Source: Imperialibacter roseus
Lineage (GTDB): Bacteria; Bacteroidota; Bacteroidia; Cytophagales; Cyclobacteriaceae
Length of the DNA stretch: 64,000 nt
NCBI RefSeq assembly: GCF_032999765.1
Contig: NZ_CP136051.1
Location: 2,704,417-2,768,416, forward strand
Direction: 5' to 3'
The position numbers were made by a program, and so were the translations under genes. This document shows positions 1 to 64,000 of this stretch, piece after piece. Below the pieces are notes generated by a model. That model was given only the letters and a program-made list of their open reading frames with translations, did not search any database and had not been told where the DNA came from. How positions within the stretch are numbered: the stretch's first letter is position 1; the number at the start of each line of letters is the position of its first letter.

Positions 1-3000
1 TGGCTATCTTCGTGCTGTGGGTATTCCTGCGCCGGCTCAAGTTCATCCTCAGCATAGCCCTGGCCATTCCTATTTCTGTGTATACGGCCTTCAACTTCTT
101 CTACGCCTACGATATCTCCATCAACAGCCTCACACTGATTGGCATGGCCCTGGCCATTGGCATGCTGCTCGACAACAGCGTGGTGGTGATCGAAAACATC
201 TACCGCCACGTGGTGAACAAAAAGCCGCCCGAAGAAGCCGTGGTGCAGGGCACCAAAGAAGTGATGCGTTCTGTGATAGCGGCTACGCTCACCACCGTCA
301 CGGTGTTCCTGCCCTTTATTTTCTCTACCAACTTCCTGGCGACCACTATTGGCACGCAAATCGGCGTCTCCATCATCTCCACCCTGCTGGTGTCGCTCGT
401 AGTGGCCCTGGTGCTTATTCCCATGCTGGCCCATGCGGCCATCGACAAGACTGACGAAGCAAAGGCGCCTTTGATCAAGAACGCTTCTATCCGTCAGCGC
501 ACCATCCAGATGTACATGGTCATCCTGAAGTCGTGCTTCAGAAGGCCCGCCTTCACCATCATCGGCGGCATTGTGCTGTTCTTTATTACCATCGGCCTCA
601 GCCTGCTGATCAGTGTGGCCAGCCTCAACGAAGTGGAAACCGAGAACATGAACATGTTCGTGACCATGCCCCAGGGTGCTACGCTGGCATCTACTGATCT
701 GCTCACGCAAAAGATTGAAGAAAAGGTGATGGCCATCCCCGTAGTCGACCAACTCATCAGCCAGGTAACTGAAGGAAGCTCCGTACTGACCGTGCAGGTG
801 GTGGAAGGTTTCAATAAGCTCGATACCATCTCTGCTGCCGACCTGAGAAACCGCCTCAGTGCCATTGCCAAAGACTTTGAAGACATCGAAATTTCCCTCG
901 ATGCACCGCCCCCGTCTGTAAGCGGGACGGACGGCGGGGGCTCGTCTGCCGGAGACGACTTCGAGCGCATGCTGGGCATTGGCACGCCCTCTGAGCAGGT
1001 CATCATCAAAGGCAGCGACTACGAAGCCATGCAGTCCATTGCCAACGACATCAACACTTTCATTGCCAGCCTGCAGTCGGTGGAGCGCAGCACGGTGAAT
1101 GTGAGCCCCGAGCGGCCCGAAGCCCATATTTTGTTCGACCAGCGCCGCATGAGCGCCAACAGCATCACCCAGCAGGACGTGTCCACCGGTCTCAACGACT
1201 TCCAGCCCTCCTTTGCCTCCGGCTCCAACTTTGTGAGCGGCGACGAAGAGTTTGAAATCACCATCCGCACGCAGGACCAGGTGGAAGTGGGCGCCAAAGA
1301 CATGAAGGACCTGCGGGAAATGCCTATCACCAATGCCGCAGGCGCTACCCATACCCTGGCCGACATTGGCTCGGTCATTTACTCCGCCGGGGAAAGCCGG
1401 ATCAGGCGCCTCAACCAGGAGAAACGCATTGAGATCACCTACAGCTTTATCGACGAGGTGGTGAACTCCGAGTCGCTGCTGGAAGCCTCCCGGCTGGAAA
1501 TCGACCAGATCGTGGCAGGCATCAATATCCCCTCCGGCATTGTGGCGGACGTGGTGCACGACGAAGGGCTGTTCGACGAGTTCTACTTTCTCATTGCTGC
1601 TGCCATCATCATCATCTTCATGATCCTGGCCGCTGTGTTTGAATCGCTCTACCTGCCCGTGGTGATCATGTTCTCTATTCCGCTCGCTGCCATTGGCGCT
1701 TTTATGGGACTCACCTTTACCGGCAACTCCCTGCTCAACGCCAATACCCTCATTGGCTTCCTGATCCTGCTGGGTGTGGTGGTGAACAACGGCATCATTC
1801 TCATCGACTATTCGCATTTGCTGCGCCGCCAGGGCTACAACAAATACAGGGCCCTCATCATGAGCGGTATTTCCCGCATCAGGCCCATCCTCATCACGTC
1901 CATCACCACCATTGTGGCCATGCTGCCCCTTGCCATGGGTGAAGCGGAATACGTGGTCAGCATTGGGCAGCCCTTCGCCATCACCGTCATGGGCGGACTG
2001 GCCTTTGCCACCATCCTCACGCTGATTTATATCCCCACCATGAGTGCGGGCTTCGAAAGTGTGCTCGACTGGTTCCGTGGCCTGAAGCCTGTGATTAAGT
2101 TTGGGCAAATCGCCCTGATCACTGCCCTGGCCATCCTCATCTTCACCCAGATAGAAGGCTTCCTCTGGCAGTCCATCTGGTTCCTGTCGGCGCTGATCCT
2201 TGTGCCGGGGGGCACCCACTTTATCATGACCTCCCTGCGCCAGGCCAATGCCAAAATGGTGGACAAGAACGAGAAAATGCATATTGAGGTGCAAAACCTC
2301 ACCAAGGTGTATGGCAGGCCCGGCCGCTGGCTGAGAGAATGGAAAGGCAACAAGCACCTGTTCGATGAGCGGGGTGAAGAAATCATCACAGGCAAGAGCA
2401 TTCTGCAAAACCTGATCTGGCAAGTGGCCCTCATGGGCTTCCTTGTCTATTTCATCTATTTCTTCCTCGACAAAGCCTTCTGGCAGCTGGTGTTCATGAT
2501 CGGCCTGCATGCCCTGCTGCTTTCCATCTTCCACGATGTGGAGCAGTGGGCCGACGACAAGCGGCCACGGTTGTTCAGCTTCCTGAGCGGACTCCTCTAC
2601 TGGGTCTTCCCTATCGTGAGTGCCGTGTACCTCTATGCCGATATCCAGGTGAAGGGCCTGGGCATTGTGCTGATCGTCCTTTGGTTCATTGGCTTGTTCC
2701 TGGTGCGCATGGCCAATAAGCTGAAAAAGAAACCGGTGGATCCGCAGCAGCTCACCGGTCGCTTCAAAGGCATCCGGCGCTTGTACTGGAAGTTGGTGCT
2801 GGTCATCCCCTTTGTGAAGCCTAAGAAGTCGCAGTTCAAAGCGCTGAAGGGCGTGAGCCTCACCATTGAGCAGGGCATGTTCGGCTTGTTGGGCCCCAAC
2901 GGCGCCGGTAAAACCACCCTTATGCGGATTTTGTGCGGCATCATGGACCAGAGCTATGGCAAAATCTGGATCAATGGCCACGACACTACACTGAAGCGAG

Positions 3001-3698
3001 AGGAGCTCCAGGGCCTTATCGGCTACCTGCCCCAGGCCTTTGGCACCTACGAAAACATGACGCCCTACCAGTTCCTCGACTACCAGGCCATCCTGCGGAA
3101 GATCAGCAACAAAAAAGAAAGAGAAGACAGGGTGCAGTACGTGCTCAGGGCGGTGCACATGGACGAGCACCAGCACAAGAAGATTGGCTCCTTCTCAGGT
3201 GGTATGAAGCAGCGCATTGGCATTGCCCAGATTTTGCTTCACCTGCCCAAAATACTGGTGGTGGATGAGCCCACGGCCGGCCTCGATCCTCTGGAGCGCA
3301 TCCGCTTCCGCAACCTGCTGGTGGAGCTGAGCCGGGAGCGCATTGTGGTGTTTTCCACCCACATCATCGAAGACATTGCCAGTAGCTGCAACCACCTGGC
3401 CGTACTCATTTCCGGTAATATCGAGTACAACGGCAGCCCCACCTCCATGGCAGAGCTGGCCAAAGGCAAGGTGTGGGAATTCCACCTCTCGCCGGAACAG
3501 TTTGAAGAAGAAAAGAGCCACTATGTGATTGTGCACCATATGCGGGAAGGCGACAAGATTCGGGTGAAATGCCTGGCGGGTGAGCAGCCCCGGGCCGACG
3601 CCACACCGGTGCGGGCCAACCTCGAAGACGCCTACCTGTGGTTAATGAAAAGTAAAAACAACAAGAAGAATGAAGAGCTACCTGTTTCTGCCGTATAG
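1..3698 (+). CDS. RND exporter permease fused to ABC ATPase (5' end outside window)
   Basis: The gene is cut by the window edge: the frame is open through codons 3-11 before the first GTG at 12, so the true start lies upstream. Counting that GTG as residue 1, the N-terminal half is the back half of an AcrB-type RND pump, with the TM4 motif GMLLDNSVVVIENIYR, a large periplasmic loop at about 205-525 and a second membrane block to about 690. From residue 756 an ABC ATPase begins (MHIEVQNLTKVYG). It is broken by an insert of about 170 residues with four hydrophobic segments and resumes near 938. Walker A GPNGAGKTT is at about 962, signature SGGMKQR at 1062, Walker B DEPTAGLD at 1085 and switch His at 1117, so the ATPase looks active. 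It overlaps the next permease gene by 29 bases, which suggests a combined pump. The substrate is unknown. A drug, lipid or metal exporter are all possible. Confidence 0.9.
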   Translation, partial: AIFVLWVFLRRLKFILSIALAIPISVYTAFNFFYAYDISINSLTLIGMALAIGMLLDNSVVVIENIYRHVVNKKPPEEAVVQGTKEVMRSVIAATLTTVTVFLPFIFSTNFLATTIGTQIGVSIISTLLVSLVVALVLIPMLAHAAIDKTDEAKAPLIKNASIRQRTIQMYMVILKSCFRRPAFTIIGGIVLFFITIGLSLLISVASLNEVETENMNMFVTMPQGATLASTDLLTQKIEEKVMAIPVVDQLISQVTEGSSVLTVQVVEGFNKLDTISAADLRNRLSAIAKDFEDIEISLDAPPPSVSGTDGGGSSAGDDFERMLGIGTPSEQVIIKGSDYEAMQSIANDINTFIASLQSVERSTVNVSPERPEAHILFDQRRMSANSITQQDVSTGLNDFQPSFASGSNFVSGDEEFEITIRTQDQVEVGAKDMKDLREMPITNAAGATHTLADIGSVIYSAGESRIRRLNQEKRIEITYSFIDEVVNSESLLEASRLEIDQIVAGINIPSGIVADVVHDEGLFDEFYFLIAAAIIIIFMILAAVFESLYLPVVIMFSIPLAAIGAFMGLTFTGNSLLNANTLIGFLILLGVVVNNGIILIDYSHLLRRQGYNKYRALIMSGISRIRPILITSITTIVAMLPLAMGEAEYVVSIGQPFAITVMGGLAFATILTLIYIPTMSAGFESVLDWFRGLKPVIKFGQIALITALAILIFTQIEGFLWQSIWFLSALILVPGGTHFIMTSLRQANAKMVDKNEKMHIEVQNLTKVYGRPGRWLREWKGNKHLFDERGEEIITGKSILQNLIWQVALMGFLVYFIYFFLDKAFWQLVFMIGLHALLLSIFHDVEQWADDKRPRLFSFLSGLLYWVFPIVSAVYLYADIQVKGLGIVLIVLWFIGLFLVRMANKLKKKPVDPQQLTGRFKGIRRLYWKLVLVIPFVKPKKSQFKALKGVSLTIEQGMFGLLGPNGAGKTTLMRILCGIMDQSYGKIWINGHDTTLKREELQGLIGYLPQAFGTYENMTPYQFLDYQAILRKISNKKEREDRVQYVLRAVHMDEHQHKKIGSFSGGMKQRIGIAQILLHLPKILVVDEPTAGLDPLERIRFRNLLVELSRERIVVFSTHIIEDIASSCNHLAVLISGNIEYNGSPTSMAELAKGKVWEFHLSPEQFEEEKSHYVIVHHMREGDKIRVKCLAGEQPRADATPVRANLEDAYLWLMKSKNNKKNEELPVSAV

Positions 3699-4371
3699 AC
3701 TGATCACCTACAATATCAAGGTGATCTTCGCCAACAAGTTTGTGTACTTTGTGGTGGCGGCCTTCCTGTTCTTTGGGTTGATCATCACCATTGCCATCTT
3801 CGACGACCCCAACTTCAACGAGGCTGTTATTTACGGGTTCCTGGTGTTCCCCGGTCTGTTGCTTATCTTCTACCCCATGGCCTATGGCATTCAAAACGAC
3901 GACGACTCCAAAATGCTGGAAACCATCTTCGGCATTCCCAACTACCGCTACAAGGTGTGGCTGGTGCGCTTTGTGATCACCGCCGGCGTAGCAGCAGCTA
4001 TTCTGGTGGTGCTGGCAGCGCTGGCCAACTTCACCCTGCTCCGCTTCGACATACTGCCAATGCTAGGCCAGGTCATGTTTCCAATTGTCTTCCTTTCCTC
4101 GGTGGCCTTTGTGGTGTCTACCCTCATCCGCAATGGCAACGGCACCGCCATCGTGATTGTGATCATTGCCTTTATGTTCTTTGTGTTTGCCAACCCGCTG
4201 CAAAGCAGCCCCTACAACGTGTTCCTCAACCCCTTCAGCGAACCCCGTGACATGAGCGAGTTTATTTGGACCACCATCATCTTCCGCAACCGCCTCTACC
4301 TGCTGGTAGCCACAAGCCTGTGCCTGCTGTATGGGATGTATAATTTGCAGTACAGGGAGAGGTTTATTTGA
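3670..4371 (+). CDS. ABC-2 type permease subunit
   Basis: A protein of 233 residues with about six hydrophobic segments and short charged loops, typical of a compact ABC-2 type membrane subunit. It starts inside the 3' end of the upstream RND-ABC fusion gene (29-base overlap), so the two should be translated together. The fused ATPase domain would power this permease. The start ATG at 3670 precedes MKSYLFLPYRLITYNIK, a basic amphipathic segment before the first helix, as usual for the family. The gene ends 13 bases before the convergent hsdM stop, where base composition changes sharply. The substrate cannot be inferred. Confidence 0.82.
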   Translation: MKSYLFLPYRLITYNIKVIFANKFVYFVVAAFLFFGLIITIAIFDDPNFNEAVIYGFLVFPGLLLIFYPMAYGIQNDDDSKMLETIFGIPNYRYKVWLVRFVITAGVAAAILVVLAALANFTLLRFDILPMLGQVMFPIVFLSSVAFVVSTLIRNGNGTAIVIVIIAFMFFVFANPLQSSPYNVFLNPFSEPRDMSEFIWTTIIFRNRLYLLVATSLCLLYGMYNLQYRERFI

Positions 4372-4383
4372 GGGGAGGCTGGA

Positions 4384-5844
4384 CTAACCTTCTAGCTTTA
4401 ATCTAATTTCTTTAAAGCTTTCCAAGGCTCCTTCAATATTCTCAATTATCTCATTAGATAATTCGTGCGGATCAGGTAAATTGTCCAAATCTAATATACT
4501 GTCATTACGTAGCCAGAAAATATCTAAGCTCGTTTTATCACGATTTAAAAGTTCTTTTCGTGAATACTTTCGCCAACGACCTTCAGGATTTTCTTGTGAC
4601 CATGTTTCTTTTCTTTTGGTGAGATCAACGGAATGATATAACTCTATAAACTCCTTTAAATCTGTGGCTTTGAGAGGATTCTTCTTTGGAGTATGGTTAA
4701 TATTAGTTCTATAATCATAATACCAAACTTCTTTAGTAGCTGATTTTACTGACTCTTGAGGTTTATCAAAGAAAAGAACATTTGCTTTTACTCCTTGGGC
4801 ATAAAAAATTCCAGTTGGAAGTCGTAGAATAGTATGTAAGTTGGTTTCTTCCAATAGTCTTTTTCTGATAGTCTCTCCGGCTCCCCCTTCAAACAGCACA
4901 TTATCAGGAAGAACTACTGCTGCACGACCATTATTTTTCAACATTGCAACTATATGTTGTAAAAATGCTAGCTGTTTATTACTAGTTGTTACCCAGAAAT
5001 CTTTTCTAAGAAAATATCCATCTTTTTTAGACTGCTCTATATCAATGGTTGGAATATCACTACTACTCACTCCAAATGGAGGATTCGCCAATACAATCGA
5101 CACCTTTTCATTTTCTTCAACTTCTCCATTAATTCCACGTTTTAGACTGTCTGTAACTTGTATGTCAGGAGTTTCTTTTAGGTCACCTACACCATGTAGA
5201 AAGAGATTCATTAAACACAAACGAGCCGTAGATTTCTCAATTTCCCATCCATGGAATGCTTTGAATTTTAGAAAATTAGCCTCTTCCTTTGATAATTGCT
5301 TTTCACTTAAATGATTCAAGGCGCCAAGAAAGAACCCACCGGTACCACAAGAAGGATCGGCAATGGTTTCCATGGGTTTTGGGTCTATACAGGTTATCAT
5401 CGCAGAAATAACAGACCGAGGAGTAAAGTACTGACCCGCACCACTGTTTTCAGCATTTTTCTGAAGAAGTGATTCGTAGATTTCTCCTTTGATATCTACG
5501 TCCTGATTTGTCCAATTTTCACCATCAATGAGCTTAATTAATCTTTTTAATTTAACTGAATCATGAATTTTATTCTGTGCACCGGCAAAAATCTTACTTA
5601 ACATTCCACCGGCACTAGATAATCTTTTTAGAAGATTTTCATAATCTTCTATGATCTGAACACTCGTTAAAATTGTTTGCCAATCGCATCTTTTAGGCAA
5701 GTTATATTGACTCTTATTTTCATCCGCCATTTTAAGGAATAGCAAAAAAGTCAATTGCTCCAAATAGTCACCGTATCCAAGTCCGTCATCTCTAAGTGTA
5801 TCACAGAATGACCATATTTTCGCTATTAAATTATTTGTTGCCAT
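4384..5844 (-). CDS. hsdM: Type I restriction-modification DNA methyltransferase subunit (HsdM)
   Basis: An N6-adenine DNA methyltransferase of 486 residues. It has the helical HsdM N-terminal domain, the GQYFTPR motif near 137-143, the SAM-binding motif ADPSCGTGG at about 162-170 and the catalytic NPPF near 254-257. These are intact, so methylation activity is expected. With HsdS it would methylate a bipartite site. It is the last gene of the five-gene operon, starting 4 bases after the PD-(D/E)XK gene stops. In classical type I loci hsdM sits next to hsdS or hsdR, but here three other genes separate it from hsdS. No HsdR helicase is present in the window. The gene is AT-rich compared with the RND gene beside it, consistent with transfer. 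Confidence 0.93.
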   Translation of the reverse strand: MATNNLIAKIWSFCDTLRDDGLGYGDYLEQLTFLLFLKMADENKSQYNLPKRCDWQTILTSVQIIEDYENLLKRLSSAGGMLSKIFAGAQNKIHDSVKLKRLIKLIDGENWTNQDVDIKGEIYESLLQKNAENSGAGQYFTPRSVISAMITCIDPKPMETIADPSCGTGGFFLGALNHLSEKQLSKEEANFLKFKAFHGWEIEKSTARLCLMNLFLHGVGDLKETPDIQVTDSLKRGINGEVEENEKVSIVLANPPFGVSSSDIPTIDIEQSKKDGYFLRKDFWVTTSNKQLAFLQHIVAMLKNNGRAAVVLPDNVLFEGGAGETIRKRLLEETNLHTILRLPTGIFYAQGVKANVLFFDKPQESVKSATKEVWYYDYRTNINHTPKKNPLKATDLKEFIELYHSVDLTKRKETWSQENPEGRWRKYSRKELLNRDKTSLDIFWLRNDSILDLDNLPDPHELSNEIIENIEGALESFKEIRLKLEG

Positions 5845-5848
5845 GTTT

Positions 5849-7666
5849 CTAAATTTCTGAGATTATTTCCTCTTGCTCAATATCAAAATGGATATAGGAA
5901 AAAGGAAGCTTAATAAAATTCTTTAGATGATTAAGGTAGTTTCTAACTTCACCTGACGGTGCCACATGAGAAACCAAAACAATACATTGGGCTTCATTCA
6001 CATTGGGATATAGAGAATATTCCAACAACTGCCCAATTCCTTCTCTAATTGAAGTTCTCAAACTGTTGTAAGTTTTGATTTCATAAAATATATAGCCAGT
6101 GTCGGTTTTTCGGGTCACGTCAATTCTTGATGCCCCATAAGCCATACACTCCCGTTTCACAATTGCTTTACCATACTTCTTCTGAAGGTATTTCAAAAAT
6201 TTGGTTTGCAGAATATTGTGTTTTAACTCGAGTTCAATCTCTCTCTTTCTACCGGTTCTTTTGCTTTTTGTACCCAGATCAGCTTCCTCACTGCCTGTGT
6301 CTTCGAATGAAAATCCTGTTTTTACACTATCCTTAATTTTTTCCTGCAGATCGGACGGCAGATCCATTAAAGTGTATCGATTGGATGCAATTTCATTATC
6401 GTTCAATACAGGAATTAGCTCCGCTGGGATTTCATTGAGTTGAGCGGCTTTGAACTTCACATTGAACAACTGTTCTGCACCTTCTTTAATCCATGTGTCT
6501 AACTGACGAGAATCCAGGTTAAGATTGTACAGATCGGCTTTCATTTCATCATACCAACCTTCTTTTCTATAGTGCGCTAATATCTTTTCTGATTCTTCGG
6601 GTAAGAGGACTTCAACATCTTTCAGGTTGGTAACCCAAAAACTTTTGTTTGATTCCGCATCTCTGGTGTAAAGCGTAAGGTCAAAAATTTGACCTTCATA
6701 CTTTGAGCGATATTTATGAATCGGTTCTAGAAAGCCATACTTATAGCCCTCAATCACTTTGTCTCCATCGAATAGCCATTCCTCATGACCAAAACCATGC
6801 TCATTTTCAAAACTCGGATTGGTTGATTTACCTGTTAAACCGGACGGCTTTATCCATCCGTTGGTGTTCCAGGTGATGCGGGCAATTTTGGATTCTTTAG
6901 AAAGTATTTCTTTTAAGTAATCATGATTTGCTATTTGCTCCTCAATATATTCTTTGGTCTCCTTTATTAATCTTTCCCAATTATAATTGTGTATTTCATC
7001 AAATGAAATCTTCCACCATCTCCAGCTATTTTTAGGGTCATCTTTGAATTGCTTTAGAATTTCAAGTTTTGAATCTGAAAGTTTCTTGGTGGTGGCGTGA
7101 TAACCATCTAGCTTAAAGCCAATAAATCTATCGTAAGCTGCTACCTCAGCATTAAAAAAAATATCATTGTCTTCCCCTTTATAAATTCTAGGCCATAAAT
7201 AGTCAACTACCTTTGTGTTTGTCCCAAGCCAACGACCATCATATCTTATTTTGAATCCTACTAGCTTCACTTGTTCAAGCCAGTATTTAAGCTTTGCATT
7301 TATTGGGTACAATTTCCTTCCATAATGCTCTTGATCTTTATTGGATTTCCTATAATCTTCATGATATATAGACTCATAAAAATCCAGTTCTTCCTTAGTA
7401 AAGAAATTATACCCTCCCTCATAATACTGAAATTCAAAACCTAAGTGATTTTCAACATATCCACGGTACGATTCATTGGATTGGAATTGTAATTGCTCTT
7501 CGGTGGCTAGTTCATAGGCGGTTCTTATCAGATGTTTAAACGGATACTCTTTGCCATTAACGACCACATAATATTGACTCCAAACATAGTTTTTGGGAAT
7601 GCCATGCGCATCTATGATGGCTGCAGCTTGCTCAATATGGCTTTTATGTAATGCTTCGAGTTTCAT
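5849..7666 (-). CDS. PD-(D/E)XK nuclease-like protein with putative DNA-reader domain
   Basis: A 605-residue protein of no family I can name with certainty. The C-terminus (about 475-605) has a restriction-like nuclease core: a helix with conserved charged residues, then RID516V and, after a short hairpin, E529-I-K531. This is the spacing of a PD-(D/E)XK active site. It is followed by a helix with an EGIGQLLEYS motif, common in Mrr/VSR-like folds. A middle domain at about 261-355 (NTNGWIKPSG, GFGHEEWLFD, GYKYGFLEP) looks like a compact, aromatic-rich reader domain, by inference one that senses DNA. The N-terminus (1-250) is unrecognised and rich in W and Y. No helicase motif is present, so it is not HsdR. 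It starts 5 bases after the ptuB-like stop and ends 4 bases before hsdM. It probably supplies DNA cleavage for this operon. Confidence 0.75.
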   Translation of the reverse strand: MKLEALHKSHIEQAAAIIDAHGIPKNYVWSQYYVVVNGKEYPFKHLIRTAYELATEEQLQFQSNESYRGYVENHLGFEFQYYEGGYNFFTKEELDFYESIYHEDYRKSNKDQEHYGRKLYPINAKLKYWLEQVKLVGFKIRYDGRWLGTNTKVVDYLWPRIYKGEDNDIFFNAEVAAYDRFIGFKLDGYHATTKKLSDSKLEILKQFKDDPKNSWRWWKISFDEIHNYNWERLIKETKEYIEEQIANHDYLKEILSKESKIARITWNTNGWIKPSGLTGKSTNPSFENEHGFGHEEWLFDGDKVIEGYKYGFLEPIHKYRSKYEGQIFDLTLYTRDAESNKSFWVTNLKDVEVLLPEESEKILAHYRKEGWYDEMKADLYNLNLDSRQLDTWIKEGAEQLFNVKFKAAQLNEIPAELIPVLNDNEIASNRYTLMDLPSDLQEKIKDSVKTGFSFEDTGSEEADLGTKSKRTGRKREIELELKHNILQTKFLKYLQKKYGKAIVKRECMAYGASRIDVTRKTDTGYIFYEIKTYNSLRTSIREGIGQLLEYSLYPNVNEAQCIVLVSHVAPSGEVRNYLNHLKNFIKLPFSYIHFDIEQEEIISEI

Positions 7667-7671
7667 AAAGG

Positions 7672-8568
7672 CTAGTTTTGGGCATTATCAGGTTCAGCTT
7701 CCTTTTCTGCTGGAATAATAAAATCAGCACAGATACTATCTACCTCTATTGATTCTTCTAATAATGCAAGTGCCCAATCTCGTCTAGATGCCCGAAGGCA
7801 AGCTCTTACGGTTGCAGAAAGCTCTTCGCATGGAGCAATGAGTTTTCTTATTTCCTCTAGTTTATTTTCTAATCTCTCTTCTTTCTTTGGTGAAGGTGCT
7901 GATTGGTAATCTTTATCAAGAATATCAACTTCCTGAATCAAGGTGTTACATTTTTTCCATTTGATGTGCCTTGCACTTTTTAAATCCGGGAAGTTTAAGT
8001 CTAGTTTTTCAATGGTGTATTTTGCTCGAATATGATCCCAATTAGTATCGACAGTGTTAGCAGGTTTCATTTCCCCATCTTCATTAACTATTAATTTTTT
8101 AGGGTCACTTTTTTTCGTGGGATCCAAAAAATAAATCACCTCATTTTCACAATCATCTTCAGGACACGTTGAACAATAAGCTTTTACAGCAAAGTGATCC
8201 AACTTTGAAGTGTTGCCTACACTACCTGAAATTCTGTAATTTTTATAATCGAAAGTAAACCACCAATAACCATCTCGTTCAACTTTGACACCAGATGTAT
8301 CGTCTATTGCCCTCTTCTTGGGACGAAAATGGTCTACATGATAATAGGAATAAATCTCTCTGGCTTCAGAGTACCAACACTTCCCATAAGATAGCTTCTT
8401 AAGCTCTTCTTTTAAAGCCTTCCAATGTTTTTGACTTGAATCCCTGTCAATTATCTTGTCTCGTTCAGTCTTATCGTCTCTATTGCCTATTAGTTCATCG
8501 AGAAGCACTTGAGATTTATCAAGCCACTCTTTTGATGGCGCTAATTTGTTTATGTCAATATAAATCAT
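7672..8568 (-). CDS. PtuB-like HNH endonuclease (Septu type)
   Basis: A 298-residue protein resembling the HNH nuclease of Septu (PtuB) and of retron-associated ATPase-HNH pairs. Visible marks are KCWYSEAR (61-70), the core VDHFRPKK (78-85), a YWWFTFDYKN stretch (101-110), N119-T-S-K122, and the family-typical block around ENEVIYFLDPTKKSDPKK (141-158). Usual PtuB proteins carry zinc-binding CxxC pairs. Here the first pair is C-x-x-S and the second (normally SCxxCN) reads SGSVGN, while a C-x-x-C occurs later at AYCSTC. So the catalytic His-Asn-like residues are kept but zinc binding may differ. Its ATG overlaps the stop of the upstream ATPase gene by 4 bases (ATGA), the usual PtuA-PtuB arrangement. 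Confidence 0.82.
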   Translation of the reverse strand: MIYIDINKLAPSKEWLDKSQVLLDELIGNRDDKTERDKIIDRDSSQKHWKALKEELKKLSYGKCWYSEAREIYSYYHVDHFRPKKRAIDDTSGVKVERDGYWWFTFDYKNYRISGSVGNTSKLDHFAVKAYCSTCPEDDCENEVIYFLDPTKKSDPKKLIVNEDGEMKPANTVDTNWDHIRAKYTIEKLDLNFPDLKSARHIKWKKCNTLIQEVDILDKDYQSAPSPKKEERLENKLEEIRKLIAPCEELSATVRACLRASRRDWALALLEESIEVDSICADFIIPAEKEAEPDNAQN

Positions 8569-10145
8569 GATTTCTTCTTCATCATTTTATTAACTATTTC
8601 TAGAGCTTTGCTCTTAATCTCGTTATTGCCACCCAACAATGATTCCTTTTTGTTACGTAGATATTTTTGGTAGGCAATGACAAATTCAGAATAAAGTGGA
8701 TCCTTGAATATTTGAGAAAATCCAGCACTGTTCAATACTTCATATAATTCTTTTAGCCTTTGCTCTTGTTGATCATTCAACTGGTTTTCACTTTCAAGAA
8801 ATAAAAGCTCATTTCTTTCATCTAATAACTGTTGTGTATCAGAGTCAAGTGTAGTAGGTAAGTCAAACAAATCACTAGTCAATATTCCGGCCACACCCAT
8901 TCCTTTGGGGTCGGCTTTTGGACTTTCTGTTTTAGTCTTTTTTGTTTCAGGATCAACTTTAAATAGTTGAACCTGTGACTTTACCATATTTCCAATCACC
9001 AAAGGATCATGTGAACAGAAAATAATCTGTGTGTTTTCCTTTCTTTTCACCACTCGATCCAGATAATCCAAGAACTTCCATTTCCACATGGGGTTCAAGT
9101 GGGTGTCGGGTTCATCTAAGAGGATTAAGGATTCCTCATCTTTTGTGAACTTTAGTAAGCCCAAAACTGTAAGCAATTGTTTTTCACCTTCACTTAGTTC
9201 AGACATAGACAACTCACCATCCACGCCTTCTTTCTGAACCTTGATTTTTACATCATGAAGCATATCGGAAATGTGAATACTCTCCAATGCATTGAATAAA
9301 ACAATTTTGTTCTTGTACTTATCCTCTGCTAAATCTAGGAAGGTAGATTTATCTCTTAGGTACAGATACAACCTATCTTGAGTCTCGTTCTTTTTGTAGG
9401 AAACTTCAACACGAGCCTTATGCTGAATTGGGGCATAGGAAAATAGCAGCAGATCGTTAACGAATTTTTCAACCAAACCATCGGCACCCCATAAATGTGC
9501 ATTTTTATCAGCCCTGCTTTTTGCCCAATCTGGTTCTTTTAGCATAAACAATGCTGAGCCAAAATCAGTAATTTTTAATTCCTCTTGAAGAAATCTAATC
9601 GTTTCATCACCTTGTTCTTCCTTGAACAGATAAAAAGCAATAAGGGCAAAATTCGCATGAATATTCTGAGCAAGAAATATTCTTCGAATTGTATCAAATT
9701 CTTCAATTTTTGCCCCAGCCTTTATTATTTGTTCATAATAAATCTTTTGGTGCGGAATGTATAAATCAGCAAGGCGATCGCTTATCCCTGAATAGTAGAT
9801 AAAAACGTGTTTGGGTAAATAATGCTCTATGTTTTTTGTAACCGCAGTTGTTTCGGTTTTTCCATTTACCACAAAGGCATATTTACCTTTTTCAAAGGTG
9901 ATTTCAATGGCATTGCCGCGGCACTCATATTTGATGTAATAGTCGAAAGGTTGCTGTGCCTTTCTATTGTGATTATAGATCAAATCCAAATCACGAAAAA
10001 TAATAACCAAGGCCTCAAGGAAATTGGATTTACCGGTAGCATTGAGACCCAGTAACACGGTTTCCCAGGCATTTTCATCAATATCAATCTGAAAATCTTC
10101 CAGGTTTTTGAACCGTGTTTTGATATGTACCTTGTCTATTCTCAT
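8565..10145 (-). CDS. PtuA-like AAA/ABC-type ATPase (Septu type)
   Basis: A 526-residue ATPase of the SMC/ABC-like group used by Septu and related defence pairs. Walker A GLNATGKS is at 33-40, the signature LSEGEKQ at 317-323, Walker B LILLDEPD at 340-347, and the switch His is in CSHD at 377-380. All are intact. The C-terminus has the GILTSDLFDLPTTLDSD segment often seen in such ATPases, followed by a helical tail. In Septu, PtuA binds PtuB and controls its nuclease through nucleotide sensing. Here the neighbour gene downstream is a PtuB-like HNH protein, overlapping by 4 bases. Upstream, its ATG overlaps the hsdS stop by one base (TAATG). An ordinary DUF2813/OLD ATPase is less likely because no TOPRIM domain follows. 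Confidence 0.85.
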   Translation of the reverse strand: MRIDKVHIKTRFKNLEDFQIDIDENAWETVLLGLNATGKSNFLEALVIIFRDLDLIYNHNRKAQQPFDYYIKYECRGNAIEITFEKGKYAFVVNGKTETTAVTKNIEHYLPKHVFIYYSGISDRLADLYIPHQKIYYEQIIKAGAKIEEFDTIRRIFLAQNIHANFALIAFYLFKEEQGDETIRFLQEELKITDFGSALFMLKEPDWAKSRADKNAHLWGADGLVEKFVNDLLLFSYAPIQHKARVEVSYKKNETQDRLYLYLRDKSTFLDLAEDKYKNKIVLFNALESIHISDMLHDVKIKVQKEGVDGELSMSELSEGEKQLLTVLGLLKFTKDEESLILLDEPDTHLNPMWKWKFLDYLDRVVKRKENTQIIFCSHDPLVIGNMVKSQVQLFKVDPETKKTKTESPKADPKGMGVAGILTSDLFDLPTTLDSDTQQLLDERNELLFLESENQLNDQQEQRLKELYEVLNSAGFSQIFKDPLYSEFVIAYQKYLRNKKESLLGGNNEIKSKALEIVNKMMKKKS

Positions 10146-11869
10146 TATACCAGGCTTAATAAGGATTCAGTGCCTTTTTTCACTTCCTTGATTTTGGATT
10201 GAATGTCTTTTAGCTCCATATAAAAGTCTTCAATATTCTCCTTGTGCTTGCTCTTTTGCCATACATCTTTGGCAAGCATGGGTTTATCAGAAGTTTTGAG
10301 TACTTCTTCAATGCTCAGTTCTTTACTCATCTTCTTGGTATTTTTAGGTTTTCTTTTCTTCTGTTGTTTCTGCTGTTCCAGGTGCTTTTTCTTTTCTGCC
10401 TCTATGCGGTTTAGCAATTCCGAAGCAGGCTCATCATTGGGGTCTTGTGGCACCAATTTTCCTTCAAAGGCTTTCTTTAAAATTGATTGGCGAAGGGCTT
10501 CTGACTTTTGAAGGCCGGATTCAATTGTCCTTTCAAGATTTTCAACAACTGAAAACTGTGCATCAAGAATCTGAATTATTAAGTTTTGTTCTTCAATTGA
10601 TGGGATCACTAAAGGGGTCTGTCGTATAGTTCCCATAGATAGGGATGGTTGAGCCACAGCCTTTACGGTAACCATCAGTATGTCTTTTCCCATAGGAGAT
10701 TGGTAAAAGAACTCAAGATATTTGCTATCAATATTTCCATACGGCCTTGCCATACCAATGTTTGGCCCTAAGAAGTAATTAGAATACTTAGGTACGACAG
10801 CAACATTTCCTGTGCCCGCACCTACAAAAACCACAAGTAATTCACCACCGCTTAGCCGAGATCTTTTCAAATTTGAGACGGTCTCTGACTTAATCCTTGA
10901 ATAGTCTGTTCTTTTAAAACCATTGGGACCAGCATTCTCAGCTTTAATTACTGACAAGTCTCCATCTTCATCATAACTGACGTATTTGGTGTACTCAAAA
11001 CCAGCAAGCTTAGTTATGAAGGTAACTAAACCTAGCTGAGACCAATCCCAACCTTTAGGTAATTCCCATTTTTTACTTTCATGAAAATCATTTGGTTTTT
11101 CGGGAACAATTGGTTTGCTAGGCCTTGAAGGTCTTTGTTCTTTCTTCCCATCCTTCTCCCAAGCCTTCACTGCAGCTTTCCAGTCTTTGAGTTCTTGTTC
11201 GTAGCGTTTTTTGCGTTCTTCTTTGATGCGTTCCAGTAGTTTTTCTGCGGGTTCAGGCTTGTTTTCTTTGCGCCATTGCTCAGTGAGTTTGCCTTCAAAA
11301 GCATGTTTCAACAAAGCCTGCCGATAGACCTTCAATTGGTTTTGTGCCAATTTGAGATTGGCCATCCCATTGTCCAAATCGCTGAAAAGTTCTTCGATTT
11401 TGGAAACGATACGTTGTTGTTCGTTGAGTGGGGGAAGAAATATTGAAATGCTTGCAAGGTTGGAACTAGAAATTGCCTTAAAAGTTGTTCCGGTTCCTAG
11501 GTCTGAGATTTTATTTTCAATCGACCTTAATTGAAATAGTAAAAATTTACTGTGCATCCCCGAAAAACTTTTTATTCCTGCAAGCCCCCTTCCAATAGAG
11601 CTTTTTTCAGGTGCTAAGTTTGTAGGCCCTACAGGTGCTCTTACAGATATAAGAATATCGTCTTTGTCAACTATTTTTAGTGGATCACTACAAAATTTGT
11701 TAATGTATGGATATAGCTCTTGAAATTCCGTCTTTCCTTGAAAAAATGGCAAACCAATACCCTCATTGTTATATGTTGAAGATGGTGGTGATTGCCCCAT
11801 ATTCAGATAAGTAATATTACCCAAATCTTGGACTACCCAACCAATAGGTATTTCAGAATTCTTATCCAT
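10145..11869 (-). CDS. hsdS: Type I restriction-modification specificity subunit (HsdS)
   Basis: A 574-residue specificity subunit with two target-recognition halves. Half one covers about 1-145 and ends in LPPLNEQQRI, followed by a helical spacer with LLKHAFEGKL (186-195). Half two covers about 265-420 and ends in IPSIEEQNLI, followed by ILKKAFEGKL. The paired repeat helices set the spacing of the bipartite DNA target. The C-terminus is extended beyond the usual end by about 60 residues: a lysine-rich linker (about 485-513), then a small helical domain (515-574). This may dock a partner. It is the first gene of the operon, and its ATG directly follows the TAG of a short upstream reading frame. 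The target sequence cannot be predicted from the protein by eye. Confidence 0.93.
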   Translation of the reverse strand: MDKNSEIPIGWVVQDLGNITYLNMGQSPPSSTYNNEGIGLPFFQGKTEFQELYPYINKFCSDPLKIVDKDDILISVRAPVGPTNLAPEKSSIGRGLAGIKSFSGMHSKFLLFQLRSIENKISDLGTGTTFKAISSSNLASISIFLPPLNEQQRIVSKIEELFSDLDNGMANLKLAQNQLKVYRQALLKHAFEGKLTEQWRKENKPEPAEKLLERIKEERKKRYEQELKDWKAAVKAWEKDGKKEQRPSRPSKPIVPEKPNDFHESKKWELPKGWDWSQLGLVTFITKLAGFEYTKYVSYDEDGDLSVIKAENAGPNGFKRTDYSRIKSETVSNLKRSRLSGGELLVVFVGAGTGNVAVVPKYSNYFLGPNIGMARPYGNIDSKYLEFFYQSPMGKDILMVTVKAVAQPSLSMGTIRQTPLVIPSIEEQNLIIQILDAQFSVVENLERTIESGLQKSEALRQSILKKAFEGKLVPQDPNDEPASELLNRIEAEKKKHLEQQKQQKKRKPKNTKKMSKELSIEEVLKTSDKPMLAKDVWQKSKHKENIEDFYMELKDIQSKIKEVKKGTESLLSLV

Positions 11870-11950
11870 CTACGCTACCAATTCTTTGTTCAGTTCATCA
11901 ATAATTTCATCCATGCCGCTTTTTGTATCAATAATGGCTTTGTTTTTTGT
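11870..11950 (-). pseudogene. C-terminal remnant of a lost gene, or leader peptide, abutting hsdS
   Basis: On the minus strand an open stretch of 26 codons (11950-11873) ends in TAG at 11872-11870, and the next base starts the hsdS ATG. It contains SGMDEIIDELNKELVA, a helical, charged C-terminus-like peptide, with an internal ATG at 11914. An in-frame TAA lies just upstream, so there is no longer gene. Stop-then-ATG contact is typical of operon neighbours, so this looks like the tail of a former partner gene of hsdS, possibly the original hsdM or another subunit, whose body was deleted. A 14-residue leader peptide coupled to hsdS is the alternative. Confidence 0.45.
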
Positions 11951-11969
11951 TTATAAACTAAAAGTACGT

Positions 11970-12002
11970 CAATTTATAGTTCAAGTGTTGGCAAAAGTTC
12001 AA
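11970..12002 (-). promoter_or_regulatory. Possible promoter of the hsdS operon
   Basis: On the minus strand TTG (12002-12000) is followed, after 21 bases, by TATAAATTG (11978-11970). This approximates the Bacteroidota pattern of a TTTG-like -33 and a TAnnTTTG -7 element, and it lies about 100 bases before the hsdS start. The flanks are AT-rich, so chance similarity is possible. The rest of the 11951-12216 gap shows no gene. Confidence 0.3.
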
Positions 12003-12216
12003 GCTCTTTTGTTTTTTTTGTACTGGCTTTGCGTGTATGCAAAAACCAAATGTGCTTGAATGTGCGTTGGCTCATTTAGCATGTGCCCTAACGGCCCGGC
12101 TAGGGAGCGTGGCATCTTGAGTCGAAGCATGCAATTTCGGTCAGGCACTGGTTTGAACTAAAATAGTGATTTGAGGTCAAGACCAATTGCCATGTTCATT
12201 AGTATCCATGTTAGGC

Positions 12217-12792
12217 TCATCTGTTATCTTCAACTGTGGCTCTAAATAATCCCTCAATATCAACCTCTTCGCCTTTAAGATGCTGGTAGTAGGTGGACAG
12301 AATAATGCGCGACATATTGTCTGGGTGCACAATTCCTTTTTGCTTGAAGTACCTTGCAAGCCTGGATCCTGCCCAAAGTCCCCAATTGTTCCTCATCCAG
12401 AGTCCGGCTCCGAAGTGTTGCCCTACCGTAAAATCTTGCTGAGTTTGTTTGGTTACCCACGATTTAGCGTCTTCAGACCAATCATAATTGAGTGCCCGCC
12501 AGCAGTCTTCCAGATCTACCGGAATATATGTGCCTCGAAGCGTGTCTGTCGTTGCAATATTTTCACTCTGGAGATCCCATTTTCTTTCAATTGCTACGTA
12601 TTGCTTCACTAGGTTGTCCTCGTCACGGCTTTGTCCAAGTAATTCACGATGAAAGGCTTTAAAGATCACTTCGGTAATTAGACCGTTTTCGGTTAGTCCC
12701 ATTCTTTTGAATGTGCGCTCCAATTTTGATGTCTTTTGTGATCTAAAGAATTTTTCGTCGACAAGGCTGCGAAATTCAGAACTCCGGTTCAC
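12217..12792 (-). CDS. DUF6794-like protein of unknown function
   Basis: A 191-residue soluble protein. The segment from about residue 90 on (IPVDLEDCWRAL, then H of GQHFGAG, MRNNWGLWAGSRLARYF, HPDNMSRIILSTYY) matches what I recall of the DUF6794 family, often found in accessory regions. Its role is unknown. The only start in frame is GTG at 12792, directly preceded by a run of nine G on this strand, and the frame closes upstream at TAG. An internal ATG (codon 31, MGLTENG) is a possible alternative start. It lies upstream of the defence operon on the same strand but about 350 bases away, so it is probably not part of it. Confidence 0.6.
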   Translation of the reverse strand: MNRSSEFRSLVDEKFFRSQKTSKLERTFKRMGLTENGLITEVIFKAFHRELLGQSRDEDNLVKQYVAIERKWDLQSENIATTDTLRGTYIPVDLEDCWRALNYDWSEDAKSWVTKQTQQDFTVGQHFGAGLWMRNNWGLWAGSRLARYFKQKGIVHPDNMSRIILSTYYQHLKGEEVDIEGLFRATVEDNR

Positions 12793-12800
12793 CCCCCCCC
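12790..12800 (-). repeat. G9 homopolymer at the start codon of the DUF6794-like gene
   Basis: Nine consecutive C on the plus strand (12792-12800) read as nine G that run into the GTG start codon at 12792-12790. Such tracts can slip in length and may also act as an imitation ribosome-binding site. No alternative ATG in another frame is available just upstream, so a simple on/off frame switch is not obvious. Confidence 0.6.
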
Positions 12801-13000
12801 TAACGCCAGCGCCCGCTGGTTTCTATATCAAAAAGAAATGGGCTGCCAGACCTTTTAGCCTGCCCATGTGGAGCCGGGTACCAACCCCTGATCTCCAATC
12901 AGCTTGCCAGGCTACCTTGTAGTTGGTTGGAGTTTGAGTCAAACCCTGGAGCTTCGGAGAGCAGTGTCAAATCTTACTTTTGCTGCTAAGTTAACTCAAC

Positions 13001-13024
13001 AAAAAAAGGCCCGAAGGCCTTTTT
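13001..13024. terminator. Rho-independent terminator, both directions
   Basis: A perfect hairpin: AAAAAGGCC (13003-13011), loop CGAA, GGCCTTTTT (13016-13024). A runs and T runs on both sides make it functional on either strand. On the minus strand it would end HU-gene transcripts (stop at 13176). No plus-strand gene ends here. Confidence 0.8.
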
Positions 13025-13110
13025 CATCATCTTAACCGGCAGTGAAACTGCTCACTTCCGGGGCTTTTTACGTGGGGTCTTTAAAAGTTGGCGTTGAGTT
13101 TTGGTTTTCC

Positions 13111-13135
13111 GGCCAACTTTTCCGGAAAGTTGGCC
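13111..13135. repeat. Perfect 10-bp hairpin downstream of the HU-like gene
   Basis: GGCCAACTTT (13111-13120), a 5-base loop, then AAAGTTGGCC (13126-13135). It lies between the HU-like stop and the terminator, so it probably forms in the 3' untranslated part of that transcript. The surrounding bases repeat the words AAGTTGG and CCAACTTTTTC several times. Confidence 0.55.
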
Positions 13136-13175
13136 ATCATTTTTCAACTCTTCACCAACTTTTTCAGGCCCCAAA

Positions 13176-13595
13176 TCAGGGAGTGCTGCCGTTAGTCGGC
13201 TCGGGTGGCATGGTGCCGTTGTTGATCCGCTTAAAGTCAGCTGCCTGAAGCGTTCTCATAAAGATTTTACCTGGCTTGAACCTTACGGTGGTTGCCAGGA
13301 TATTACTCTTTTTGAACTCTTCGGGGGTGGGGGCTCCTAAGGACTTGACACTAGTGTAAAAGGTACCCAAGTCCCCCAGCCTGACGATTTTGCCATCGGC
13401 CAGCATTTTGGGAATCATGGTAAGCAAAGCTTCTACCACAGCCATGCTGTCGGTAGGTGTTACAGTAGATCTTTCAGCGATTTCCTGCGAAATACCCTGC
13501 TGGTTAACTTCTCCTGTGGCATTCACCACGGCATAGAACTTTGCCGGCGCACTCTGGTCGATGGGTTGAATAAAGACCTTTGTCGCTCCGATCAT
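13176..13595 (-). CDS. HU-family (HIG type) DNA-binding protein
   Basis: A 139-residue protein with the Bacteroidota HU-like pattern: a KFYAVVNATGEV beta start, a helical half with ISQEIAERSTV, then VVEALLTMIPKMLADG, the KIVRLGDLGTFYTSVKSLG beta arm and RFKPGK near the end. This group is thought to bind DNA as nucleoid-type proteins. The only sensible start is ATG at 13595, which lies within the stem of the inverted repeat 13594-13639, so start access could depend on RNA folding. No Shine-Dalgarno sequence is visible. It stands alone, with a terminator downstream at 13001-13024. Confidence 0.8.
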   Translation of the reverse strand: MIGATKVFIQPIDQSAPAKFYAVVNATGEVNQQGISQEIAERSTVTPTDSMAVVEALLTMIPKMLADGKIVRLGDLGTFYTSVKSLGAPTPEEFKKSNILATTVRFKPGKIFMRTLQAADFKRINNGTMPPEPTNGSTP

Positions 13596-13639
13596 TAAAG
13601 GGGTTACCCTTGCAGAGTGGCGAGAGTAACCCCTTTAAT
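13594..13639. repeat. Hairpin repeat, copy 1
   Basis: ATTAAAGGGGTTAC (13594-13607) and GTAACCCCTTTAAT (13626-13639) are perfect 14-base inverted arms around an 18-base loop (CTTGCAGAGTGGCGAGA core). A near-identical copy lies at 22260-22305, and the match extends over the loop and about ten flanking bases (TTTGGCT). The left arm overlaps the HU-like start codon. Confidence 0.85.
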
Positions 13640-13734
13640 CAGAGTATTTGGCTTCGGGAGGGTGCGCCAGGCGAGGGAAGTATGCTCGGTTTCAGAAAAG
13701 CTATTGAGCTCCGAGCTGCGAAAAGCAGCAACAA

Positions 13735-13832
13735 AGACTACAAAAGTTTTGTCTGTTAGGCGTAAGGCGGCTTGGCTGGCAGCGGCGCTGCGAAAGACCT
13801 GCGCTGGCTGGGCTCCCAAACTTTTGTAGTCT
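13735..13832. repeat. 15-bp inverted repeat in a 430-base gene-free stretch
   Basis: AGACTACAAAAGTTT (13735-13749) is repeated inverted as AAACTTTTGTAGTCT (13818-13832), with 68 GC-rich bases between. The stretch 13596-14027 holds no convincing gene. Short frames exist on both strands but lack family resemblance. It could be a structured RNA, a decayed mobile-element end or a recombination site. Confidence 0.55.
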
Positions 13833-14027
13833 GGGCGGCGGTAGGCAAGTACTCTATGCGGGAAAAGCTTGTGTCAACACTTCGTTACGGCAATATCAGC
13901 ACAGCTCGCAATTGGGATGGCTGGTGTTATCCTTGATCAGGCGGCGGCATTTGGGAAGGGATTCAACAAACACATTACTAGTGTGCCGTCTTCTGGAGGC
14001 GTCTATTCGAACAGTTAAGGCCATCCG

Positions 14028-14876
14028 TTATTCCAGGTGTTTCAGGCCCCTAAATCTATCTATAAGCACCTGAATGAAATTTTCATCTTGGGTATAGAAT
14101 GAGACTTCATGATCGTTAAAACCGTAATTCAGATAGGAAAATATCGCCTTATTTCCGTCGACAAGCCAAATAAAAACATCTTGTCTTTTGGAAAGCGTTA
14201 CGACTTGATCTCCCGGCTTGATGTTTTCCAACTCTTTAATCAAATCGTTGTTAAGCTCATTGATTAAAAGAAACAGATCTTCGATACTTGTAAGGTTATC
14301 TACTCTTTCCTTATCCGGTTTTTTCTCAGTCCATTCTCTTGTAAGAATATAGTTTTTAAAGCCAGGCAAGTTCTTTTGAAGCTGTGGATTATTCCATTGT
14401 ATACTGCTGAATTGTTCCCGCATTGCCTCAATTCTGGTTGAATCGTCATAAACCAGAATTTCAACTTCAATTTGGTCACTATTTATTTTATCTCTTAGAA
14501 TGTTATGATAAGTGCTATAGAGGTCATTTCTTGAAAAAGCGCCATACCCTATTACATCTACAACAATTTTTAATGACTTCTTAGAGCCTCTCAACATTTC
14601 TTCTAGATCTTCCATGTTATTCGGGAATTCCCCGATGTACCGAGTCGACACTGAAGAAACAACAGAACTAAAATTTTCTGTGCTAGCTTTAACCTCTTCA
14701 ATTAACACCGCAAGAGAATCAGTGTTTTTCTTTAATTCCTGAAAATCTAAGCTCGTGTCAATCAGTGCGTAGATAGAAACACAAATCCCACAGACTCCCA
14801 AAAAAGGGCTAATGTAGGTCTTCCAGATTGTTTCTAACTTCTTCATCATTAAGTAAAAAGCAACAGGTGGCTGCAT
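14028..14876 (-). CDS. Membrane-anchored protein of unknown function
   Basis: 282 residues. One hydrophobic helix near the N-terminus (about 22-42, ISPFLGVCGICVSIYALI) is followed by a short coiled region and a soluble domain from about 85. This domain has alternating beta and alpha stretches (LKIVVDVIGYGAF, VEVEILVYDD-like, DQVVTLSKRQDVFIWLVDG) that suggest a phospholipase-D-like or similar fold, though no HKD motif is seen. It is the last gene of a five-gene minus-strand cluster, 26 bases after the radical SAM gene. Met 10 or 11 are alternative starts. Function is not recognised. Confidence 0.65.
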   Translation of the reverse strand: MQPPVAFYLMMKKLETIWKTYISPFLGVCGICVSIYALIDTSLDFQELKKNTDSLAVLIEEVKASTENFSSVVSSVSTRYIGEFPNNMEDLEEMLRGSKKSLKIVVDVIGYGAFSRNDLYSTYHNILRDKINSDQIEVEILVYDDSTRIEAMREQFSSIQWNNPQLQKNLPGFKNYILTREWTEKKPDKERVDNLTSIEDLFLLINELNNDLIKELENIKPGDQVVTLSKRQDVFIWLVDGNKAIFSYLNYGFNDHEVSFYTQDENFIQVLIDRFRGLKHLE

Positions 14877-14902
14877 TGGTTAGATAAAATCTAGTTAGTG
14901 TT

Positions 14903-15847
14903 TCATTGATTGGAACTGGTAAGATATGGGAAGCCTGGGGTAAATAGAACCCTATCTACTTTATGAATGGCGTTTCTACACCAATGTTCAAACCCGACAA
15001 CCAAATCCTGCTTGAACAGTTCCCATCCCCTTTTCAGGGACTCCCTTTTCAAGTCGGCAACCTTCCATCGCAGATCCATGCCATAGGTATAGGGCAGTAC
15101 TTCGGCCCGCTCATTCATCACTAGCAGATCAACTATGTCAGTGGCAACTTCCCCTGAAATGTCTGGTATCATTGATCCAAATGCAGATGCTTTGTTAAGA
15201 ACATCAAACTGCAGTGGGAATTCATACTGGCCCTCTAAAGCATTTACTAACAAATAAGCCCGCTTCAAATTCCCTTCACTAAGCGACAATGAGGGCGACA
15301 ACTTGGCTCTCCCATGAAATTCGATAGGGTGAACCTGAAAGACACTAATATCGTTTTGCTTTCCCAACTCAAGTACTTCTGGAATTGACTCCCAGGACTG
15401 ATCTGTTAACGAATAAACCATGCCGACATTCTCAAAGTACTTGCCGGCAAATCCCAGAAATCTGCTTGCTTTTTCAAATGCCAGTTGGTTTTGTCTGACT
15501 GTGTTGTGCAAGGCACCAAAACCATCGAAGCTTACTCCTATCGTATCAACCAGCCCTTGCAACTGTTGATATTTTTCCTCTGGAAACGAGCCATTTGTCA
15601 CAAGCGAAGTAGACATCCCTTTTGTCTTTGCCGATACCAGCAATTCCTTGAGGTAAGGCACCAATAAAGGCTCTCCCCCTGATACCGACAGCTTGTTATA
15701 TCCCAGGTCTGCAGCATCGGCAATGGCATTCAAAACAATATCGACCGAAACCGCCCCTCTCATCATTGGCGAGGAAGAAGAGTAGCAATGCGAACAACTG
15801 TAGTTGCAATACTGAGAAGGATGAACCTGGAATATCTTTCTTGACAT
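14903..15847 (-). CDS. Radical SAM enzyme
   Basis: 314 residues with the radical SAM cluster motif CNYSCSHC (C13, C17, C20) and the SAM-binding GGEP motif (SVSGGEPLL, about 59-67). The fold pattern is that of peptide-modifying or cofactor-maturing radical SAM proteins. There is no full C-terminal SPASM cysteine set, only a single late CRN, so an auxiliary cluster is unlikely. Its start overlaps the stop of the preceding 106-residue gene by one base (TAATG), so the two are translationally coupled. The coupled small protein could be its substrate or a leader-binding partner. The actual reaction is unknown. Confidence 0.85.
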   Translation of the reverse strand: MSRKIFQVHPSQYCNYSCSHCYSSSSPMMRGAVSVDIVLNAIADAADLGYNKLSVSGGEPLLVPYLKELLVSAKTKGMSTSLVTNGSFPEEKYQQLQGLVDTIGVSFDGFGALHNTVRQNQLAFEKASRFLGFAGKYFENVGMVYSLTDQSWESIPEVLELGKQNDISVFQVHPIEFHGRAKLSPSLSLSEGNLKRAYLLVNALEGQYEFPLQFDVLNKASAFGSMIPDISGEVATDIVDLLVMNERAEVLPYTYGMDLRWKVADLKRESLKRGWELFKQDLVVGFEHWCRNAIHKVDRVLFTPGFPYLTSSNQ

Positions 15848-16167
15848 TAACGACCTTTTAAGGTTACCTCTGTCCGCATAAAATCATCACGAATGATACC
15901 AACTGTAAAGACTCTTGCCTCTGTTAGGCCTCCATCGCTAAGTTGTTGAAGTAGACTATTGTGTTCCTGGCCAGGGCGAGTTAAAAAACTAATTACCGCA
16001 TCTTCTACTTTCTCTTCGGGCTGAACCCTTATTCCCATGGGAAAGATTTCCTGAGGGGTGAATCCCTTGCTCACCAGTGGCTTAATTTTTTCGATGATGA
16101 CATCCATTTTGCTCTCGCTCATTCCTTTGAGCCGAAGTTTCAATTCGTTTATTTCTGCTTCATTCAT
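15847..16167 (-). CDS. Small protein coupled to the radical SAM gene
   Basis: 106 residues, mostly helical and charged, with MNEAEINELKLRLKGMSESK at the N-terminus and FTVGIIRDDFMRTEVTLKGR near the end. No signal peptide and no Cys. It overlaps the radical SAM start by one base and sits 13 bases after the secreted-protein gene. Size and position fit a precursor peptide or a partner protein, but I do not recognise a leader motif. It has no clear family. Confidence 0.6.
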   Translation of the reverse strand: MNEAEINELKLRLKGMSESKMDVIIEKIKPLVSKGFTPQEIFPMGIRVQPEEKVEDAVISFLTRPGQEHNSLLQQLSDGGLTEARVFTVGIIRDDFMRTEVTLKGR

Positions 16168-16180
16168 CTGTGAAAGTTGT

Positions 16181-17287
16181 TTAGTTTGGTCTTAAAATAT
16201 TGGTGAGGCTTGATCCAACAAATACACCCGCCGTAAAGGGAGCATCAAGGCCTGTGGTGTAGTTGAAGTAGATGCCGGTATTCAGCCCAAGATCTTTTTC
16301 ACCGCTCTTTCCAGTCACTAAATAGACGGGAAGATCTACGGACACAGCTTTTTCATTTATCAGATAGGTGACGCTGGGATTTACTCCCCATGCACCGTTT
16401 CCGAAGATTGTTACGTTCTCCAGTTTCAATTCGGTGTCGCTTAATTTCCCTGGCTCTCCGATAACTATATTCTTTCGGATCAGCGTAGGGCCACCATTGA
16501 AAGGCAAGTAATAATCATTACCATTATTGGCTTTAAATGAGTTTTTGAAAAGCAATACGCCCCTAAAGAGGCTATTGTACCTCTTTCCCACATACACACC
16601 GCCATACAGCGAGGCACTTAGTGCTCTTTTTTCGTCATCGATTATTTCGCTTAGGGTATTGTCTGTGGCGTAGCTGTATTCATTTTTTGTAAGGGTCATC
16701 GTGCCACCGAAAAACCATGGGTTGCCAGATGCTTCATAAAATCTATCTAGTGCTATTCTCTTGCTATCATTGGTTAGCGCCAAAAAGCTCGTGTCGGTTG
16801 GACACTTGTTAACAGAGTAAAAAAGGCATGAATCGGCGCAAGACCCATTAGTATGAAAAAAAACGGTGTCGGTATTGCATTCCTTCAGAGTAAGATCTTC
16901 TAAAATAGATTTTATTGTTACTTCATCCGAAGCTTTCCATCCTCTGTATTGAACTCCAAAAGTGAGTTTACCATCTGATGCCAACCCATCAAGACCAATA
17001 GGTTTCGTGACGCCCGACTTGGAAGTCGGGCTCGAGACTTCAATATTTCCTGATAAACTATTTTTCAAACGAAACCCTAAACTAAGCGCTACCGCTGACT
17101 CTCCTTTTGATGAAGAAAAGTGGATGTTTGATACTGGACTTGACACACTTGAGCTCCCAAAGGGAACGAAAGCTTTCTGGTCGAAGTCATTCGATGCGGA
17201 CTCTTTCAGTTGCTCTTCGGCCTTTTGAGCGTAACTCGTTAATGATAAGAGCGCAATTGCGCATGACATTAGTAGTATTCTTTTCAT
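16181..17287 (-). CDS. Secreted or outer-membrane beta protein of unknown function
   Basis: 368 residues with a clear signal peptide (MKRILLMSCAIALLSLTSYAQ, cleavage after AQ). The mature part is rich in alternating beta strands, G, S, N and aromatic residues. Two pairs of cysteines around 155-170 (NGSCADSC, NKCPTD) may form disulfides. The strand pattern and an aromatic-ending tail suggest an outer-membrane barrel. Its start overlaps the stop of the 86-residue gene upstream by 4 bases (ATGA). It could be the export partner or target of the radical SAM cluster. Confidence 0.65.
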   Translation of the reverse strand: MKRILLMSCAIALLSLTSYAQKAEEQLKESASNDFDQKAFVPFGSSSVSSPVSNIHFSSSKGESAVALSLGFRLKNSLSGNIEVSSPTSKSGVTKPIGLDGLASDGKLTFGVQYRGWKASDEVTIKSILEDLTLKECNTDTVFFHTNGSCADSCLFYSVNKCPTDTSFLALTNDSKRIALDRFYEASGNPWFFGGTMTLTKNEYSYATDNTLSEIIDDEKRALSASLYGGVYVGKRYNSLFRGVLLFKNSFKANNGNDYYLPFNGGPTLIRKNIVIGEPGKLSDTELKLENVTIFGNGAWGVNPSVTYLINEKAVSVDLPVYLVTGKSGEKDLGLNTGIYFNYTTGLDAPFTAGVFVGSSLTNILRPN

Positions 17288-17544
17288 ACTGTAAATGAGT
17301 GAAATCCAAAATCTAAGCCATTGTGATCGAGGGTGGCCTTCCTTGTGTAGGCTAATCTGGAGGGGCTGGTAATTTGCAGATCATACGTATCGCCCATTTG
17401 CCCCTTGATCTGCCATGTAAGTACATGATTGCCTTTTTCCAGATCAACTACCCGGATGCCCGGAGCACGCATGACCTCAACATCGTCTATTCGGATGATG
17501 TTGAAATCTGCCGAAGACTTCAGTTCAATTGTTACTTTTTCCAT
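17284..17544 (-). CDS. Small beta-rich protein, first gene of the radical SAM cluster
   Basis: 86 residues without a signal peptide. The composition predicts a small beta sandwich (VTIELKSSADFNIIRIDD, KGNHVLTWQIKG, DYGF-like tail). It overlaps the next gene by 4 bases, indicating one transcript from here to 14028. Function is not recognised. It begins about 110 bases after the LuxR-type regulator gene, so it may share that regulator's control. Confidence 0.55.
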   Translation of the reverse strand: MEKVTIELKSSADFNIIRIDDVEVMRAPGIRVVDLEKGNHVLTWQIKGQMGDTYDLQITSPSRLAYTRKATLDHNGLDFGFHSFTV

Positions 17545-17654
17545 TTCTAAGTGAAGTTTTGAATAATTCTTTTTATCAAAGTTTCAAAACTTACACGCTG
17601 GAAAAATCGCTGTTGTTAGTGGAAGTGTATCCCTAAAATCAGTGAAAGAGGATG

Positions 17655-18281
17655 TCAGGAAGAGATGAGATGGTGTTGGGAGGCCTTTTTCAGCAGGGAA
17701 GTAGTGTTGTGAACATCAAATTTGACCAAAAGGCTTTTGCGGTGCGATTGCACGGTGTGGAAGCTAATAAATAACTTTTCTGCTATCTCAGCTGTGCTGT
17801 CACCATTGGCGAGCAGGTTGAGTACTTCGAGTTCTCGTGAAGTAAGCTGGATGGCAGGAGTTTGCTTCTTCTGAGAAACAATCAGGGATTGGGTAAAGTG
17901 TTGGCTATAATAGCTATCTCCTTTGGCCAAATGATCTATCGCCAGCAACAGCTCCATCTTACCAGCATCTTTTCTTAGAAACCCATCTACCCCTATCGCT
18001 GCCAGCTGCTTCACCAGCTCAGGTCGACTGTACATACTGAGTACTAAAACCTTAATCCCCGGATGATTCTCTTTAATCGTCTTGGCCAGTTCAATACCAT
18101 CCATTCCAGGCATTTCTATGTCTGTGCAAACAATATCGACCTGTGTCTTTTCAATCAGAGCGATTGCCTCCTTGCCACTCCGCACTACAGCTACTACTTC
18201 TATTTCCAGTTCGTTGTCAAAGATTCCATTTAATCCGTCGAGTACGATCTGATGATCATCTACTAGTAACAGCTTTTTCAT
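17655..18281 (-). CDS. NarL/LuxR-type response regulator
   Basis: 208 residues. Receiver domain with acidic pair D8-D9, phospho-acceptor D54 (VCTDIEMPG) and LRKDAGK, then a LuxR-type helix-turn-helix (LTSRELEVLNLLANGDSTAE, HTVQSHRKSLLVKF). It is encoded with a TPR histidine kinase that overlaps its start by 26 bases. Phosphorylated protein should bind DNA as a dimer. The downstream radical SAM cluster on the same strand is a plausible target, by position only. Confidence 0.92.
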   Translation of the reverse strand: MKKLLLVDDHQIVLDGLNGIFDNELEIEVVAVVRSGKEAIALIEKTQVDIVCTDIEMPGMDGIELAKTIKENHPGIKVLVLSMYSRPELVKQLAAIGVDGFLRKDAGKMELLLAIDHLAKGDSYYSQHFTQSLIVSQKKQTPAIQLTSRELEVLNLLANGDSTAEIAEKLFISFHTVQSHRKSLLVKFDVHNTTSLLKKASQHHLISS

Positions 18282-20169
18282 CCGGGTAAATCTCTAGGTT
18301 AAGGGTTAGCAGCATTCCTTCTGCGGGCCGACTATCAATAGACAGTTGACCATTGTATTTTTTGCTTCGTGCCTCTACATTCTTCAATCCGATACCACCC
18401 TGAACCGAATCGACAATAAAACCGACTCCATCGTCCCGGTAGTTGAGCTCCAGGTGTTGATCTCTCACTGCGATAAAAATGGTTATTTTCTTAGCAAATG
18501 AGTGTTTTAGCGAGTTGCTTATGAGCTCCTGAATGATCCGATAAGTATCTATTTCAATCTCATTGTTGATGCGTGTGTCGAGGCCCTCATGATTGAACAA
18601 GATCTGAATATCTCTATCATCCTCAATGCTTGCCTTCAAATCATTGATCGCTGCTACCAGACCAAATTTGGCCAGCACTCCCGAGGCGAGGGAGTGAGAC
18701 AGGTTACGTGTCTCCTCAAGTGCCTCGGCCAGGAAGTCTTTCAGCTTATCTCCCTGTTCCTTTCCGTTCGTCTCCAGGGTAAACCTGGCGGCCGTGAGTA
18801 AACTTCCTATACGGTCATGCAATTCTCTTGAAAGCCGTTTTCTTTCATTTTCCTGACCATCGAGCATAGCGTTCAGTGAGGTCAACTCCTGCTCCAACAG
18901 GAGCTCATTCACTTTCTTATTGAATAGATCCTTTTCCCTCTGGCGGAGGGCTTTTATCGCACCCTGTCGCTGCTGATAAATAAGTACCAGCAAAATCGTT
19001 AGCGACAAAAAGACAGCCAGCGTGATAAGGTACCCGTTTCGTTCTGCAATTCTCCGTTCGATTTCAGTTTGAGCCTGAGCGAGCTCCTTTTCTTTTCGCT
19101 CTGTTTCGTATTTCGTTTCGAGCTCGCCAATGATTCTGGCCTTTTCTGTGTTAAAAAGAATTTCGTCAAGACTATCGTATAGGGTCAGGTATCTGAATGC
19201 CCGGTTTGGCACATTCAATGAAGAATAAATCTCAGACAGTCGCTTAGCGGATGTTCGAAGAAGTGCAAGATTTTCACTTTCGGAGGCAAGCTCATAACTT
19301 TTCAAAAATGACAGCAATGCCTCATTCGGGGAGTGCTTTTTTAGGGAGACATTCCCAAGGTTAAAATGGGAGCTTGCTAGGTCGTTCTTCAGGTTGAATG
19401 CTTCCCTCAATTTCAAACCTTTTCTGTAGTAGTTTTCCGCTCGCCCCAGGTCATCTTCATTTTCATACAATAACCCCAGATTGTGGTAAAGGCCCGCAAT
19501 ATTAATGGAGTCTCCCTGGGCACGATAGCTCAAAATGCTTCGCTGGCCATATTCTATGGCTTTGGAGGGGTTGTAGTTGTCGTTATCTCTTTCGCTAAAA
19601 AGTAGTCCGATGTTTTTGGTCACCAGCGCATAGGACGAAGCATCAATATCTTCAGATAAAAGCTTCTCAGCTTCAAGATAATTTAAAAGGCCTTCTTCGT
19701 ATTGGTGGCTGTCTGCATACAGATTCCCAATAGCTATGTAATTCCTCGCCAATCCGCTATTGTCTTGTAAGCGAAGGTTGATATCCCTTGCCTTGAAGTA
19801 GTTTGCAAGCGCTAAATCATAATTGGCCATCCGAAAATATGAAATACCAATATTATTGTACGTAGCAGCAATTCCAGCTGAGTCATTTTCTTGTTCAAAA
19901 AGCCCCAGGGCCTCGTCATACACCTGCAGCGATTGAGCAAGCTCCCCTTGGTTTTTGAGGTGAATGCCTTTTTGGCGTAGGTAGTGAGCTTTTTGTGACT
20001 TATGGGGAGTCCCCTGTGATAAAAAAATGGCGCTGTCCAAATAGGCAATGGCTCCATTGGGGTTTGAGTACTTCTCGGATTGGAATGTTTCGAAATACTT
20101 TTGTGCTTTCAGGGAGTCTCCCTGAAAGTTGGTAGTAATTAAAAATAAGAGAGCTGAGAAAAACGGCAT
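18256..20169 (-). CDS. TPR-containing sensor histidine kinase (HisKA_3 type)
   Basis: 637 residues. A signal-like N-terminus is followed by tetratricopeptide repeats (about 40-330), a single membrane helix (about 372-394, LITLAVFLSLTILLVLIY), a coiled segment, and a HisKA_3 dimerisation domain with phospho-acceptor H451 in ELHDRIG. The ATPase domain has an N box (ISNSLKH), DDGVGF and GIGLKNVEAR. The repeats face the periplasm and probably sense a protein or peptide. It is paired with the overlapping LuxR-type regulator gene, a common layout in Bacteroidota. Confidence 0.92.
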   Translation of the reverse strand: MPFFSALLFLITTNFQGDSLKAQKYFETFQSEKYSNPNGAIAYLDSAIFLSQGTPHKSQKAHYLRQKGIHLKNQGELAQSLQVYDEALGLFEQENDSAGIAATYNNIGISYFRMANYDLALANYFKARDINLRLQDNSGLARNYIAIGNLYADSHQYEEGLLNYLEAEKLLSEDIDASSYALVTKNIGLLFSERDNDNYNPSKAIEYGQRSILSYRAQGDSINIAGLYHNLGLLYENEDDLGRAENYYRKGLKLREAFNLKNDLASSHFNLGNVSLKKHSPNEALLSFLKSYELASESENLALLRTSAKRLSEIYSSLNVPNRAFRYLTLYDSLDEILFNTEKARIIGELETKYETERKEKELAQAQTEIERRIAERNGYLITLAVFLSLTILLVLIYQQRQGAIKALRQREKDLFNKKVNELLLEQELTSLNAMLDGQENERKRLSRELHDRIGSLLTAARFTLETNGKEQGDKLKDFLAEALEETRNLSHSLASGVLAKFGLVAAINDLKASIEDDRDIQILFNHEGLDTRINNEIEIDTYRIIQELISNSLKHSFAKKITIFIAVRDQHLELNYRDDGVGFIVDSVQGGIGLKNVEARSKKYNGQLSIDSRPAEGMLLTLNLEIYPDEKAVTSR

Positions 20170-20220
20170 TTGCTAACCACCAATATCATGGAAGTTAGCA
20201 AAACCGTGGTTAAAATAAAA

Positions 20221-20625
20221 TCAATCATCTGGATCTCCGTAGTGACCAGTGCTTGAGCCGTCGTGGCTAATTGTTCCGTCCAAAGGATCGACAATAACTT
20301 GAACAAATTCACTCCGCTGTATTTTATCGTCCCTTTTTATATCGTCGTAGGTAAAATCGTAATAAGATGACCAAAGCCCAGAGTTCCCTTTCTTTGGAAT
20401 TAAAGGAATAGAAATCAACGACTTAAAAATATGTGGTAAATAATACGGATCTAAAGGCGTCCTCCTCCTCTTCGGGTTCTCATGGTCATTTAGTGGAACG
20501 TTTTCATAAATTTCGATTTGGTTTTTGTCAATAGCGTAGTCGAACAATTCTATTGCAATATGAATTCGATAGTATTTCCCAGTTTCATTTTCGACTAAGT
20601 AAGTGTAAGGTTTGTTCTTCTCCAT
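20221..20625 (-). CDS. Hypothetical protein of the protease cassette
   Basis: 134 residues, acidic and rich in Y and D, no signal peptide. Its C-terminal end (VQVIVDPLDGTISHDGSS) looks like a flexible tail. It lies 14 bases after the trypsin-like gene on the same strand and so probably belongs with it. No family is recognised. Confidence 0.55.
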   Translation of the reverse strand: MEKNKPYTYLVENETGKYYRIHIAIELFDYAIDKNQIEIYENVPLNDHENPKRRRTPLDPYYLPHIFKSLISIPLIPKKGNSGLWSSYYDFTYDDIKRDDKIQRSEFVQVIVDPLDGTISHDGSSTGHYGDPDD

Positions 20626-20639
20626 GATATATCGATTAG

Positions 20640-21557
20640 TTAATTAGTTAATGAAATTTTTAGTTCACGAGTAATGTCCTCCATACTGATGCAAAGAGCA
20701 CCTTTTGGGACTTGAAGAGAACGAGTCATAACGCCGGAAAGATCATAAGTGACTTCTTCGAAGACCATGCCGACTGCATTTACCCTGTCGTTTTCGATGA
20801 CTACCAGAGATCCCGAATCTCCATTTCTAGCGAAAGAATTGTCTCCATTATCAAAAGGTTGAACCTCAAAATACTTGAACCTCTGATTTCGTTCCCTTCG
20901 GACATCCACGAGTCTTACATATCCAAATTGACGAAATGTTGCTGGGCCGTACTTGGCTACTTTCTGACCTAGAGAGGGGGCAATGACCTGCTTGGGAGCA
21001 AATCCAATTCCAAGAATCTCGGGTTTGATCTTTGAAACCATATCAGATTCAACTCTGGCAATTCCGCAATCCAAAGGACCCAGGTAATAGTTTGCGTCAT
21101 ATCGAGCAATCAATTTATCATCCCAATATGGCTCTTTAAGATAGATTCCGCTCTCGTGATCTTGGTCATCTAGCACATGCCTGCATGATAGTAGGTACTC
21201 TTTCGAATCTTTGTATACAAATGCTCCAAATGTTCCTTTTCCAACTAAGGCCATGCCAGGTCTTATAAATGTTGCCCTTCTATTGAACGATTTAAAGTGA
21301 GGCTTCATGGCAGTTCTCTCATCGGCGGTTCCACAACCGAGCCTTACTCCCAATTGGTCTGCTAGCGCAACAGTTATGTCGACGCTTTTATTCCACCTCA
21401 AAACCACCTGGATAAAAAAGCCATTGGGATCAAAGCCAATCCCAGTGTGAATGATGTTATCAAAACATTGAAAAATACAATCCAGCACATTGGTGTCGTC
21501 ATTGAATGCTCTGGCCTTGTCAAGCGTATCGAAGTATTTAACCCCCATCTTATTCAC
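20640..21557 (-). CDS. Trypsin-like serine peptidase, cytoplasmic
   Basis: 305 residues. The catalytic triad of a chymotrypsin-like peptidase is visible: H127 in LLSCRHVLDD, D163 in GPLDCGIARV and S248 in ARNGDSGSLVV. No signal peptide is present. Trypsin-like domains without export signals are common in bacterial conflict and signalling systems, often with membrane partners. Here the gene upstream encodes a four-helix membrane protein and overlaps it by 8 bases. The N-terminal about 100 residues precede the protease domain and are unrecognised. The substrate is not predictable. Confidence 0.78.
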   Translation of the reverse strand: MNKMGVKYFDTLDKARAFNDDTNVLDCIFQCFDNIIHTGIGFDPNGFFIQVVLRWNKSVDITVALADQLGVRLGCGTADERTAMKPHFKSFNRRATFIRPGMALVGKGTFGAFVYKDSKEYLLSCRHVLDDQDHESGIYLKEPYWDDKLIARYDANYYLGPLDCGIARVESDMVSKIKPEILGIGFAPKQVIAPSLGQKVAKYGPATFRQFGYVRLVDVRRERNQRFKYFEVQPFDNGDNSFARNGDSGSLVVIENDRVNAVGMVFEEVTYDLSGVMTRSLQVPKGALCISMEDITRELKISLTN

Positions 21558-22110
21558 TAATTTTAATTCCTAAATAGCCTCCGGAACTGATACCAGACAG
21601 GGTCAGCAAATAGCCGTCTATGTCAGGAAAATTTGATATTTTGATGGTTGAATGGATAAACACATAAATGAGCAGTATGGTAAATAATACCTGCTGGAAC
21701 CGATGCACACTTACTCCATTCGAATCTGAAAGAATATCTCTTAAAAAACCCCTGCTACACCCGTCGCCAAAGGCTCTGTTTTTGATTCGCAACGTGGGCG
21801 ATTGCCCATCTATCGACCTGCTCAGTACTGTGGTCCCCGCACTGATGCCCAGCAGAATAGCCACACTTTCAGTAAACTCGACTTCTCCTGGATCATCTTT
21901 CTTTAAAGTCAGAAGACATATGAACGTACAGAAAATGATCACTGCCCATATCCCAAACTGAGTTCTCCCCAAACTGAAGCTATTCTTACCGTTTGGATCT
22001 TTGCATGTTCCGGGATCTCTCAAAATGTCTGTTTTGACAGCCAGTATCCAAAATAGGACAATTGTCAAAATAATTATCAGGATCAGTAATATATTAATAA
22101 AGCCAACCAT
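21550..22110 (-). CDS. Four-helix membrane protein of the protease cassette
   Basis: About 186 residues from the preferred start ATG 22110 (an in-frame upstream ATG at 22158 would add 16 residues and lacks a plausible membrane lead-in). Four hydrophobic segments with SLGRTQFGIWAVIIFCTF, ESVAILLGISAGTTVLSRSI and LLTLSGISSGGYLGIK. The pattern is one I have seen in small accessory-region membrane proteins of unknown function. It overlaps the trypsin-like gene and probably anchors or activates it. Confidence 0.65.
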   Translation of the reverse strand: MVGFINILLILIIILTIVLFWILAVKTDILRDPGTCKDPNGKNSFSLGRTQFGIWAVIIFCTFICLLTLKKDDPGEVEFTESVAILLGISAGTTVLSRSIDGQSPTLRIKNRAFGDGCSRGFLRDILSDSNGVSVHRFQQVLFTILLIYVFIHSTIKISNFPDIDGYLLTLSGISSGGYLGIKISE

Positions 22111-22259
22111 AACCTTTTTTTTTGTGAAGTTAGAATATGGACGACTGCGCAAACACACTCATTTGAGCGAATTTTGAATCCCTAACTTCAGGGATTATCC
22201 GTCGCAATGCTGAAATTACTCTCGCTGTTTCATAAGAATATCGGCATACATCACCGGTC

Positions 22260-22305
22260 ATTAAAGGGGTTACACTTGCAGAGTGGCTAGAGTAACCCCT
22301 TTAAT
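22260..22305. repeat. Hairpin repeat, copy 2
   Basis: Arms ATTAAAGGGGTTAC (22260-22273) and GTAACCCCTTTAAT (22292-22305) are perfect and identical to copy 1 at 13594-13639. The loop differs at only two or three positions. Flanking bases TCA before and ATTTGGCT after are also shared. It is not next to an HU gene here. The remaining gap (22159-22562) shows a short GCCGTC-T-GACGGC palindrome at 22394-22406 and no gene. Confidence 0.85.
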
Positions 22306-22562
22306 CAAAACATTTGGCTCAGCAAAGATCTCCTGCTTCCCAACCTCTACTTTATTTGATCACGTCAAACTGATACCTTTCTGCCATACCTCCGCCGTCT
22401 GACGGCCGCTGCCCAACGCATTCCCTGCCGTACCGACGCCTGACAGCTGAGCATACCGAAAGCTTGGCGATTACCGCACGCCGGAACCACCTACTGGCGT
22501 GGTCATCTTACGGCGGAACGGCCGTCACTGTATTCTTGCCGGGAAGCCAATGAGGGTGTACA

Positions 22563-23756
22563 TTGCTTACGATGTTAAAGGGAATAAGCCAGTTAAAACT
22601 TTTAAATTTGCGACCAGGGCTGATCATTATTCTGCTGCTTGTTTTACTCAGCACATGCGTTGAACCGTTTGAGCCGGAAGACCCCGGTTTCAAGAGTGTG
22701 CTGGTGGTTGATGGCTTTATCAGCAACAGCGCCGAACCCTACACGATCACTCTTAGCAGAACAGCGCCACTCAGTAGTCCTGGCGCTTTGCCAGAAGCCG
22801 GGGCGGCGGTCTCAGTTGCCGATGAAGAAGGGGGAGTCTATCTTTTCGGAGAAACAGCTCCCGGCGTTTATCAGAGCGATCCACGTGTCTTTGTAGGGCA
22901 TGTTGGAGCCGGATATCAGCTCAATATCGTGACTGCTTCCGGGGAACAGTACCAATCCGACACGGTGCCACTAAAACAAAGCCCTCCTATCGACAGCGTA
23001 TATTACGAGCGGGAACTACGCCTCACTGATGTGGAAGGAGAAGTGAATGATGGGATCAGTATTTTTGTCGATGCGCATGATAGCACAGGCCAAACGAGGT
23101 TTTACAGGTACGACTACACAGAAACCTACGAGGTGAAACTTACTTACCCTGGCGAGTGGGTTTATGATCCCTCACAAGATGCCAACGTCATCAGAAATCC
23201 CAAGTTGGGGCTTTGTTATGCAACCCACCCGGGTGGCAACATTCTTGTAGCCAATACAAGTAGCTATGCCGAGGACCGGGTAAAGAAACTTGAGGTGACC
23301 TACGTGAGCACAGGTGGCTACAAATTGAGCGGCCTGTACAGCATTCTGGTGAAGCAATATGCCCTTAGTGAGCCATCTTACCGCTATTGGTACGAGCTTC
23401 AAAAGACTTCCGAATCGCTTGGCACACTGTTTGACCCCCAGCCCTATGAAATTCGGGGCAATATCCGGAAGGTGAACGACCCGGAAACAGCCGTACTGGG
23501 CTATTTTGATGCAGGGGCTGTGTCGGAGAAAATGCTCTTCGTGGACAAGGTAACGCTTCTTGGCATGGACATCCAGTACCCTACCGACCCTTGTATTGCC
23601 CGGCTGGGTTATCCGCCAACCGCCGTAGAATTTGGCCTCTACCAGCAATGGGGCTACCTGATCACTGCCGTTGAGCCATATGTCATGATCCCTGCCGAAT
23701 GCGGCGACTGCCGTTACCATGGCACGCTTGAAAAGCCGAGTTTTTGGCCGAGGTAG
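22563..23756 (+). CDS. DUF4249 family lipoprotein
   Basis: 397 residues. The lipobox LLSTC and CVEPFEPED after it match the usual opening of DUF4249 proteins, which are outer-membrane lipoproteins of Bacteroidota. The body is beta-rich with the family-typical DSVYYE, DPCIA and late Cys pattern (PAECGDCR). These proteins usually sit beside a TonB-dependent receptor, but none is next to this one: upstream is a gap and downstream the convergent ttcA. The start ATG at 22563 has an alternative at 22572. It may be an orphan left after loss of the receptor. Confidence 0.8.
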   Translation: MLTMLKGISQLKLLNLRPGLIIILLLVLLSTCVEPFEPEDPGFKSVLVVDGFISNSAEPYTITLSRTAPLSSPGALPEAGAAVSVADEEGGVYLFGETAPGVYQSDPRVFVGHVGAGYQLNIVTASGEQYQSDTVPLKQSPPIDSVYYERELRLTDVEGEVNDGISIFVDAHDSTGQTRFYRYDYTETYEVKLTYPGEWVYDPSQDANVIRNPKLGLCYATHPGGNILVANTSSYAEDRVKKLEVTYVSTGGYKLSGLYSILVKQYALSEPSYRYWYELQKTSESLGTLFDPQPYEIRGNIRKVNDPETAVLGYFDAGAVSEKMLFVDKVTLLGMDIQYPTDPCIARLGYPPTAVEFGLYQQWGYLITAVEPYVMIPAECGDCRYHGTLEKPSFWPR

Positions 23757-23798
23757 ATGGCGATCGAACCGTTAAGTGTTGTTGCCCGGTCTGAGGCC

Positions 23799-24608
23799 TT
23801 ACGGCACAAACTCATCTACCCTCCCGACCTTCGAAACCAGCTCCTCAAAGTCGAAAATATCCTTATCGAATAAATGGGATGGAGAAACGTTTTTCAAGGC
23901 CGTGAGCATGATCTCGGTGCGGTCGGGGAATTGCTGCTCCCATTGCTTCATCATCTGCTTGATCACCTTGCGCTGCATATTGGGCTGAGAGCCGCAGAGG
24001 TTACAGGGGATGATAGGGAACTGCTTTAACTCAGCATACTGAATGATGTCCTCTTCCTTGCAATAAGCCAGCGGACGTATCACCACGTGCTTACCGTCGT
24101 CTGTGCGGTATTTAGCAGGCATAGCTTCCAGCTTTCCGCTGAAAAACATATTGAGGAAAAACGTTTCCAGCACGTCTTCCCTGTGATGCCCAAGCGCAAT
24201 TTTTGTGGCCCCGAGTTCTTCGGCTGTGGTATAGAGAATGCCCCTCCTGAGCCTGGAACAAAGACTGCACATGGTTTTGCCTTCGGGCACTTTATCAACC
24301 ACCACGGAATAGGTATCTCTTTCTACTATGCGAAAGTCAACGCCAAGATTGGTCAGATAGTTGGGCAGCACTTCCTCAGGAAAGCCTGGCTGCTTCTGAT
24401 CGAGATTCACGGCTATGATGTCGAAGTCGTGCTGTCTCGACTTTTGCACGTGCAGCAGCATGTCGAGCATGGTGTAGCTGTCTTTGCCTCCTGAAAGGCA
24501 CACCATTACCTTGTCCCCAGCCTCTATGATACCGAAGTCTTCCTGCACCGCCCACACCTTCTTGTGTAAGCGCCTGATTAATTTTTCCTGATCCAGCTCT
24601 GACAACAT
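23799..24608 (-). CDS. ttcA: tRNA 2-thiocytidine biosynthesis protein TtcA
   Basis: 269 residues. PP-loop ATPase motif SGGKDS (39-44) and paired cysteines C114/C117 ([11 protein letters not shown]) and C202/C205 (PCNLCGSQ), the iron-sulfur ligand pattern of TtcA. The enzyme adenylates and thiolates cytosine 32 of certain tRNAs, using an iron-sulfur cluster. It is convergent with the DUF4249 gene and stands alone on its strand. Length is close to that of known TtcA proteins. Confidence 0.9.
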
Positions 24609-24678
24609 GCCCGATTCAAATTAGCGTTTCGACACAAAAATAAATGCTGAAATCTGGATTATGGCCAAGGTCAGGTCT

Positions 24679-25026
24679 TTATTTAGCCAATGGGTGCTTC
24701 AAATAAATCATAACAAGCGGCAAAATCATAAAAGGAAGCTCAATGAGTGCTGTTTTGAAGTCACGCTGCTGCAGGCAGAGGGCCACAATTAACAAAAGGC
24801 TGCCAGCCGTGATAAAGTTGCCCAGGAAAAAGGTTCTGGGAAACAGAATCAACACGGTGGCGAAAATACCCACAGCACCAAAAATAATAATGGCATGCTT
24901 GCTCATGCCCCATTTGCCAAACATTTCCAGCATTTTGGGGTCAGCACTTACCATTCCCCAGCCATGCTTGAAGCCCATGTACACTGAGAAAAGGATGAGA
25001 ATTGAATTGATGACTTTCAGTACCAT
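24679..25026 (-). CDS. Small four-helix membrane protein, DoxX-like
   Basis: 115 residues with four hydrophobic helices, GFKHGWGM after the first helix and FPRTFFLGNFITAG in the third. The size and helix layout resemble DoxX-like proteins, but no signature proves it. It is transcribed away from the methyltransferase gene at 25068. Confidence 0.55.
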   Translation of the reverse strand: MVLKVINSILILFSVYMGFKHGWGMVSADPKMLEMFGKWGMSKHAIIIFGAVGIFATVLILFPRTFFLGNFITAGSLLLIVALCLQQRDFKTALIELPFMILPLVMIYLKHPLAK

Positions 25027-25067
25027 GATGTTTTTATGAACAAGGTAAACTATTTCTCAGGCTTTCG

Positions 25068-25622
25068 ATGTTTAGTCTCCACACAGAAATGGAACTGAGC
25101 ACCGCAATCAAACTGATAGAGAATGGCGTGTCCAACGCCGGGGATGCCCAATCCTGGCTTGATTTGGGTGCTGGCAATGGCCTGTTCACAAGAGCGCTGG
25201 CTGCTGTACTGCCCTCAGGAAGTGTTGTTACTGCTATAGACAAAAGCAGTTCATTCTCCCCAACCAAAAACGACCTCCAGGGCGCCACCCGAATCGACAC
25301 CAGGGTTGCAGATTTCACCACGTTGCGCTCAGAAGATTTGAAGGTGAATGGAATTTTGATGGCAAACTCTCTCCATTATGTGAAGGATCAGGAAGGCTTT
25401 CTTAAGAAAGTGCTGGACAGCTTGCTGCCAGATGGCAGGCTGATCGTGGTAGAATATGACACCGACAGAGGGAATATGTGGGTGCCCTACCCGCTAAGTT
25501 TCAGCTCGCTGACTAGCCTGTTAACCGAAACATCGGCAGAAGTTGTTACCAGACTGGGTAGCACTCCTTCACAGTTTCAGAGAGGGGGCATTTACAGTGC
25601 GCTCATCATGTCTGCAGCGTAA
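25068..25622 (+). CDS. Class I SAM-dependent methyltransferase
   Basis: 184 residues with the SAM-binding motif LDLGAGNGLFTRAL (about 31-44), an acidic residue after the second strand (AIDKSS) and a NSLHYVKDQEGFL segment matching post-motif IV. The substrate is unknown. The C-terminal seventeen bases overlap the convergent membrane gene. Confidence 0.82.
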   Translation: MFSLHTEMELSTAIKLIENGVSNAGDAQSWLDLGAGNGLFTRALAAVLPSGSVVTAIDKSSSFSPTKNDLQGATRIDTRVADFTTLRSEDLKVNGILMANSLHYVKDQEGFLKKVLDSLLPDGRLIVVEYDTDRGNMWVPYPLSFSSLTSLLTETSAEVVTRLGSTPSQFQRGGIYSALIMSAA

Positions 25623-26280
25623 CTGAGGTTTTGGCTAATGCCACGCCCACTGCAAGAAGCCAAATGACAAAAGCGCCGATAAAAATGCGAAGCCCCTCCA
25701 GGTCGGTAAAAACAAACCCGAACAACGTCATAGCAATGGCAAGAATACCCACAACCAATCCGAGCCATCCAAGCCACTTTTTCAATAAGCCCGTTCTCAC
25801 GATGGCCCACGACCAAAGCACGGCAGCACCAGACATGGCCAGGATAAAAATGAGATCAAAAGCTTTATTGAGTGAATAATTGTAGATCAGCACAGCTCTG
25901 ATCAAATCATTGTTTTCGCTGGTGATCTCACCCATTCGCTCCAGGAAAAACGGTACTGCCAAGCCATTCAATGCCGCTGCCATCATCACAGCTACGGCAC
26001 TAAAGGCGAAAAGCACTGCACCTCCATAGGACAAAACAATGTCGGACTTAAGCTTGATTGCGAGCCCCAAAAGGCCATAGCAGAGCACAATGATGGACAG
26101 AATTGCCAAAGAGTGGCTGGCGATGATGATGTCAGACATTTGCCTGATGTGAGCTGAATTGCCGCCCGCCGGGTGCAGCACCATTGTGAGCACCATGAAT
26201 ACTGAGCCAATGATAATGGCTATTCCGCTTGATTTCTCCAGTCTGCTGTCCATCTTTCGTTCTTTTTGAATGATGAACAA
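25606..26280 (-). CDS. Membrane protein with about seven helices
   Basis: Up to 224 residues, with Met 10 (26253) an equally likely start because MDSRLEKSSG is a normal opening. Hydrophobic segments alternate with short loops. The segments GIAIIIGSVFMVLTMVLHPAGG and GWLGLVVGILAIAMTLFGF are typical of small Bacteroidota membrane proteins of the DUF4386 kind, but this is only a resemblance. It is downstream of a Crp-type regulator gene on the same strand. Function is unknown. Confidence 0.6.
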   Translation of the reverse strand: MFIIQKERKMDSRLEKSSGIAIIIGSVFMVLTMVLHPAGGNSAHIRQMSDIIIASHSLAILSIIVLCYGLLGLAIKLKSDIVLSYGGAVLFAFSAVAVMMAAALNGLAVPFFLERMGEITSENNDLIRAVLIYNYSLNKAFDLIFILAMSGAAVLWSWAIVRTGLLKKWLGWLGLVVGILAIAMTLFGFVFTDLEGLRIFIGAFVIWLLAVGVALAKTSVTLQT

Positions 26281-26329
26281 TGATAAAGGGTTTAAAAATG
26301 GAAAGACTTGATCGTAATCAAGAAATGAA

Positions 26330-26887
26330 TCACTTGATTCGGGATCTAATCCTGCTCAGCGTTTCTGGCGTGATCTGGAGATACGATGCAATGTGTTTCA
26401 GGGGAAATACCTGAAAGAGCAAAGGCCGGGTAGTAAGTAGCTCCACGTACTTTTCGTCAATCGACTTTGGACTTAGCTTGCCCTCCACCCCAATGAAGTT
26501 GTGCTCGAGAAGCTTCCCGAGCACAAAGAAAACCGGAGAAATGCCTATGAGTTCATGAATTGAACCAACGTCAAGTCCCAGCACCGTCGAGTCTTCAAAA
26601 GCGGCAATGCTGGCCAGAGCAGGTTTTCTGGAGACAAAACTAAGGTTGTCAATTACCCAGTCGCCAGGCAAATAGAGACCGTCGATAGTGTCTGAGTCAT
26701 CGTGCTGCCGGTATTGCACCAGGCTGCCCCGTTCAAGAAAAAAAAGTCCACCACAAACCTGCCCCGCTTTTAGCAAGAATTCACCCTTGTTCAGCGGAGT
26801 CGTATCAAGGCGAACCGTGATCAGGTCCAGCTCATGCGCTGAAAAAGGGTGTAACTGTAGCAGCGATTTGGTAATACTTGCAAACAT
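26330..26887 (-). CDS. Crp/Fnr-family transcription regulator
   Basis: 185 residues. Cyclic-nucleotide-binding-like fold (about 15-120, GEFLLKAGQVCGGLFFLERG, then DWVID) followed by a short winged helix-turn-helix with SYLQITPETLSRIRSR at the end. The arginine and glutamate pair that binds cAMP in Crp is not clearly present, so the signal is unknown. The gene order suggests that it controls the membrane protein gene downstream on this strand. Confidence 0.85.
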   Translation of the reverse strand: MFASITKSLLQLHPFSAHELDLITVRLDTTPLNKGEFLLKAGQVCGGLFFLERGSLVQYRQHDDSDTIDGLYLPGDWVIDNLSFVSRKPALASIAAFEDSTVLGLDVGSIHELIGISPVFFVLGKLLEHNFIGVEGKLSPKSIDEKYVELLTTRPLLFQVFPLKHIASYLQITPETLSRIRSRIK

Positions 26888-26965
26888 TGGTTGGCAGAAT
26901 TTGAGCGATGGTTGTTGCCGCCTCCAAGTTTGCTAATCTCGTTCTTCTCTCCAAATCTCCCTGCT

Positions 26966-28714
26966 CTAAAGTCCGTGTTCGGCCAGCTTTCTTATTGTTT
27001 CCAAATCGCCTTGCCGAATGGGCATATAGTGCCACGAGCAAAATGAGATGTACCCGCCTTTCATACTACCGATTGGCTTCCAAAAGGCAGCCAACCGCCC
27101 ATGTTCGTTCATTGCCAGGGGCACAATGCCTTCACCCCCGGAGATCGATGATCCTAAAGAGGCAAACGATTCGGGGAGTCCCCAATGGCGACCTGCTGGC
27201 GTAGCCTTTGCGTAGTACACCCCAAAGTCCATGTTAACATCAAAATTTATTCCCAGTAAATCGACCGAATACTGGGCATTGGATGCCACAATATTGAAAT
27301 CCTTGTTGGTGACCCAATAGTTAGGAAAATAACCCAGCCAGATTACCCTGCCGCCCGCCGCCATGTATTGGTTTAGCAGGCTTCCCCCTGCTTCTTCCCC
27401 AACCACCGCCTTTGGCATATACTGATGGGCAAACACGATGCTGCTTTGTTTTTTGTCGGCAATCCGATCTCTCATGAACGTGGTAAGCGTAGCGGTATCC
27501 AGCCGGGCATAGCCCAGGGGCTCCAGGTATGGTGAAATCTTTTCTGAGCTTATCATCTCTTTTTGCGCCCTCAGTTCAGGGTAATAGACAGCAAGCATTC
27601 TTTCGTCTCCTTCTTCAAAGGCATACAAGGAACCATCGTCACTCCCGATATAAAGGGTTCCCTCGTCGAGAATAGGCGAAGACATCACGGCTCCTTCTGT
27701 CTGGTACTTCCACGCCACCCTGCCGGTTGCTTTTTCAAATGCATAAACCAACCCCGTAAACGAGCCGATATACACGTGATTTTCGTCCACCACAGGGGTG
27801 GAATAGAAATAGGATCCTCCATCGTATTTCCACAATTCCCTCCCACTTATCATATCCACTGCGGAAACAGCGAGCGCATCGGACCACCCAACATATACCG
27901 TATTTCCATCAATTGTTGGCGAGCTCCCTACCCAGGAGGATCCATAAGTAAATCGCCATTTTTTTTTCAGCGAACTGGCATCAATACAATACAAGCCACC
28001 ATCCCTTGCACCGAACACCAGCTGATTGTCCTTCATGGCTGGCCTGGAGATCAATGATGTTCTGTCCCATCCATATACTTCGGTGTAATAACTTACCCCC
28101 TCCGTCTCATATTTCCCTTCCTCCTTGCCACTGCTAGCATTCACTACATAAAGAAATCCATTGAAGTCAGGAACATACACTTTGTTCCCGTTCACGAGCG
28201 GCGTAGCCCTTATCTTATCTGCCGTGGAGAACTTCCAGGTGAGTTTTCCATTCTGCAAATTGAGTGCATAGAGATTATTGTCGCCTGAACCAATCAAAAC
28301 ATTGCTGCCGTGAGCGACAGGCGATGCATCGTAATAGTCCCAACCCCAGGTATGTGGAACAGGCTTCTCCATTTGAAATGACCACAATAGCTTGCCTGAA
28401 GTGACATCAACAGCATACACTTTGTTGTCTCTTGCCTGAAAAATTGCCTTTCCGCCCGCCAAAAGTGGTTGCGAAACAATGGCACCCCCAGCTTTGAACT
28501 GCCAGATTTCCCTGGCCGACTCCTTTTCGACGCAGTATAAAGTGCCTGCAGAATTACCAAAGTAAAGTTTGCCTTCACTGATTGAAACCGTACCTCTTAC
28601 AGGCGCTCCTGTTTCAAACCGCCACTTGATTTGGGCGTGGTTGAGGGAGCCGTTAGCATTGAGCAGACCCGGAAGCGAGACTAACACAAGCAGGACAAGT
28701 AATATTCTTTGCAT
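26966..28714 (-). CDS. Secreted PQQ-type beta-propeller protein
   Basis: About 582 residues from ATG 28714 (an in-frame start at 28792 adds 26 residues but hides the signal peptide MQRILLVLLVLVSLPGLLNA). The body has tandem PQQ-like blades with repeated words such as GKLLWSF, GREIWQF-like, VYVGSFTGLVYAFEKATG. This is the fold of WD-like secreted scaffold proteins, without the residues of quinoprotein dehydrogenases. The C-terminus (about 460-580) is a separate domain with NQYMAAGG and GYFPNYWV, resembling the ThuA/glutamine-amidotransferase type. It is divergent from the HTH protein at 28849. Confidence 0.78.
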   Translation of the reverse strand: MQRILLVLLVLVSLPGLLNANGSLNHAQIKWRFETGAPVRGTVSISEGKLYFGNSAGTLYCVEKESAREIWQFKAGGAIVSQPLLAGGKAIFQARDNKVYAVDVTSGKLLWSFQMEKPVPHTWGWDYYDASPVAHGSNVLIGSGDNNLYALNLQNGKLTWKFSTADKIRATPLVNGNKVYVPDFNGFLYVVNASSGKEEGKYETEGVSYYTEVYGWDRTSLISRPAMKDNQLVFGARDGGLYCIDASSLKKKWRFTYGSSWVGSSPTIDGNTVYVGWSDALAVSAVDMISGRELWKYDGGSYFYSTPVVDENHVYIGSFTGLVYAFEKATGRVAWKYQTEGAVMSSPILDEGTLYIGSDDGSLYAFEEGDERMLAVYYPELRAQKEMISSEKISPYLEPLGYARLDTATLTTFMRDRIADKKQSSIVFAHQYMPKAVVGEEAGGSLLNQYMAAGGRVIWLGYFPNYWVTNKDFNIVASNAQYSVDLLGINFDVNMDFGVYYAKATPAGRHWGLPESFASLGSSISGGEGIVPLAMNEHGRLAAFWKPIGSMKGGYISFCSWHYMPIRQGDLETIRKLAEHGL

Positions 28715-28848
28715 ACTTTTGAGTTTTGGTTTCAACAAATCAATCGAAAAGAATGACAGACTGTCGAAAAACGCCCGGACTTGTCTGTTCAAACCTGCTC
28801 AAGTCGGTTCAACTATTTTTTCTAACCCTATTCAGCTAAATTTTGGGC

Positions 28849-30129
28849 ATGGAGTCAGACGATATCAATATAAAAGAATGCCTTGTTGAAATAGAGAACC
28901 GGCTCAACTGGGGGCCTGGCGAAGCATGGACTACCAACGACTTCAAGGCACTCAGTGAGAAGATCCATGCTGCCACTGGCACTAACCTTAGCGTGGCCAC
29001 TTTGAAGCGCCTGTGGGGCACCATTGACTACCAAAGCAAGCCAACAGCCACCACACTCAATGCGCTTGCCCAGTACCTCGGTCACGAGAACTGGAAGGCC
29101 TATCAATACGCCAACAGCCTGCCGAATGAACACAACCACACGAAACATACTTCAGCAGAAGCGAAAAAAGGCCGTCCCGCCGGCATCATTATTTCATTGC
29201 TAGTCATACTTCCTCTGGGTGCATGGCTGCTGTTTTATATCTCGAACAAAGACCAGGAAGAGACAAAGCCTCTGCCGGACGCCAGCCTGTTCAGCTTCAG
29301 CAGTAAGCAGGCGGTGTCAGAAGGCGTGCCCAATTCCGTGATTTTCGATTATGACGCATCGCCCGCCAGCGCTACCGACACCATCTACATACAACAAAGC
29401 TGGGACGAAAGGCTTCGCCAACAAGTACCCTACGACAAGAAGGTACACACCTCTATCTACTACTACCCCGGCTACTTCCAGGCAAAGCTGGTAGTCAACG
29501 ATAGTATTGTGAAACAGCACCCTGTTTATATCACCTCTATGGGTTGGTTGCCTTTGGTAGAGCAGGAAATGGTGCCGGTGTATTTCAAAGTGGAAGATGT
29601 AATCGAAGGAAATGGGACTTTGTCGCTTCCAATTGAAAAGCTGACCAGTAACAATATTCACCTGCAGCCGGAAACGCCCTGGACATCCTATTTCTATGTG
29701 AAGGCATTTGAGGGACTGCAGTCCGACTATTTGGTGTTCGAGACAGAACTACGGAACGATTTTAGAGAAGGTGCGGGCATTTGTCAGCATACCGAGGTTC
29801 ATCTCCTGCTGGCGGGAGGAGCGCTGATTGTTCCGTTGGCCATCAAAGGCTGTATCTCAGGGTTGGCCCTGTACGACGTGGATGGAAAAGTTGAAGACCC
29901 GACGCCTTTGGGAGTAGACTTCTCAGATTGGGTAAAGGTGAGGTATGAGGTAAAAGATATGGCAGGGCGGCTTTTCATCAACGATGAATTGGCATACGAT
30001 AGCCTGAACCTCCATTTCGGGCCGGTGGACCTGGTTGGATTGAAGTTCCGATTTCAGGGGACAGGAAGTGTCAACTACGTAAAGCTTTGGGGAAAAGATG
30101 AAGAGCTCATTTTTGAAGAAAACTTCTAA
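28849..30129 (+). CDS. HTH-TM protein with lectin-like C-terminal domain
   Basis: About 426 residues from ATG 28849 (a TTG at 28843 is less likely). The N-terminus (about 15-90) has the LSVATLKRLWGTIDY and TTLNALAQYLGHENWKAYQ pattern of a common Bacteroidota HTH-type domain. A single membrane helix follows (about 112-131), then a long extracellular beta-rich part. The end (about 350-426) looks like a concanavalin or DUF1080-like domain with DFSDWVKVRYEVKD. Such a layout suggests a membrane-bound regulator that reads an extracellular ligand and acts on DNA inside. It is divergent from the beta-propeller gene. Confidence 0.62.
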   Translation: MESDDINIKECLVEIENRLNWGPGEAWTTNDFKALSEKIHAATGTNLSVATLKRLWGTIDYQSKPTATTLNALAQYLGHENWKAYQYANSLPNEHNHTKHTSAEAKKGRPAGIIISLLVILPLGAWLLFYISNKDQEETKPLPDASLFSFSSKQAVSEGVPNSVIFDYDASPASATDTIYIQQSWDERLRQQVPYDKKVHTSIYYYPGYFQAKLVVNDSIVKQHPVYITSMGWLPLVEQEMVPVYFKVEDVIEGNGTLSLPIEKLTSNNIHLQPETPWTSYFYVKAFEGLQSDYLVFETELRNDFREGAGICQHTEVHLLLAGGALIVPLAIKGCISGLALYDVDGKVEDPTPLGVDFSDWVKVRYEVKDMAGRLFINDELAYDSLNLHFGPVDLVGLKFRFQGTGSVNYVKLWGKDEELIFEENF

Positions 30130-30161
30130 TTGCCCTGCTCCATTCCCCCTCAGGCATGAGA

Positions 30162-32075
30162 CTAGCTCTCGGAAATCACGATCACCCTGTCCTTCCAACT
30201 GAACTCTATCAGCTCTGACTTTTTCGGGTTCACTACCACTCCATAGCCCATCTCCACATTTTTGGCATCTGACATCCGGCGATAGCCAATGGCAATTTCA
30301 TTTTGGCGTGCGGCTGACTCCAGCACTGTGTAAAAATTGGTCGTCACCATGCTGTTTGCCTCTAATGAAATGTAATCTGTAACTGGCTTGATATAGATTT
30401 CAGCCCCGTCGGCGTCAAGCAGTTCCTCGAAAACACGCATCAAATACTTGTTCTCTGCCACCTGGGTCATAAGCAAACTAAGCAGCTTATCACTCACAAT
30501 AAAGTCATCGGCGCTGGTTACATCTGCCAGTTGGCGATTGCGAATATCCATCATTTCCGAAACCAAATTCACCTTTGTGGGGGCACTCTCCAGTATATTC
30601 CTGAGGTGCAGCAGCGTAATCAGTGTTTGTGCATCTGCTTCCTGAAGTGGAAAGTCGTCCTGATAGCACAGCATGATGATGTAATTGTATTGCTGGCAGT
30701 TGAGTTTTTCAAGCTCGGTTCTGTCGGTTGTGTCGCTGTGCTGAAATTCCAACCTGATATTCTCCAGCGAAGCCTGTAGTTTGTCCAGGCGCTCTTCGCT
30801 TAGCTTAAATTTTGAAATAATATGAACGGTGGATCCTTCGTCCACATACTTATCCAGCTCCCTGATCACCAAGCTGGCTCTGTGGTTCCAGCCAATAACG
30901 AGAATAGATTCTACGACACTTGGCTTCCTTTCTCTCCGAACGATGCGCTGCTCGTCAATCACAAACGACTTGCCCGATACAACCATGGTGTCGTCATCTT
31001 CTGTGATACCAATGAGCTTATCTCCCTTTTGAATGAGTTTATTCATCGGTGGGTTGATCAGTATTTCAACTTCGTCAGCCGACTGCATACCAATGATGGC
31101 AGAATCCTCGTAGCTAAAAACAGCCTCTCTGAAGGTTTTACCTACCAGCTTTGGCTCCTCCATGAAATAGATTTCATCACCACCGAAATCCATCAGTTCC
31201 GTGTAAACAACAGAAAGCCCGGATTGCAGGCTGGTTTGCACCATCACCTTCGACACAAATTCATCTGAAAGGATCAGTTCTACTTCTTCCTTTCCTACCA
31301 TCTTGGCCACTTCATAATTCTCACTGTGCTTTATCTCGGCGGTAATGTGGTAAGGTGTCTCCCTTCGGGTGTCGCTAGAAGTAATCGCCAGAATTGTCTT
31401 GATAATCTGGCTGTCTGAGTTTTCATTTTCCTTGTCAAGAATGATGATCGACTTTGACCCTGCGGGATTCCCAATATCCAGGTCGTGCAGGTCAATGGGA
31501 TCCCCGGTACGACAAACAATCTTGGTGTTCTTATGGTCGGGTATTTTGTCACGAATCTTGTCCTCCATCTCAATCTTGTCCTTGTCCGCCAAAATCACAA
31601 TAAGAGGATCTTTCTGGTTTTCATTGGCTATGATTAATTCAGACACAATGGTATAAATCTTCGAAGACCACCCCAAAATCAACACGTGGCCGTCGTCCAC
31701 AATACGGGATCTTCCTTTGCGCAGCCGATCAATTTTGTCCATGATTCCATTTGAAATCAAACCAATCAGCGTACTGAGCGCTATGATGCCGTACCCCGTA
31801 ACCACAAACATCCAGAACTTGTAAATCCAGTCCCCCTCATGCTCCGCCAATGTGCCAGGGTCAAGCGTATGCATCAAGCCGAACCATAGTATATTGATGT
31901 AGCCGTCAGGCAGCGCTTCATCGGGGCGAATATTGGCAAAAAAGAGGATGCAGGTAAAAACAGATAGTATAACTGTAGAGAAAATAGTGAGATAAAGTAT
32001 GAGTGCCACCGGACCGGCTGACATCAAATTATCGAACTTATAATTTAGTTTTTCCCGAAAAGGGTAATTTTTCAT
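30162..32075 (-). CDS. CASTOR/POLLUX-type ion channel protein
   Basis: About 637 residues from ATG 32075 (the in-frame ATG at 32150 adds 25 basic residues of doubtful use). The N-terminus has two or three membrane helices and a pore-like loop (HTLDPGTLAEHEGDW). A long C-terminal part carries two Rossmann-like RCK domains (HVLILGWSSKIYTIVSELI, LVIGWNHRASLVIREL). This is the layout of CASTOR/POLLUX-related channels, which pass potassium or calcium. Length matches the family. It is convergent with the HTH protein and stands alone. Confidence 0.85.
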   Translation of the reverse strand: MKNYPFREKLNYKFDNLMSAGPVALILYLTIFSTVILSVFTCILFFANIRPDEALPDGYINILWFGLMHTLDPGTLAEHEGDWIYKFWMFVVTGYGIIALSTLIGLISNGIMDKIDRLRKGRSRIVDDGHVLILGWSSKIYTIVSELIIANENQKDPLIVILADKDKIEMEDKIRDKIPDHKNTKIVCRTGDPIDLHDLDIGNPAGSKSIIILDKENENSDSQIIKTILAITSSDTRRETPYHITAEIKHSENYEVAKMVGKEEVELILSDEFVSKVMVQTSLQSGLSVVYTELMDFGGDEIYFMEEPKLVGKTFREAVFSYEDSAIIGMQSADEVEILINPPMNKLIQKGDKLIGITEDDDTMVVSGKSFVIDEQRIVRRERKPSVVESILVIGWNHRASLVIRELDKYVDEGSTVHIISKFKLSEERLDKLQASLENIRLEFQHSDTTDRTELEKLNCQQYNYIIMLCYQDDFPLQEADAQTLITLLHLRNILESAPTKVNLVSEMMDIRNRQLADVTSADDFIVSDKLLSLLMTQVAENKYLMRVFEELLDADGAEIYIKPVTDYISLEANSMVTTNFYTVLESAARQNEIAIGYRRMSDAKNVEMGYGVVVNPKKSELIEFSWKDRVIVISES

Positions 32076-32325
32076 TTGAAGAAACTTTTTGACAGAATTT
32101 GCCTTAGAAAAACATTTTTGTCTGCATTCGACTACTCCGAAATTCGCCACACAAAGGAAAAATACCGATGGACTATACCAGCAAACACAAATAACCTACC
32201 AGGCTACCGGTTAGTTTCAATATGGCATTTTGGCTGCAGGAGCAGGTCACCAAAATTCCTCAGGTTCAATATGATGCAAAAAAGCAAGAGCTAAAAGCTG
32301 AACTCAGGAAACTTTGGGTTTAAGC

Positions 32326-32706
32326 TCAGGCTTTGGGCGGTGGAGAGCTAATCTCCAAAAAATTTTGTGAAATGAGAGACAAGGGATTTCCGAAGGTGTG
32401 AACAACACTCACAAAGTCATTGCCGAGCGAAATTGTAGGTAGCTGCGGCTGCTGACAGTAGACCACATGATGAACACCAGGGTGTCCATTTTCGCCATCC
32501 TGCTCATCGTGTTCCTGCATGGCGTTTTCAATACCCAGCACCGACTCCAAAGCGAACTCCAGGATACTTTCAATATCGTTGTGGGTCAGATCCTCGGCCA
32601 CATAGTCAGGCTGAGCGTCCCTGCCATCAATGCTATAATTGAGCAAATAGAGGGCTAGGCAATAAGCAAGAACCTTGCGTGTGAATATGTACCCTCTGAC
32701 TTTCAT
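32326..32706 (-). CDS. Small protein with hydrophobic N-terminus
   Basis: 126 residues. The N-terminal 24 residues include a hydrophobic stretch (VLAYCLALYLLNYS) that could be a signal anchor. The remainder is acidic and has HPGVHHVVYC. Nothing is known of it and it has no clear family. The frame is intact and the codon use is ordinary, so it is probably real. Confidence 0.5.
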   Translation of the reverse strand: MKVRGYIFTRKVLAYCLALYLLNYSIDGRDAQPDYVAEDLTHNDIESILEFALESVLGIENAMQEHDEQDGENGHPGVHHVVYCQQPQLPTISLGNDFVSVVHTFGNPLSLISQNFLEISSPPPKA

Positions 32707-32877
32707 TTTTGACTATGGTGCAAATATAGGGGTTTTAGCATTGGTTAAAGAAATGGAACACCAATCTTATATTTTGGTTTCGTGAAAGATGCGAGAAACG
32801 TTTTCGGAGCCTCAACGCAAGAAATGGCTCTCCTCTCCAAAAGAGATTAGCCTTTCTGTTCAAAGTTTTTTGAAAGG

Positions 32878-34974
32878 TCACTTTTGGAAGCTGGCAGATT
32901 TCGCCACCTCAATATCTCTTTCCACTTCTGGAATAAGGCTTTTCCAGGAAAAGTAGTCCTTCCTTTCATCCTGGAAACCAAAAACACCACCAACAATGTA
33001 GGGCACTTCGAGGTAGTTTTTGGAGGTTACCTCCGAAAGTTCTTTCCAGATAACAAGGGCTTCTTCCAGGGCCTTGACTGCCTGTTGCTTTTGAAGTGCG
33101 TCTCCATTTTTCCTAAATAACCCAAGATAAACCCCTGCCTGCAGCTTCTTAGCAAAATAACGACTCAGGAGCGACCAGGCTCTCAAATCATCTATTTCCT
33201 GATTGTATTCACTGGTGTAAATAGTGCCTTTTGCGGTAAAAGACTTTATGAGGACGTCTGCTTCCGCCGCATTGGCTGTCAATTCATTTGCCAGGTCCAA
33301 AGGCGTCTTCTTACTCTCGGACACTTTTTTCTTTTCGACCTGAATAGCCACATAGTCCTTGATAGAAAGGTAGCTCGGATCCAGCACCCTACGGTCCATT
33401 AGCTCTTCCAATGAAATAAAGAAGGAGACCTTGTCGTCGTAGCCATACCCTGGAGGTGTTACCGGCGACATAAACCCTTCAGCGTAAAGTGTGTAGTCCC
33501 AGGTAGAACCGAAGAACGAAGCCAGCCTCAACGGCATCCTGCTCACCAGTTTATATGCCTCCAACATCTGCGGCCCTTGATCCATATGGTATTTTCGATT
33601 GAACTGTTCTTCAAATACCGTGTCAGGCGTGTTGATATCGTACAGTAGCCTGCCCCAAAGACTGTAAAACAACCACTGGCGCTCGAAGGCGTAGTTCCAC
33701 GTGCGACCAATTTCAGGTTTGGTGAAGTATTCGAAAGCAGGTATATAACCCTCAGAACCAATATAATACCCGTTCATGAAGTCGGCTGTATTGGTTTTGA
33801 TGTGGCTACGGATAAAGTCTGGCTCGCCCCACCGGAGAATAAAGAAGTCCTCGTTGCGCACCATCCACTCAATTTTGTAGTTCTCAGGGGCCGGATTCCA
33901 ATAGCCGGTATTTACAGCACCGGACTCGCTGGCGTGGGTGATCAAAAGCTTCGGTGTTGAATGCCCATGGCTCCAGTTGAACTTCACTTCTACTTGCACA
34001 GGATCTTGAAAATCAGCAGCATCCAGTATGCGTCTCATTTCATTGCTTGAGCCCGACAACACGGCCCTGTGCAGAAACTTCACCGGCCTGTTTGCCGCTT
34101 TCATGCCTGCTACAAACGTCTCAGCAATCCAGTCCTCCCGCTCTGCTGCTGTCATTTTTGTCATCCAGTCGGCCAGGGTTACACCAAGGCCTGACAGGTC
34201 GTTGTAGGTATCAATGACAGCAGTCACCGCCTCCCTTGTATAGCCCCTCACCACTTGCGAAGTATCATTGAGGGCTTTCACACCGTGGTGTTTGGCAAAA
34301 GATTCAGGCACCACAATATTCCAGTTGACAATAAATACCTCTACTCCTCTTTCTTTGGCCATACGGAACAGCCCTTTCCAGAACGCCTGCCAGTCGGCCA
34401 TTTCCTGATCGGTAAAAGGACTGGCTTCCGGATAGTTGGGTAACTTCACCATGTATTGGAAAGGGTGCATGTTGTACAACGCCAGCTGGTTGAAACGGTT
34501 GGCCATCATCATATCCAGAAAAGCCTCCCAAAACTTCAAATCCCGGCAGGTGCTCAGGTGGTAGTCCATGCTGAGGCTCTCCCGGTAGGCATCCCAGGGC
34601 AGGTTGAACTTGATGGCCCGGACTTCCATGGATGGGTTGACCTGCCTTCCATTTATTTGGTTCGGTTTCCCGCCGTTGGCAATTTCCTCAGTAAAAGCCA
34701 GGAGGCCGTACCGGGCACCCGAGAAGTCATTAGCTGAAATGATGGTTTGGTTCCCATTCCAGTTTATCCGGTAGCCTTCCGCTTTGACGTTGGGATCAGC
34801 TCCTAGTTTAATGGCAATGTCATAGTCGGTAATCTCATTGGACGCCAGCGCTTCTTTAGTTTTAATTACCAGGCGCTCCATTCCGGGGATATCAGGAGGG
34901 TAATTAATGGTTTGGCCAGCTGCCCAAAACGTCAACAGCTGGAAACAGATTATCAGGGTATAATTTTTCAACAT
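32878..34974 (-). CDS. Secreted glycoside hydrolase, GH67/GH20-like
   Basis: About 698 residues from ATG 34974 (a second in-frame ATG at 34989 is possible). A signal peptide ending at AGQ precedes a beta-alpha N-terminal domain (about 30-110, GARYGLLAFTEEI), which resembles the GH20/GH67 N-terminal fold. A TIM-barrel-like region follows, with NWNIVVPESFA, KFNWSHGHS and YIGSEGYIPA. The family is not certain: alpha-glucuronidase and hexosaminidase-like enzymes share this layout. Another glycan-related enzyme lies upstream at 35637. Confidence 0.7.
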   Translation of the reverse strand: MLKNYTLIICFQLLTFWAAGQTINYPPDIPGMERLVIKTKEALASNEITDYDIAIKLGADPNVKAEGYRINWNGNQTIISANDFSGARYGLLAFTEEIANGGKPNQINGRQVNPSMEVRAIKFNLPWDAYRESLSMDYHLSTCRDLKFWEAFLDMMMANRFNQLALYNMHPFQYMVKLPNYPEASPFTDQEMADWQAFWKGLFRMAKERGVEVFIVNWNIVVPESFAKHHGVKALNDTSQVVRGYTREAVTAVIDTYNDLSGLGVTLADWMTKMTAAEREDWIAETFVAGMKAANRPVKFLHRAVLSGSSNEMRRILDAADFQDPVQVEVKFNWSHGHSTPKLLITHASESGAVNTGYWNPAPENYKIEWMVRNEDFFILRWGEPDFIRSHIKTNTADFMNGYYIGSEGYIPAFEYFTKPEIGRTWNYAFERQWLFYSLWGRLLYDINTPDTVFEEQFNRKYHMDQGPQMLEAYKLVSRMPLRLASFFGSTWDYTLYAEGFMSPVTPPGYGYDDKVSFFISLEELMDRRVLDPSYLSIKDYVAIQVEKKKVSESKKTPLDLANELTANAAEADVLIKSFTAKGTIYTSEYNQEIDDLRAWSLLSRYFAKKLQAGVYLGLFRKNGDALQKQQAVKALEEALVIWKELSEVTSKNYLEVPYIVGGVFGFQDERKDYFSWKSLIPEVERDIEVAKSASFQK

Positions 34975-34987
34975 ACTTGAAACTAAC

Positions 34988-35021
34988 AAAAAACGCTAAG
35001 ATTAAAGCATCATAGCGTTTT
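34988..35021 (-). terminator. Rho-independent terminator after the 178-codon gene
   Basis: AAAACGCTA (34990-34998) and TAGCGTTTT (35013-35021) pair perfectly, with a 14-base loop. On the minus strand the stem is followed by a run of T, so it should stop transcripts of the gene that ends at 35045. Confidence 0.7.
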
Positions 35022-35044
35022 GCAATTGCTTAATGATAGGAATG

Positions 35045-35536
35045 TCATTCCCCGGAACCGCCAAACTTCTTTTTGGCAGCCTCGGCCTTGGCTTTCAGCC
35101 CGGTCATTTTGGTTTTGTCTGTAACAATAGCTTTCATCGAACCATCAAGTAATGCGGTGGCCTTCTTCACTCCTTCTGCACATTTCGGTGCCTTGGTGCC
35201 ACATTGCGAACTAGCCTTTGAAGCAGTGGCACCGTCAGTAGACAGGCGTTTCGAGTCTGTATCCAGCGATTTGTAAGAGCTTTCCAGGTCTTTGAACCTG
35301 GAGAGCAGGCCGTCTATAGCACTTTCATCCTCTTCCTTTGACGCTTTGTCAATATCTCCATCCAGCTTTGCCAGAGTTGAAGACAGTCCTTTTTGTTTGC
35401 TGGCAAACTCAGTAACGGAGGCAATGTATTTGTCGATAGTAGCATTGCCGAATTTTTCGGTTTTAGCACCATCATCCTGCCCTACAGCAAGGTGGACAGT
35501 CAGGAACAGTAAAACAATAGGAAAAAATGTTTTCAT
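35045..35536 (-). CDS. Secreted helical protein
   Basis: About 163 residues from ATG 35536, since MKTFFPIVLLFLTVHLAVGQ is a good signal peptide; the in-frame ATG at 35581 adds 15 residues in front. The mature part is lysine- and serine-rich and helical, with two cysteines (SSQCGTKAPKC) and an A-K-rich tail. It is terminated by the hairpin at 34988. No function is recognised. Confidence 0.6.
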   Translation of the reverse strand: MKTFFPIVLLFLTVHLAVGQDDGAKTEKFGNATIDKYIASVTEFASKQKGLSSTLAKLDGDIDKASKEEDESAIDGLLSRFKDLESSYKSLDTDSKRLSTDGATASKASSQCGTKAPKCAEGVKKATALLDGSMKAIVTDKTKMTGLKAKAEAAKKKFGGSGE

Positions 35537-35636
35537 AGTTTTAAAAATCAATGGTTTATGAAAGCTAGGTAAAAGCTCCATAATTTCTCAGGTCGGCTAA
35601 AAGAAAATATATTTACCATTGCCCTTATGTTTTTTT

Positions 35637-37787
35637 CTACTTTTCAATAACCACAGCTTCATATTGCCCCAACTCCTCTATCTTGAGTTGCAGGTACCCA
35701 TCGCTCCAACGATAGTCAACAGGATCACTGCCCACCATCGTAAACACGCTGGATGGTTTAACTTCACATCGCACCCTGAATTCCAGGTCATTAACTGTAA
35801 GTGGTTCAAAAAACGTGTTGCCACTAAACCCTGTAATATTCACCAGATGTAAAATGATACCGTCTTCCTCCTGCCTGCCAAAGTTCTCGGGGGTGTTCTC
35901 TACATACTTTTGCAACACCGCCTCTACTCTCGGGTGCGCATTAGTTGTGAACAAATCGCTAATGCCGGGCTCCAGGTAGTTGATTATATCAAGCAGTATC
36001 TGCTTGTGCTCTTCGTAGCCATGTATGTAGTACAATCTGCCGAGATTGATGGGCATCAAAACAGCTTTGCTTGCAGAATGGTTTTTCACGGCCACGGCCT
36101 TGTAACCTGTCGGTTCATGGCCTCCTATTTTCTCGGGAGGGCCTGGTCGGCCAGGTGTGTAAATGGGCAAATAGGTTTCGTTAGCCTGGTCAAAATTATA
36201 AAAGCCAAGGTTAAACTTAAACATGATAAGGCTCTGTAAGTCAAAACTTTTAAATACTGATTTGTTTTCAGGCGCCAGGTAATAGCCTGCTCCATCCTGA
36301 TCTGGCTGAACAGCCTTTGCACCGAACAGCTCGAGCAGCGCATCCGGGTGCCCACTCAACGACTCGTTGGTCGCAATCAGGTGGGTGCCGCCAGCAACTG
36401 CTGCCTTAATTACAGCCAGTGATCCGCTGTCCAGACTCACAATTTCCGGAAGGATAATCACCTTGTAGCCTTTCATCTTACTTCCCAGTTTCGACAGCTG
36501 GGCATCTTCTATTAGATCAAATTGAAGGTGAGCCTCCTTCAGCATGAGCTGAATGCCCCTGTATTCCTGCGCACGCTCGCCTCCCGGCCAGTAGCCTGGC
36601 GACACCACGGCGATTTCAGCCGGAGACATATAATGACCGTAGTACTTTTCGTTGGCTTTGTGGTGAGCATATACTTCTCTGAAAACCTCATAACTCCTCT
36701 CGTCTTCATTCCCTTGGAAATCGCCCATAATACTCATGTCGAGCCCTGAGCCGTTGGCAATGTTTTGATACAGCCTGATGGCCGACTCCTCAGGTTCCAC
36801 GGCGTTATACCTCGACTGAAAAGAAATCTGTTGGATACTTGCGTTACTTACGATGTGGTCAGGGTAGCTGTTTTCTACATTGCTGACATTGTCAGAGGCT
36901 GAATAGGGCCAGTAAGGCAGGCCACTTGGGTGCGACTCATGTCTGATGATGTCGACGTAGTTGCCCATGTACGTGCAAATGGCGATCTGCTCATTCTTCG
37001 CCTTCACCATGGAATGTAGTCGCTTCATCAAGTCATCCACAGTGAACTTTTTGAACTCCTGGTATTTTTGAAATACCGGGTCAGCGTCGTCCTCCACCAA
37101 TGGCAGGCTCATACCGCTGTACTCCATAAACCGCTCTTTATCGTAGGGGTTTTGGTCAATGCCGTGATAAACTCCTTCATAGGCATTTCGTGTTTGGTAA
37201 CCCGGCATGTTGATGAAAATACCATCAATAGCATACAAGTCAATCACCTCACCAACAATGTCGAAAAGCACCTTTTGCTCATAGGGTGCATTAATGGAAA
37301 TCACATACATATCGTCGTTCCTGATCCGCTCTCCTTTTGGCGACAGATAAAACCAATCAGGATGCCTGTCAAAAATGCTTTCGTGAGCCCGGCTGAAATC
37401 AAATCGCACAATTACCCTAATGCCGTTCTCATGGCATTTACTGATTACATCACCCAACATATTTTCCTTCATAAAAGGGTTCGTGTACTGGTCTTCCAGT
37501 TTGGTGGGGTAAAAGGCCATAATGCCACCGGCATTGATGATCAATGTATTCACTGAGAAGCCTTTGAGATCATTGATCAGTGAGTTTACATTAAGATCAG
37601 CCTCATAAGCAGGGAGATTGGTCTGCATCGTGCGAAGGTTATTCGCCTTCCACCAGGGTATTGAGTCGGGCCAGGTGATCTGTTCACCAACCGCTTTCGT
37701 CCCTGACTGTGGAGGAGAACATGATAGGGCAGTTAGCAACAACACTAAAAACATCGATAATCTTAGAATTTCCCTCATAAAGCTCAT
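35637..37787 (-). CDS. Lipoprotein glycoside hydrolase-like protein (GHL6/GH42-like)
   Basis: 716 residues. The N-terminus is a lipoprotein signal with lipobox ending LTALSC. The first part (about 45-380) has the beta-alpha pattern of a hypothetical glycosidase (VRFDFSRAH, DGIFINMPGY). The middle (about 410-530) resembles a glutamine-amidotransferase-like domain as found beside GH42 beta-galactosidases (YKVIILPEIV, GGTHLIATNES). The end is a beta-sandwich domain. Length and order fit this group, though no catalytic residues can be named with confidence. Met 4 (37778) is an alternative start. No SusC/SusD pair is nearby. Confidence 0.7.
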   Translation of the reverse strand: MSFMREILRLSMFLVLLLTALSCSPPQSGTKAVGEQITWPDSIPWWKANNLRTMQTNLPAYEADLNVNSLINDLKGFSVNTLIINAGGIMAFYPTKLEDQYTNPFMKENMLGDVISKCHENGIRVIVRFDFSRAHESIFDRHPDWFYLSPKGERIRNDDMYVISINAPYEQKVLFDIVGEVIDLYAIDGIFINMPGYQTRNAYEGVYHGIDQNPYDKERFMEYSGMSLPLVEDDADPVFQKYQEFKKFTVDDLMKRLHSMVKAKNEQIAICTYMGNYVDIIRHESHPSGLPYWPYSASDNVSNVENSYPDHIVSNASIQQISFQSRYNAVEPEESAIRLYQNIANGSGLDMSIMGDFQGNEDERSYEVFREVYAHHKANEKYYGHYMSPAEIAVVSPGYWPGGERAQEYRGIQLMLKEAHLQFDLIEDAQLSKLGSKMKGYKVIILPEIVSLDSGSLAVIKAAVAGGTHLIATNESLSGHPDALLELFGAKAVQPDQDGAGYYLAPENKSVFKSFDLQSLIMFKFNLGFYNFDQANETYLPIYTPGRPGPPEKIGGHEPTGYKAVAVKNHSASKAVLMPINLGRLYYIHGYEEHKQILLDIINYLEPGISDLFTTNAHPRVEAVLQKYVENTPENFGRQEEDGIILHLVNITGFSGNTFFEPLTVNDLEFRVRCEVKPSSVFTMVGSDPVDYRWSDGYLQLKIEELGQYEAVVIEK

Positions 37788-38008
37788 CTAACTTGTTTTT
37801 ATAAATGTAAATCAATATCGATACAGTTTACTTGAATCTTATATAAACGTTGGTGGCGGGCGCAACAACGGAGGTGAAGTACGCACCTTAGTCGTCTCTA
37901 ATCTCCCCCTATTATCCTTATTATCGGCCAGCGCTACGAAATTGATTAAACACAAAGTCTATTTCTTCATACTTTGAGGCTAACAATTGAAGATCAAACA
38001 ACTTAACC

Positions 38009-41000
38009 ATGAAAAGACTTGCGCTCCCCTTGCTGCTAGTGACTTTTGCAGTAACCGCCCTGGCACAACGAAAAGCCCAGACAACCCAACCTCCCAAAAC
38101 CATTGACCAAAAGTATTTCTCGGAAATGAAATACCGGTCAGTTGGCCCCTCCAGAGGCGGAAGAGCCACTGCAGTTGCCGGTATACCTCAAAGCCCCTAC
38201 ACCTTCTACATGGGATCGCAGGGCGGCGGCGTTTGGAAAACAGACGACGCAGGCTGGAACTGGGAGAATATCACTGACGGCCAGTTTCAGGTGGGCTCCA
38301 TTGGTGCTATTACCGTGGCTCCCTCCGACCCCAACGTGATCTACGTCGGCACTGGCTCTGCCTGCCTCAGAGGCAATGTTTCTCCCGGCATTGGCGTCTA
38401 CAAAACCATGGACGAAGGGAAAACATGGGATTTTATTGGGCTACCCAATGCCGGACAGATCGGTAAAATTGTTGTTCATCCCTCTAATCCTGACATTGCC
38501 ATGGTAGCAGCTCTGGGTAACGCTTTCGGCCCCAACCCGGACAGAGGAGTGTACAAAACCATTGATGGAGGCAAAAGCTGGAAAAAAACGCTATTCGTAA
38601 GCGACAGCACAGGCGCTATAGATATAGAGATGAACCCCGCCAACCCTCGCATCATGTATGCGGCGATGTGGCGTGCGGATCGCAAACCCTGGGCCATGAC
38701 AGACGGCGGTATGGAAGGCGGCATCTGGAAGTCGAAAGACATGGGTGAGACCTGGGAAAAGCTGGAAGGCGGACTGCCGACCGGGCTTCTTGGCCGCATC
38801 GGACTAGCCATTTCACCTGCTCAACCTGATCGTGTTTGGGCACTGATACAAACGGCCGACGAAAGCAAAGGCGGGGTGTACCGAACCGACGACGCCGGTG
38901 GTTCCTGGAAGAAAATCAATCGGGACCACGAGCTTCGCCAGCGGGGCTGGTATTACACCCATATTACCGCCGACCCGAAAGATGCCAACACAGTGTACGT
39001 CAACAACGTGGGCTTCTACAAATCGATTGACGGGGGCAAAACATTCGATACCCGCATAAGAGTGCCCCATGGCGATAACCACGGCCTTTGGATCAATCCC
39101 GACAACACGGACATTATGATCCACTGCAACGATGGTGGCGCTACTGTATCTATCAACGGAGGCAAAAGCTGGTCGCACCAGCAGAACCAGCCCACGTCGG
39201 AGTTCTACAGAGTCACTGTCGACAACCAGTTTCCTTACCGTCTCTATGCCGGCCAGCAGGACAACACTACCATCTCGGTTCCCTCCTACTCTTCCGGCTC
39301 TCTCACCGACACCGAAGAGTGGTTCGGTGTTGGCGGCGGCGAATCAGCCGATGTAGCCGTAGACCCGACCAACCCCGACATCATTTATGCAACAAGCTAC
39401 AGCGGCGAGATAACTTTCTACAACAAGAAAACCGGCGAAATGCGCCAGGTAACGGCCTACCCTCACTATACAGAAGGTACCGAGCAAAGAAAGCTCAAGT
39501 ACCGCTGGCAGTGGAATTTCCCTGTACTGATTTCAAAATTCAACACAAACGTTATTTACGACGGCTCCAACTATGTGCACAAGTCAACTAACAAAGGGCA
39601 GTCGTGGGAAGTGATAAGCCCGGATCTTACCACTAAGTTCGCTGAAACGTTGGGTATCCCTGGTGGCCCTATTCAGCACGACGGCACAGGTGTAGAAGTG
39701 TACTCAAGCATCTTTGCGCTGGAGGAGTCACCCTTCAATGAAGGTGAGCTGTGGGCCGGTTCCGACGATGGGCTGGTGCACATCACGAGAGACGGCGGCA
39801 AGTCGTGGAAAAACATCACCCCTCCCGGCATGCCCGCCATGGGCACTGTGAACAAGATTGAGCTATCGTCTCATCAGGCCGGAAGAGCGTTCGTGGCTGT
39901 GTACAAATACCGCAGGAAGGATTTCAGCCCTTACATTTTCATGACCAACGACTTTGGTGCTACCTGGTCGACGCTGACCAACGGTAAAAACGGCATTCCT
40001 GCAAATCACTTTGTACGAGCCATCGCTGAAGACCCCGACAGAAAAGGGCTCCTCTACGCCGGCACAGAATTCGGTATGTACCTGTCCTTCGATGAGGGTA
40101 AAAACTGGCAACCCTTTCAGCTTAACTTGCCTGTAACGCCTATTACCGACATGGAAGTACATGAGAAAGACCTTGTCATCAGCACCCAGGGCCGGGCTTT
40201 TTGGATACTGGACGATCTTACACCCCTGCACCAGCTCAACGATGCCCTGATGGCAAGGGATGCCTTCCTTTACAAGCCCAGAGACACCTACAGAACCAAT
40301 GTAGGCGGCTGGAACGGGCGGTCAGCAGATATCAACTTCTTTGTGAGTAAGACCGACGACAAAGTGACTTTAGAAATAATGGATGCGAGGGATGTTACTC
40401 CGGTGGTTTACTCAAGCAAACCCGACAAGGCAAAGGGAGAAAAAGAGTTGGAACTAAAAGAAGGCATGAACAGCCTGTCGTGGAACCTGATGTACCCCGG
40501 CCCAAAAATGGCTGATAACTTTATGGCGATGGTGTTCAGCGCTAACAGAACGCCTGGCCCAAAAGCTGTGCTTGGCACCTACTCCGTGAAACTAACGGCT
40601 GGAGACTATTCCCAAACCGAGACCTTTGAGTTAAAGGCAGACCCTCGCTGGCCTCACATTACAACAGCCGACTACCAGGCCCAATTTGATCTCGCTTCAG
40701 AAATGACCGACTACATCACCAAAAGCCAGGATTTGATCAGAAACATGAGGGCTATCAGGGAGCAGGCAAAGGCCATTGCAGAAAGGTCGGAAAAAGCCGG
40801 CTATTCGTCAGAAATTAAAGATAAGGCAACGGCATTGAACAAGAAGCTGACCGAAGCAGAAGATGCGATCTTCCAAAATCAAATTGAAACCAGCCAGGAC
40901 GAAATCAATTTTGAGAGGAAGTTCACTAACCACATAGCCAGGCTTTACGGTGTGGTGATTGACGATCACAATAAACCAACAGCAGGCATGCTGGAGCGCT

Positions 41001-41128
41001 ACGACGATCTCAAAAAACAGTTTATTGACCTAAGAAAGCCGTATGATGAAGTATTGACGACTGACTTCCCTGCTTTCAATCAGTTGCTGGAAAAAGAAAA
41101 CGTGCCCAGAATAATTACAGAGAAATAG
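38009..41128 (+). CDS. Secreted sortilin/VPS10-like beta-propeller protein
   Basis: 1039 residues with a signal peptide (MKRLALPLLLVTFAVTALAQ) and many BNR/Asp-box words: GVWKTDDAGWNWENI, GVYKTIDGGKSWKK, GIWKSKDMGETWEK, MYLSFDEGKNW. These make several propeller blades. The C-terminal about 220 residues are helical and carry a separate domain (SQDLIRNMRAIREQ). The family is large in Bacteroidota and its function is unknown; it may be a secreted glycan- or protein-binding protein. It ends at a strong terminator (41133-41162). Confidence 0.85.
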   Translation: MKRLALPLLLVTFAVTALAQRKAQTTQPPKTIDQKYFSEMKYRSVGPSRGGRATAVAGIPQSPYTFYMGSQGGGVWKTDDAGWNWENITDGQFQVGSIGAITVAPSDPNVIYVGTGSACLRGNVSPGIGVYKTMDEGKTWDFIGLPNAGQIGKIVVHPSNPDIAMVAALGNAFGPNPDRGVYKTIDGGKSWKKTLFVSDSTGAIDIEMNPANPRIMYAAMWRADRKPWAMTDGGMEGGIWKSKDMGETWEKLEGGLPTGLLGRIGLAISPAQPDRVWALIQTADESKGGVYRTDDAGGSWKKINRDHELRQRGWYYTHITADPKDANTVYVNNVGFYKSIDGGKTFDTRIRVPHGDNHGLWINPDNTDIMIHCNDGGATVSINGGKSWSHQQNQPTSEFYRVTVDNQFPYRLYAGQQDNTTISVPSYSSGSLTDTEEWFGVGGGESADVAVDPTNPDIIYATSYSGEITFYNKKTGEMRQVTAYPHYTEGTEQRKLKYRWQWNFPVLISKFNTNVIYDGSNYVHKSTNKGQSWEVISPDLTTKFAETLGIPGGPIQHDGTGVEVYSSIFALEESPFNEGELWAGSDDGLVHITRDGGKSWKNITPPGMPAMGTVNKIELSSHQAGRAFVAVYKYRRKDFSPYIFMTNDFGATWSTLTNGKNGIPANHFVRAIAEDPDRKGLLYAGTEFGMYLSFDEGKNWQPFQLNLPVTPITDMEVHEKDLVISTQGRAFWILDDLTPLHQLNDALMARDAFLYKPRDTYRTNVGGWNGRSADINFFVSKTDDKVTLEIMDARDVTPVVYSSKPDKAKGEKELELKEGMNSLSWNLMYPGPKMADNFMAMVFSANRTPGPKAVLGTYSVKLTAGDYSQTETFELKADPRWPHITTADYQAQFDLASEMTDYITKSQDLIRNMRAIREQAKAIAERSEKAGYSSEIKDKATALNKKLTEAEDAIFQNQIETSQDEINFERKFTNHIARLYGVVIDDHNKPTAGMLERYDDLKKQFIDLRKPYDEVLTTDFPAFNQLLEKENVPRIITEK

Positions 41129-41130
41129 AC

Positions 41131-41162
41131 ACAAAAAAGCCTGGTCGATGCCAGGCTTTTTT
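41131..41162. terminator. Rho-independent terminator between convergent genes
   Basis: AAAAAAGCCTGG (41133-41144), loop TCGATG, then CCAGGCTTTTTT (41151-41162). It serves the VPS10-like gene (plus) and the helicase gene (minus), whose stop is at 41168. Confidence 0.9.
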
Positions 41163-41167
41163 ATGCT

Positions 41168-43036
41168 TTATCCTTTCGGTTCGTCTTTGTTCACTCTCAG
41201 CTCCCGGCCGTCAATCACCAGCCCTTTGAAGCTGCTTGCCACTTTACCGGCGCTCTTTGCGTCCACCTCAAAAAACGAATGGCTCTTGTTGAGCTGAATC
41301 TGTCCTATATCGTCTTTTCTCAGCTTCGTCTGATCACAAATGAATTTGAGCAATTCGCCCTTATTCACTTGGTCCATACTACCGATGTTGATAAAAAAGC
41401 GATCCATGCCCTTGCCTGCTGGCCCGGAACCAGTTTCACTGTTTGTTCTTTCACGCCTCTCAGACCTCACTGGCCGGTCGTTGCTCTCAGACCTCACAGG
41501 TCTATCACTTCTTTCGGGTCTCGAAGGCCTTTCAGCTCTAGCTGGTTTGTCAAAGCCACGATCAGGGCGATCACTTCGCCTGTCGGGACGATCGTCTCTG
41601 CGGTCACTTCTTCTTTCGCTGCCGAAATCGTTGCGATCCCTTCTGCCATCCCTTTCACGGCGGTCACCTCTGCGTTCCATGCCCCGGTCATTGCCCCGGT
41701 CTCCGGTACGGTCATCGTTCAGGTTCTTGTCCGACACTTCTTTGTAGCCTATAAGCTCCATTTGTCTCGACAAAAGCTTGGCAAGCAAGGTTTCCTGGTT
41801 CATCTCAGCAAACATGGCTACCACCTTCTCGTGAATTTTGATGTCGAGGCTTTCGTTTACCTCAGTTTCCATCACTTTGTCAGCCCAGTGCTCAAGCCGA
41901 CTGTTCAATATCTGACTAACTGCCGGCACCTGCACTTTCTTCATCCCAATGCCCAGCTTCTTTTCAATGAAGCGGATTTTACGGATGTCATGGTGCGTAA
42001 TCAGTGCCAGAGAAATACCTGTTTTACCCGCCCTTGCTGTTCTGCCGCTTCGGTGCGTGTAATATTCCGAATCATCTGGTAAAGAGAAGTGAATCACGTG
42101 ACTCAGGTCGTTCACATCAATGCCCCTGGCAGCCACGTCGGTAGCAATCAGCAGGCGAACGGCATGGGCTTTGAATTTCTTCATCACCTGGTCACGCTGC
42201 TGTTGCGAAAGGTCTCCATGCAAAGCTTCAGCATGATAGCCACTTTGTGTAAGCTCTACAGCCAGGTTTTGGGTATCTATCTTGGTTCGGCAAAACACAA
42301 TACCCAGCATGTCAGGCTGGAAGTCGATAAATCTCCGAAGCACCTCTATTTTGTCGGACGCCCTGATAACGGCATACTGATGTTCAATATTGGTATTCAC
42401 CACATTACCCGACTGCACCGAAACCTCCACAGGATCCTTCATGAACTTCTTGATCAATGATCTGATTTCACGAGGCATGGTAGCCGAAAAAAGCCAAGTG
42501 GCTTTCTCCTCCGGTGTGTGGGACAAAATGGCGTCAATGTCTTCTTTGAAGCCCATGTTGAGCATTTCGTCCGCTTCATCGAGAACGACAATGTCAATGG
42601 TCTCAATTTTCACGACCTTTCTGTCAATCAGGTCTATGAGTCTGCCGGGAGTTGCCACAATGATCTGCACTCCGGCTTTTATGGCTTTTATCTGAGGGCC
42701 TATTGGCGCTCCACCATAAACTGTCTGAATACGTAAATTGGGATAATACTTGGCAAATGCTACAAGCTGCGCCGCAATCTGCTGGCACAACTCACGTGTT
42801 GGCGCTATAATCAGCGCCTGTGTGGTAAGATCACTACTATCCACATGGTCCAGCAGCGGCAAACCAAAGGCCGCAGTTTTTCCTGTTCCCGTTTGAGCAA
42901 GGCCAATAAAATCGATGGGCTCACTTATTAATAACGGAATGGACTGCTGTTGGATGGGAGAAGGAGATTCAAACCCCAATTCGGGAAGAACCCTTAGCAA
43001 GGGCTCTGATAACCCAAGCTCAGAAAATATACTCAT
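41168..43036 (-). CDS. DEAD-box ATP-dependent RNA helicase
   Basis: 622 residues. Helicase core with AQTGTGKT (47-54), DEAD (153-156), SAT (184-186) and the motif VI HRSGRTARAGK. A linker of about 90 residues rich in R, D, E and G (repeated words DRPDRRSDRP, DRPVRSE) follows. The last 75 residues form a DbpA-type RNA-binding fold (ELLKFICDQTKL, RELRVNKDEP). It resembles CsdA/DeaD-type helicases with ribosome or RNA roles. The repeat-rich linker is of low complexity and is probably disordered. Confidence 0.95.
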   Translation of the reverse strand: MSIFSELGLSEPLLRVLPELGFESPSPIQQQSIPLLISEPIDFIGLAQTGTGKTAAFGLPLLDHVDSSDLTTQALIIAPTRELCQQIAAQLVAFAKYYPNLRIQTVYGGAPIGPQIKAIKAGVQIIVATPGRLIDLIDRKVVKIETIDIVVLDEADEMLNMGFKEDIDAILSHTPEEKATWLFSATMPREIRSLIKKFMKDPVEVSVQSGNVVNTNIEHQYAVIRASDKIEVLRRFIDFQPDMLGIVFCRTKIDTQNLAVELTQSGYHAEALHGDLSQQQRDQVMKKFKAHAVRLLIATDVAARGIDVNDLSHVIHFSLPDDSEYYTHRSGRTARAGKTGISLALITHHDIRKIRFIEKKLGIGMKKVQVPAVSQILNSRLEHWADKVMETEVNESLDIKIHEKVVAMFAEMNQETLLAKLLSRQMELIGYKEVSDKNLNDDRTGDRGNDRGMERRGDRRERDGRRDRNDFGSERRSDRRDDRPDRRSDRPDRGFDKPARAERPSRPERSDRPVRSESNDRPVRSERRERTNSETGSGPAGKGMDRFFINIGSMDQVNKGELLKFICDQTKLRKDDIGQIQLNKSHSFFEVDAKSAGKVASSFKGLVIDGRELRVNKDEPKG

Positions 43037-43197
43037 TAAAACTTAATATAGATTAAGCTGCAAAGGTACAGCAAATTATTTGGAGTTGTGCTATTGGCGA
43101 ATGCCCATAACAAATAATATTCTGAGACCTGCACGATAATCGAGTGAAAGGAAATAGCCAACCTTCAACAACTTGCGAGTTATCGTCGTTAGAAAAA

Positions 43198-43248
43198 CTA
43201 AATTATATAGTATTTACAAGAGTGATCAAGCTAATTTATTTAGTATTT
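43198..43248 (+). promoter_or_regulatory. Tandem operator-like repeats upstream of dnaE
   Basis: CTAAATTATATAGTATTT (43198-43215) and CTAATTTATTTAGTATTT (43231-43248) match at 16 of 18 bases, start to start 33 bases apart (about three helix turns). Each contains an imperfect palindrome of the form CTA-n7-TAG. They lie 29 bases before the start codon, a position where a repressor would block transcription. A LexA-like regulator is a guess based on the polymerase class. Confidence 0.55.
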
Positions 43249-43276
43249 TAGCGGGGTAAACATAAAACCTGCCATC

Positions 43277-46255
43277 TTGTACCTCAACACCCACTCTTAT
43301 TACAGCTTCAAATACGGCACTATGAGCCCCAACGAGCTCCTTGAGGAAGCCAGAACGAAGGGTGTGTTCACACTGTGCCTGACCGACATTAATTCAACCG
43401 CCGGTTGTCTTGAGTTTGTAAGAGAGGCTTCCAAATATGGCATCAGGCCCATTCTGGGGGTTGATTTCCGGAATCACCTTCAGCAGCTCTACATCGCTAT
43501 AGCCAGGAACAATGAGGGCTTTCAGGAAATAAACGAACACCTTTCAAAGCACCTCAGAGAAGGCTCACCGCCCATTCCGTCGGGTGCGCCTCAAAAGTGG
43601 CAAAATGTCACCGTCATCTATCCGTGGGAGATTTATAGAAAAAGCCTTCACAACTTGCTTCCCCACGAATGGGTTGGCATCAAACCGCATGAAATTACCT
43701 ATCTGCACTTGCAGAAAGAGTCTCTCCCAAAGAATAAGCTTGTTGCATTGGTAACTTCCACATTCAGGCACAAAAGAGACTACAACACACACCGGCTGTT
43801 AAGGGCTATTGCTGAAAATGCTCTGCTGACCAAGCTCGAACCCTGGCAGCTGGCTGGCGATGTCGACCACTTTTACTCGCCCGCAGAGCTGGCAACCATC
43901 TACAAAGAAACCCCACAATTACTGCTCAATGCTGAGCGAATAGCCGGTGAATCCGGGATATTTTTTGATTTCAGCGACGACCGGCCCCACCAAAACCTAA
44001 AAACCTATACTGGTTCGGAGACAAACGACTTCCAGCTCATTTCCAAACTTTGTCAGGATGGCGTCTCTTATCGCTACGGAAAACCCACCCGACAAATTCA
44101 GGAGCGGATCAACAAAGAGCTGGAAACTATCCGTGCAAAAGGATTTGTAGCCTACTTTCTTATCAACTGGGACATTCTCCGGTACGCCCGCAGCAAAGAC
44201 TACTTCTACGTCGGGCGGGGCAGCGGTGCCAACAGCATTGTGGCCTACCTGCTGCACATAACCGATGTGGATCCGATTGAGCTTGATCTCTATTTCGAGC
44301 GCTTCATTAACCTTTACAGAACAAATCCTCCCGATTTCGATATCGACTTTTCGTGGAGAGACAGAGAGGATATTACTCAATATATTTTCAACCGCTTCCC
44401 AAACGCTGCGTTGCTGGCTACCTACAGCACATTCCAGTACAAATCGGTGGCGAGGGAGTTAGGAAAAGTTTTTGGACTTCCTTCTATCGAAATCGAAGAG
44501 ATGAATACCAGCACAAAAAGCGGGAAGGTGCCCGATCAATTGGTGCAGAAGATCATGAGCTATAGTCAGCTTATCCACGACTTTCCCAGCCACCTGAGTA
44601 TCCACGCAGGAGGCATTCTGATCGGTGAAAAACCGATGACTTATTTCACCGCCACTCACCTGCCACCTAAAGGATTTCCCACCACCATGTTCGACATGGT
44701 GCTTGCCGAAGACGTTGGTCTGTACAAGTTCGACATTCTGAGCCAGCGTGGTCTTGGGAAAATAAAAGAAGCGATTGACATCATCAGCAACAACAATCCG
44801 GCTGATCCAAAAATCGACATCCACGATATCAAAAGATTCAAAAAGGATGAAAGGGTGAAGGAGCTTCTCAGAGAGGGTAAAGCGATCGGCTGTTTTTATG
44901 TCGAGTCGCCTGCCATGCGTATGCTGCTCAAAAAACTGAAGGTAGACGACTACCTCGGCCTGGTGGCCGCCAGTTCCATCATAAGGCCTGGCGTGGCAAG
45001 GTCGGGCATGATGAGAGAGTATATTCTCCGCTTCCGTTTTCCTGAGCGAAGAAAAGATGCCCACCGGGTGATGATGGATATCATGCCAGAAACCTATGGC
45101 ATTATGGTCTATCAGGAAGACGTGATAAAAGTGGCACATATGTTCGCAGGGCTGTCCCTGGCCGAAGCAGACGTTCTGCGCAGAGGAATGTCAGGCAAGT
45201 TCAGGTCCAGAGAGGAGTTTCAGGAAGTGAGAGAACGATTCTTCAACAATTGTTGTGAAAAAGGCTACGATAAGAAACTGACTGAGGAAGTGTGGCATCA
45301 GATCGAAAGCTTTGCAGGCTATGCATTCTCCAAAGGGCATTCAGCCTCCTATGCCGTGGAGAGCTATCAAAGCCTATTTCTGAAGGCTTACTACCCTCTT
45401 GAGTATATGGTGGCCACGCTCAATAATGGTGGTGGATTCTACAAGCCTGAGCTCTATGCCCACGAAGCCAAAATGCATGGAGCTATTATTGAGGCCCCTT
45501 GTGTCAATAAAAGCGAGAACCAAACCACAATTGATGGAAAGACCATCACGATTGGGCTTGGGTCAGTGAAAGACCTGGAAGCGACCACCATCGAAAGGGT
45601 GCTGGGAAGTCGGCACAAAAAAGGACTCTTCCTGAGCCTGGAAGATCTTGTCAGCAGAACAGGCATTTCACTCGACCAATTGACACTTTTGCTAAGAGTA
45701 GGTGCGCTCCGTTATACAGGAAAAACCAAACAGCGGCTGCTATGGGAGTCGCATTATATGTTTGGCAAAATGGGTGGTGCCAAAAGTAAGATGCAAGAAC
45801 AGCAGTTGTTCGGACTTCCCTCCATCAAGGACTTTGAGCTGCCTGCATTAACAGTTGATCCCTTGGACAATGCCTTTGATGAGCTGGATTTACTTGGTTA
45901 TCCACTTTGTGATCCGTTCTTGTTATTGCGAGACATTCCGTTTGAGCCCGTAATGGCATCGCAGTTTCCAGCCTATCTTGGAAAAACTGTCACAATGCTG
46001 GGTTACCTCATTGCCACAAAAAACACCAGCACGCTCAAGGGCGATGCCATGCACTTTGGCACATTCATTGACCAGGAGGGCAATTTCATTGATACTACGC
46101 ACTTCCCACAAGTTGCCAGGAAACATCCTTTTCGTGGCAAAGGGTTCTACAGGCTAACAGGAAAAGTGGTGGACGAATTTGGCTTCTATAGTCTGGAAGT
46201 GAGTGAAATGGAAAAGGAAGCTTTGCTTTCCAGCATCAAAATGCAAAACGCATAA
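43277..46255 (+). CDS. DNA polymerase III alpha subunit, short second-copy type (DnaE2-like)
   Basis: 992 residues, shorter than the replicative alpha subunit of about 1150-1200. PHP domain at the N-terminus (NTHSYYSFKYGTMSPNELL), polymerase palm with GRGSGANSIVAYLL and PPDFDIDFSWRD (catalytic aspartates), then the thumb and fingers (IRPGVARSGMM, RRGMSGKFRS, YAFSKGHSASYAVESY) and an OB-fold domain at the end (VTMLGYLIATKN). The size fits the error-prone, SOS-linked second polymerase of Bacteroidota. Start TTG at 43277 is the only candidate in frame after the last stop. No ImuB-type partner gene is next to it. Confidence 0.85.
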   Translation: MYLNTHSYYSFKYGTMSPNELLEEARTKGVFTLCLTDINSTAGCLEFVREASKYGIRPILGVDFRNHLQQLYIAIARNNEGFQEINEHLSKHLREGSPPIPSGAPQKWQNVTVIYPWEIYRKSLHNLLPHEWVGIKPHEITYLHLQKESLPKNKLVALVTSTFRHKRDYNTHRLLRAIAENALLTKLEPWQLAGDVDHFYSPAELATIYKETPQLLLNAERIAGESGIFFDFSDDRPHQNLKTYTGSETNDFQLISKLCQDGVSYRYGKPTRQIQERINKELETIRAKGFVAYFLINWDILRYARSKDYFYVGRGSGANSIVAYLLHITDVDPIELDLYFERFINLYRTNPPDFDIDFSWRDREDITQYIFNRFPNAALLATYSTFQYKSVARELGKVFGLPSIEIEEMNTSTKSGKVPDQLVQKIMSYSQLIHDFPSHLSIHAGGILIGEKPMTYFTATHLPPKGFPTTMFDMVLAEDVGLYKFDILSQRGLGKIKEAIDIISNNNPADPKIDIHDIKRFKKDERVKELLREGKAIGCFYVESPAMRMLLKKLKVDDYLGLVAASSIIRPGVARSGMMREYILRFRFPERRKDAHRVMMDIMPETYGIMVYQEDVIKVAHMFAGLSLAEADVLRRGMSGKFRSREEFQEVRERFFNNCCEKGYDKKLTEEVWHQIESFAGYAFSKGHSASYAVESYQSLFLKAYYPLEYMVATLNNGGGFYKPELYAHEAKMHGAIIEAPCVNKSENQTTIDGKTITIGLGSVKDLEATTIERVLGSRHKKGLFLSLEDLVSRTGISLDQLTLLLRVGALRYTGKTKQRLLWESHYMFGKMGGAKSKMQEQQLFGLPSIKDFELPALTVDPLDNAFDELDLLGYPLCDPFLLLRDIPFEPVMASQFPAYLGKTVTMLGYLIATKNTSTLKGDAMHFGTFIDQEGNFIDTTHFPQVARKHPFRGKGFYRLTGKVVDEFGFYSLEVSEMEKEALLSSIKMQNA

Positions 46256-46258
46256 AAA

Positions 46259-46290
46259 AAGCCCCACCGGTATTTCCAGCAGGGCTCTTC
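46259..46290. terminator. Probable terminator hairpin between convergent genes
   Basis: A run of A's followed by AGCCC and, 17 bases on, GGGCT forms a short stem with an internal GG/CC pair. It lies between the dnaE stop and the TPR gene stop. On the minus strand a T run follows the stem, so it is most likely to act on the TPR gene. Confidence 0.5.
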
Positions 46291-46308
46291 GACCGAAGTC
46301 AAATATTA

Positions 46309-47505
46309 TTAATTACAGCCAGCAGCGTCTTGCGCATCAGCAATTTCTTCTGCCTTCGCATTCTTCTTCAATTGAGTGTACACCGACATCAAAGGCCCCA
46401 TTACAGAACAATCTTCTGGTTCAGCAACATGGGCGGCTTCAAGATAAGGCAACGACTTAGTTAACACTTTGTCACCTTCTTCCACCAGCTTACCGCCTTC
46501 TTTCTGATAGGTTTTCAAATCCATGGCTCTCGCCTTGTCGTAATATACTTTGGCTCTGTTCACCCAGATTACACCAAGGTTAAAGTTCCCAACGTAGTTT
46601 CCTGGCTCAATAGCCAACGCTTTTTCATAATTTGTCTGAGCTTTAGCAATAAGATCCTGCGTTTCAGCAGCGTTACCGTCAGCTTCAGTCTGGACACTCA
46701 AATTGTCATAAAGAACAGCCAGGTTAAGGTAAAGCGAAGCATTGTCCGGCTCCTTTTCAATAGCGCCTTTCAACTTCTCGATGGCCTCAGGGCCTTTTTT
46801 CATAGCAATCAGAATATTGATTTCCTCACGCATAAAGTCTGCATTGTCAGGGAAAGCTACTTTCGCCTTTTCCAACAAAGCAAGTGCCTTGGCATCGTTT
46901 TTCTTTTCACTTCTCTCGAGATAAACCATTGTGGAGTAGATGTCTTCGTTGGCATCATCCTGATCGATCAGTTTGTAGTACATCTTCATCGCTTCATCTG
47001 TCATCTCAGCCTGCTGCGCCGCAACACCTGCGTAAAACAACGTCAATGAGTCGGTTGGCTTGATAAGAGAGGCCTTGTAGAAGTTCTCATAGGCACCATT
47101 GTAGTCCTCTTCCCCATAAACTTCTCCACCTGTGTTCAGGAACTTGCTCCAAAAGTCTTCCACTTCGTATTCAGCAAAGTTGTAGTTTACCGAACCTTCA
47201 GACTCCATAGTCATCGCCTTTTTGAGCGCTTCAGAAGCCTCAGCAATAGCCTTGTTTGTGTCCATAAGGCCACTAACGGCTGGGTCTTCACTCGTAGCTA
47301 TGGCCTTATAAATTTTTCCTTTTGTAAGAAAGGTCTTACTCTTACTGGCGTTCTTTTCAATAGTAACAGCAACATCTATCTCGGCTTTTGCGCCGGCCAC
47401 ATCTCCTTTATTAAGGAGGCTTTCAGCCTTCACCACATTGCCTTTCTGAGCATAACTCGCCGTGAACAAAAGCACACCAGCGAGAAGTAACAGCATGTTT
47501 TTCAT
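46309..47505 (-). CDS. Secreted TPR protein
   Basis: 398 residues with a signal peptide (MKNMLLLLAGVLLFTASYAQ) and repeated tetratricopeptide helices through the mature part (LYLNLAVLYDNLS, NYEKALAIEPGNYVGNFNLG). It probably mediates protein-protein contacts in the periplasm or on the cell surface. The tail has a late Cys (AAGC). It follows gyrA on the same strand with about 77 bases between, so it may be read from the gyrA transcript or its own promoter. Confidence 0.8.
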   Translation of the reverse strand: MKNMLLLLAGVLLFTASYAQKGNVVKAESLLNKGDVAGAKAEIDVAVTIEKNASKSKTFLTKGKIYKAIATSEDPAVSGLMDTNKAIAEASEALKKAMTMESEGSVNYNFAEYEVEDFWSKFLNTGGEVYGEEDYNGAYENFYKASLIKPTDSLTLFYAGVAAQQAEMTDEAMKMYYKLIDQDDANEDIYSTMVYLERSEKKNDAKALALLEKAKVAFPDNADFMREEINILIAMKKGPEAIEKLKGAIEKEPDNASLYLNLAVLYDNLSVQTEADGNAAETQDLIAKAQTNYEKALAIEPGNYVGNFNLGVIWVNRAKVYYDKARAMDLKTYQKEGGKLVEEGDKVLTKSLPYLEAAHVAEPEDCSVMGPLMSVYTQLKKNAKAEEIADAQDAAGCN

Positions 47506-47582
47506 AGTGATAATCTTCTTTTGCAGTTTTAGTTTATTTCCTTTGGTTGGTTCGATTGAACAAATTTACAAATCATTTAGAA

Positions 47583-50135
47583 TTATTCGTCTTGTGGCTC
47601 GTCGTTATTAGCGTTTTCAGCATCGGACGCTTCAGGACTCGTATTTTCGCTGTCAACCTCACCTCCTTCTTCCGTTATTTCGTCTTCCTCAATTGCCTCT
47701 ATTTTCTCTACCGAAGCAATCGCATCCGTGTCGTTAAGTTTAATAAGCCTCACTCCCTGCGTATTCCGGCCCATTACTCTCAGCACCTCTACCGAAATCC
47801 TGATGGTGATGCCTGAGCGATTCACAATCATCAGGTCGTCGGTATCTACCACCTCCTTGATGGCAACAAGTGAACCAGTCTTTTCTGTGATGTTGATCGT
47901 TTTAACACCTTTTCCGCCACGCTTCGTAATACGGTAGTCTTCTATCGAAGAACGCTTTCCATAGCCTTTCTCAGACACAACCAGAATATTCGTATCCTCC
48001 CTTGATACAGCAACCATGCCAACTACAATATCGTCGGCTCCTTCTCTGGTAACGCCTTTCACTCCAGTCGCATTCCGTCCCATCGGTCTCACATCGGATT
48101 CGTGGAAATGAATGGCCTTTCCTTTGCTCTTGGCAATCACTATGTGGTTATCGCCGTTAGTAAGGCTCACACTAAGTAACTGGTCTCCCTCCACCACATT
48201 AATGGCGTTGATACCGTTCGTTCTAGGCCTTGAATAAGCCTCAAGCGAAGTTTTCTTGATGGTACCCAATTTGGTACACATCATGATGTAGTTATTGTTG
48301 ATGTAGTCCGCATCAGAAAGGTTCTTCACATTAATAACGGTTCTGACGGAATCACTCGGCTCAATATTGATAAGGTTCTGTATCGCCCTTCCTTTGGTTA
48401 CCTTACCACCTTCAGGAATTTCATACACTTTCAGCCAAAATACACGTCCCAGCGCTGTAAAAATCAGCAGGTAGTTGTGGGCAGTAGCTACAAAAAGGTG
48501 CTCAGGAAAATCATCGTCCTTCATGGTCACACCTCTTGAGCCAACTCCACCCCTGCCCTGCGTTCGGTACTCAACCAGTGGTGTGCGCTTGATATAGCCC
48601 TGATGTGAAATAGTAATGACCATTTCATCGTCGGCAATCATATCCTCCATGGTGAACTCATCACCAACCATTTCAATGGCCGTGCGACGCTCATCACCAT
48701 ATCTGTCCTTCATTTCAAGAAGTTCGTCTTTGATAATGCCCATACGAAGCTCTTCTTTCTCCAGGATTTCCTTCAACCTGTCGATCAGCGCCATTACTTC
48801 ATCATACTCTTTCTGGATTTTCTCACGCTCCATGCCGGTAAGGCGCTGAAGTCTCATTTCCAGAATGGCCTTGGCTTGTATCTCGCTCAGGCCAAACTTC
48901 TCCATCAATCCCGTTTTCGCTGTATCAGGATCCCTTGATGAACGAATCAGGTTGATCACTTCGTCGAGGTTATCTAAAGCGATCAGGTAGCCCAGCAAGA
49001 TATGGGCACGCTTTTCGGCTTCATCCAGCTCAAACTGGGTCCTGCGGATCACCACCTCATGTCTGTGCTCTACAAAATACTGAATCAGGTCCTTCAGGTT
49101 GAGCGTTTGCGGACGTCCTTTAACAAGGGCCACATTGTTTACGCCAAATGAGGTTTGAAGCTGCGTATATTTATACAGTTTGTTGAGTACGATATTGGCC
49201 ACCGCATCTCTCTTTAATTCATAAACGATCCTGAAGCCGTCCCTGTCCGATTCGTCACGGATGTCAGATATGCCTTCTATCTTCTTTTCGTTTACCAGTG
49301 CGGCAGTCTTTTCAATCATCGAGGCCTTGTTGACCTGATAAGGAATTTCCGTAACGATGATCTGCTCCCTGCCCGACGGCATTGCTTCGATTTCAGCTTT
49401 GGCACGCATCACCACTCTGCCCCGGCCTGTTTCTAGCGCAGCCCTTACGCCAGAGTAGCCATATATGATGCCCCCGGTTGGGAAATCTGGCGCCTTTACA
49501 TATTTAATCAGCTCCTCAACGGTAATTTCTTTGTTGTCGATATAGGCAATCGTGCCGTCTACCACCTCACTCAGGTTGTGAGGGGCCATATTTGTAGCCA
49601 TACCTACGGCAATACCACTACTTCCATTCACCAGCAGGTTAGGGAACTTGCCAGGGAGCACAGTAGGCTCTTCCAGTGAGTCGTCAAAATTGGGCTGAAA
49701 ATCGACCGTATTCTTGTTGATATCGGCAAGCAGCTCTTCTGCAATTCTTTTCAGTCGTGCTTCCGTGTAACGCATGGCTGCCGGTGAATCACCATCGACA
49801 CTACCAAAGTTGCCCTGACCATCGACCAGCGGATAACGCAATGACCAATCCTGAGCCATACGTACCATGGTATCGTACACCGAGGAGTCACCATGAGGGT
49901 GGTACTTACCCAGTACCTCACCTACTATTCTCGCCGACTTCTTATATGCCTTGTTATAGTTCACACCGAGATCAAGCATGCCGAAAAGCACCCTTCTGTG
50001 AACCGGTTTCAGACCATCCCTAACGTCGGGAAGTGCCCTGGAAATAATCACCGACATGGAGTAGTCGATGTAGGCACCCCGCATTTCATCTTCAATATTA
50101 ATTGGGATGATATTTGACTTGTCTTCTTCTGCCAT
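47583..50135 (-). CDS. gyrA: DNA gyrase subunit A
   Basis: 850 residues. The quinolone-resistance region reads HGDSSVYDT (S84 and D88 at the positions of E. coli S83 and D87), which is the susceptible-type pattern. Catalytic tyrosine is Y123 in [10 protein letters not shown]. The C-terminal propeller has repeats such as [11 protein letters not shown] and ends in a long acidic tail. GyrA with GyrB introduces negative supercoils. The GyrA-box [10 protein letters not shown] in the wrapping domain (at about 530) supports gyrase rather than ParC. Confidence 0.97.
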
Positions 50136-50235
50136 AAATTATGTTCAAACGCTCCAAAAAAACAGAGCGCAAGTTAGTTAAAATTATTGTTGACGACTAA
50201 AAAAAATGCAATGGATAAGTGATCAATTTCACGAC

Positions 50236-51390
50236 CTAATAGGGCTCAATTTTATTGCGGTTTTTCCACTTGTAGCGGAAGAGTTTCCTATGGTTTTGAC
50301 CCATTTTCGGGTTCTGATGTTTTGTGATGGGTTGGCCCCTTACAATTTCATTGTTGCCATTGTGCGCATGCTTCAACTGTATGGCGCAGGAGGGCAATGG
50401 GCAACGGCGGATATCCGGAATATTGATAGAAACACCAGCTTGGATAAAGAAGGTTTGTTGCTTGTGTGGAATAGCAATACCGGCTTCTGTCAGGTTGGTG
50501 TTGAATGTGTGGTAGTCGAAAGAAGGCTTCACAATGACCCTGAAATACTCAGAAAGGTTCTTTTCAATTGAAATCCCCAAATTAAAGAAGGCCCCTCGTT
50601 GTATCACAGCATAGTCATAAATGGGCTGCTCTCCTTTTATTTTTCCTCCACCACGCAAAACGCCTATTTGCGCTTCACCGGCAAAAGAATAGCTCCAGAA
50701 GTCATAAAATTTATAGCCAACCGTTGCAAAATACCTTTGAAAGAACACCGGAGACACCTCCGGTTCAAAAGGCCGGATCGTTTCCTTGAAAGTAGTCGGC
50801 TTAAAAGAGGTGAAATATTGCCTTTCAAATGTTGCCCCCGCCCCTGCTCTAAAATTCAGATAGTTGAAATGTACAACCACCCCTATAGGGATACTATGCG
50901 ACAATGACCTAAACTTAAGCGGCATGGTGTCGGTGGCCATACTGAATTCTCTCCTTAACTCCGGGTTAAACACAGGTTCGTCCAAAGGCCTGTATGGCAC
51001 TTCAAAATAATTGGTGAGGTCGAGCGTGTCTCCGTAGGTGCTTCTGTTGAACCAGTTGCTGTTGCCAGCTATTACTCCGGTTGGGGCTGGCTCCCCCTCA
51101 ACAATAGGAACGATGATTTGATTACTTTGTGACTGGTAGAAATAAACATTATTGAGCTCATGGCTGTACATGACCAGGCCATAACCAGTCGTTCCTGTGA
51201 TGGAAAACTGATTGAGCATCACCCTCACAGGGTTTCTGTAAAGGTCGCTCGATTTTCGGCGTGGTGGAGGTACAAATCCAGGTTTTTGCCCAAGCGCAGT
51301 CTCGGCGCAAAGTATCCATACACCAAAAAGAATAAAAATAAGCTTAAATAACTTCAACCTGTTTAATTTTCCAGCCTTGAAATTAATCAA
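50236..51390 (-). CDS. Outer-membrane-type protein of unknown function
   Basis: 384 residues. A long, weak signal sequence ending near LGQKPGF is followed by a mature part of regular beta strands with a spacing that fits a barrel (FRAGAGATFERQYF, VIVKPSFDYHTF). The tail is basic with two cysteines (RRCPLPSC) and ends in a run of H, N and K. It is a Bacteroidota-specific family I cannot name. The start could be at Met 1 or shorter; the gene is transcribed independently from gyrA, about 100 bases downstream. Confidence 0.6.
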   Translation of the reverse strand: MINFKAGKLNRLKLFKLIFILFGVWILCAETALGQKPGFVPPPRRKSSDLYRNPVRVMLNQFSITGTTGYGLVMYSHELNNVYFYQSQSNQIIVPIVEGEPAPTGVIAGNSNWFNRSTYGDTLDLTNYFEVPYRPLDEPVFNPELRREFSMATDTMPLKFRSLSHSIPIGVVVHFNYLNFRAGAGATFERQYFTSFKPTTFKETIRPFEPEVSPVFFQRYFATVGYKFYDFWSYSFAGEAQIGVLRGGGKIKGEQPIYDYAVIQRGAFFNLGISIEKNLSEYFRVIVKPSFDYHTFNTNLTEAGIAIPHKQQTFFIQAGVSINIPDIRRCPLPSCAIQLKHAHNGNNEIVRGQPITKHQNPKMGQNHRKLFRYKWKNRNKIEPY

Positions 51391-51410
51391 TTTTTAGGAA
51401 AAAGCCCCAA

Positions 51411-52370
51411 CTATTGATATTCAACTACAGTTACCTCAAAGATTAATGGCCTGTAGGGTGGGATAACTGCCCCGTAGTCAGGAATAATCTGCTTTTCGAT
51501 CAGTACGTCCTGAAAACCAGCGCTGTGCGGCACGGTCTGCACACTCGCTCCATAAGCCATTTCAGACGGAATGAGCAACTGTGCTTCCTCGCCAAGCCGC
51601 ATATTGTTCAGCCCTGCTTCCAAACCTGTAATGACTTCATCGGCCCCCATATTCACTTCAAAACCGGATTCGCTGCCGAAAGAGTCACCGCTAAAGAATT
51701 TACCGGTCCAATTTATTGCTATAGTGCCACTCGAGGGCACCTCGACAGCTTGTTTATCTCTTTTTGTCTTGATGATAGAAAGCCCGGAAATAAGATTGAT
51801 AACCGTATCAGGATTATTACTGATTTCAAAATCGCTGATGTAGTTGTTAATCAACTGCAGCTCTTTTTGTCTGATCTGATTGATGCTTTCCTCAGCCACT
51901 ACTTCTATTTCAATAATGGCAATAGAATTAGCAGGCAGTTCGCCGGATACCTCCAGGGTTCCGTAAGCTTTATGAGAAGGAAATATAAAAACGTAGCTAT
52001 CACCAGTGGCAAGTATCTGCAGTGCTTCGTCCAGACCAGGCGGATAAATTGTTTTGGTGTTTCTCTGAGCCTTAATGGGCTCGCCATTACCGGCCGTGTG
52101 GGAGGCCACAACAACACCGTCTATGTTTTTTACTGTGTAGTAAAACGAAATAATATTAGAGGAATTGGGAAGTGAGTTTCCTTCTACCACAGGAAAATAA
52201 TAGAAATCCTGATCCGACTTTGTGGCGCTGTCTATCTCATTTTCCGCTAAATAGTTCTGAATGGCCAAATCCTGCTCTTCAGGAAGTGGTAGCGGCTCAT
52301 CCTTGTCCTTGCAGCCTGTTAGTCCCGTTAACAGCCACACTCCTGCCGCCAACACACAAAGTTTATTCAT
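51411..52370 (-). CDS. FKBP-type peptidyl-prolyl isomerase lipoprotein
   Basis: 319 residues. Lipobox LTGC near residue 20. Two FKBP-like domains follow: a first at about 70-150 (IISFYYTVKNID, GLDEALQILATGD) and a second at about 205-319 (AINWTGKFFSGDSFGS, GLEAGLNNMRLGEEAQLLIPSEMAYG). The second keeps the isomerase motif residues, the first is more divergent. Such proteins help fold secreted and outer-membrane proteins; a link to gliding (GldI-like) is possible. It is 20 bases from the next gene in the same direction, so it probably shares its transcript. Confidence 0.85.
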   Translation of the reverse strand: MNKLCVLAAGVWLLTGLTGCKDKDEPLPLPEEQDLAIQNYLAENEIDSATKSDQDFYYFPVVEGNSLPNSSNIISFYYTVKNIDGVVVASHTAGNGEPIKAQRNTKTIYPPGLDEALQILATGDSYVFIFPSHKAYGTLEVSGELPANSIAIIEIEVVAEESINQIRQKELQLINNYISDFEISNNPDTVINLISGLSIIKTKRDKQAVEVPSSGTIAINWTGKFFSGDSFGSESGFEVNMGADEVITGLEAGLNNMRLGEEAQLLIPSEMAYGASVQTVPHSAGFQDVLIEKQIIPDYGAVIPPYRPLIFEVTVVEYQ

Positions 52371-52430
52371 GGAAATCTTTCTTACACTAACGAATCACTA
52401 TCAGAAATAGTACCAACAATTCACAGACCG

Positions 52431-53045
52431 TTAACCCTTTACCTTGAATGTCTGACAAAACTGCTGAAAAACAGGAATCCTGTGCAAGTCAAGCTTCTGA
52501 CCAATATCCAGAAGTCGCTCGTAATCGGTTTTATTCATAGACCGTCTCTGAATAATGTGCTCGTCGTCCTGAAGGAAAAAAGAGGAGATAAACCGAATGA
52601 GTATATACGGCGTGTTCAGCACAGTCCTTTTGTATTCGTCGTAATTATTGTCAACAACAGCAGCCTCTTTTGTCTTTAGCTTGTCGATATCGAAAGAGCT
52701 ACTCATCGCAATTTTGAGCACATCAAAAAATTTCTCCTCCCACTTAGTGTAGTTGTCGAGCAAAAATTTCATGGCATACACAGTGGGATCCTTTTTGAGA
52801 AAATAGCCGCCTTTTGACGCTTTCCTGGCCTTTTTATTCAACGCCAGCTCTTCAAAAAGACTCACGCTCCCATTGGCCAGGGCCACCCCCACCGTCGGGG
52901 CCAGCATGATAAGCCCGAAGAAGTCATGATCACCGATCTCAAGGTAAGGCGCATCGGTTCTTATAAAGTCCTTTTTTAGCTTTTGGGTGGCTTCAAGGAT
53001 GGCAGGAATCTCCATCATTGTTTCAATTTCGAATTCTGTCAACAT
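52431..53045 (-). CDS. Hypothetical protein
   Basis: 204 residues, helical, with no signal peptide or hydrophobic segments. The N-terminus (MLTEFEIETMMEIPAILEA) and middle (NYTKWEEKFFDVLKIAM) are amphipathic. No known family. It ends about 60 bases before the FKBP gene on the same strand. Confidence 0.6.
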   Translation of the reverse strand: MLTEFEIETMMEIPAILEATQKLKKDFIRTDAPYLEIGDHDFFGLIMLAPTVGVALANGSVSLFEELALNKKARKASKGGYFLKKDPTVYAMKFLLDNYTKWEEKFFDVLKIAMSSSFDIDKLKTKEAAVVDNNYDEYKRTVLNTPYILIRFISSFFLQDDEHIIQRRSMNKTDYERLLDIGQKLDLHRIPVFQQFCQTFKVKG

Positions 53046-53123
53046 GAGGTTAGGCGGATATTAAGTGATCCTTTAAATATAGCACTTACTAATTATAATT
53101 TACCAGTTGATTTTTAGTAAGCA

Positions 53124-53148
53124 TAAAAAAAGGGCTGATAACAGCCCT
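53124..53148 (-). terminator. Rho-independent terminator
   Basis: AGGGCT (53131-53136), loop GATAAC, AGCCCT (53143-53148). On the plus strand the stem is preceded by a run of A, which on the minus strand becomes a T run after the hairpin. It should end transcripts of the gene that stops at 53167. Confidence 0.8.
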
Positions 53149-53166
53149 TAGATTCCTTATGTTTGG

Positions 53167-53688
53167 TTAGTTACTTCCGCCGTCGTCGGTTTCGCTATCG
53201 CCTTCGTCAGTACTTTGCATGCTGGCGAGTAGCTCGTCGTATTTTGTCTTAAGCTCAGCATCGCTTTTCATTGCGTTCCTGACCTTGTTATACAACGCAG
53301 CACCTAAATCATCTTTTATCAGGTTCGGATATACTTCCTTAAACTCCGCCACCATGGCATCATATTGATCAAGAATTGATTGATATGCCGCCTTCTCTTC
53401 ATCCGTGGCACTGATTTCCGCTAACTTTGCATCGTTGCCCCAGGCATTTTTCAACTCGAGAAACCTTCGCCCCTCATCCATCAACTCATTAGTCTTAATA
53501 ACCTCATTGTATCGAACCTGCAGGTCTTCCTTCATTGAATCAATTTTATTCATCACAGTGGCATACTGCGTAAGCTCTTCATCTGTTACAGCCTCTGCGT
53601 CTTGTGCAAAAGAGCTTTGAAGGGAAAGGCTAGCTAAAAAAGCTAACATCAATATAAACTTCGCTTTCTTCGTCATCGCTTTGAACAT
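53167..53688 (-). CDS. Secreted helical protein
   Basis: 173 residues. Signal peptide ends in SSFAQ. The mature part is acidic, helical and ends in a flexible D-E-G-S-rich tail. Sequence words such as DEELTQYATVMNKIDSM suggest a DUF4168-like secreted helical domain, by resemblance only. Met 5 is an alternative start. It stands alone with its own terminator. Confidence 0.65.
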   Translation of the reverse strand: MFKAMTKKAKFILMLAFLASLSLQSSFAQDAEAVTDEELTQYATVMNKIDSMKEDLQVRYNEVIKTNELMDEGRRFLELKNAWGNDAKLAEISATDEEKAAYQSILDQYDAMVAEFKEVYPNLIKDDLGAALYNKVRNAMKSDAELKTKYDELLASMQSTDEGDSETDDGGSN

Positions 53689-53819
53689 TGTATTTATTGG
53701 TTTTTGTTAAAACTATAATTTTCTCCAACCTCCAAAAAAGGAAAATCTTACTTAAATACCAACTCCTAAAGGTATTTATACCCTTATAGGGCTATGAATG
53801 GTGAATAGATGGCGCTAAA

Positions 53820-55274
53820 CTACCAGGTGCGGTAAGGATTGGCGGTAGGCATGTCTTCCAACGATTGAAAAACATGAAAGACGGTCTTCCCTTTGCGGAT
53901 GTCGAAAGTAAACTCCTGCTGCTGCTTCCTGCCTGTTGCAGAAGCCAGGTTCAGTTGCACTTTTTGCTCTCCTTCCGGCAAAGGCACTCTCGAATAATAG
54001 ATGGTATGTGGAATCGTTTGCCAGTTCCTAGTATCGGCCTTTTCAGTCAGTGCATTAAAAAGCCCTATGGCAGCACCAAGGTCCTGGTTCTCGCCTCTCA
54101 CCTGATATTCCGCAGCCTTTTTTAATGCTACCCGCAAAAGCGACTTGCCAAACTCGGCCAGCATGCGTTCCTGCAAGCATTTAAACGCAATTGCATTAAC
54201 GTCCTCGGCGGCTTCCAGGTCATACTTTTTTCCATTGGCTGACAACGTGGCACTGTTGAATAGCACCGGGCGTTCCACGTATTTGGGAAAAGCAACCCTG
54301 AAGAATTCGAGTGCTGCGAGGCCCTGCTTCTTATCGTCTTCATTGCTATCCAGGAAAAAAGGGAAGTTAAAACCGTAGTCGCTGTTAGCAAATGTAACCA
54401 AACCACCCTGTCCATGAATAACGGAAAAGTTGATCGACCATTCTGCCTTCACCGGCCCCAGTCCGTTGTTCCAAAAGAAAACAAGTTCTCCCCCATTCTT
54501 TGGCGATGGCGTAAACTTCCTTCCAAAAGCTTCCTCGTAGCGGCGCACCTCATCACTAAAACCATTAAGGTAAGCCGTTCTGAGCAGGTCCTCCTTCAGT
54601 TGATCGGGGGCGCTCATGCCAAACAATTTCTTGTAGTCGCCTTCGTAAGTTTCATAGGCGTTTCTATAAGCCACGAAAGCGTTGTTAACATCGCCCGACG
54701 CCTCATAGATAATGCCCATCAGATTGTTTACAAACGCATCTTTCTGGTATTTATCGGGGTTCTTATACTTGTCTGAAAGAGTCCCCAGCCGGATATTTAA
54801 CCTGCGGCACTCCACCAATGCCGACTCGTAGTCCCCTAGCTTCAAATAGTTGATGGCCTTGTAGTACAGCAGCAGCAAATGTTCATGATCTTCCCCTTTG
54901 TACTCTGTCATTGTCGGGTTGGTCAGCAGCGAGGCGGCTTCATTGAGGTAGTTTACCCGATAGTCTTCACCAAATATATAGGCTTGCTCAAAGGCTTCGT
55001 TGCTGATTTCATAATTGCCGAGCAGCGACTGTACGATGCCCTGGTTCAAAAAATACAGGAACCTGGCCTTTCCTTCGGCGGCCTTTTTGTTCTTTTCCAA
55101 CACCCTTGCCGCCTGCTCCAGGTCGCCAGACTCGAAACTCTGGTTGAACTCATAGTTCATTTGGTAATAGGTTGCACAGGAAGCCAGCAGCAGGCCGCTA
55201 AGCAATAAGATTTTAATCGAAAAGCGCACAGATATTGTTTTTGAAGAGCTTTTTTGAGACTGAGCAGCAAGCAA
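53820..55274 (-). CDS. COG3014-family lipoprotein
   Basis: 484 residues. A lipobox LLLASC (with SC after a long leader) is followed by helical repeats of TPR type (about 60-230, GDLEQAARVLEKNKKA) and a beta-rich C-terminal part. This is the layout of COG3014 lipoproteins. They are found next to LpoB-like proteins and may help envelope or peptidoglycan processes. The next gene on the strand upstream is the LpoB-like protein, about 80 bases away. A shorter start near VRFSIKIL is possible. Confidence 0.8.
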   Translation of the reverse strand: MLAAQSQKSSSKTISVRFSIKILLLSGLLLASCATYYQMNYEFNQSFESGDLEQAARVLEKNKKAAEGKARFLYFLNQGIVQSLLGNYEISNEAFEQAYIFGEDYRVNYLNEAASLLTNPTMTEYKGEDHEHLLLLYYKAINYLKLGDYESALVECRRLNIRLGTLSDKYKNPDKYQKDAFVNNLMGIIYEASGDVNNAFVAYRNAYETYEGDYKKLFGMSAPDQLKEDLLRTAYLNGFSDEVRRYEEAFGRKFTPSPKNGGELVFFWNNGLGPVKAEWSINFSVIHGQGGLVTFANSDYGFNFPFFLDSNEDDKKQGLAALEFFRVAFPKYVERPVLFNSATLSANGKKYDLEAAEDVNAIAFKCLQERMLAEFGKSLLRVALKKAAEYQVRGENQDLGAAIGLFNALTEKADTRNWQTIPHTIYYSRVPLPEGEQKVQLNLASATGRKQQQEFTFDIRKGKTVFHVFQSLEDMPTANPYRTW

Positions 55275-55352
55275 CCGGTAGTGTAGAGATTTGATCGCCA
55301 GTTACCGGATGCTCGTTACCTTATTCTATTTTGGTACTTGAATAGCGTCAGA

Positions 55353-55949
55353 TTAGTTCCTTATGAACTTCTTGATCTCCTTGTCTCCTATCCAGACCTT
55401 CTCATTGGTTTGAAGGTTAGCAAGCTCAAGGTCAACTTTGTACAGCACCACTTTTTCTTTGTTGTAAGAGTCTACAATGGAATTGATCGTACCAAACAGC
55501 ATAAAGTCTGCTCCTAGTTCAGCACCCCATTTCTTTTGGGTTTCCGGCGAAGCAAATTCCTGCTGATCAGCCCTTTCTTCACGCATTTTCTCACGGAAAA
55601 CAGAATTTTGAACTACTCTCACCATGCCTGAGTTGATGAACTCTCTTTCAATGTCCATGATAAAAGTCTCAGATTCAATATGCTCGTGGCTTTTGTTGGT
55701 AACAAGGCCAACGATCACCACTGGTTTGGCATTTTTTGCTCTGCTAAAATCTTCTCTCCAAGGACGATTGAGCACATCACGGATCATCTCCTCTGCCACG
55801 AGCTTGGAGTCGGTGTCGTTCCAGCGCCCACTCAGGTCAATTTGCTGATCGGGGCTTACCCTGGTAACCGTGCGTTGCGAACAACCGGCGGCGATGAATA
55901 AAACGGCCAAAGAAAAAACAGAAGCTTTAACTATTGATTGCATTCTCAT
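55353..55949 (-). CDS. LpoB-like penicillin-binding protein activator lipoprotein
   Basis: About 199 residues from ATG 55949 (in-frame ATG at 55973 adds eight). Lipobox AAGC, then a mature domain with LSGRWNDTDSKLVAEEMI, VVIVGLVTNKSHEHI and WGAELGADFMLFGTINS, the LpoB/PEGA-like pattern. In proteobacteria LpoB activates the PBP1b peptidoglycan synthase; a similar role is inferred here. It precedes the COG3014 lipoprotein gene. Confidence 0.85.
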   Translation of the reverse strand: MRMQSIVKASVFSLAVLFIAAGCSQRTVTRVSPDQQIDLSGRWNDTDSKLVAEEMIRDVLNRPWREDFSRAKNAKPVVIVGLVTNKSHEHIESETFIMDIEREFINSGMVRVVQNSVFREKMREERADQQEFASPETQKKWGAELGADFMLFGTINSIVDSYNKEKVVLYKVDLELANLQTNEKVWIGDKEIKKFIRN

Positions 55950-55995
55950 AATTGTTTTTTTGTCTTGTATCACTTATAAAAATAGGCAGAATACC

Positions 55996-58383
55996 TCAGA
56001 ATCTACCTGAAAGCTTCACATTCAAAAACCTTGCCGATAATGAATTGGGTACGGCAAATTGTTGATTGAAGACGTCTTTGACCCAGGTGTAGGAAATGGT
56101 GTTCTCTGCACCAAGCAAATTAAGGATCTCAGCGGTCAGCCAGATCGACTTCAGACCTCCAAATATTTTTCCTTCGTTCTTTTTCGAAAACACCTTTGTG
56201 AAACCAACATCAACCCTGTAATACTCATCTCCCTTGAAAAAGTTGCGATAAGTCGGATTATTTGGCGCACTAAAGGGTAACCCGCTGCCATAGAGCGCAC
56301 TGACATAAATTCTAACACTTGGATCGTTGGGCAAATAATCCTGAAAGAAGATGCCCAATGTGACCCTTTGATCGGATGGCCTGCGAATAAAGCCGAGAGT
56401 GTCTCCTCCTATGTCCTCAATGGTTCGAAGCAAACCGAGGCTAAACCATGACTCTGTGCCCGGAATAAACTCGCCGTTTACTCTGAAATCAACACCATAA
56501 GCCCACCCCCTGGCCAGGTTGTCGCCAAAGTAACGGAGACGCACATTGTCGATGTCGTAAGGAACCAGGCGATCCAGGTATTTGACGTAGGCCTCTGAAA
56601 AGAAAACAAAGTTCCTTCCATTCATTTGAAATGCATAGTCCATTCCCGCCAGGGCATGGTACGACACCTGGGCTTTCAGGTCCCGGTTGATGACGCCCTG
56701 CCTGTTGCGCATTTCCCGGTAAAAAGGCGGCTGCTGATAAACGCCTCCTGCAACTTTAAAGGCAGTTTTACGTGACCAGGCGGGTGTAAACACATATTGC
56801 ATTCTCGGGCTCACCAGCAGTTGGCCATTGACCGTCCAGTAGGCCGTGCGAACGCCAGCATTCAGAATATGAATAGAATCCCTGGAAAAGATGGTATGCT
56901 GTAGATAGGCTGTCACATGGTAACCGTCCACAAGGTTTTCAGCCCAAATCCTGTCGGTGGTGCTGGCATAACCGGAAGAGTCTTGAAAAATGTATTCGTT
57001 CAGCACATCTTCTATTCTTTCCTTTCTGGCTCCAAGGCCAGCTTCGGTTAGCTGGTGATCGTTCCAGCGGGCTGAAAACCGGCTTTCAGTATTCAATAGC
57101 GTTGCCTGGAGCTTATTGCGGCCGTAGTGATAGTTGCTGCCAACGCCAAGAACAACCACGCAATCCTTGAATTCATCACTGGTGGGGTCGTTGTTCACAT
57201 CGCAGAGCCTATACGCTCCTTCCACTTCAAAGTATTCTCTCTCAGCAGTATAAACACCTGAAGCAATCACGTCCAGGTTGAATTTATCCTCCCACGTGTT
57301 CGTCCATTTCACACCGGTTTGATAAATGTCGTAGTCAAGCACCTCTTTGCCATCGAAGGCCGCCACCATACGGAACGACCTGCCGAACGTACCGAATTCG
57401 ACTTCCTGCGATTCTGGCTTTGTGAAGTACCTGTTTTGGGCATAGGAGGCAAGAATCGAGATCTTTTGTCTGTGTGCCTCGGTCTGCTGACCTAACTTAA
57501 CAGAAACAAGAGACTGGAAGTCGGCGAACCGAGGCAAGTATTGGCCCTTCACTGAAATCGTGTTGAGCAAATACCTGGAATTTTTGTAACGAACCCCCGC
57601 TGTATAGTTTACCCTGTCGTTTTTGCTAACCCCCTCCACATGGGCTGAGCCACCTAATAGCCCAAGATTGACGGATCCAGCCTGTTCAACAGGGTTTTTA
57701 TAGCCTACATTAAGCACAGATGAAAGCTTATCTCCGTACTTCGACTGCCAGCCACCGGATGAGAAGGTAATTCCCGACACCATGTCGAGGTTGACAAAAC
57801 CCAGCCCCTCCTGCTGACCTGCCCTTACCAAAAAGGGCCTGTACACCGGAATATCATTCACGTATACAAGGTTTTCATCGAAGTTACCACCTCGTACAGA
57901 GTAAGCTGAAGACAACTCATTGCTGGCCACGACACCCGGTAGTGTGGCCAGTATCCTGGAAATATCTGCCGTGGCCGCAGGGAAATTTGCCAGTTCCTTA
58001 CTTGTCACACGAAATTCGCCAGCCCTTGCAGGGCCCAGCTCTCTTTTGCCTACCACAGTTACCTGAGCCAGAAGCGTTTTGTCTTCATTCAACGTGGCCT
58101 GAATAACCAAACTATCGCCTGCAGCAAGGGACACAGGTTTTTGAACTGCCTTATAGCCTACGAAGCTTATTTCAAGTTGATAATTGCCCGGCTCAAGGCA
58201 CAATAAAAAAGTGCCGTCCGTATCGGCATTGGTACCTTTGGTAAGCGATGGAACGGAAATGGTGGCGCCTTGTAACGGAACATTCTGGGCGTCGAGCACT
58301 ATACCCTGGATGCAGGCTTGTTGTGCCAAGGTGGCAAAAGAAAAAACTAAAAAAGTAATGGTAAGTAAGCTCCTGCGCATCAA
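55996..58383 (-). CDS. TonB-dependent receptor with carboxypeptidase-like N-terminal domain
   Basis: 795 residues. Signal peptide ends in LAQQ. An N-terminal carboxypeptidase-regulatory domain (about 25-105, GIVLDAQNVPLQGATISVP) is followed by the plug (AATADISRILATLPGVVASN, GGNFDENLVYVNDIPVY) and a barrel to the C-terminal aromatic residue (KLSGRF). It imports ligands across the outer membrane using TonB. No SusD partner is next to it. The gene overlaps rpe by 4 bases. Confidence 0.9.
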   Translation of the reverse strand: MMRRSLLTITFLVFSFATLAQQACIQGIVLDAQNVPLQGATISVPSLTKGTNADTDGTFLLCLEPGNYQLEISFVGYKAVQKPVSLAAGDSLVIQATLNEDKTLLAQVTVVGKRELGPARAGEFRVTSKELANFPAATADISRILATLPGVVASNELSSAYSVRGGNFDENLVYVNDIPVYRPFLVRAGQQEGLGFVNLDMVSGITFSSGGWQSKYGDKLSSVLNVGYKNPVEQAGSVNLGLLGGSAHVEGVSKNDRVNYTAGVRYKNSRYLLNTISVKGQYLPRFADFQSLVSVKLGQQTEAHRQKISILASYAQNRYFTKPESQEVEFGTFGRSFRMVAAFDGKEVLDYDIYQTGVKWTNTWEDKFNLDVIASGVYTAEREYFEVEGAYRLCDVNNDPTSDEFKDCVVVLGVGSNYHYGRNKLQATLLNTESRFSARWNDHQLTEAGLGARKERIEDVLNEYIFQDSSGYASTTDRIWAENLVDGYHVTAYLQHTIFSRDSIHILNAGVRTAYWTVNGQLLVSPRMQYVFTPAWSRKTAFKVAGGVYQQPPFYREMRNRQGVINRDLKAQVSYHALAGMDYAFQMNGRNFVFFSEAYVKYLDRLVPYDIDNVRLRYFGDNLARGWAYGVDFRVNGEFIPGTESWFSLGLLRTIEDIGGDTLGFIRRPSDQRVTLGIFFQDYLPNDPSVRIYVSALYGSGLPFSAPNNPTYRNFFKGDEYYRVDVGFTKVFSKKNEGKIFGGLKSIWLTAEILNLLGAENTISYTWVKDVFNQQFAVPNSLSARFLNVKLSGRF

Positions 58384-59054
58384 ACGAATTTTTCCTCGCT
58401 GTTCACAGTTTTGAGTCGAGCGATTGTTTCCAGTGGATCAGATGCACTGAAAACGAAGTTGCCAGCCACCAGAATGTCTGCTCCTGCCTGACAAAGCGCC
58501 CTGGCATTGTTCATGTTTACACCACCATCTATCTCGATCATGGTATGCGTGCCGGCATTGAGAACCATCTCTTTGGCATCTCTCACTTTTTGGAAAGTTC
58601 GTTCGATGAACTTCTGTCCTCCAAAGCCGGGGTTCACCGACATTAGCAAGATAATATCGGTCAGCTCCATGATATCTTTCAGCACATTTACGGGGGTATG
58701 CGGGTTGAGCGCCACACCTGCCTTGCAGCCCAGCTCACGAATTTCCTGCAGCACCCTGTGAAGGTTTGGGCAGGCTTCATGATGCACGGAAATCACCTCA
58801 GCGCCGGTCTCTACGCACTGTTTGAAATAACGAGAGGGCTGCTCAATCATTAAATGAAAGTCCAGGGGTTTTTTCGTGTGCTTATTGATGGCCGCCGTTA
58901 CCGGAAACCCGAAAGAGATATTGGGAACAAAAGTGCCATCCATGATGTCAATATGCAGCCAGTCGGCCTTGCTGCTATTGAGCATTTCCACATCTCGTTG
59001 AAGGTTACCGAAGTCGGAGGCAAGTATGGAAGGGGCAATAAGTGGAAAGTTCAT
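58380..59054 (-). CDS. rpe: Ribulose-phosphate 3-epimerase
   Basis: 224 residues. TIM-barrel enzyme of the pentose phosphate pathway that interconverts ribulose 5-phosphate and xylulose 5-phosphate. Visible motifs are LIAPSILASDFGNL, HIDIMDGTFVPNISFG (metal ligands H and D), MSVNPGFGGQKFIE and IEIDGGVN. Length matches the family. The ATGA overlap with the TonB receptor gene is 4 bases, and the S8 peptidase gene is 12 bases upstream. Confidence 0.95.
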   Translation of the reverse strand: MNFPLIAPSILASDFGNLQRDVEMLNSSKADWLHIDIMDGTFVPNISFGFPVTAAINKHTKKPLDFHLMIEQPSRYFKQCVETGAEVISVHHEACPNLHRVLQEIRELGCKAGVALNPHTPVNVLKDIMELTDIILLMSVNPGFGGQKFIERTFQKVRDAKEMVLNAGTHTMIEIDGGVNMNNARALCQAGADILVAGNFVFSASDPLETIARLKTVNSEEKFV

Positions 59055-59066
59055 GGATAGGTTTTC

Positions 59067-60731
59067 TTAGTATCTAAGCAGTTTTACCTGCTTCTCAAAT
59101 GTGCTTGACGACAACCGTAAAAAATAAACTCCGGGAGTTGTGCCCGAAAATTCAAATATGACAACGTCGTTGATATCGTAGCTATTGTATTCTTTTTGGG
59201 CAATCATCTTCCCATTGGCATCGAACATCTGTACGGAAAGCCCGTTGACAGCCAGTTCATTATTGATTTTTATACTCAGCCTGTTCTCTGTAAACGGATT
59301 GGGATAAACCTTCACCTTGTCATTGATCACATCATCCACTGAGAGAATTTTCCCACCCGTTGCTTTGATAAAATCAGGGATGCCATAGCCAAACAAAGTA
59401 TCAGGTTTAGTTGACCTGTTGCCTGAGTTCAGAATGTCGTTAAAAAGCTCTTCTCTTGTTTTTTCTGGTTCCGCCTGAATGAGTCCGGCCACAAAGCCAG
59501 CGACCATAGGCGCCGAATAACTGGTGCCATTAGCAGTGATGAGTGAGCCACTCTCGGCCCCCACAGTAGCGAAAACCCCAAGCGCCACGACGTCAGGCTT
59601 GATGCGCCCATCGGCCGTGGGACCGATCGAGCTGAAGTTTGCTAGTTTACCGCTATTATCCACCGCACCTACGGACAGCACTTTGGGACTGTCGGCTGGG
59701 GCCGTGGCCTTTTTCCAGCTGTTGCTGCCCTCATTGCCTACGCTGGCTACTACAAAAATGCCCTTATCGGCGGCCAGGTTGGCGGCCTGCGTAATGATGG
59801 CCGTTTTGCCGTCCATTTGCGCCTTTGTGTAGTTCATTTGCGAATCGCTGAACACATTATAGCCAACCGAGGTATGAATGATGTCAGCGCCGAGGCTATC
59901 GGCCTTTTCAGCGCCAAAAAGCCAGTTGTATTCCTCGATCCGGTATTCGCTTTTCACGTCTTCCGTAACAAAAAGGGCGAAATCCGCTGCAGGTGCGGTA
60001 CCCAAAATCAATGTAGTGTCTTTGCCCTCGACCTGGATCATTTTAGCTCCAATGGTAGAAAACACCCTGGTGCCGTGGTCATCGAAGGTATACACCTGAT
60101 GCCCGTTGGTAACGAAGTCGTATGTCTGTAATATCCGGTTGCTGCTGCGAACCTCTTCAAAAAACGGCACAGCGTCAACGCCACCAAAGCCACCGTCGAA
60201 TATGGCAATCAGCACGCCCTCACCATAGAAACCCTGCCGGTGCATGTGCTGAATCGAAAGAAGGCTGTTTTGAAAATCGGTGGTGGCGAGTACCCTGCCT
60301 GTAGCACTTTTGCTTTTGAAACGACCGTTGGCTGTTTCGCCTTTGGTAAGCCTTGCCCCCGGCGCCACCAGCTCCACTCGTGAAACAAATGGGAGTGCAT
60401 CGACAGTCAGCACCTTGTTGATGTTGCATTGGATCAAGGCCAGGTTCATCCATTTGGAGGTATGGTACACTTCAACGCCGGTTGCTGCCAGTTGATCGAG
60501 GTAAGTCTGACTAACCGGCAAATCAGTCTCATCTATTGCAACTCCCTCTTTCTCCCGTCTTAAAATTGCCTTTTCTGAAAGAAAATCTTCGGGCCTGTCA
60601 ACGGAGTAGGTTCCACCTGATTTGTCCGTAAATTGAACAATATACCGGTTGACCTGAGCTTTCAGTGAAAGCCCGGACAGTAGTAAAATCAAAATAGTCA
60701 GAGCTCCTCTACTCTTTACCATGCGCAACAA
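59067..60731 (-). CDS. Subtilase-family serine peptidase, type IX secretion cargo
   Basis: 554 residues. Signal peptide at the start. Catalytic residues of a subtilase are visible: Asp in IAIFDGGFGG, His in DDHGTRV and Ser in NGTSYSAPMVAG. The C-terminal about 80 residues form a T9SS sorting domain (VYPNPFTENRLSI, GKMIAQKEY, GVYFLRLSS, KQVKLLRY). The enzyme should be exported through the T9SS and released or bound to the cell surface. It is closely linked to rpe and to the lipoprotein upstream. Confidence 0.93.
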   Translation of the reverse strand: MLRMVKSRGALTILILLLSGLSLKAQVNRYIVQFTDKSGGTYSVDRPEDFLSEKAILRREKEGVAIDETDLPVSQTYLDQLAATGVEVYHTSKWMNLALIQCNINKVLTVDALPFVSRVELVAPGARLTKGETANGRFKSKSATGRVLATTDFQNSLLSIQHMHRQGFYGEGVLIAIFDGGFGGVDAVPFFEEVRSSNRILQTYDFVTNGHQVYTFDDHGTRVFSTIGAKMIQVEGKDTTLILGTAPAADFALFVTEDVKSEYRIEEYNWLFGAEKADSLGADIIHTSVGYNVFSDSQMNYTKAQMDGKTAIITQAANLAADKGIFVVASVGNEGSNSWKKATAPADSPKVLSVGAVDNSGKLANFSSIGPTADGRIKPDVVALGVFATVGAESGSLITANGTSYSAPMVAGFVAGLIQAEPEKTREELFNDILNSGNRSTKPDTLFGYGIPDFIKATGGKILSVDDVINDKVKVYPNPFTENRLSIKINNELAVNGLSVQMFDANGKMIAQKEYNSYDINDVVIFEFSGTTPGVYFLRLSSSTFEKQVKLLRY

Positions 60732-61407
60732 GTTCCATGTATAATTTTCGGCCAGAATCTATGATCTTCTGACCAAAGCACTCCTCTGTGCTGCAGTAAT
60801 TTAGCTGAATAAATTCTTTTTTCACCAATCCAATCTCCTTCGCAAAGTACTCTCTGCGCACATCCTGGAAAACGATAGTGTCAAGCACTTCTCTCTGAAG
60901 GATTGTTAGCGTGTTTTTGAACGTGGTATCACCCACTTCAAGGGCCAGCCCAAGCCCACTCACCTGATAGGTTTCTTCCCCCCTGTTGTTCAGCGCATTA
61001 CCGTTCCACTCTTTGCCTTCAGCCAATGGAAAAGTAAGCTTGATAAACGGCACATTATTTTCAATGCGAACCGCCTGGGAAGTAGAAAGCCTTGCCGTCC
61101 AAACGGAGTCAAGCTGCCAGTCACCTTCGGCTGATTCCCGGCTAAACCGCTCCAGCCTGTAGCTCAGGCTGCCCGACAGATCAGTGAAGGTATCGGCCAC
61201 CACTTCCCTGAGAAAGTAATGCGACGGCATGGAGTCGAGCAGGTTGTAGGTAGTAAGGTCGACCTCGTATTCCCAGTAAAGGCCCTTTTCCATTGGGAAA
61301 AAGTCAGCACCCAGCCGGGAGGTGTCGGGCACAATGGTTTCTTCCTGACAGCCCATTGAAGCGATCAGGAGAACCCATAGTGTCGGTATATTAAACAGCC
61401 TTGGCAT
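60709..61407 (-). CDS. Lipoprotein of unknown function
   Basis: About 232 residues from ATG 61407 (an in-frame ATG at 61440 adds eleven). Lipobox ASMGC, then beta-rich sequence with EKGLYWEYEVDLTTYN and GKEWNGNAL. Its start lies within the 3' end of mnmA (17-base overlap), and it overlaps the subtilase gene by 23 bases. No family is recognised. The position between mnmA and a secreted peptidase is common in Bacteroidota. Confidence 0.7.
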   Translation of the reverse strand: MPRLFNIPTLWVLLIASMGCQEETIVPDTSRLGADFFPMEKGLYWEYEVDLTTYNLLDSMPSHYFLREVVADTFTDLSGSLSYRLERFSRESAEGDWQLDSVWTARLSTSQAVRIENNVPFIKLTFPLAEGKEWNGNALNNRGEETYQVSGLGLALEVGDTTFKNTLTILQREVLDTIVFQDVRREYFAKEIGLVKKEFIQLNYCSTEECFGQKIIDSGRKLYMELVAHGKE

Positions 61408-62509
61408 GTTGTCTGAAACTTGACTGGATCCAGCCACCACCTATTACGTCGTCGCCTTCGTAGAACACCGCTGCCTGCCCCGGGGCAATTGCATTGACTC
61501 CGTTGCCGAAGAACACCTTCATGGTGTCGCCTACCTGCTCGATGACGGCAGGCGCACCGTCGTCGTTGTAGCGCACTTTGGTAATGGTATCCAAACGCTG
61601 GCCGGTAAGGTCAGTGTATTTCATCATGTTGAGGCCTTTCACGTACATGCCATCTCTGGAAAGTTCGTCAAAGGTGCCTAGCACGACCCTGTTTTTATCC
61701 TTTTGAATCTCGGTCACATAAACCGGATAGCCCAAAGTAATGCCCAGGCCTTTCCTCTGACCGATGGTATAGAAAGGATAGCCTTTGTGCTTACCCAGCA
61801 CAGTGCCGTCTTCCAGTACAAACTCACCACCGTCGACTTGTTCCTCAAGGCCTTCCACCCTTCTTTTTAGAAACCCACGGTAGTCATTGTCGGGGATAAA
61901 GCAGATTTCGTATGACTCAGATTTGTTCACAAGGTCTATAAAACCCCTTTCGCTAGCCATCTCCCTTATTTCAGGCTTGCGCAGGTGGCCAAGTGGGAAC
62001 ATTGTGCGGCTCAGACTTTCCTGCCCCACTCCCCACAAAGCATATGACTGGTCTTTGTTTTCGTCCTTTCCTTTGGAAATAATATAGCGATCATTCTCCT
62101 GCCTCACCTTTGCATAATGACCCGTGGCGATAAACTGGCAGTCCAGCTTGTCTGCACGTCGCAGCAATGCCTCCCATTTGATATGGGTGTTGCACAACAC
62201 ACATGGATTGGGTGTGCGACCTGCCAAGTATTCGGTGGTGAAATTGTCGATCACGTAGTCGCCAAACTCACTTCGGATGTCCAGGATATAGTGGGGAAAA
62301 CCCAGATTGACGGCAATATTCCTTGCGTCGTTGATAGAATCAAGGCTGCAACAGCCTGTTTCCTTTTTGGAGCTGCCTGCGGACGCATAGTCCCAGGTTT
62401 TCATTGTCATTCCGATGACTTCATAGCCTTGCTCATGAAGCATCACGGCTGCCAGGGAGCTGTCAATACCACCGCTCATGGCCACCAGTACTCTTCCGTG
62501 TTTACTCAT
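61391..62509 (-). CDS. mnmA: tRNA-specific 2-thiouridylase MnmA
   Basis: 372 residues. PP-loop motif SGGIDS (12-17), catalytic cysteine C103 in NPCVLCN and the partner C203 in SYEICFIP. The enzyme thiolates the wobble uridine of Lys, Glu and Gln tRNAs. Length and motif order match the family. A hairpin of 8 bp at 62586-62608 lies upstream. Confidence 0.95.
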   Translation of the reverse strand: MSKHGRVLVAMSGGIDSSLAAVMLHEQGYEVIGMTMKTWDYASAGSSKKETGCCSLDSINDARNIAVNLGFPHYILDIRSEFGDYVIDNFTTEYLAGRTPNPCVLCNTHIKWEALLRRADKLDCQFIATGHYAKVRQENDRYIISKGKDENKDQSYALWGVGQESLSRTMFPLGHLRKPEIREMASERGFIDLVNKSESYEICFIPDNDYRGFLKRRVEGLEEQVDGGEFVLEDGTVLGKHKGYPFYTIGQRKGLGITLGYPVYVTEIQKDKNRVVLGTFDELSRDGMYVKGLNMMKYTDLTGQRLDTITKVRYNDDGAPAVIEQVGDTMKVFFGNGVNAIAPGQAAVFYEGDDVIGGGWIQSSFRQHAKAV

Positions 62510-62585
62510 TAAGTGTGTCTTTCGCCAGGTTCAAAGCCTGACTTTTACATCGATTAAGCCTCTGAGGACGTCCCTCAAAAAGACG

Positions 62586-62608
62586 AAGCGAACGGAAATG
62601 GTTCGCTT
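62586..62608. repeat. 8-bp hairpin upstream of mnmA
   Basis: AAGCGAAC (62586-62593) and GTTCGCTT (62601-62608) pair around a 7-base loop. It may lie in the mnmA leader. No terminator-type T run follows on the minus strand. The rest of the 62510-62733 gap shows nothing recognisable. Confidence 0.4.
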
Positions 62609-62733
62609 GTGGTGCAAAATTACGATAAGTTTTTGGGAAAAACTTTATGTTCCACGCTCTGCATCGTTTTTAATAAATTAGTTACTTCACATTTCTCACT
62701 TCACCAGGCAGATTTTCTGAAACAACGGCTTAT

Positions 62734-63327
62734 ATGGATCCAAAGGTTTTAGGCGCAAAATATGATAAAATCGCCCAATGGTGGCACGACGGGCACCTAG
62801 CCTCCAACTACGGCGTGGATCAAATCAAAAGGGCGATTAGCTATTGTTCCCACAAAACAACCGCTCTCGATGTCGGCTGCGGCAGTGGCGGAAGAATAAC
62901 GAAAGAGCTGCTTGCCAGTGGCTTTAGTATAATCGGATTAGACGTGTCGGCCCAAATGATTGAAATTGGCAGGGCCAATCACCCGGAGGTTAATTTTATT
63001 AACGATGATATTTGCAAGTGGCAGTCACCATCAAAATTTGACTTTATTGTTGCCTGGGACAGCATATTTCACCTGCCGTTCAAATCACAAGCACCCGTAG
63101 TTGCCAAACTTTGTGCAATGTTAAATAGCGATGGCATACTCATCTATTCGTTTGGTAACGACTACGGCGAGCACGAAAACCAATGGAGAAATGACACTTT
63201 CTACTACAGCACAATCGGTATCACTGAAAACCTTCGGATGATCGCAGAAAACAATTGCCAATGTGTGCACCTGGAGTTGGATCAATATCCCGAGAAACAC
63301 GTTTACGTGATTGCTCAAAGAACCTGA
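62734..63327 (+). CDS. Class I SAM-dependent methyltransferase
   Basis: 197 residues. SAM motif LDVGCGSGGR (about 46-55), acidic GLDVSAQMIEIG after strand 2, and FIVAWDSIFHLPF at motif IV. Such small methyltransferases act on small molecules or proteins; the substrate is unknown. The next gene begins 11 bases downstream. Confidence 0.85.
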   Translation: MDPKVLGAKYDKIAQWWHDGHLASNYGVDQIKRAISYCSHKTTALDVGCGSGGRITKELLASGFSIIGLDVSAQMIEIGRANHPEVNFINDDICKWQSPSKFDFIVAWDSIFHLPFKSQAPVVAKLCAMLNSDGILIYSFGNDYGEHENQWRNDTFYYSTIGITENLRMIAENNCQCVHLELDQYPEKHVYVIAQRT

Positions 63328-63338
63328 ATCCATTCACA

Positions 63339-64000
63339 ATGAAGCCCTTAAAAGACATCATCACCCAAATTGAACTCCACTTGATTGAAGGAATCAAAAA
63401 GTGCTTTCAAGAAGGAGCCAGCCCTAACGACCTTTTCCGGGATGAACCCCTCATCTACGAGCTCACAAGCGAATATACCCGAAGTCCCCGGTTCAAAGCA
63501 TGCGTGCAGGCCTTTGTTGATGCCGGGCTGGTCTTCGAAGACAAGGCATTACTGGCTGTTCTGCTCGATGATGCCGAGACACTTGCCAGTGAGGTAGCGA
63601 CCCAACCTGCATTGATTTCTAAAAAGTATAGTCTGAGGTGTGCCTATACCCCTCTTTTTGAAGCCACACTTCTTCATGTCTGCGCCGAGTTCAATCATGT
63701 GGCATGCGCTGGTGTGCTGGTTGAGAATGGCGCTGACGTCAATGCTAAAGCCGGCGTTGATAAGCATGGCTTTGGCGGACAGACGCCCATATTCCACACG
63801 GTGAATCAGAACAATAACCAATCCGCTGAGATGCTCGACTTTTGTCTTGAAAACGGTGCCGATTTGCATATTACCTTGCAGGGCATCATCTGGGGAAAAG
63901 GCTACCCCTGGGAAACACTTATTCCTTCGGTCAATCCGATCAGCTATGCGATGATGGGCCTCCTTCCCCAAATGCACCGAGACGAAACCACCACATCGGC
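63339..64000 (+). CDS. Ankyrin-repeat protein (3' end outside window)
   Basis: ATG at 63339 opens a frame that continues to the window edge (about 220 codons visible). It contains ankyrin-type words: ACAGVLVENGADVNAKAG, GQTPIFHTV and MLDFCLENGADLHI. The N-terminal about 100 residues (MKPLKDIITQIE, CFQEGASPND) look like a divergent first repeat. Probably a protein-binding role. It follows the methyltransferase gene closely. Confidence 0.75.
   Translation, partial: MKPLKDIITQIELHLIEGIKKCFQEGASPNDLFRDEPLIYELTSEYTRSPRFKACVQAFVDAGLVFEDKALLAVLLDDAETLASEVATQPALISKKYSLRCAYTPLFEATLLHVCAEFNHVACAGVLVENGADVNAKAGVDKHGFGGQTPIFHTVNQNNNQSAEMLDFCLENGADLHITLQGIIWGKGYPWETLIPSVNPISYAMMGLLPQMHRDETTTS

Follow-up and report, generated by a model that had tools for sequence, protein, structure and literature searches.

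An operon of Imperialibacter roseus combining type I methylase genes with a Septu-like ptuA-ptuB pair, and an HsdS tail that appears to follow PtuA

Background

Type I restriction-modification operons can harbour other defence genes. The nuclease PrrC is embedded in such an operon, sequestered by the enzyme and freed on its inhibition (excerpts of PMC12707154 and PMC3874165), and the order at the K. quasipneumoniae PrrC locus is given as HsdR, HsdS, PrrC, HsdM (excerpt of PMC11555353). DarTG2 in E. coli is another case of defence genes embedded in a type I operon (excerpt of PMC12255303). The PtuAB pair of retron Ec78 cleaves tRNA, not DNA, according to the excerpt of PMC11555353, and the trigger of Septu is not settled in the excerpts of the literature consulted.

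A type I methylase that lacks HsdR is readily set aside as an orphan. A full-text literature search, judged on titles and the opening of abstracts and with preprints outside its scope, returned no description of HsdMS combined with PtuAB, the combination reported here. The preliminary description of this locus knew no name for such a design; this needs qualification, since NCBIfam already holds a class of AAA ATPases recorded with restriction systems (TIGR04435, 'restriction system-associated AAA family ATPase'), and the general kind is thus already known.

Organization of the operon

The window is the whole 64,000-nucleotide stretch of DNA that was analysed, and the operon lies at 4384-11869 on its minus strand. 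It consists of five tightly packed ORFs in the order hsdS-ptuA-ptuB(HNH)-PD-(D/E)XK-hsdM. The first gene, hsdS (10145-11869), encodes a type I specificity subunit of 574 aa with two target-recognition domains, matching Pfam Methylase_S over two stretches (2.8e-28); it overlaps ptuA (8565-10145), the gene of a 526-aa ABC/AAA ATPase, by one base (TAATG), and ptuA in turn overlaps ptuB (7672-8568), encoding a 298-aa HNH nuclease, by four bases (ATGA). A 5-base gap separates ptuB from the gene of a 605-aa PD-(D/E)XK-like protein (5849-7666), and a 4-base gap separates the latter from hsdM (4384-5844), whose 486-aa product is an N6-adenine methylase subunit (Pfam N6_Mtase 3.9e-72, HsdM_N 3.5e-11). 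The N6_Mtase, HsdM_N and Methylase_S matches place HsdM and HsdS among the type I subunits, and the overlapping ptuA and ptuB, with matches to PADLOC PDLC00293 (1.1e-165) and PDLC00333 (1.3e-81) respectively, form a Septu gene pair. The five parts named in the preliminary description are thus borne out by the ORFs and by the Pfam and PADLOC matches, the PD-(D/E)XK name having been given by eye.

None of the five frames is interrupted, and the motifs of HsdM (DPSCGTG, NPPF), PtuA and HNH are intact. The PtuA strings GLNATGKSN, LSEGE and ILLDEP are what we take to be its Walker A, signature and Walker B motifs. The G + C content of the operon is 35-39%, against 46% for the window. The operon looks foreign and may be a horizontally acquired defence operon.

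As the preliminary description had stated, hsdR is absent: tblastn with the HsdR of one relative found neither an HsdR nor hsdR remnants in the window, and an HsdR profile found none over its first 22 kb. A search of the genome revealed no HsdR near the locus, so that the HsdR of a type I system is missing there.

Conservation of the operon and presence of hsdR

The same five-gene order was found in the window and in all four close relatives recovered by scanning, which was part of the check proposed beforehand; five coupled genes in the same order in every relative found indicate that the arrangement is not due to chance. The sporadic pattern named beforehand as contrary evidence, PtuAB without the PD-(D/E)XK gene, was not seen among these close copies. 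However, a full hsdR abuts hsdS, directly upstream, in two of the four closest relatives (L003 and L004). The claim that PtuAB stands in place of HsdR is therefore not absolute, and the other pattern named as contrary evidence, hsdR beside the locus in close relatives, holds for half of them.

A survey gave 26 PtuA places, of which 25 were examined (G342:C347 was left out). In 20 of these 25 Bacteroidota loci, and in 5/5 plasmid hits, ptuA lies directly after hsdS; over survey and plasmid hits together this adjacency spans two phyla and two gene orders. It supports the earlier view of HsdM/HsdS and PtuAB as one unit, the interpretation as a whole being supported in part. No hsdR was nearby in 9 of the 19 decidable survey loci (window included) and in 4/5 plasmid loci, in keeping with the replacement claim; it was present in the other 10 survey loci. 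These counts omit loci at contig edges (L049 in the survey, L064 and L069 among the controls described below), and L040 is counted as hsdR-less with only 1.9 kb of contig before its hsdM; L044, whose hsdM was missed by the ORF filter, is counted as hsdR-bearing. The ptuA genes of L046 and L047 are at contig ends, and no hsdR is annotated in L028 on the other side of the record start. The neighbouring hsdR is dispensable.

As controls, 20 of 41 non-window HsdM matches, mostly top-ranked, were used. The slot between hsdS and hsdM is filled by varied ORFs in HsdM relatives, and a PtuA-like ORF was also present in 2 of the 20 control loci (L062 and L065). HsdM of the window is 91-92% identical to that of two hsdR-less relatives and 59% to that of two hsdR-bearing ones. 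The hsdR-less type shares 89-92% identity among its three hosts, 58-59% with the hsdR-bearing type and 52-58% with 20/20 other HsdM relatives fetched. It forms a separate lineage, which rules out a recent loss of hsdR from the L004 type.

C-terminal tail of HsdS

The recognition parts of hsdS have 26-41% DNA identity to the four relatives, whereas the spacer and C-terminal steps mostly have 77-95% (150-base steps). The last 115 residues of HsdS are 84-97% identical across the five loci, and they include a tail of about 61 aa with an internal Met at its start (10148-10330), defined by its conservation in these loci and by profile models. A model built without the five loci recovered their tails (1e-7 to 5e-6), and with leave-one-group-out models the tail was the best non-training match in 10 of 11 loci (1.6e-7 to 0.0031); that of L036 was not found in this way and was called by position and eye. 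The model from the five loci gave a clear match in L035 only among other loci. When 395 Bacteroidota genomes were searched with a model from 10 tails, strong matches came from three, each of which had contributed to the model, and from none of the others, though hsdS occurs in 265/395. The tail may be read as HTH-like or winged-helix, its match to Pfam HARE-HTH being weak and below cut-off (0.0091). Comparison of the tail with solved structures gave nothing credible (best E 0.0021, PscE), and an AlphaFold model of HsdS from five sequences was unusable (mean pLDDT 37.9). Neither the tail nor the exchanged block of PtuA and HNH sequence reported below figures in the preliminary description.

The tail loci, together with L029, form a single PtuA clade (support 100/98), although the tail model does not match the HsdS of L029. 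Two tail changes are needed on the PtuA tree versus six on the HsdM tree, or one versus four when only the six best-supported tail loci are counted. By these trees, the tail has evidently been inherited with PtuA, not with HsdM. The operon of L059 is hsdR-hsdS-DUF1016-hsdM, without PtuAB; its HsdR is 95.8% identical to that of L003 and its HsdM 95.3% identical to that of L004, and its HsdS ends about where the tail would start, i.e. the tail is absent. L003 retains a DUF1016 remnant after the extra genes (65% over 156 columns). What is new here is the tail, together with its inheritance alongside PtuA.

hsdR lies beside hsdS in 2 of the 11 tail loci (L003 and L004). By simple counts the tail is associated with the absence of hsdR, with Fisher p values of 2.5e-4 against the HsdM-relative controls and 0.024 against tail-less PtuA loci; with relatedness counted the association is not significant, 3-5 of 6 independent pairs agreeing and none opposing (p 0.06-0.25).

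Exchange of the PtuA C-terminus and ptuB

Residues 1-395 of PtuA are 58-91% identical to those of the four relatives, versus 24-33% for its C-terminal part (from about residue 391; 8568-8975), and DNA identity in ptuA drops between codons 376 and 426. The HNH protein is 24-27% identical to those of the same relatives, and its motif CWYSE...VDHFRPK was found in 12/12 loci scanned, one reading DHYWPK. These data indicate that the PtuA C-terminus and the HNH gene have been exchanged as one block. Among solved structures PtuA matched the PtuA of retron Ec78 (5.3e-7) and PtuB had a weak match to PtuB (0.061). PtuA had no relative in phage records.

The PD-(D/E)XK-like protein

The 605-aa protein is putatively assigned to the PD-(D/E)XK nucleases by eye, from a pattern in its C-terminal domain, D516...E529-x-K531, which is invariant in 5/5 aligned copies. 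It is 73-80% identical to the copies in the four relatives. Its sequence may be read as an N-terminal part, a variable segment (~100-250), a middle domain (~258-440) and a C-terminal nuclease-like domain (~450-600). No Pfam or NCBIfam family matched at E <= 0.1, and the sole PADLOC match was LmuA (0.054). The middle domain was matched in proteins also bearing Pfam HNH domains. The C-terminal half has standalone homologues of about 350 aa, near which BLAST with the proteins of the operon found no hsd or ptu neighbours, so that these homologues do not extend the operon. Nothing credible was matched among solved structures (best E 0.4), no relative was found in phage records or in viral contigs scanned with the nuclease alignment, and the AlphaFold model from five sequences was unusable (mean pLDDT 36.0).

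The gene is present in 5/5 close operons but in 0/7 other loci of the same PtuA clade, and is thus optional cargo and a dispensable neighbour.

Proposed function and alternative explanations

We tentatively favour an explanation to which we give close to one chance in two: modification by the methylase labels the host's own DNA, and PtuAB, held to it by the HsdS tail, acts as the effector in place of HsdR or in addition to it. The operon would be transcribed as a unit. HsdM and HsdS, judging by their families and intact motifs, would form a type I-like adenine methylase marking the host's own sites, and PtuA and PtuB, by their family, a Septu-type ATPase-HNH nuclease complex. The HsdS tail, encoded just before ptuA, would be an adapter that couples PtuAB to the methylase; an encounter of the latter with unmodified target sites would switch PtuA on, and PtuB would cut nucleic acid. 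PtuAB would do the job of HsdR alone in the hsdR-less operons and beside HsdR in others, and the PD-(D/E)XK-like protein may be an optional extra nuclease. The single-contig genome G316, which has HsdM, a tailed HsdS and PtuAB but yielded no full-length HsdR to the three probes given below, speaks for this explanation. With greater reserve, we raise the possibility of a distinct HsdR-free, modification-dependent immunity, in which an HsdS docking tail recruits PtuAB, recognition and self-marking by HsdMS gate the ATPase-HNH effector, and the PtuA C-terminus and PtuB are exchanged as a cassette. If true, gating of PtuAB by HsdMS via the tail would provide one Septu group or more with a defined trigger, account for a set of 'orphan' type I methylases and present restriction as assembled from exchangeable recognition and effector parts.

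By analogy, PtuAB may instead be a PrrC- or PARIS-like sentinel that HsdM-HsdS silences via the tail, a phage antirestriction protein or DNA mimic freeing it to cause cell death or arrest. We regard this as unlikely, though it fares best among the alternatives. The sequestration and release of PrrC (excerpts of PMC12707154 and PMC3874165), its position in the same hsdS-hsdM slot in K. quasipneumoniae and the tRNA nuclease activity of retron PtuAB (both from the excerpt of PMC11555353) would fit, as would the varied ORFs in that slot and the hsdR kept in two close relatives. However, the hsdR-less operons offer no cognate restriction that a phage could block, so that the methylase on its own would need to be retained as bait. 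The same applies to G316, a single-contig genome with hsdM-hsdS(tail)-ptuA-ptuB and one Methylase_S match at E <= 1e-8, in which searches with PF04313, with HsdR from a related locus and with PF08463 found no full-length HsdR (the first gave only a 363-aa frame, the second only pieces within a frame of 513 aa).

It is improbable that a complete Septu and a separate nuclease gene merely occupy the cargo slot of an hsdR-less type I operon without functional coupling. Embedded defence genes such as DarTG2 (excerpt of PMC12255303), the variety of ORFs in the slot and L057, where ptuA and ptuB are paired and no hsd gene was found in the surroundings, are consistent with such independence; the placing of hsdS directly before ptuA in two gene orders, the agreement of the tail with PtuA phylogeny and the joint absence of tail and PtuAB in L059 argue against it.

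Type I systems can share subunits, and other HsdR-like genes are present in the genomes of the window, L002, L005 and G174, so a distant hsdR could complete an ordinary type I enzyme with PtuAB as a side system. This is very improbable: the two long HsdR-like genes in the genome of the window are each near their own hsdM and only 24-32% identical to the HsdR of the nearest hsdR-bearing relatives (a third HSDR_N match is in a 143-aa frame), a search with that HsdR found nothing in the L002 and L005 genomes at E <= 1e-5, and G316 again lacks a full-length HsdR by the searches above. A decaying system, in which recent hsdR loss left a methylase with hitch-hiking genes, would suit L003, L004 and L059, where hsdR adjoins the operon, but is equally improbable in view of the five open frames, the intact motifs and the separate lineage of the hsdR-less HsdM.

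Comparison with known systems

The locus resembles MADS in that an AAA ATPase accompanies a type I-like methylase and its specificity subunit, and PADLOC mad2, mad3 and mad5 were matched; it differs in scoring 116.3 of 720 bits for MAD2 and 32.3 of 420 for MAD3 (NCBI equivalog cut-offs), other PADLOC models outscore the mad models, and there was no further mad model among the matches listed. It is also distinct from type I-A (Ec78-like) retrons: PtuA scored 51.6 of 500 bits with NF041760, and no reverse transcriptase family was matched in the five operon genes or the next upstream ORF. In TIGR04435 operons a PtuA-like ATPase likewise directly follows hsdS, e.g. in L043, L050 and L054 (531-829 bits), whereas PtuA of the window scores 127.2 bits against a cut-off of 300 and falls in another PtuA clade, and the tail model has no match in the HsdS of those three loci.

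With type I restriction-modification systems the locus shares HsdM and a two-domain HsdS, and hsdR in two relatives, but the window itself, like the other hsdR-less survey and plasmid loci, is without hsdR. EcoprrI-PrrC and the K. quasipneumoniae locus are similar in their embedded nuclease, in the latter within the hsdS-hsdM slot according to the excerpts cited; PrrC, however, is a single protein that accompanies a full restriction enzyme, while the window has a two-protein effector and no hsdR. As in Septu, ptuA and ptuB are adjacent and overlapping, the best PADLOC models are PtuA1 and PtuB1, and the ATPase and HNH motifs are intact. A link to HsdS is not mentioned for Septu in the excerpt of PMC8565338; the pair in the window, in contrast, occupies the hsdS-hsdM slot, shares one base with hsdS and is accompanied by a tail on HsdS that follows the PtuA tree.

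Gene content and origin of the operon

The operon lies on the minus strand (4384-11869) and is transcribed in the order hsdS, ptuA, ptuB (the HNH gene), PD-(D/E)XK-like gene and hsdM; the first two junctions overlap by 1 and 4 bases, and the last two leave gaps of 5 and 4 bases. Family searches identified HsdM and HsdS as type I family members, and PtuA and PtuB matched the PADLOC Septu models at 1.1e-165 and 1.3e-81; PtuAB is Septu. The PD-(D/E)XK-like protein, named from an invariant D516...E529-x-K531, matched no family in profile searches, and its gene is single copy in the 6.75 Mb one-contig genome. Searches of the window revealed no hsdR. The five-gene set, its tight packing and, within the window, the lack of HsdR thus bear out the preliminary description. 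The operon genes have 35-39% G+C, against 51.7% in the left neighbour and 46.1% in the window, which makes it very likely that the operon was acquired from elsewhere. A DUF6794 ORF (12217-12792) on the same strand, 347 bases upstream, was not seen as a member of the unit. A 20-base inverted repeat (13594-13639; 90% complementary, 6-base loop) lies at the start of ORF 13176-13595.

Close relatives and exchanged blocks

A peptide-pattern scan of an 84,980-species collection with the PD-(D/E)XK-like protein as query gave four loci (73-79%), from Flaviramulus (L002), Mongoliibacter (L003), Brumimicrobium (L004) and a Bacteroidia MAG (L005). Conservation of the order hsdS-ptuA-ptuB-nuclease-hsdM, as proposed earlier, held in all four, but the expectation that no hsdR would adjoin the locus did not: a complete hsdR abuts hsdS in L003 (926 aa) and L004 (916 aa), the latter product carrying Pfam ResIII, EcoEI_R_C and HSDR_N. 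Between these two operons HsdM identity is 95%; against the three hsdR-less operons, whose HsdM proteins share 89-92% mutual identity, it is 58-59%. The L004 HsdR had no match at E <= 1e-5 in the L002 and L005 genomes, and other long HSDR_N proteins are present in both. Following the L005 operon, ORFs at L005:14539-20825 resemble conjugative-transfer genes on inspection, which suggests that this operon is on a mobile carrier.

Residues 1-395 of the window PtuA are 79-91% identical to those of L002, L004 and L005; the remainder is only 24-25% identical and the HNH protein 24-26%. DNA identity drops somewhere from codon 376 to codon 426 of ptuA and recovers where the nuclease gene begins, so the PtuA C-terminus and PtuB seem, from these alignments, to travel as one cassette. 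The two may be in contact, which would predict such joint movement. Divergence from L003 is more even (58%, 33% and 27% for the same three parts). Other blocks that have been exchanged are the two recognition domains of HsdS, residues about 100-250 of the nuclease (window versus the rest) and hsdM (with hsdR).

The HsdS tail and an operon without PtuAB

The window HsdS ends in a tail of about 61 residues starting at an internal methionine. This tail is strongly conserved across the five close loci, unlike the recognition domains, which vary. Similar tails end HsdS at L035, L036 and the plasmid loci L026, L027, L028 and L030. A model of the five close tails alone found L035 at 4.7e-8 and no other clear match. 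When models built without one group were searched against the complete ORF set of the fetched loci, the best non-training hits were the five close loci (1.6e-7 to 4.8e-6), L035 (6.3e-9), L028 (3.5e-5), L026 (7.5e-5), L030 (0.0022) and L027 (0.0031). These hits support ten of the 11 tails as one family, some of them weakly; the L036 tail, assigned by position and eye, was not recovered in this search. The ten-tail model was strong (E <= 9.1e-23) in three of 395 Bacteroidota genomes, namely the window's own, G316 and G174, all three represented in the model; the next hits, in frames 69-199 aa long, had E values no better than 0.001. As hsdS was found in 265 of these genomes, their other HsdS proteins show no such tail at that sensitivity. 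Pfam HARE-HTH was matched by four of ten tails (best E 0.0091, below the family cut-off), so 'HTH-like' is a lead only, and the predicted HsdS structure was too poor to inform it. The 11 tail loci group with L029 in a single clade of the PtuA tree (100/98); tail distribution requires two changes on this tree versus six on the HsdM tree, or one versus four with the six best-supported tail loci only.

Locus L059 has the order hsdR-hsdS-DUF1016-hsdM. The HsdR encoded there shares 95.8% identity with the L003 protein, and the HsdM shares 93-95% with the HsdM proteins of L003 and L004. The L059 HsdS parallels the HsdS of these two loci to a lysine-rich stretch and ends at about the position where the tail starts. 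In L003, a piece of DUF1016 (146 aa, 65% over 156 columns) survives after the nuclease gene and before hsdM. These features are most simply explained if an L059-like operon received a block spanning the HsdS tail, ptuA, ptuB and the nuclease gene.

Distribution of ptuA and hsdR

PADLOC model PDLC00293 (E <= 1e-20) detected PtuA in 24 of the 395 genomes, and 25 of 26 places were examined. In 20, hsdS lies directly upstream of ptuA; two others are at contig ends, one is a lone ptuA-ptuB pair, and in two ptuA (product 742-743 aa) follows ORFs resembling other methyltransferases by eye. Among the 20, hsdR was within about 9.5 kb in 10, absent in nine and undecidable in one. All five plasmid hits at the same threshold (Pantoea, Roseomonas, two Pseudoalteromonas and Vibrio vulnificus) adjoin hsdS, four without hsdR. 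Two gene orders were found, hsdS-ptuA-ptuB-hsdM and hsdM-hsdS-ptuA-ptuB. The seven other loci in the same PtuA clade as the window all lack the PD-(D/E)XK gene; one of them (L029) has an Mrr-type nuclease after ptuB.

The control comprised 20 loci of HsdM relatives (from 41 non-window rows), not selected for PtuA. There, hsdR is near hsdM in 16, two of the other four being at contig edges, and a PtuA-like ORF occurs in two. Varied ORFs fill the space between hsdS and hsdM, which is therefore a general cargo slot. Absence of hsdR characterised 9/11 tail loci versus 2/18 decidable control loci (Fisher p 2.5e-4) and 6/17 tail-less PtuA loci (p 0.024); of six independent pairs on the HsdM tree, 3-5 agreed and none opposed, which was not significant (p 0.06-0.25).

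In G316, a single-contig genome, the operon reads hsdM-hsdS(tail)-ptuA-ptuB, and Methylase_S matched once at E <= 1e-8. PF04313 found no full-length HsdR there, but a 363-aa frame alone; a search with the HsdR of L041 (the HsdM proteins of L041 and G316 are related) gave nothing beyond fragments within a 513-aa frame; and PF08463 had no match. By these probes G316 seems to be without HsdR altogether. In G174, by contrast, a separate contig encodes an HsdR of 826 aa.

Several other PtuA-like loci were seen. The window's genome has a second operon (L038, C1:3228500-3247500), hsdR-hsdM-hsdS-PtuA-like-HNH-like, downstream of which is encoded a 304-aa protein that matches DUF5655 and, weakly, NucS_C. 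At L055 and L058, the PtuA-like protein (742-743 aa) is matched by the HNH set too, with a separate HNH-type gene after it and, by eye, methyltransferase-like ORFs before it. L039, L040, L048 and L056, with HsdM of 703-774 aa, HsdS, a PtuA-like ATPase and no hsdR detected, are another methylase-ATPase group, between MADS and the window's group; the L048 and L056 HsdM score 294-297 bits against MAD2 (cut-off 720).

Possible mechanism

We prefer a model in which HsdMS would recruit PtuAB as effector, either substituting for HsdR or acting alongside it, because many forms are hsdR-less and one genome is seemingly HsdR-free. A role for PtuAB as guard of the methylase would also fit, by analogy with PrrC, a guard found in type I operons (PMC12707154 and PMC3874165); for one such operon the order HsdR, HsdS, PrrC, HsdM is described (PMC11555353). 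However, HsdR-free forms leave such a guard nothing but a bare methylase to protect.

The middle domain of the PD-(D/E)XK-like protein (about residues 258-440, GFGHEEW; window 6347-6895) is matched in HNH-domain proteins elsewhere (L033:4998-6026 and L034:4998-5921) and, given this company, may read DNA. It occurs together with a PD-(D/E)XK-like domain in some proteins and with an HNH domain in others; no Pfam family matched it in any protein scanned, and it is possibly an undescribed DNA-reader domain.

Comparison with known systems

In the open literature, with preprints and most subscription papers outside this scope, no description of HsdMS with PtuAB and without HsdR was found. The restriction-associated ATPases of NCBIfam TIGR04435 are a sister group, whose cut-off is passed by L043, L050 and L054, whereas the window PtuA falls below it. 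Defence genes embedded in type I operons are known, for example DarTG2 (PMC12255303).
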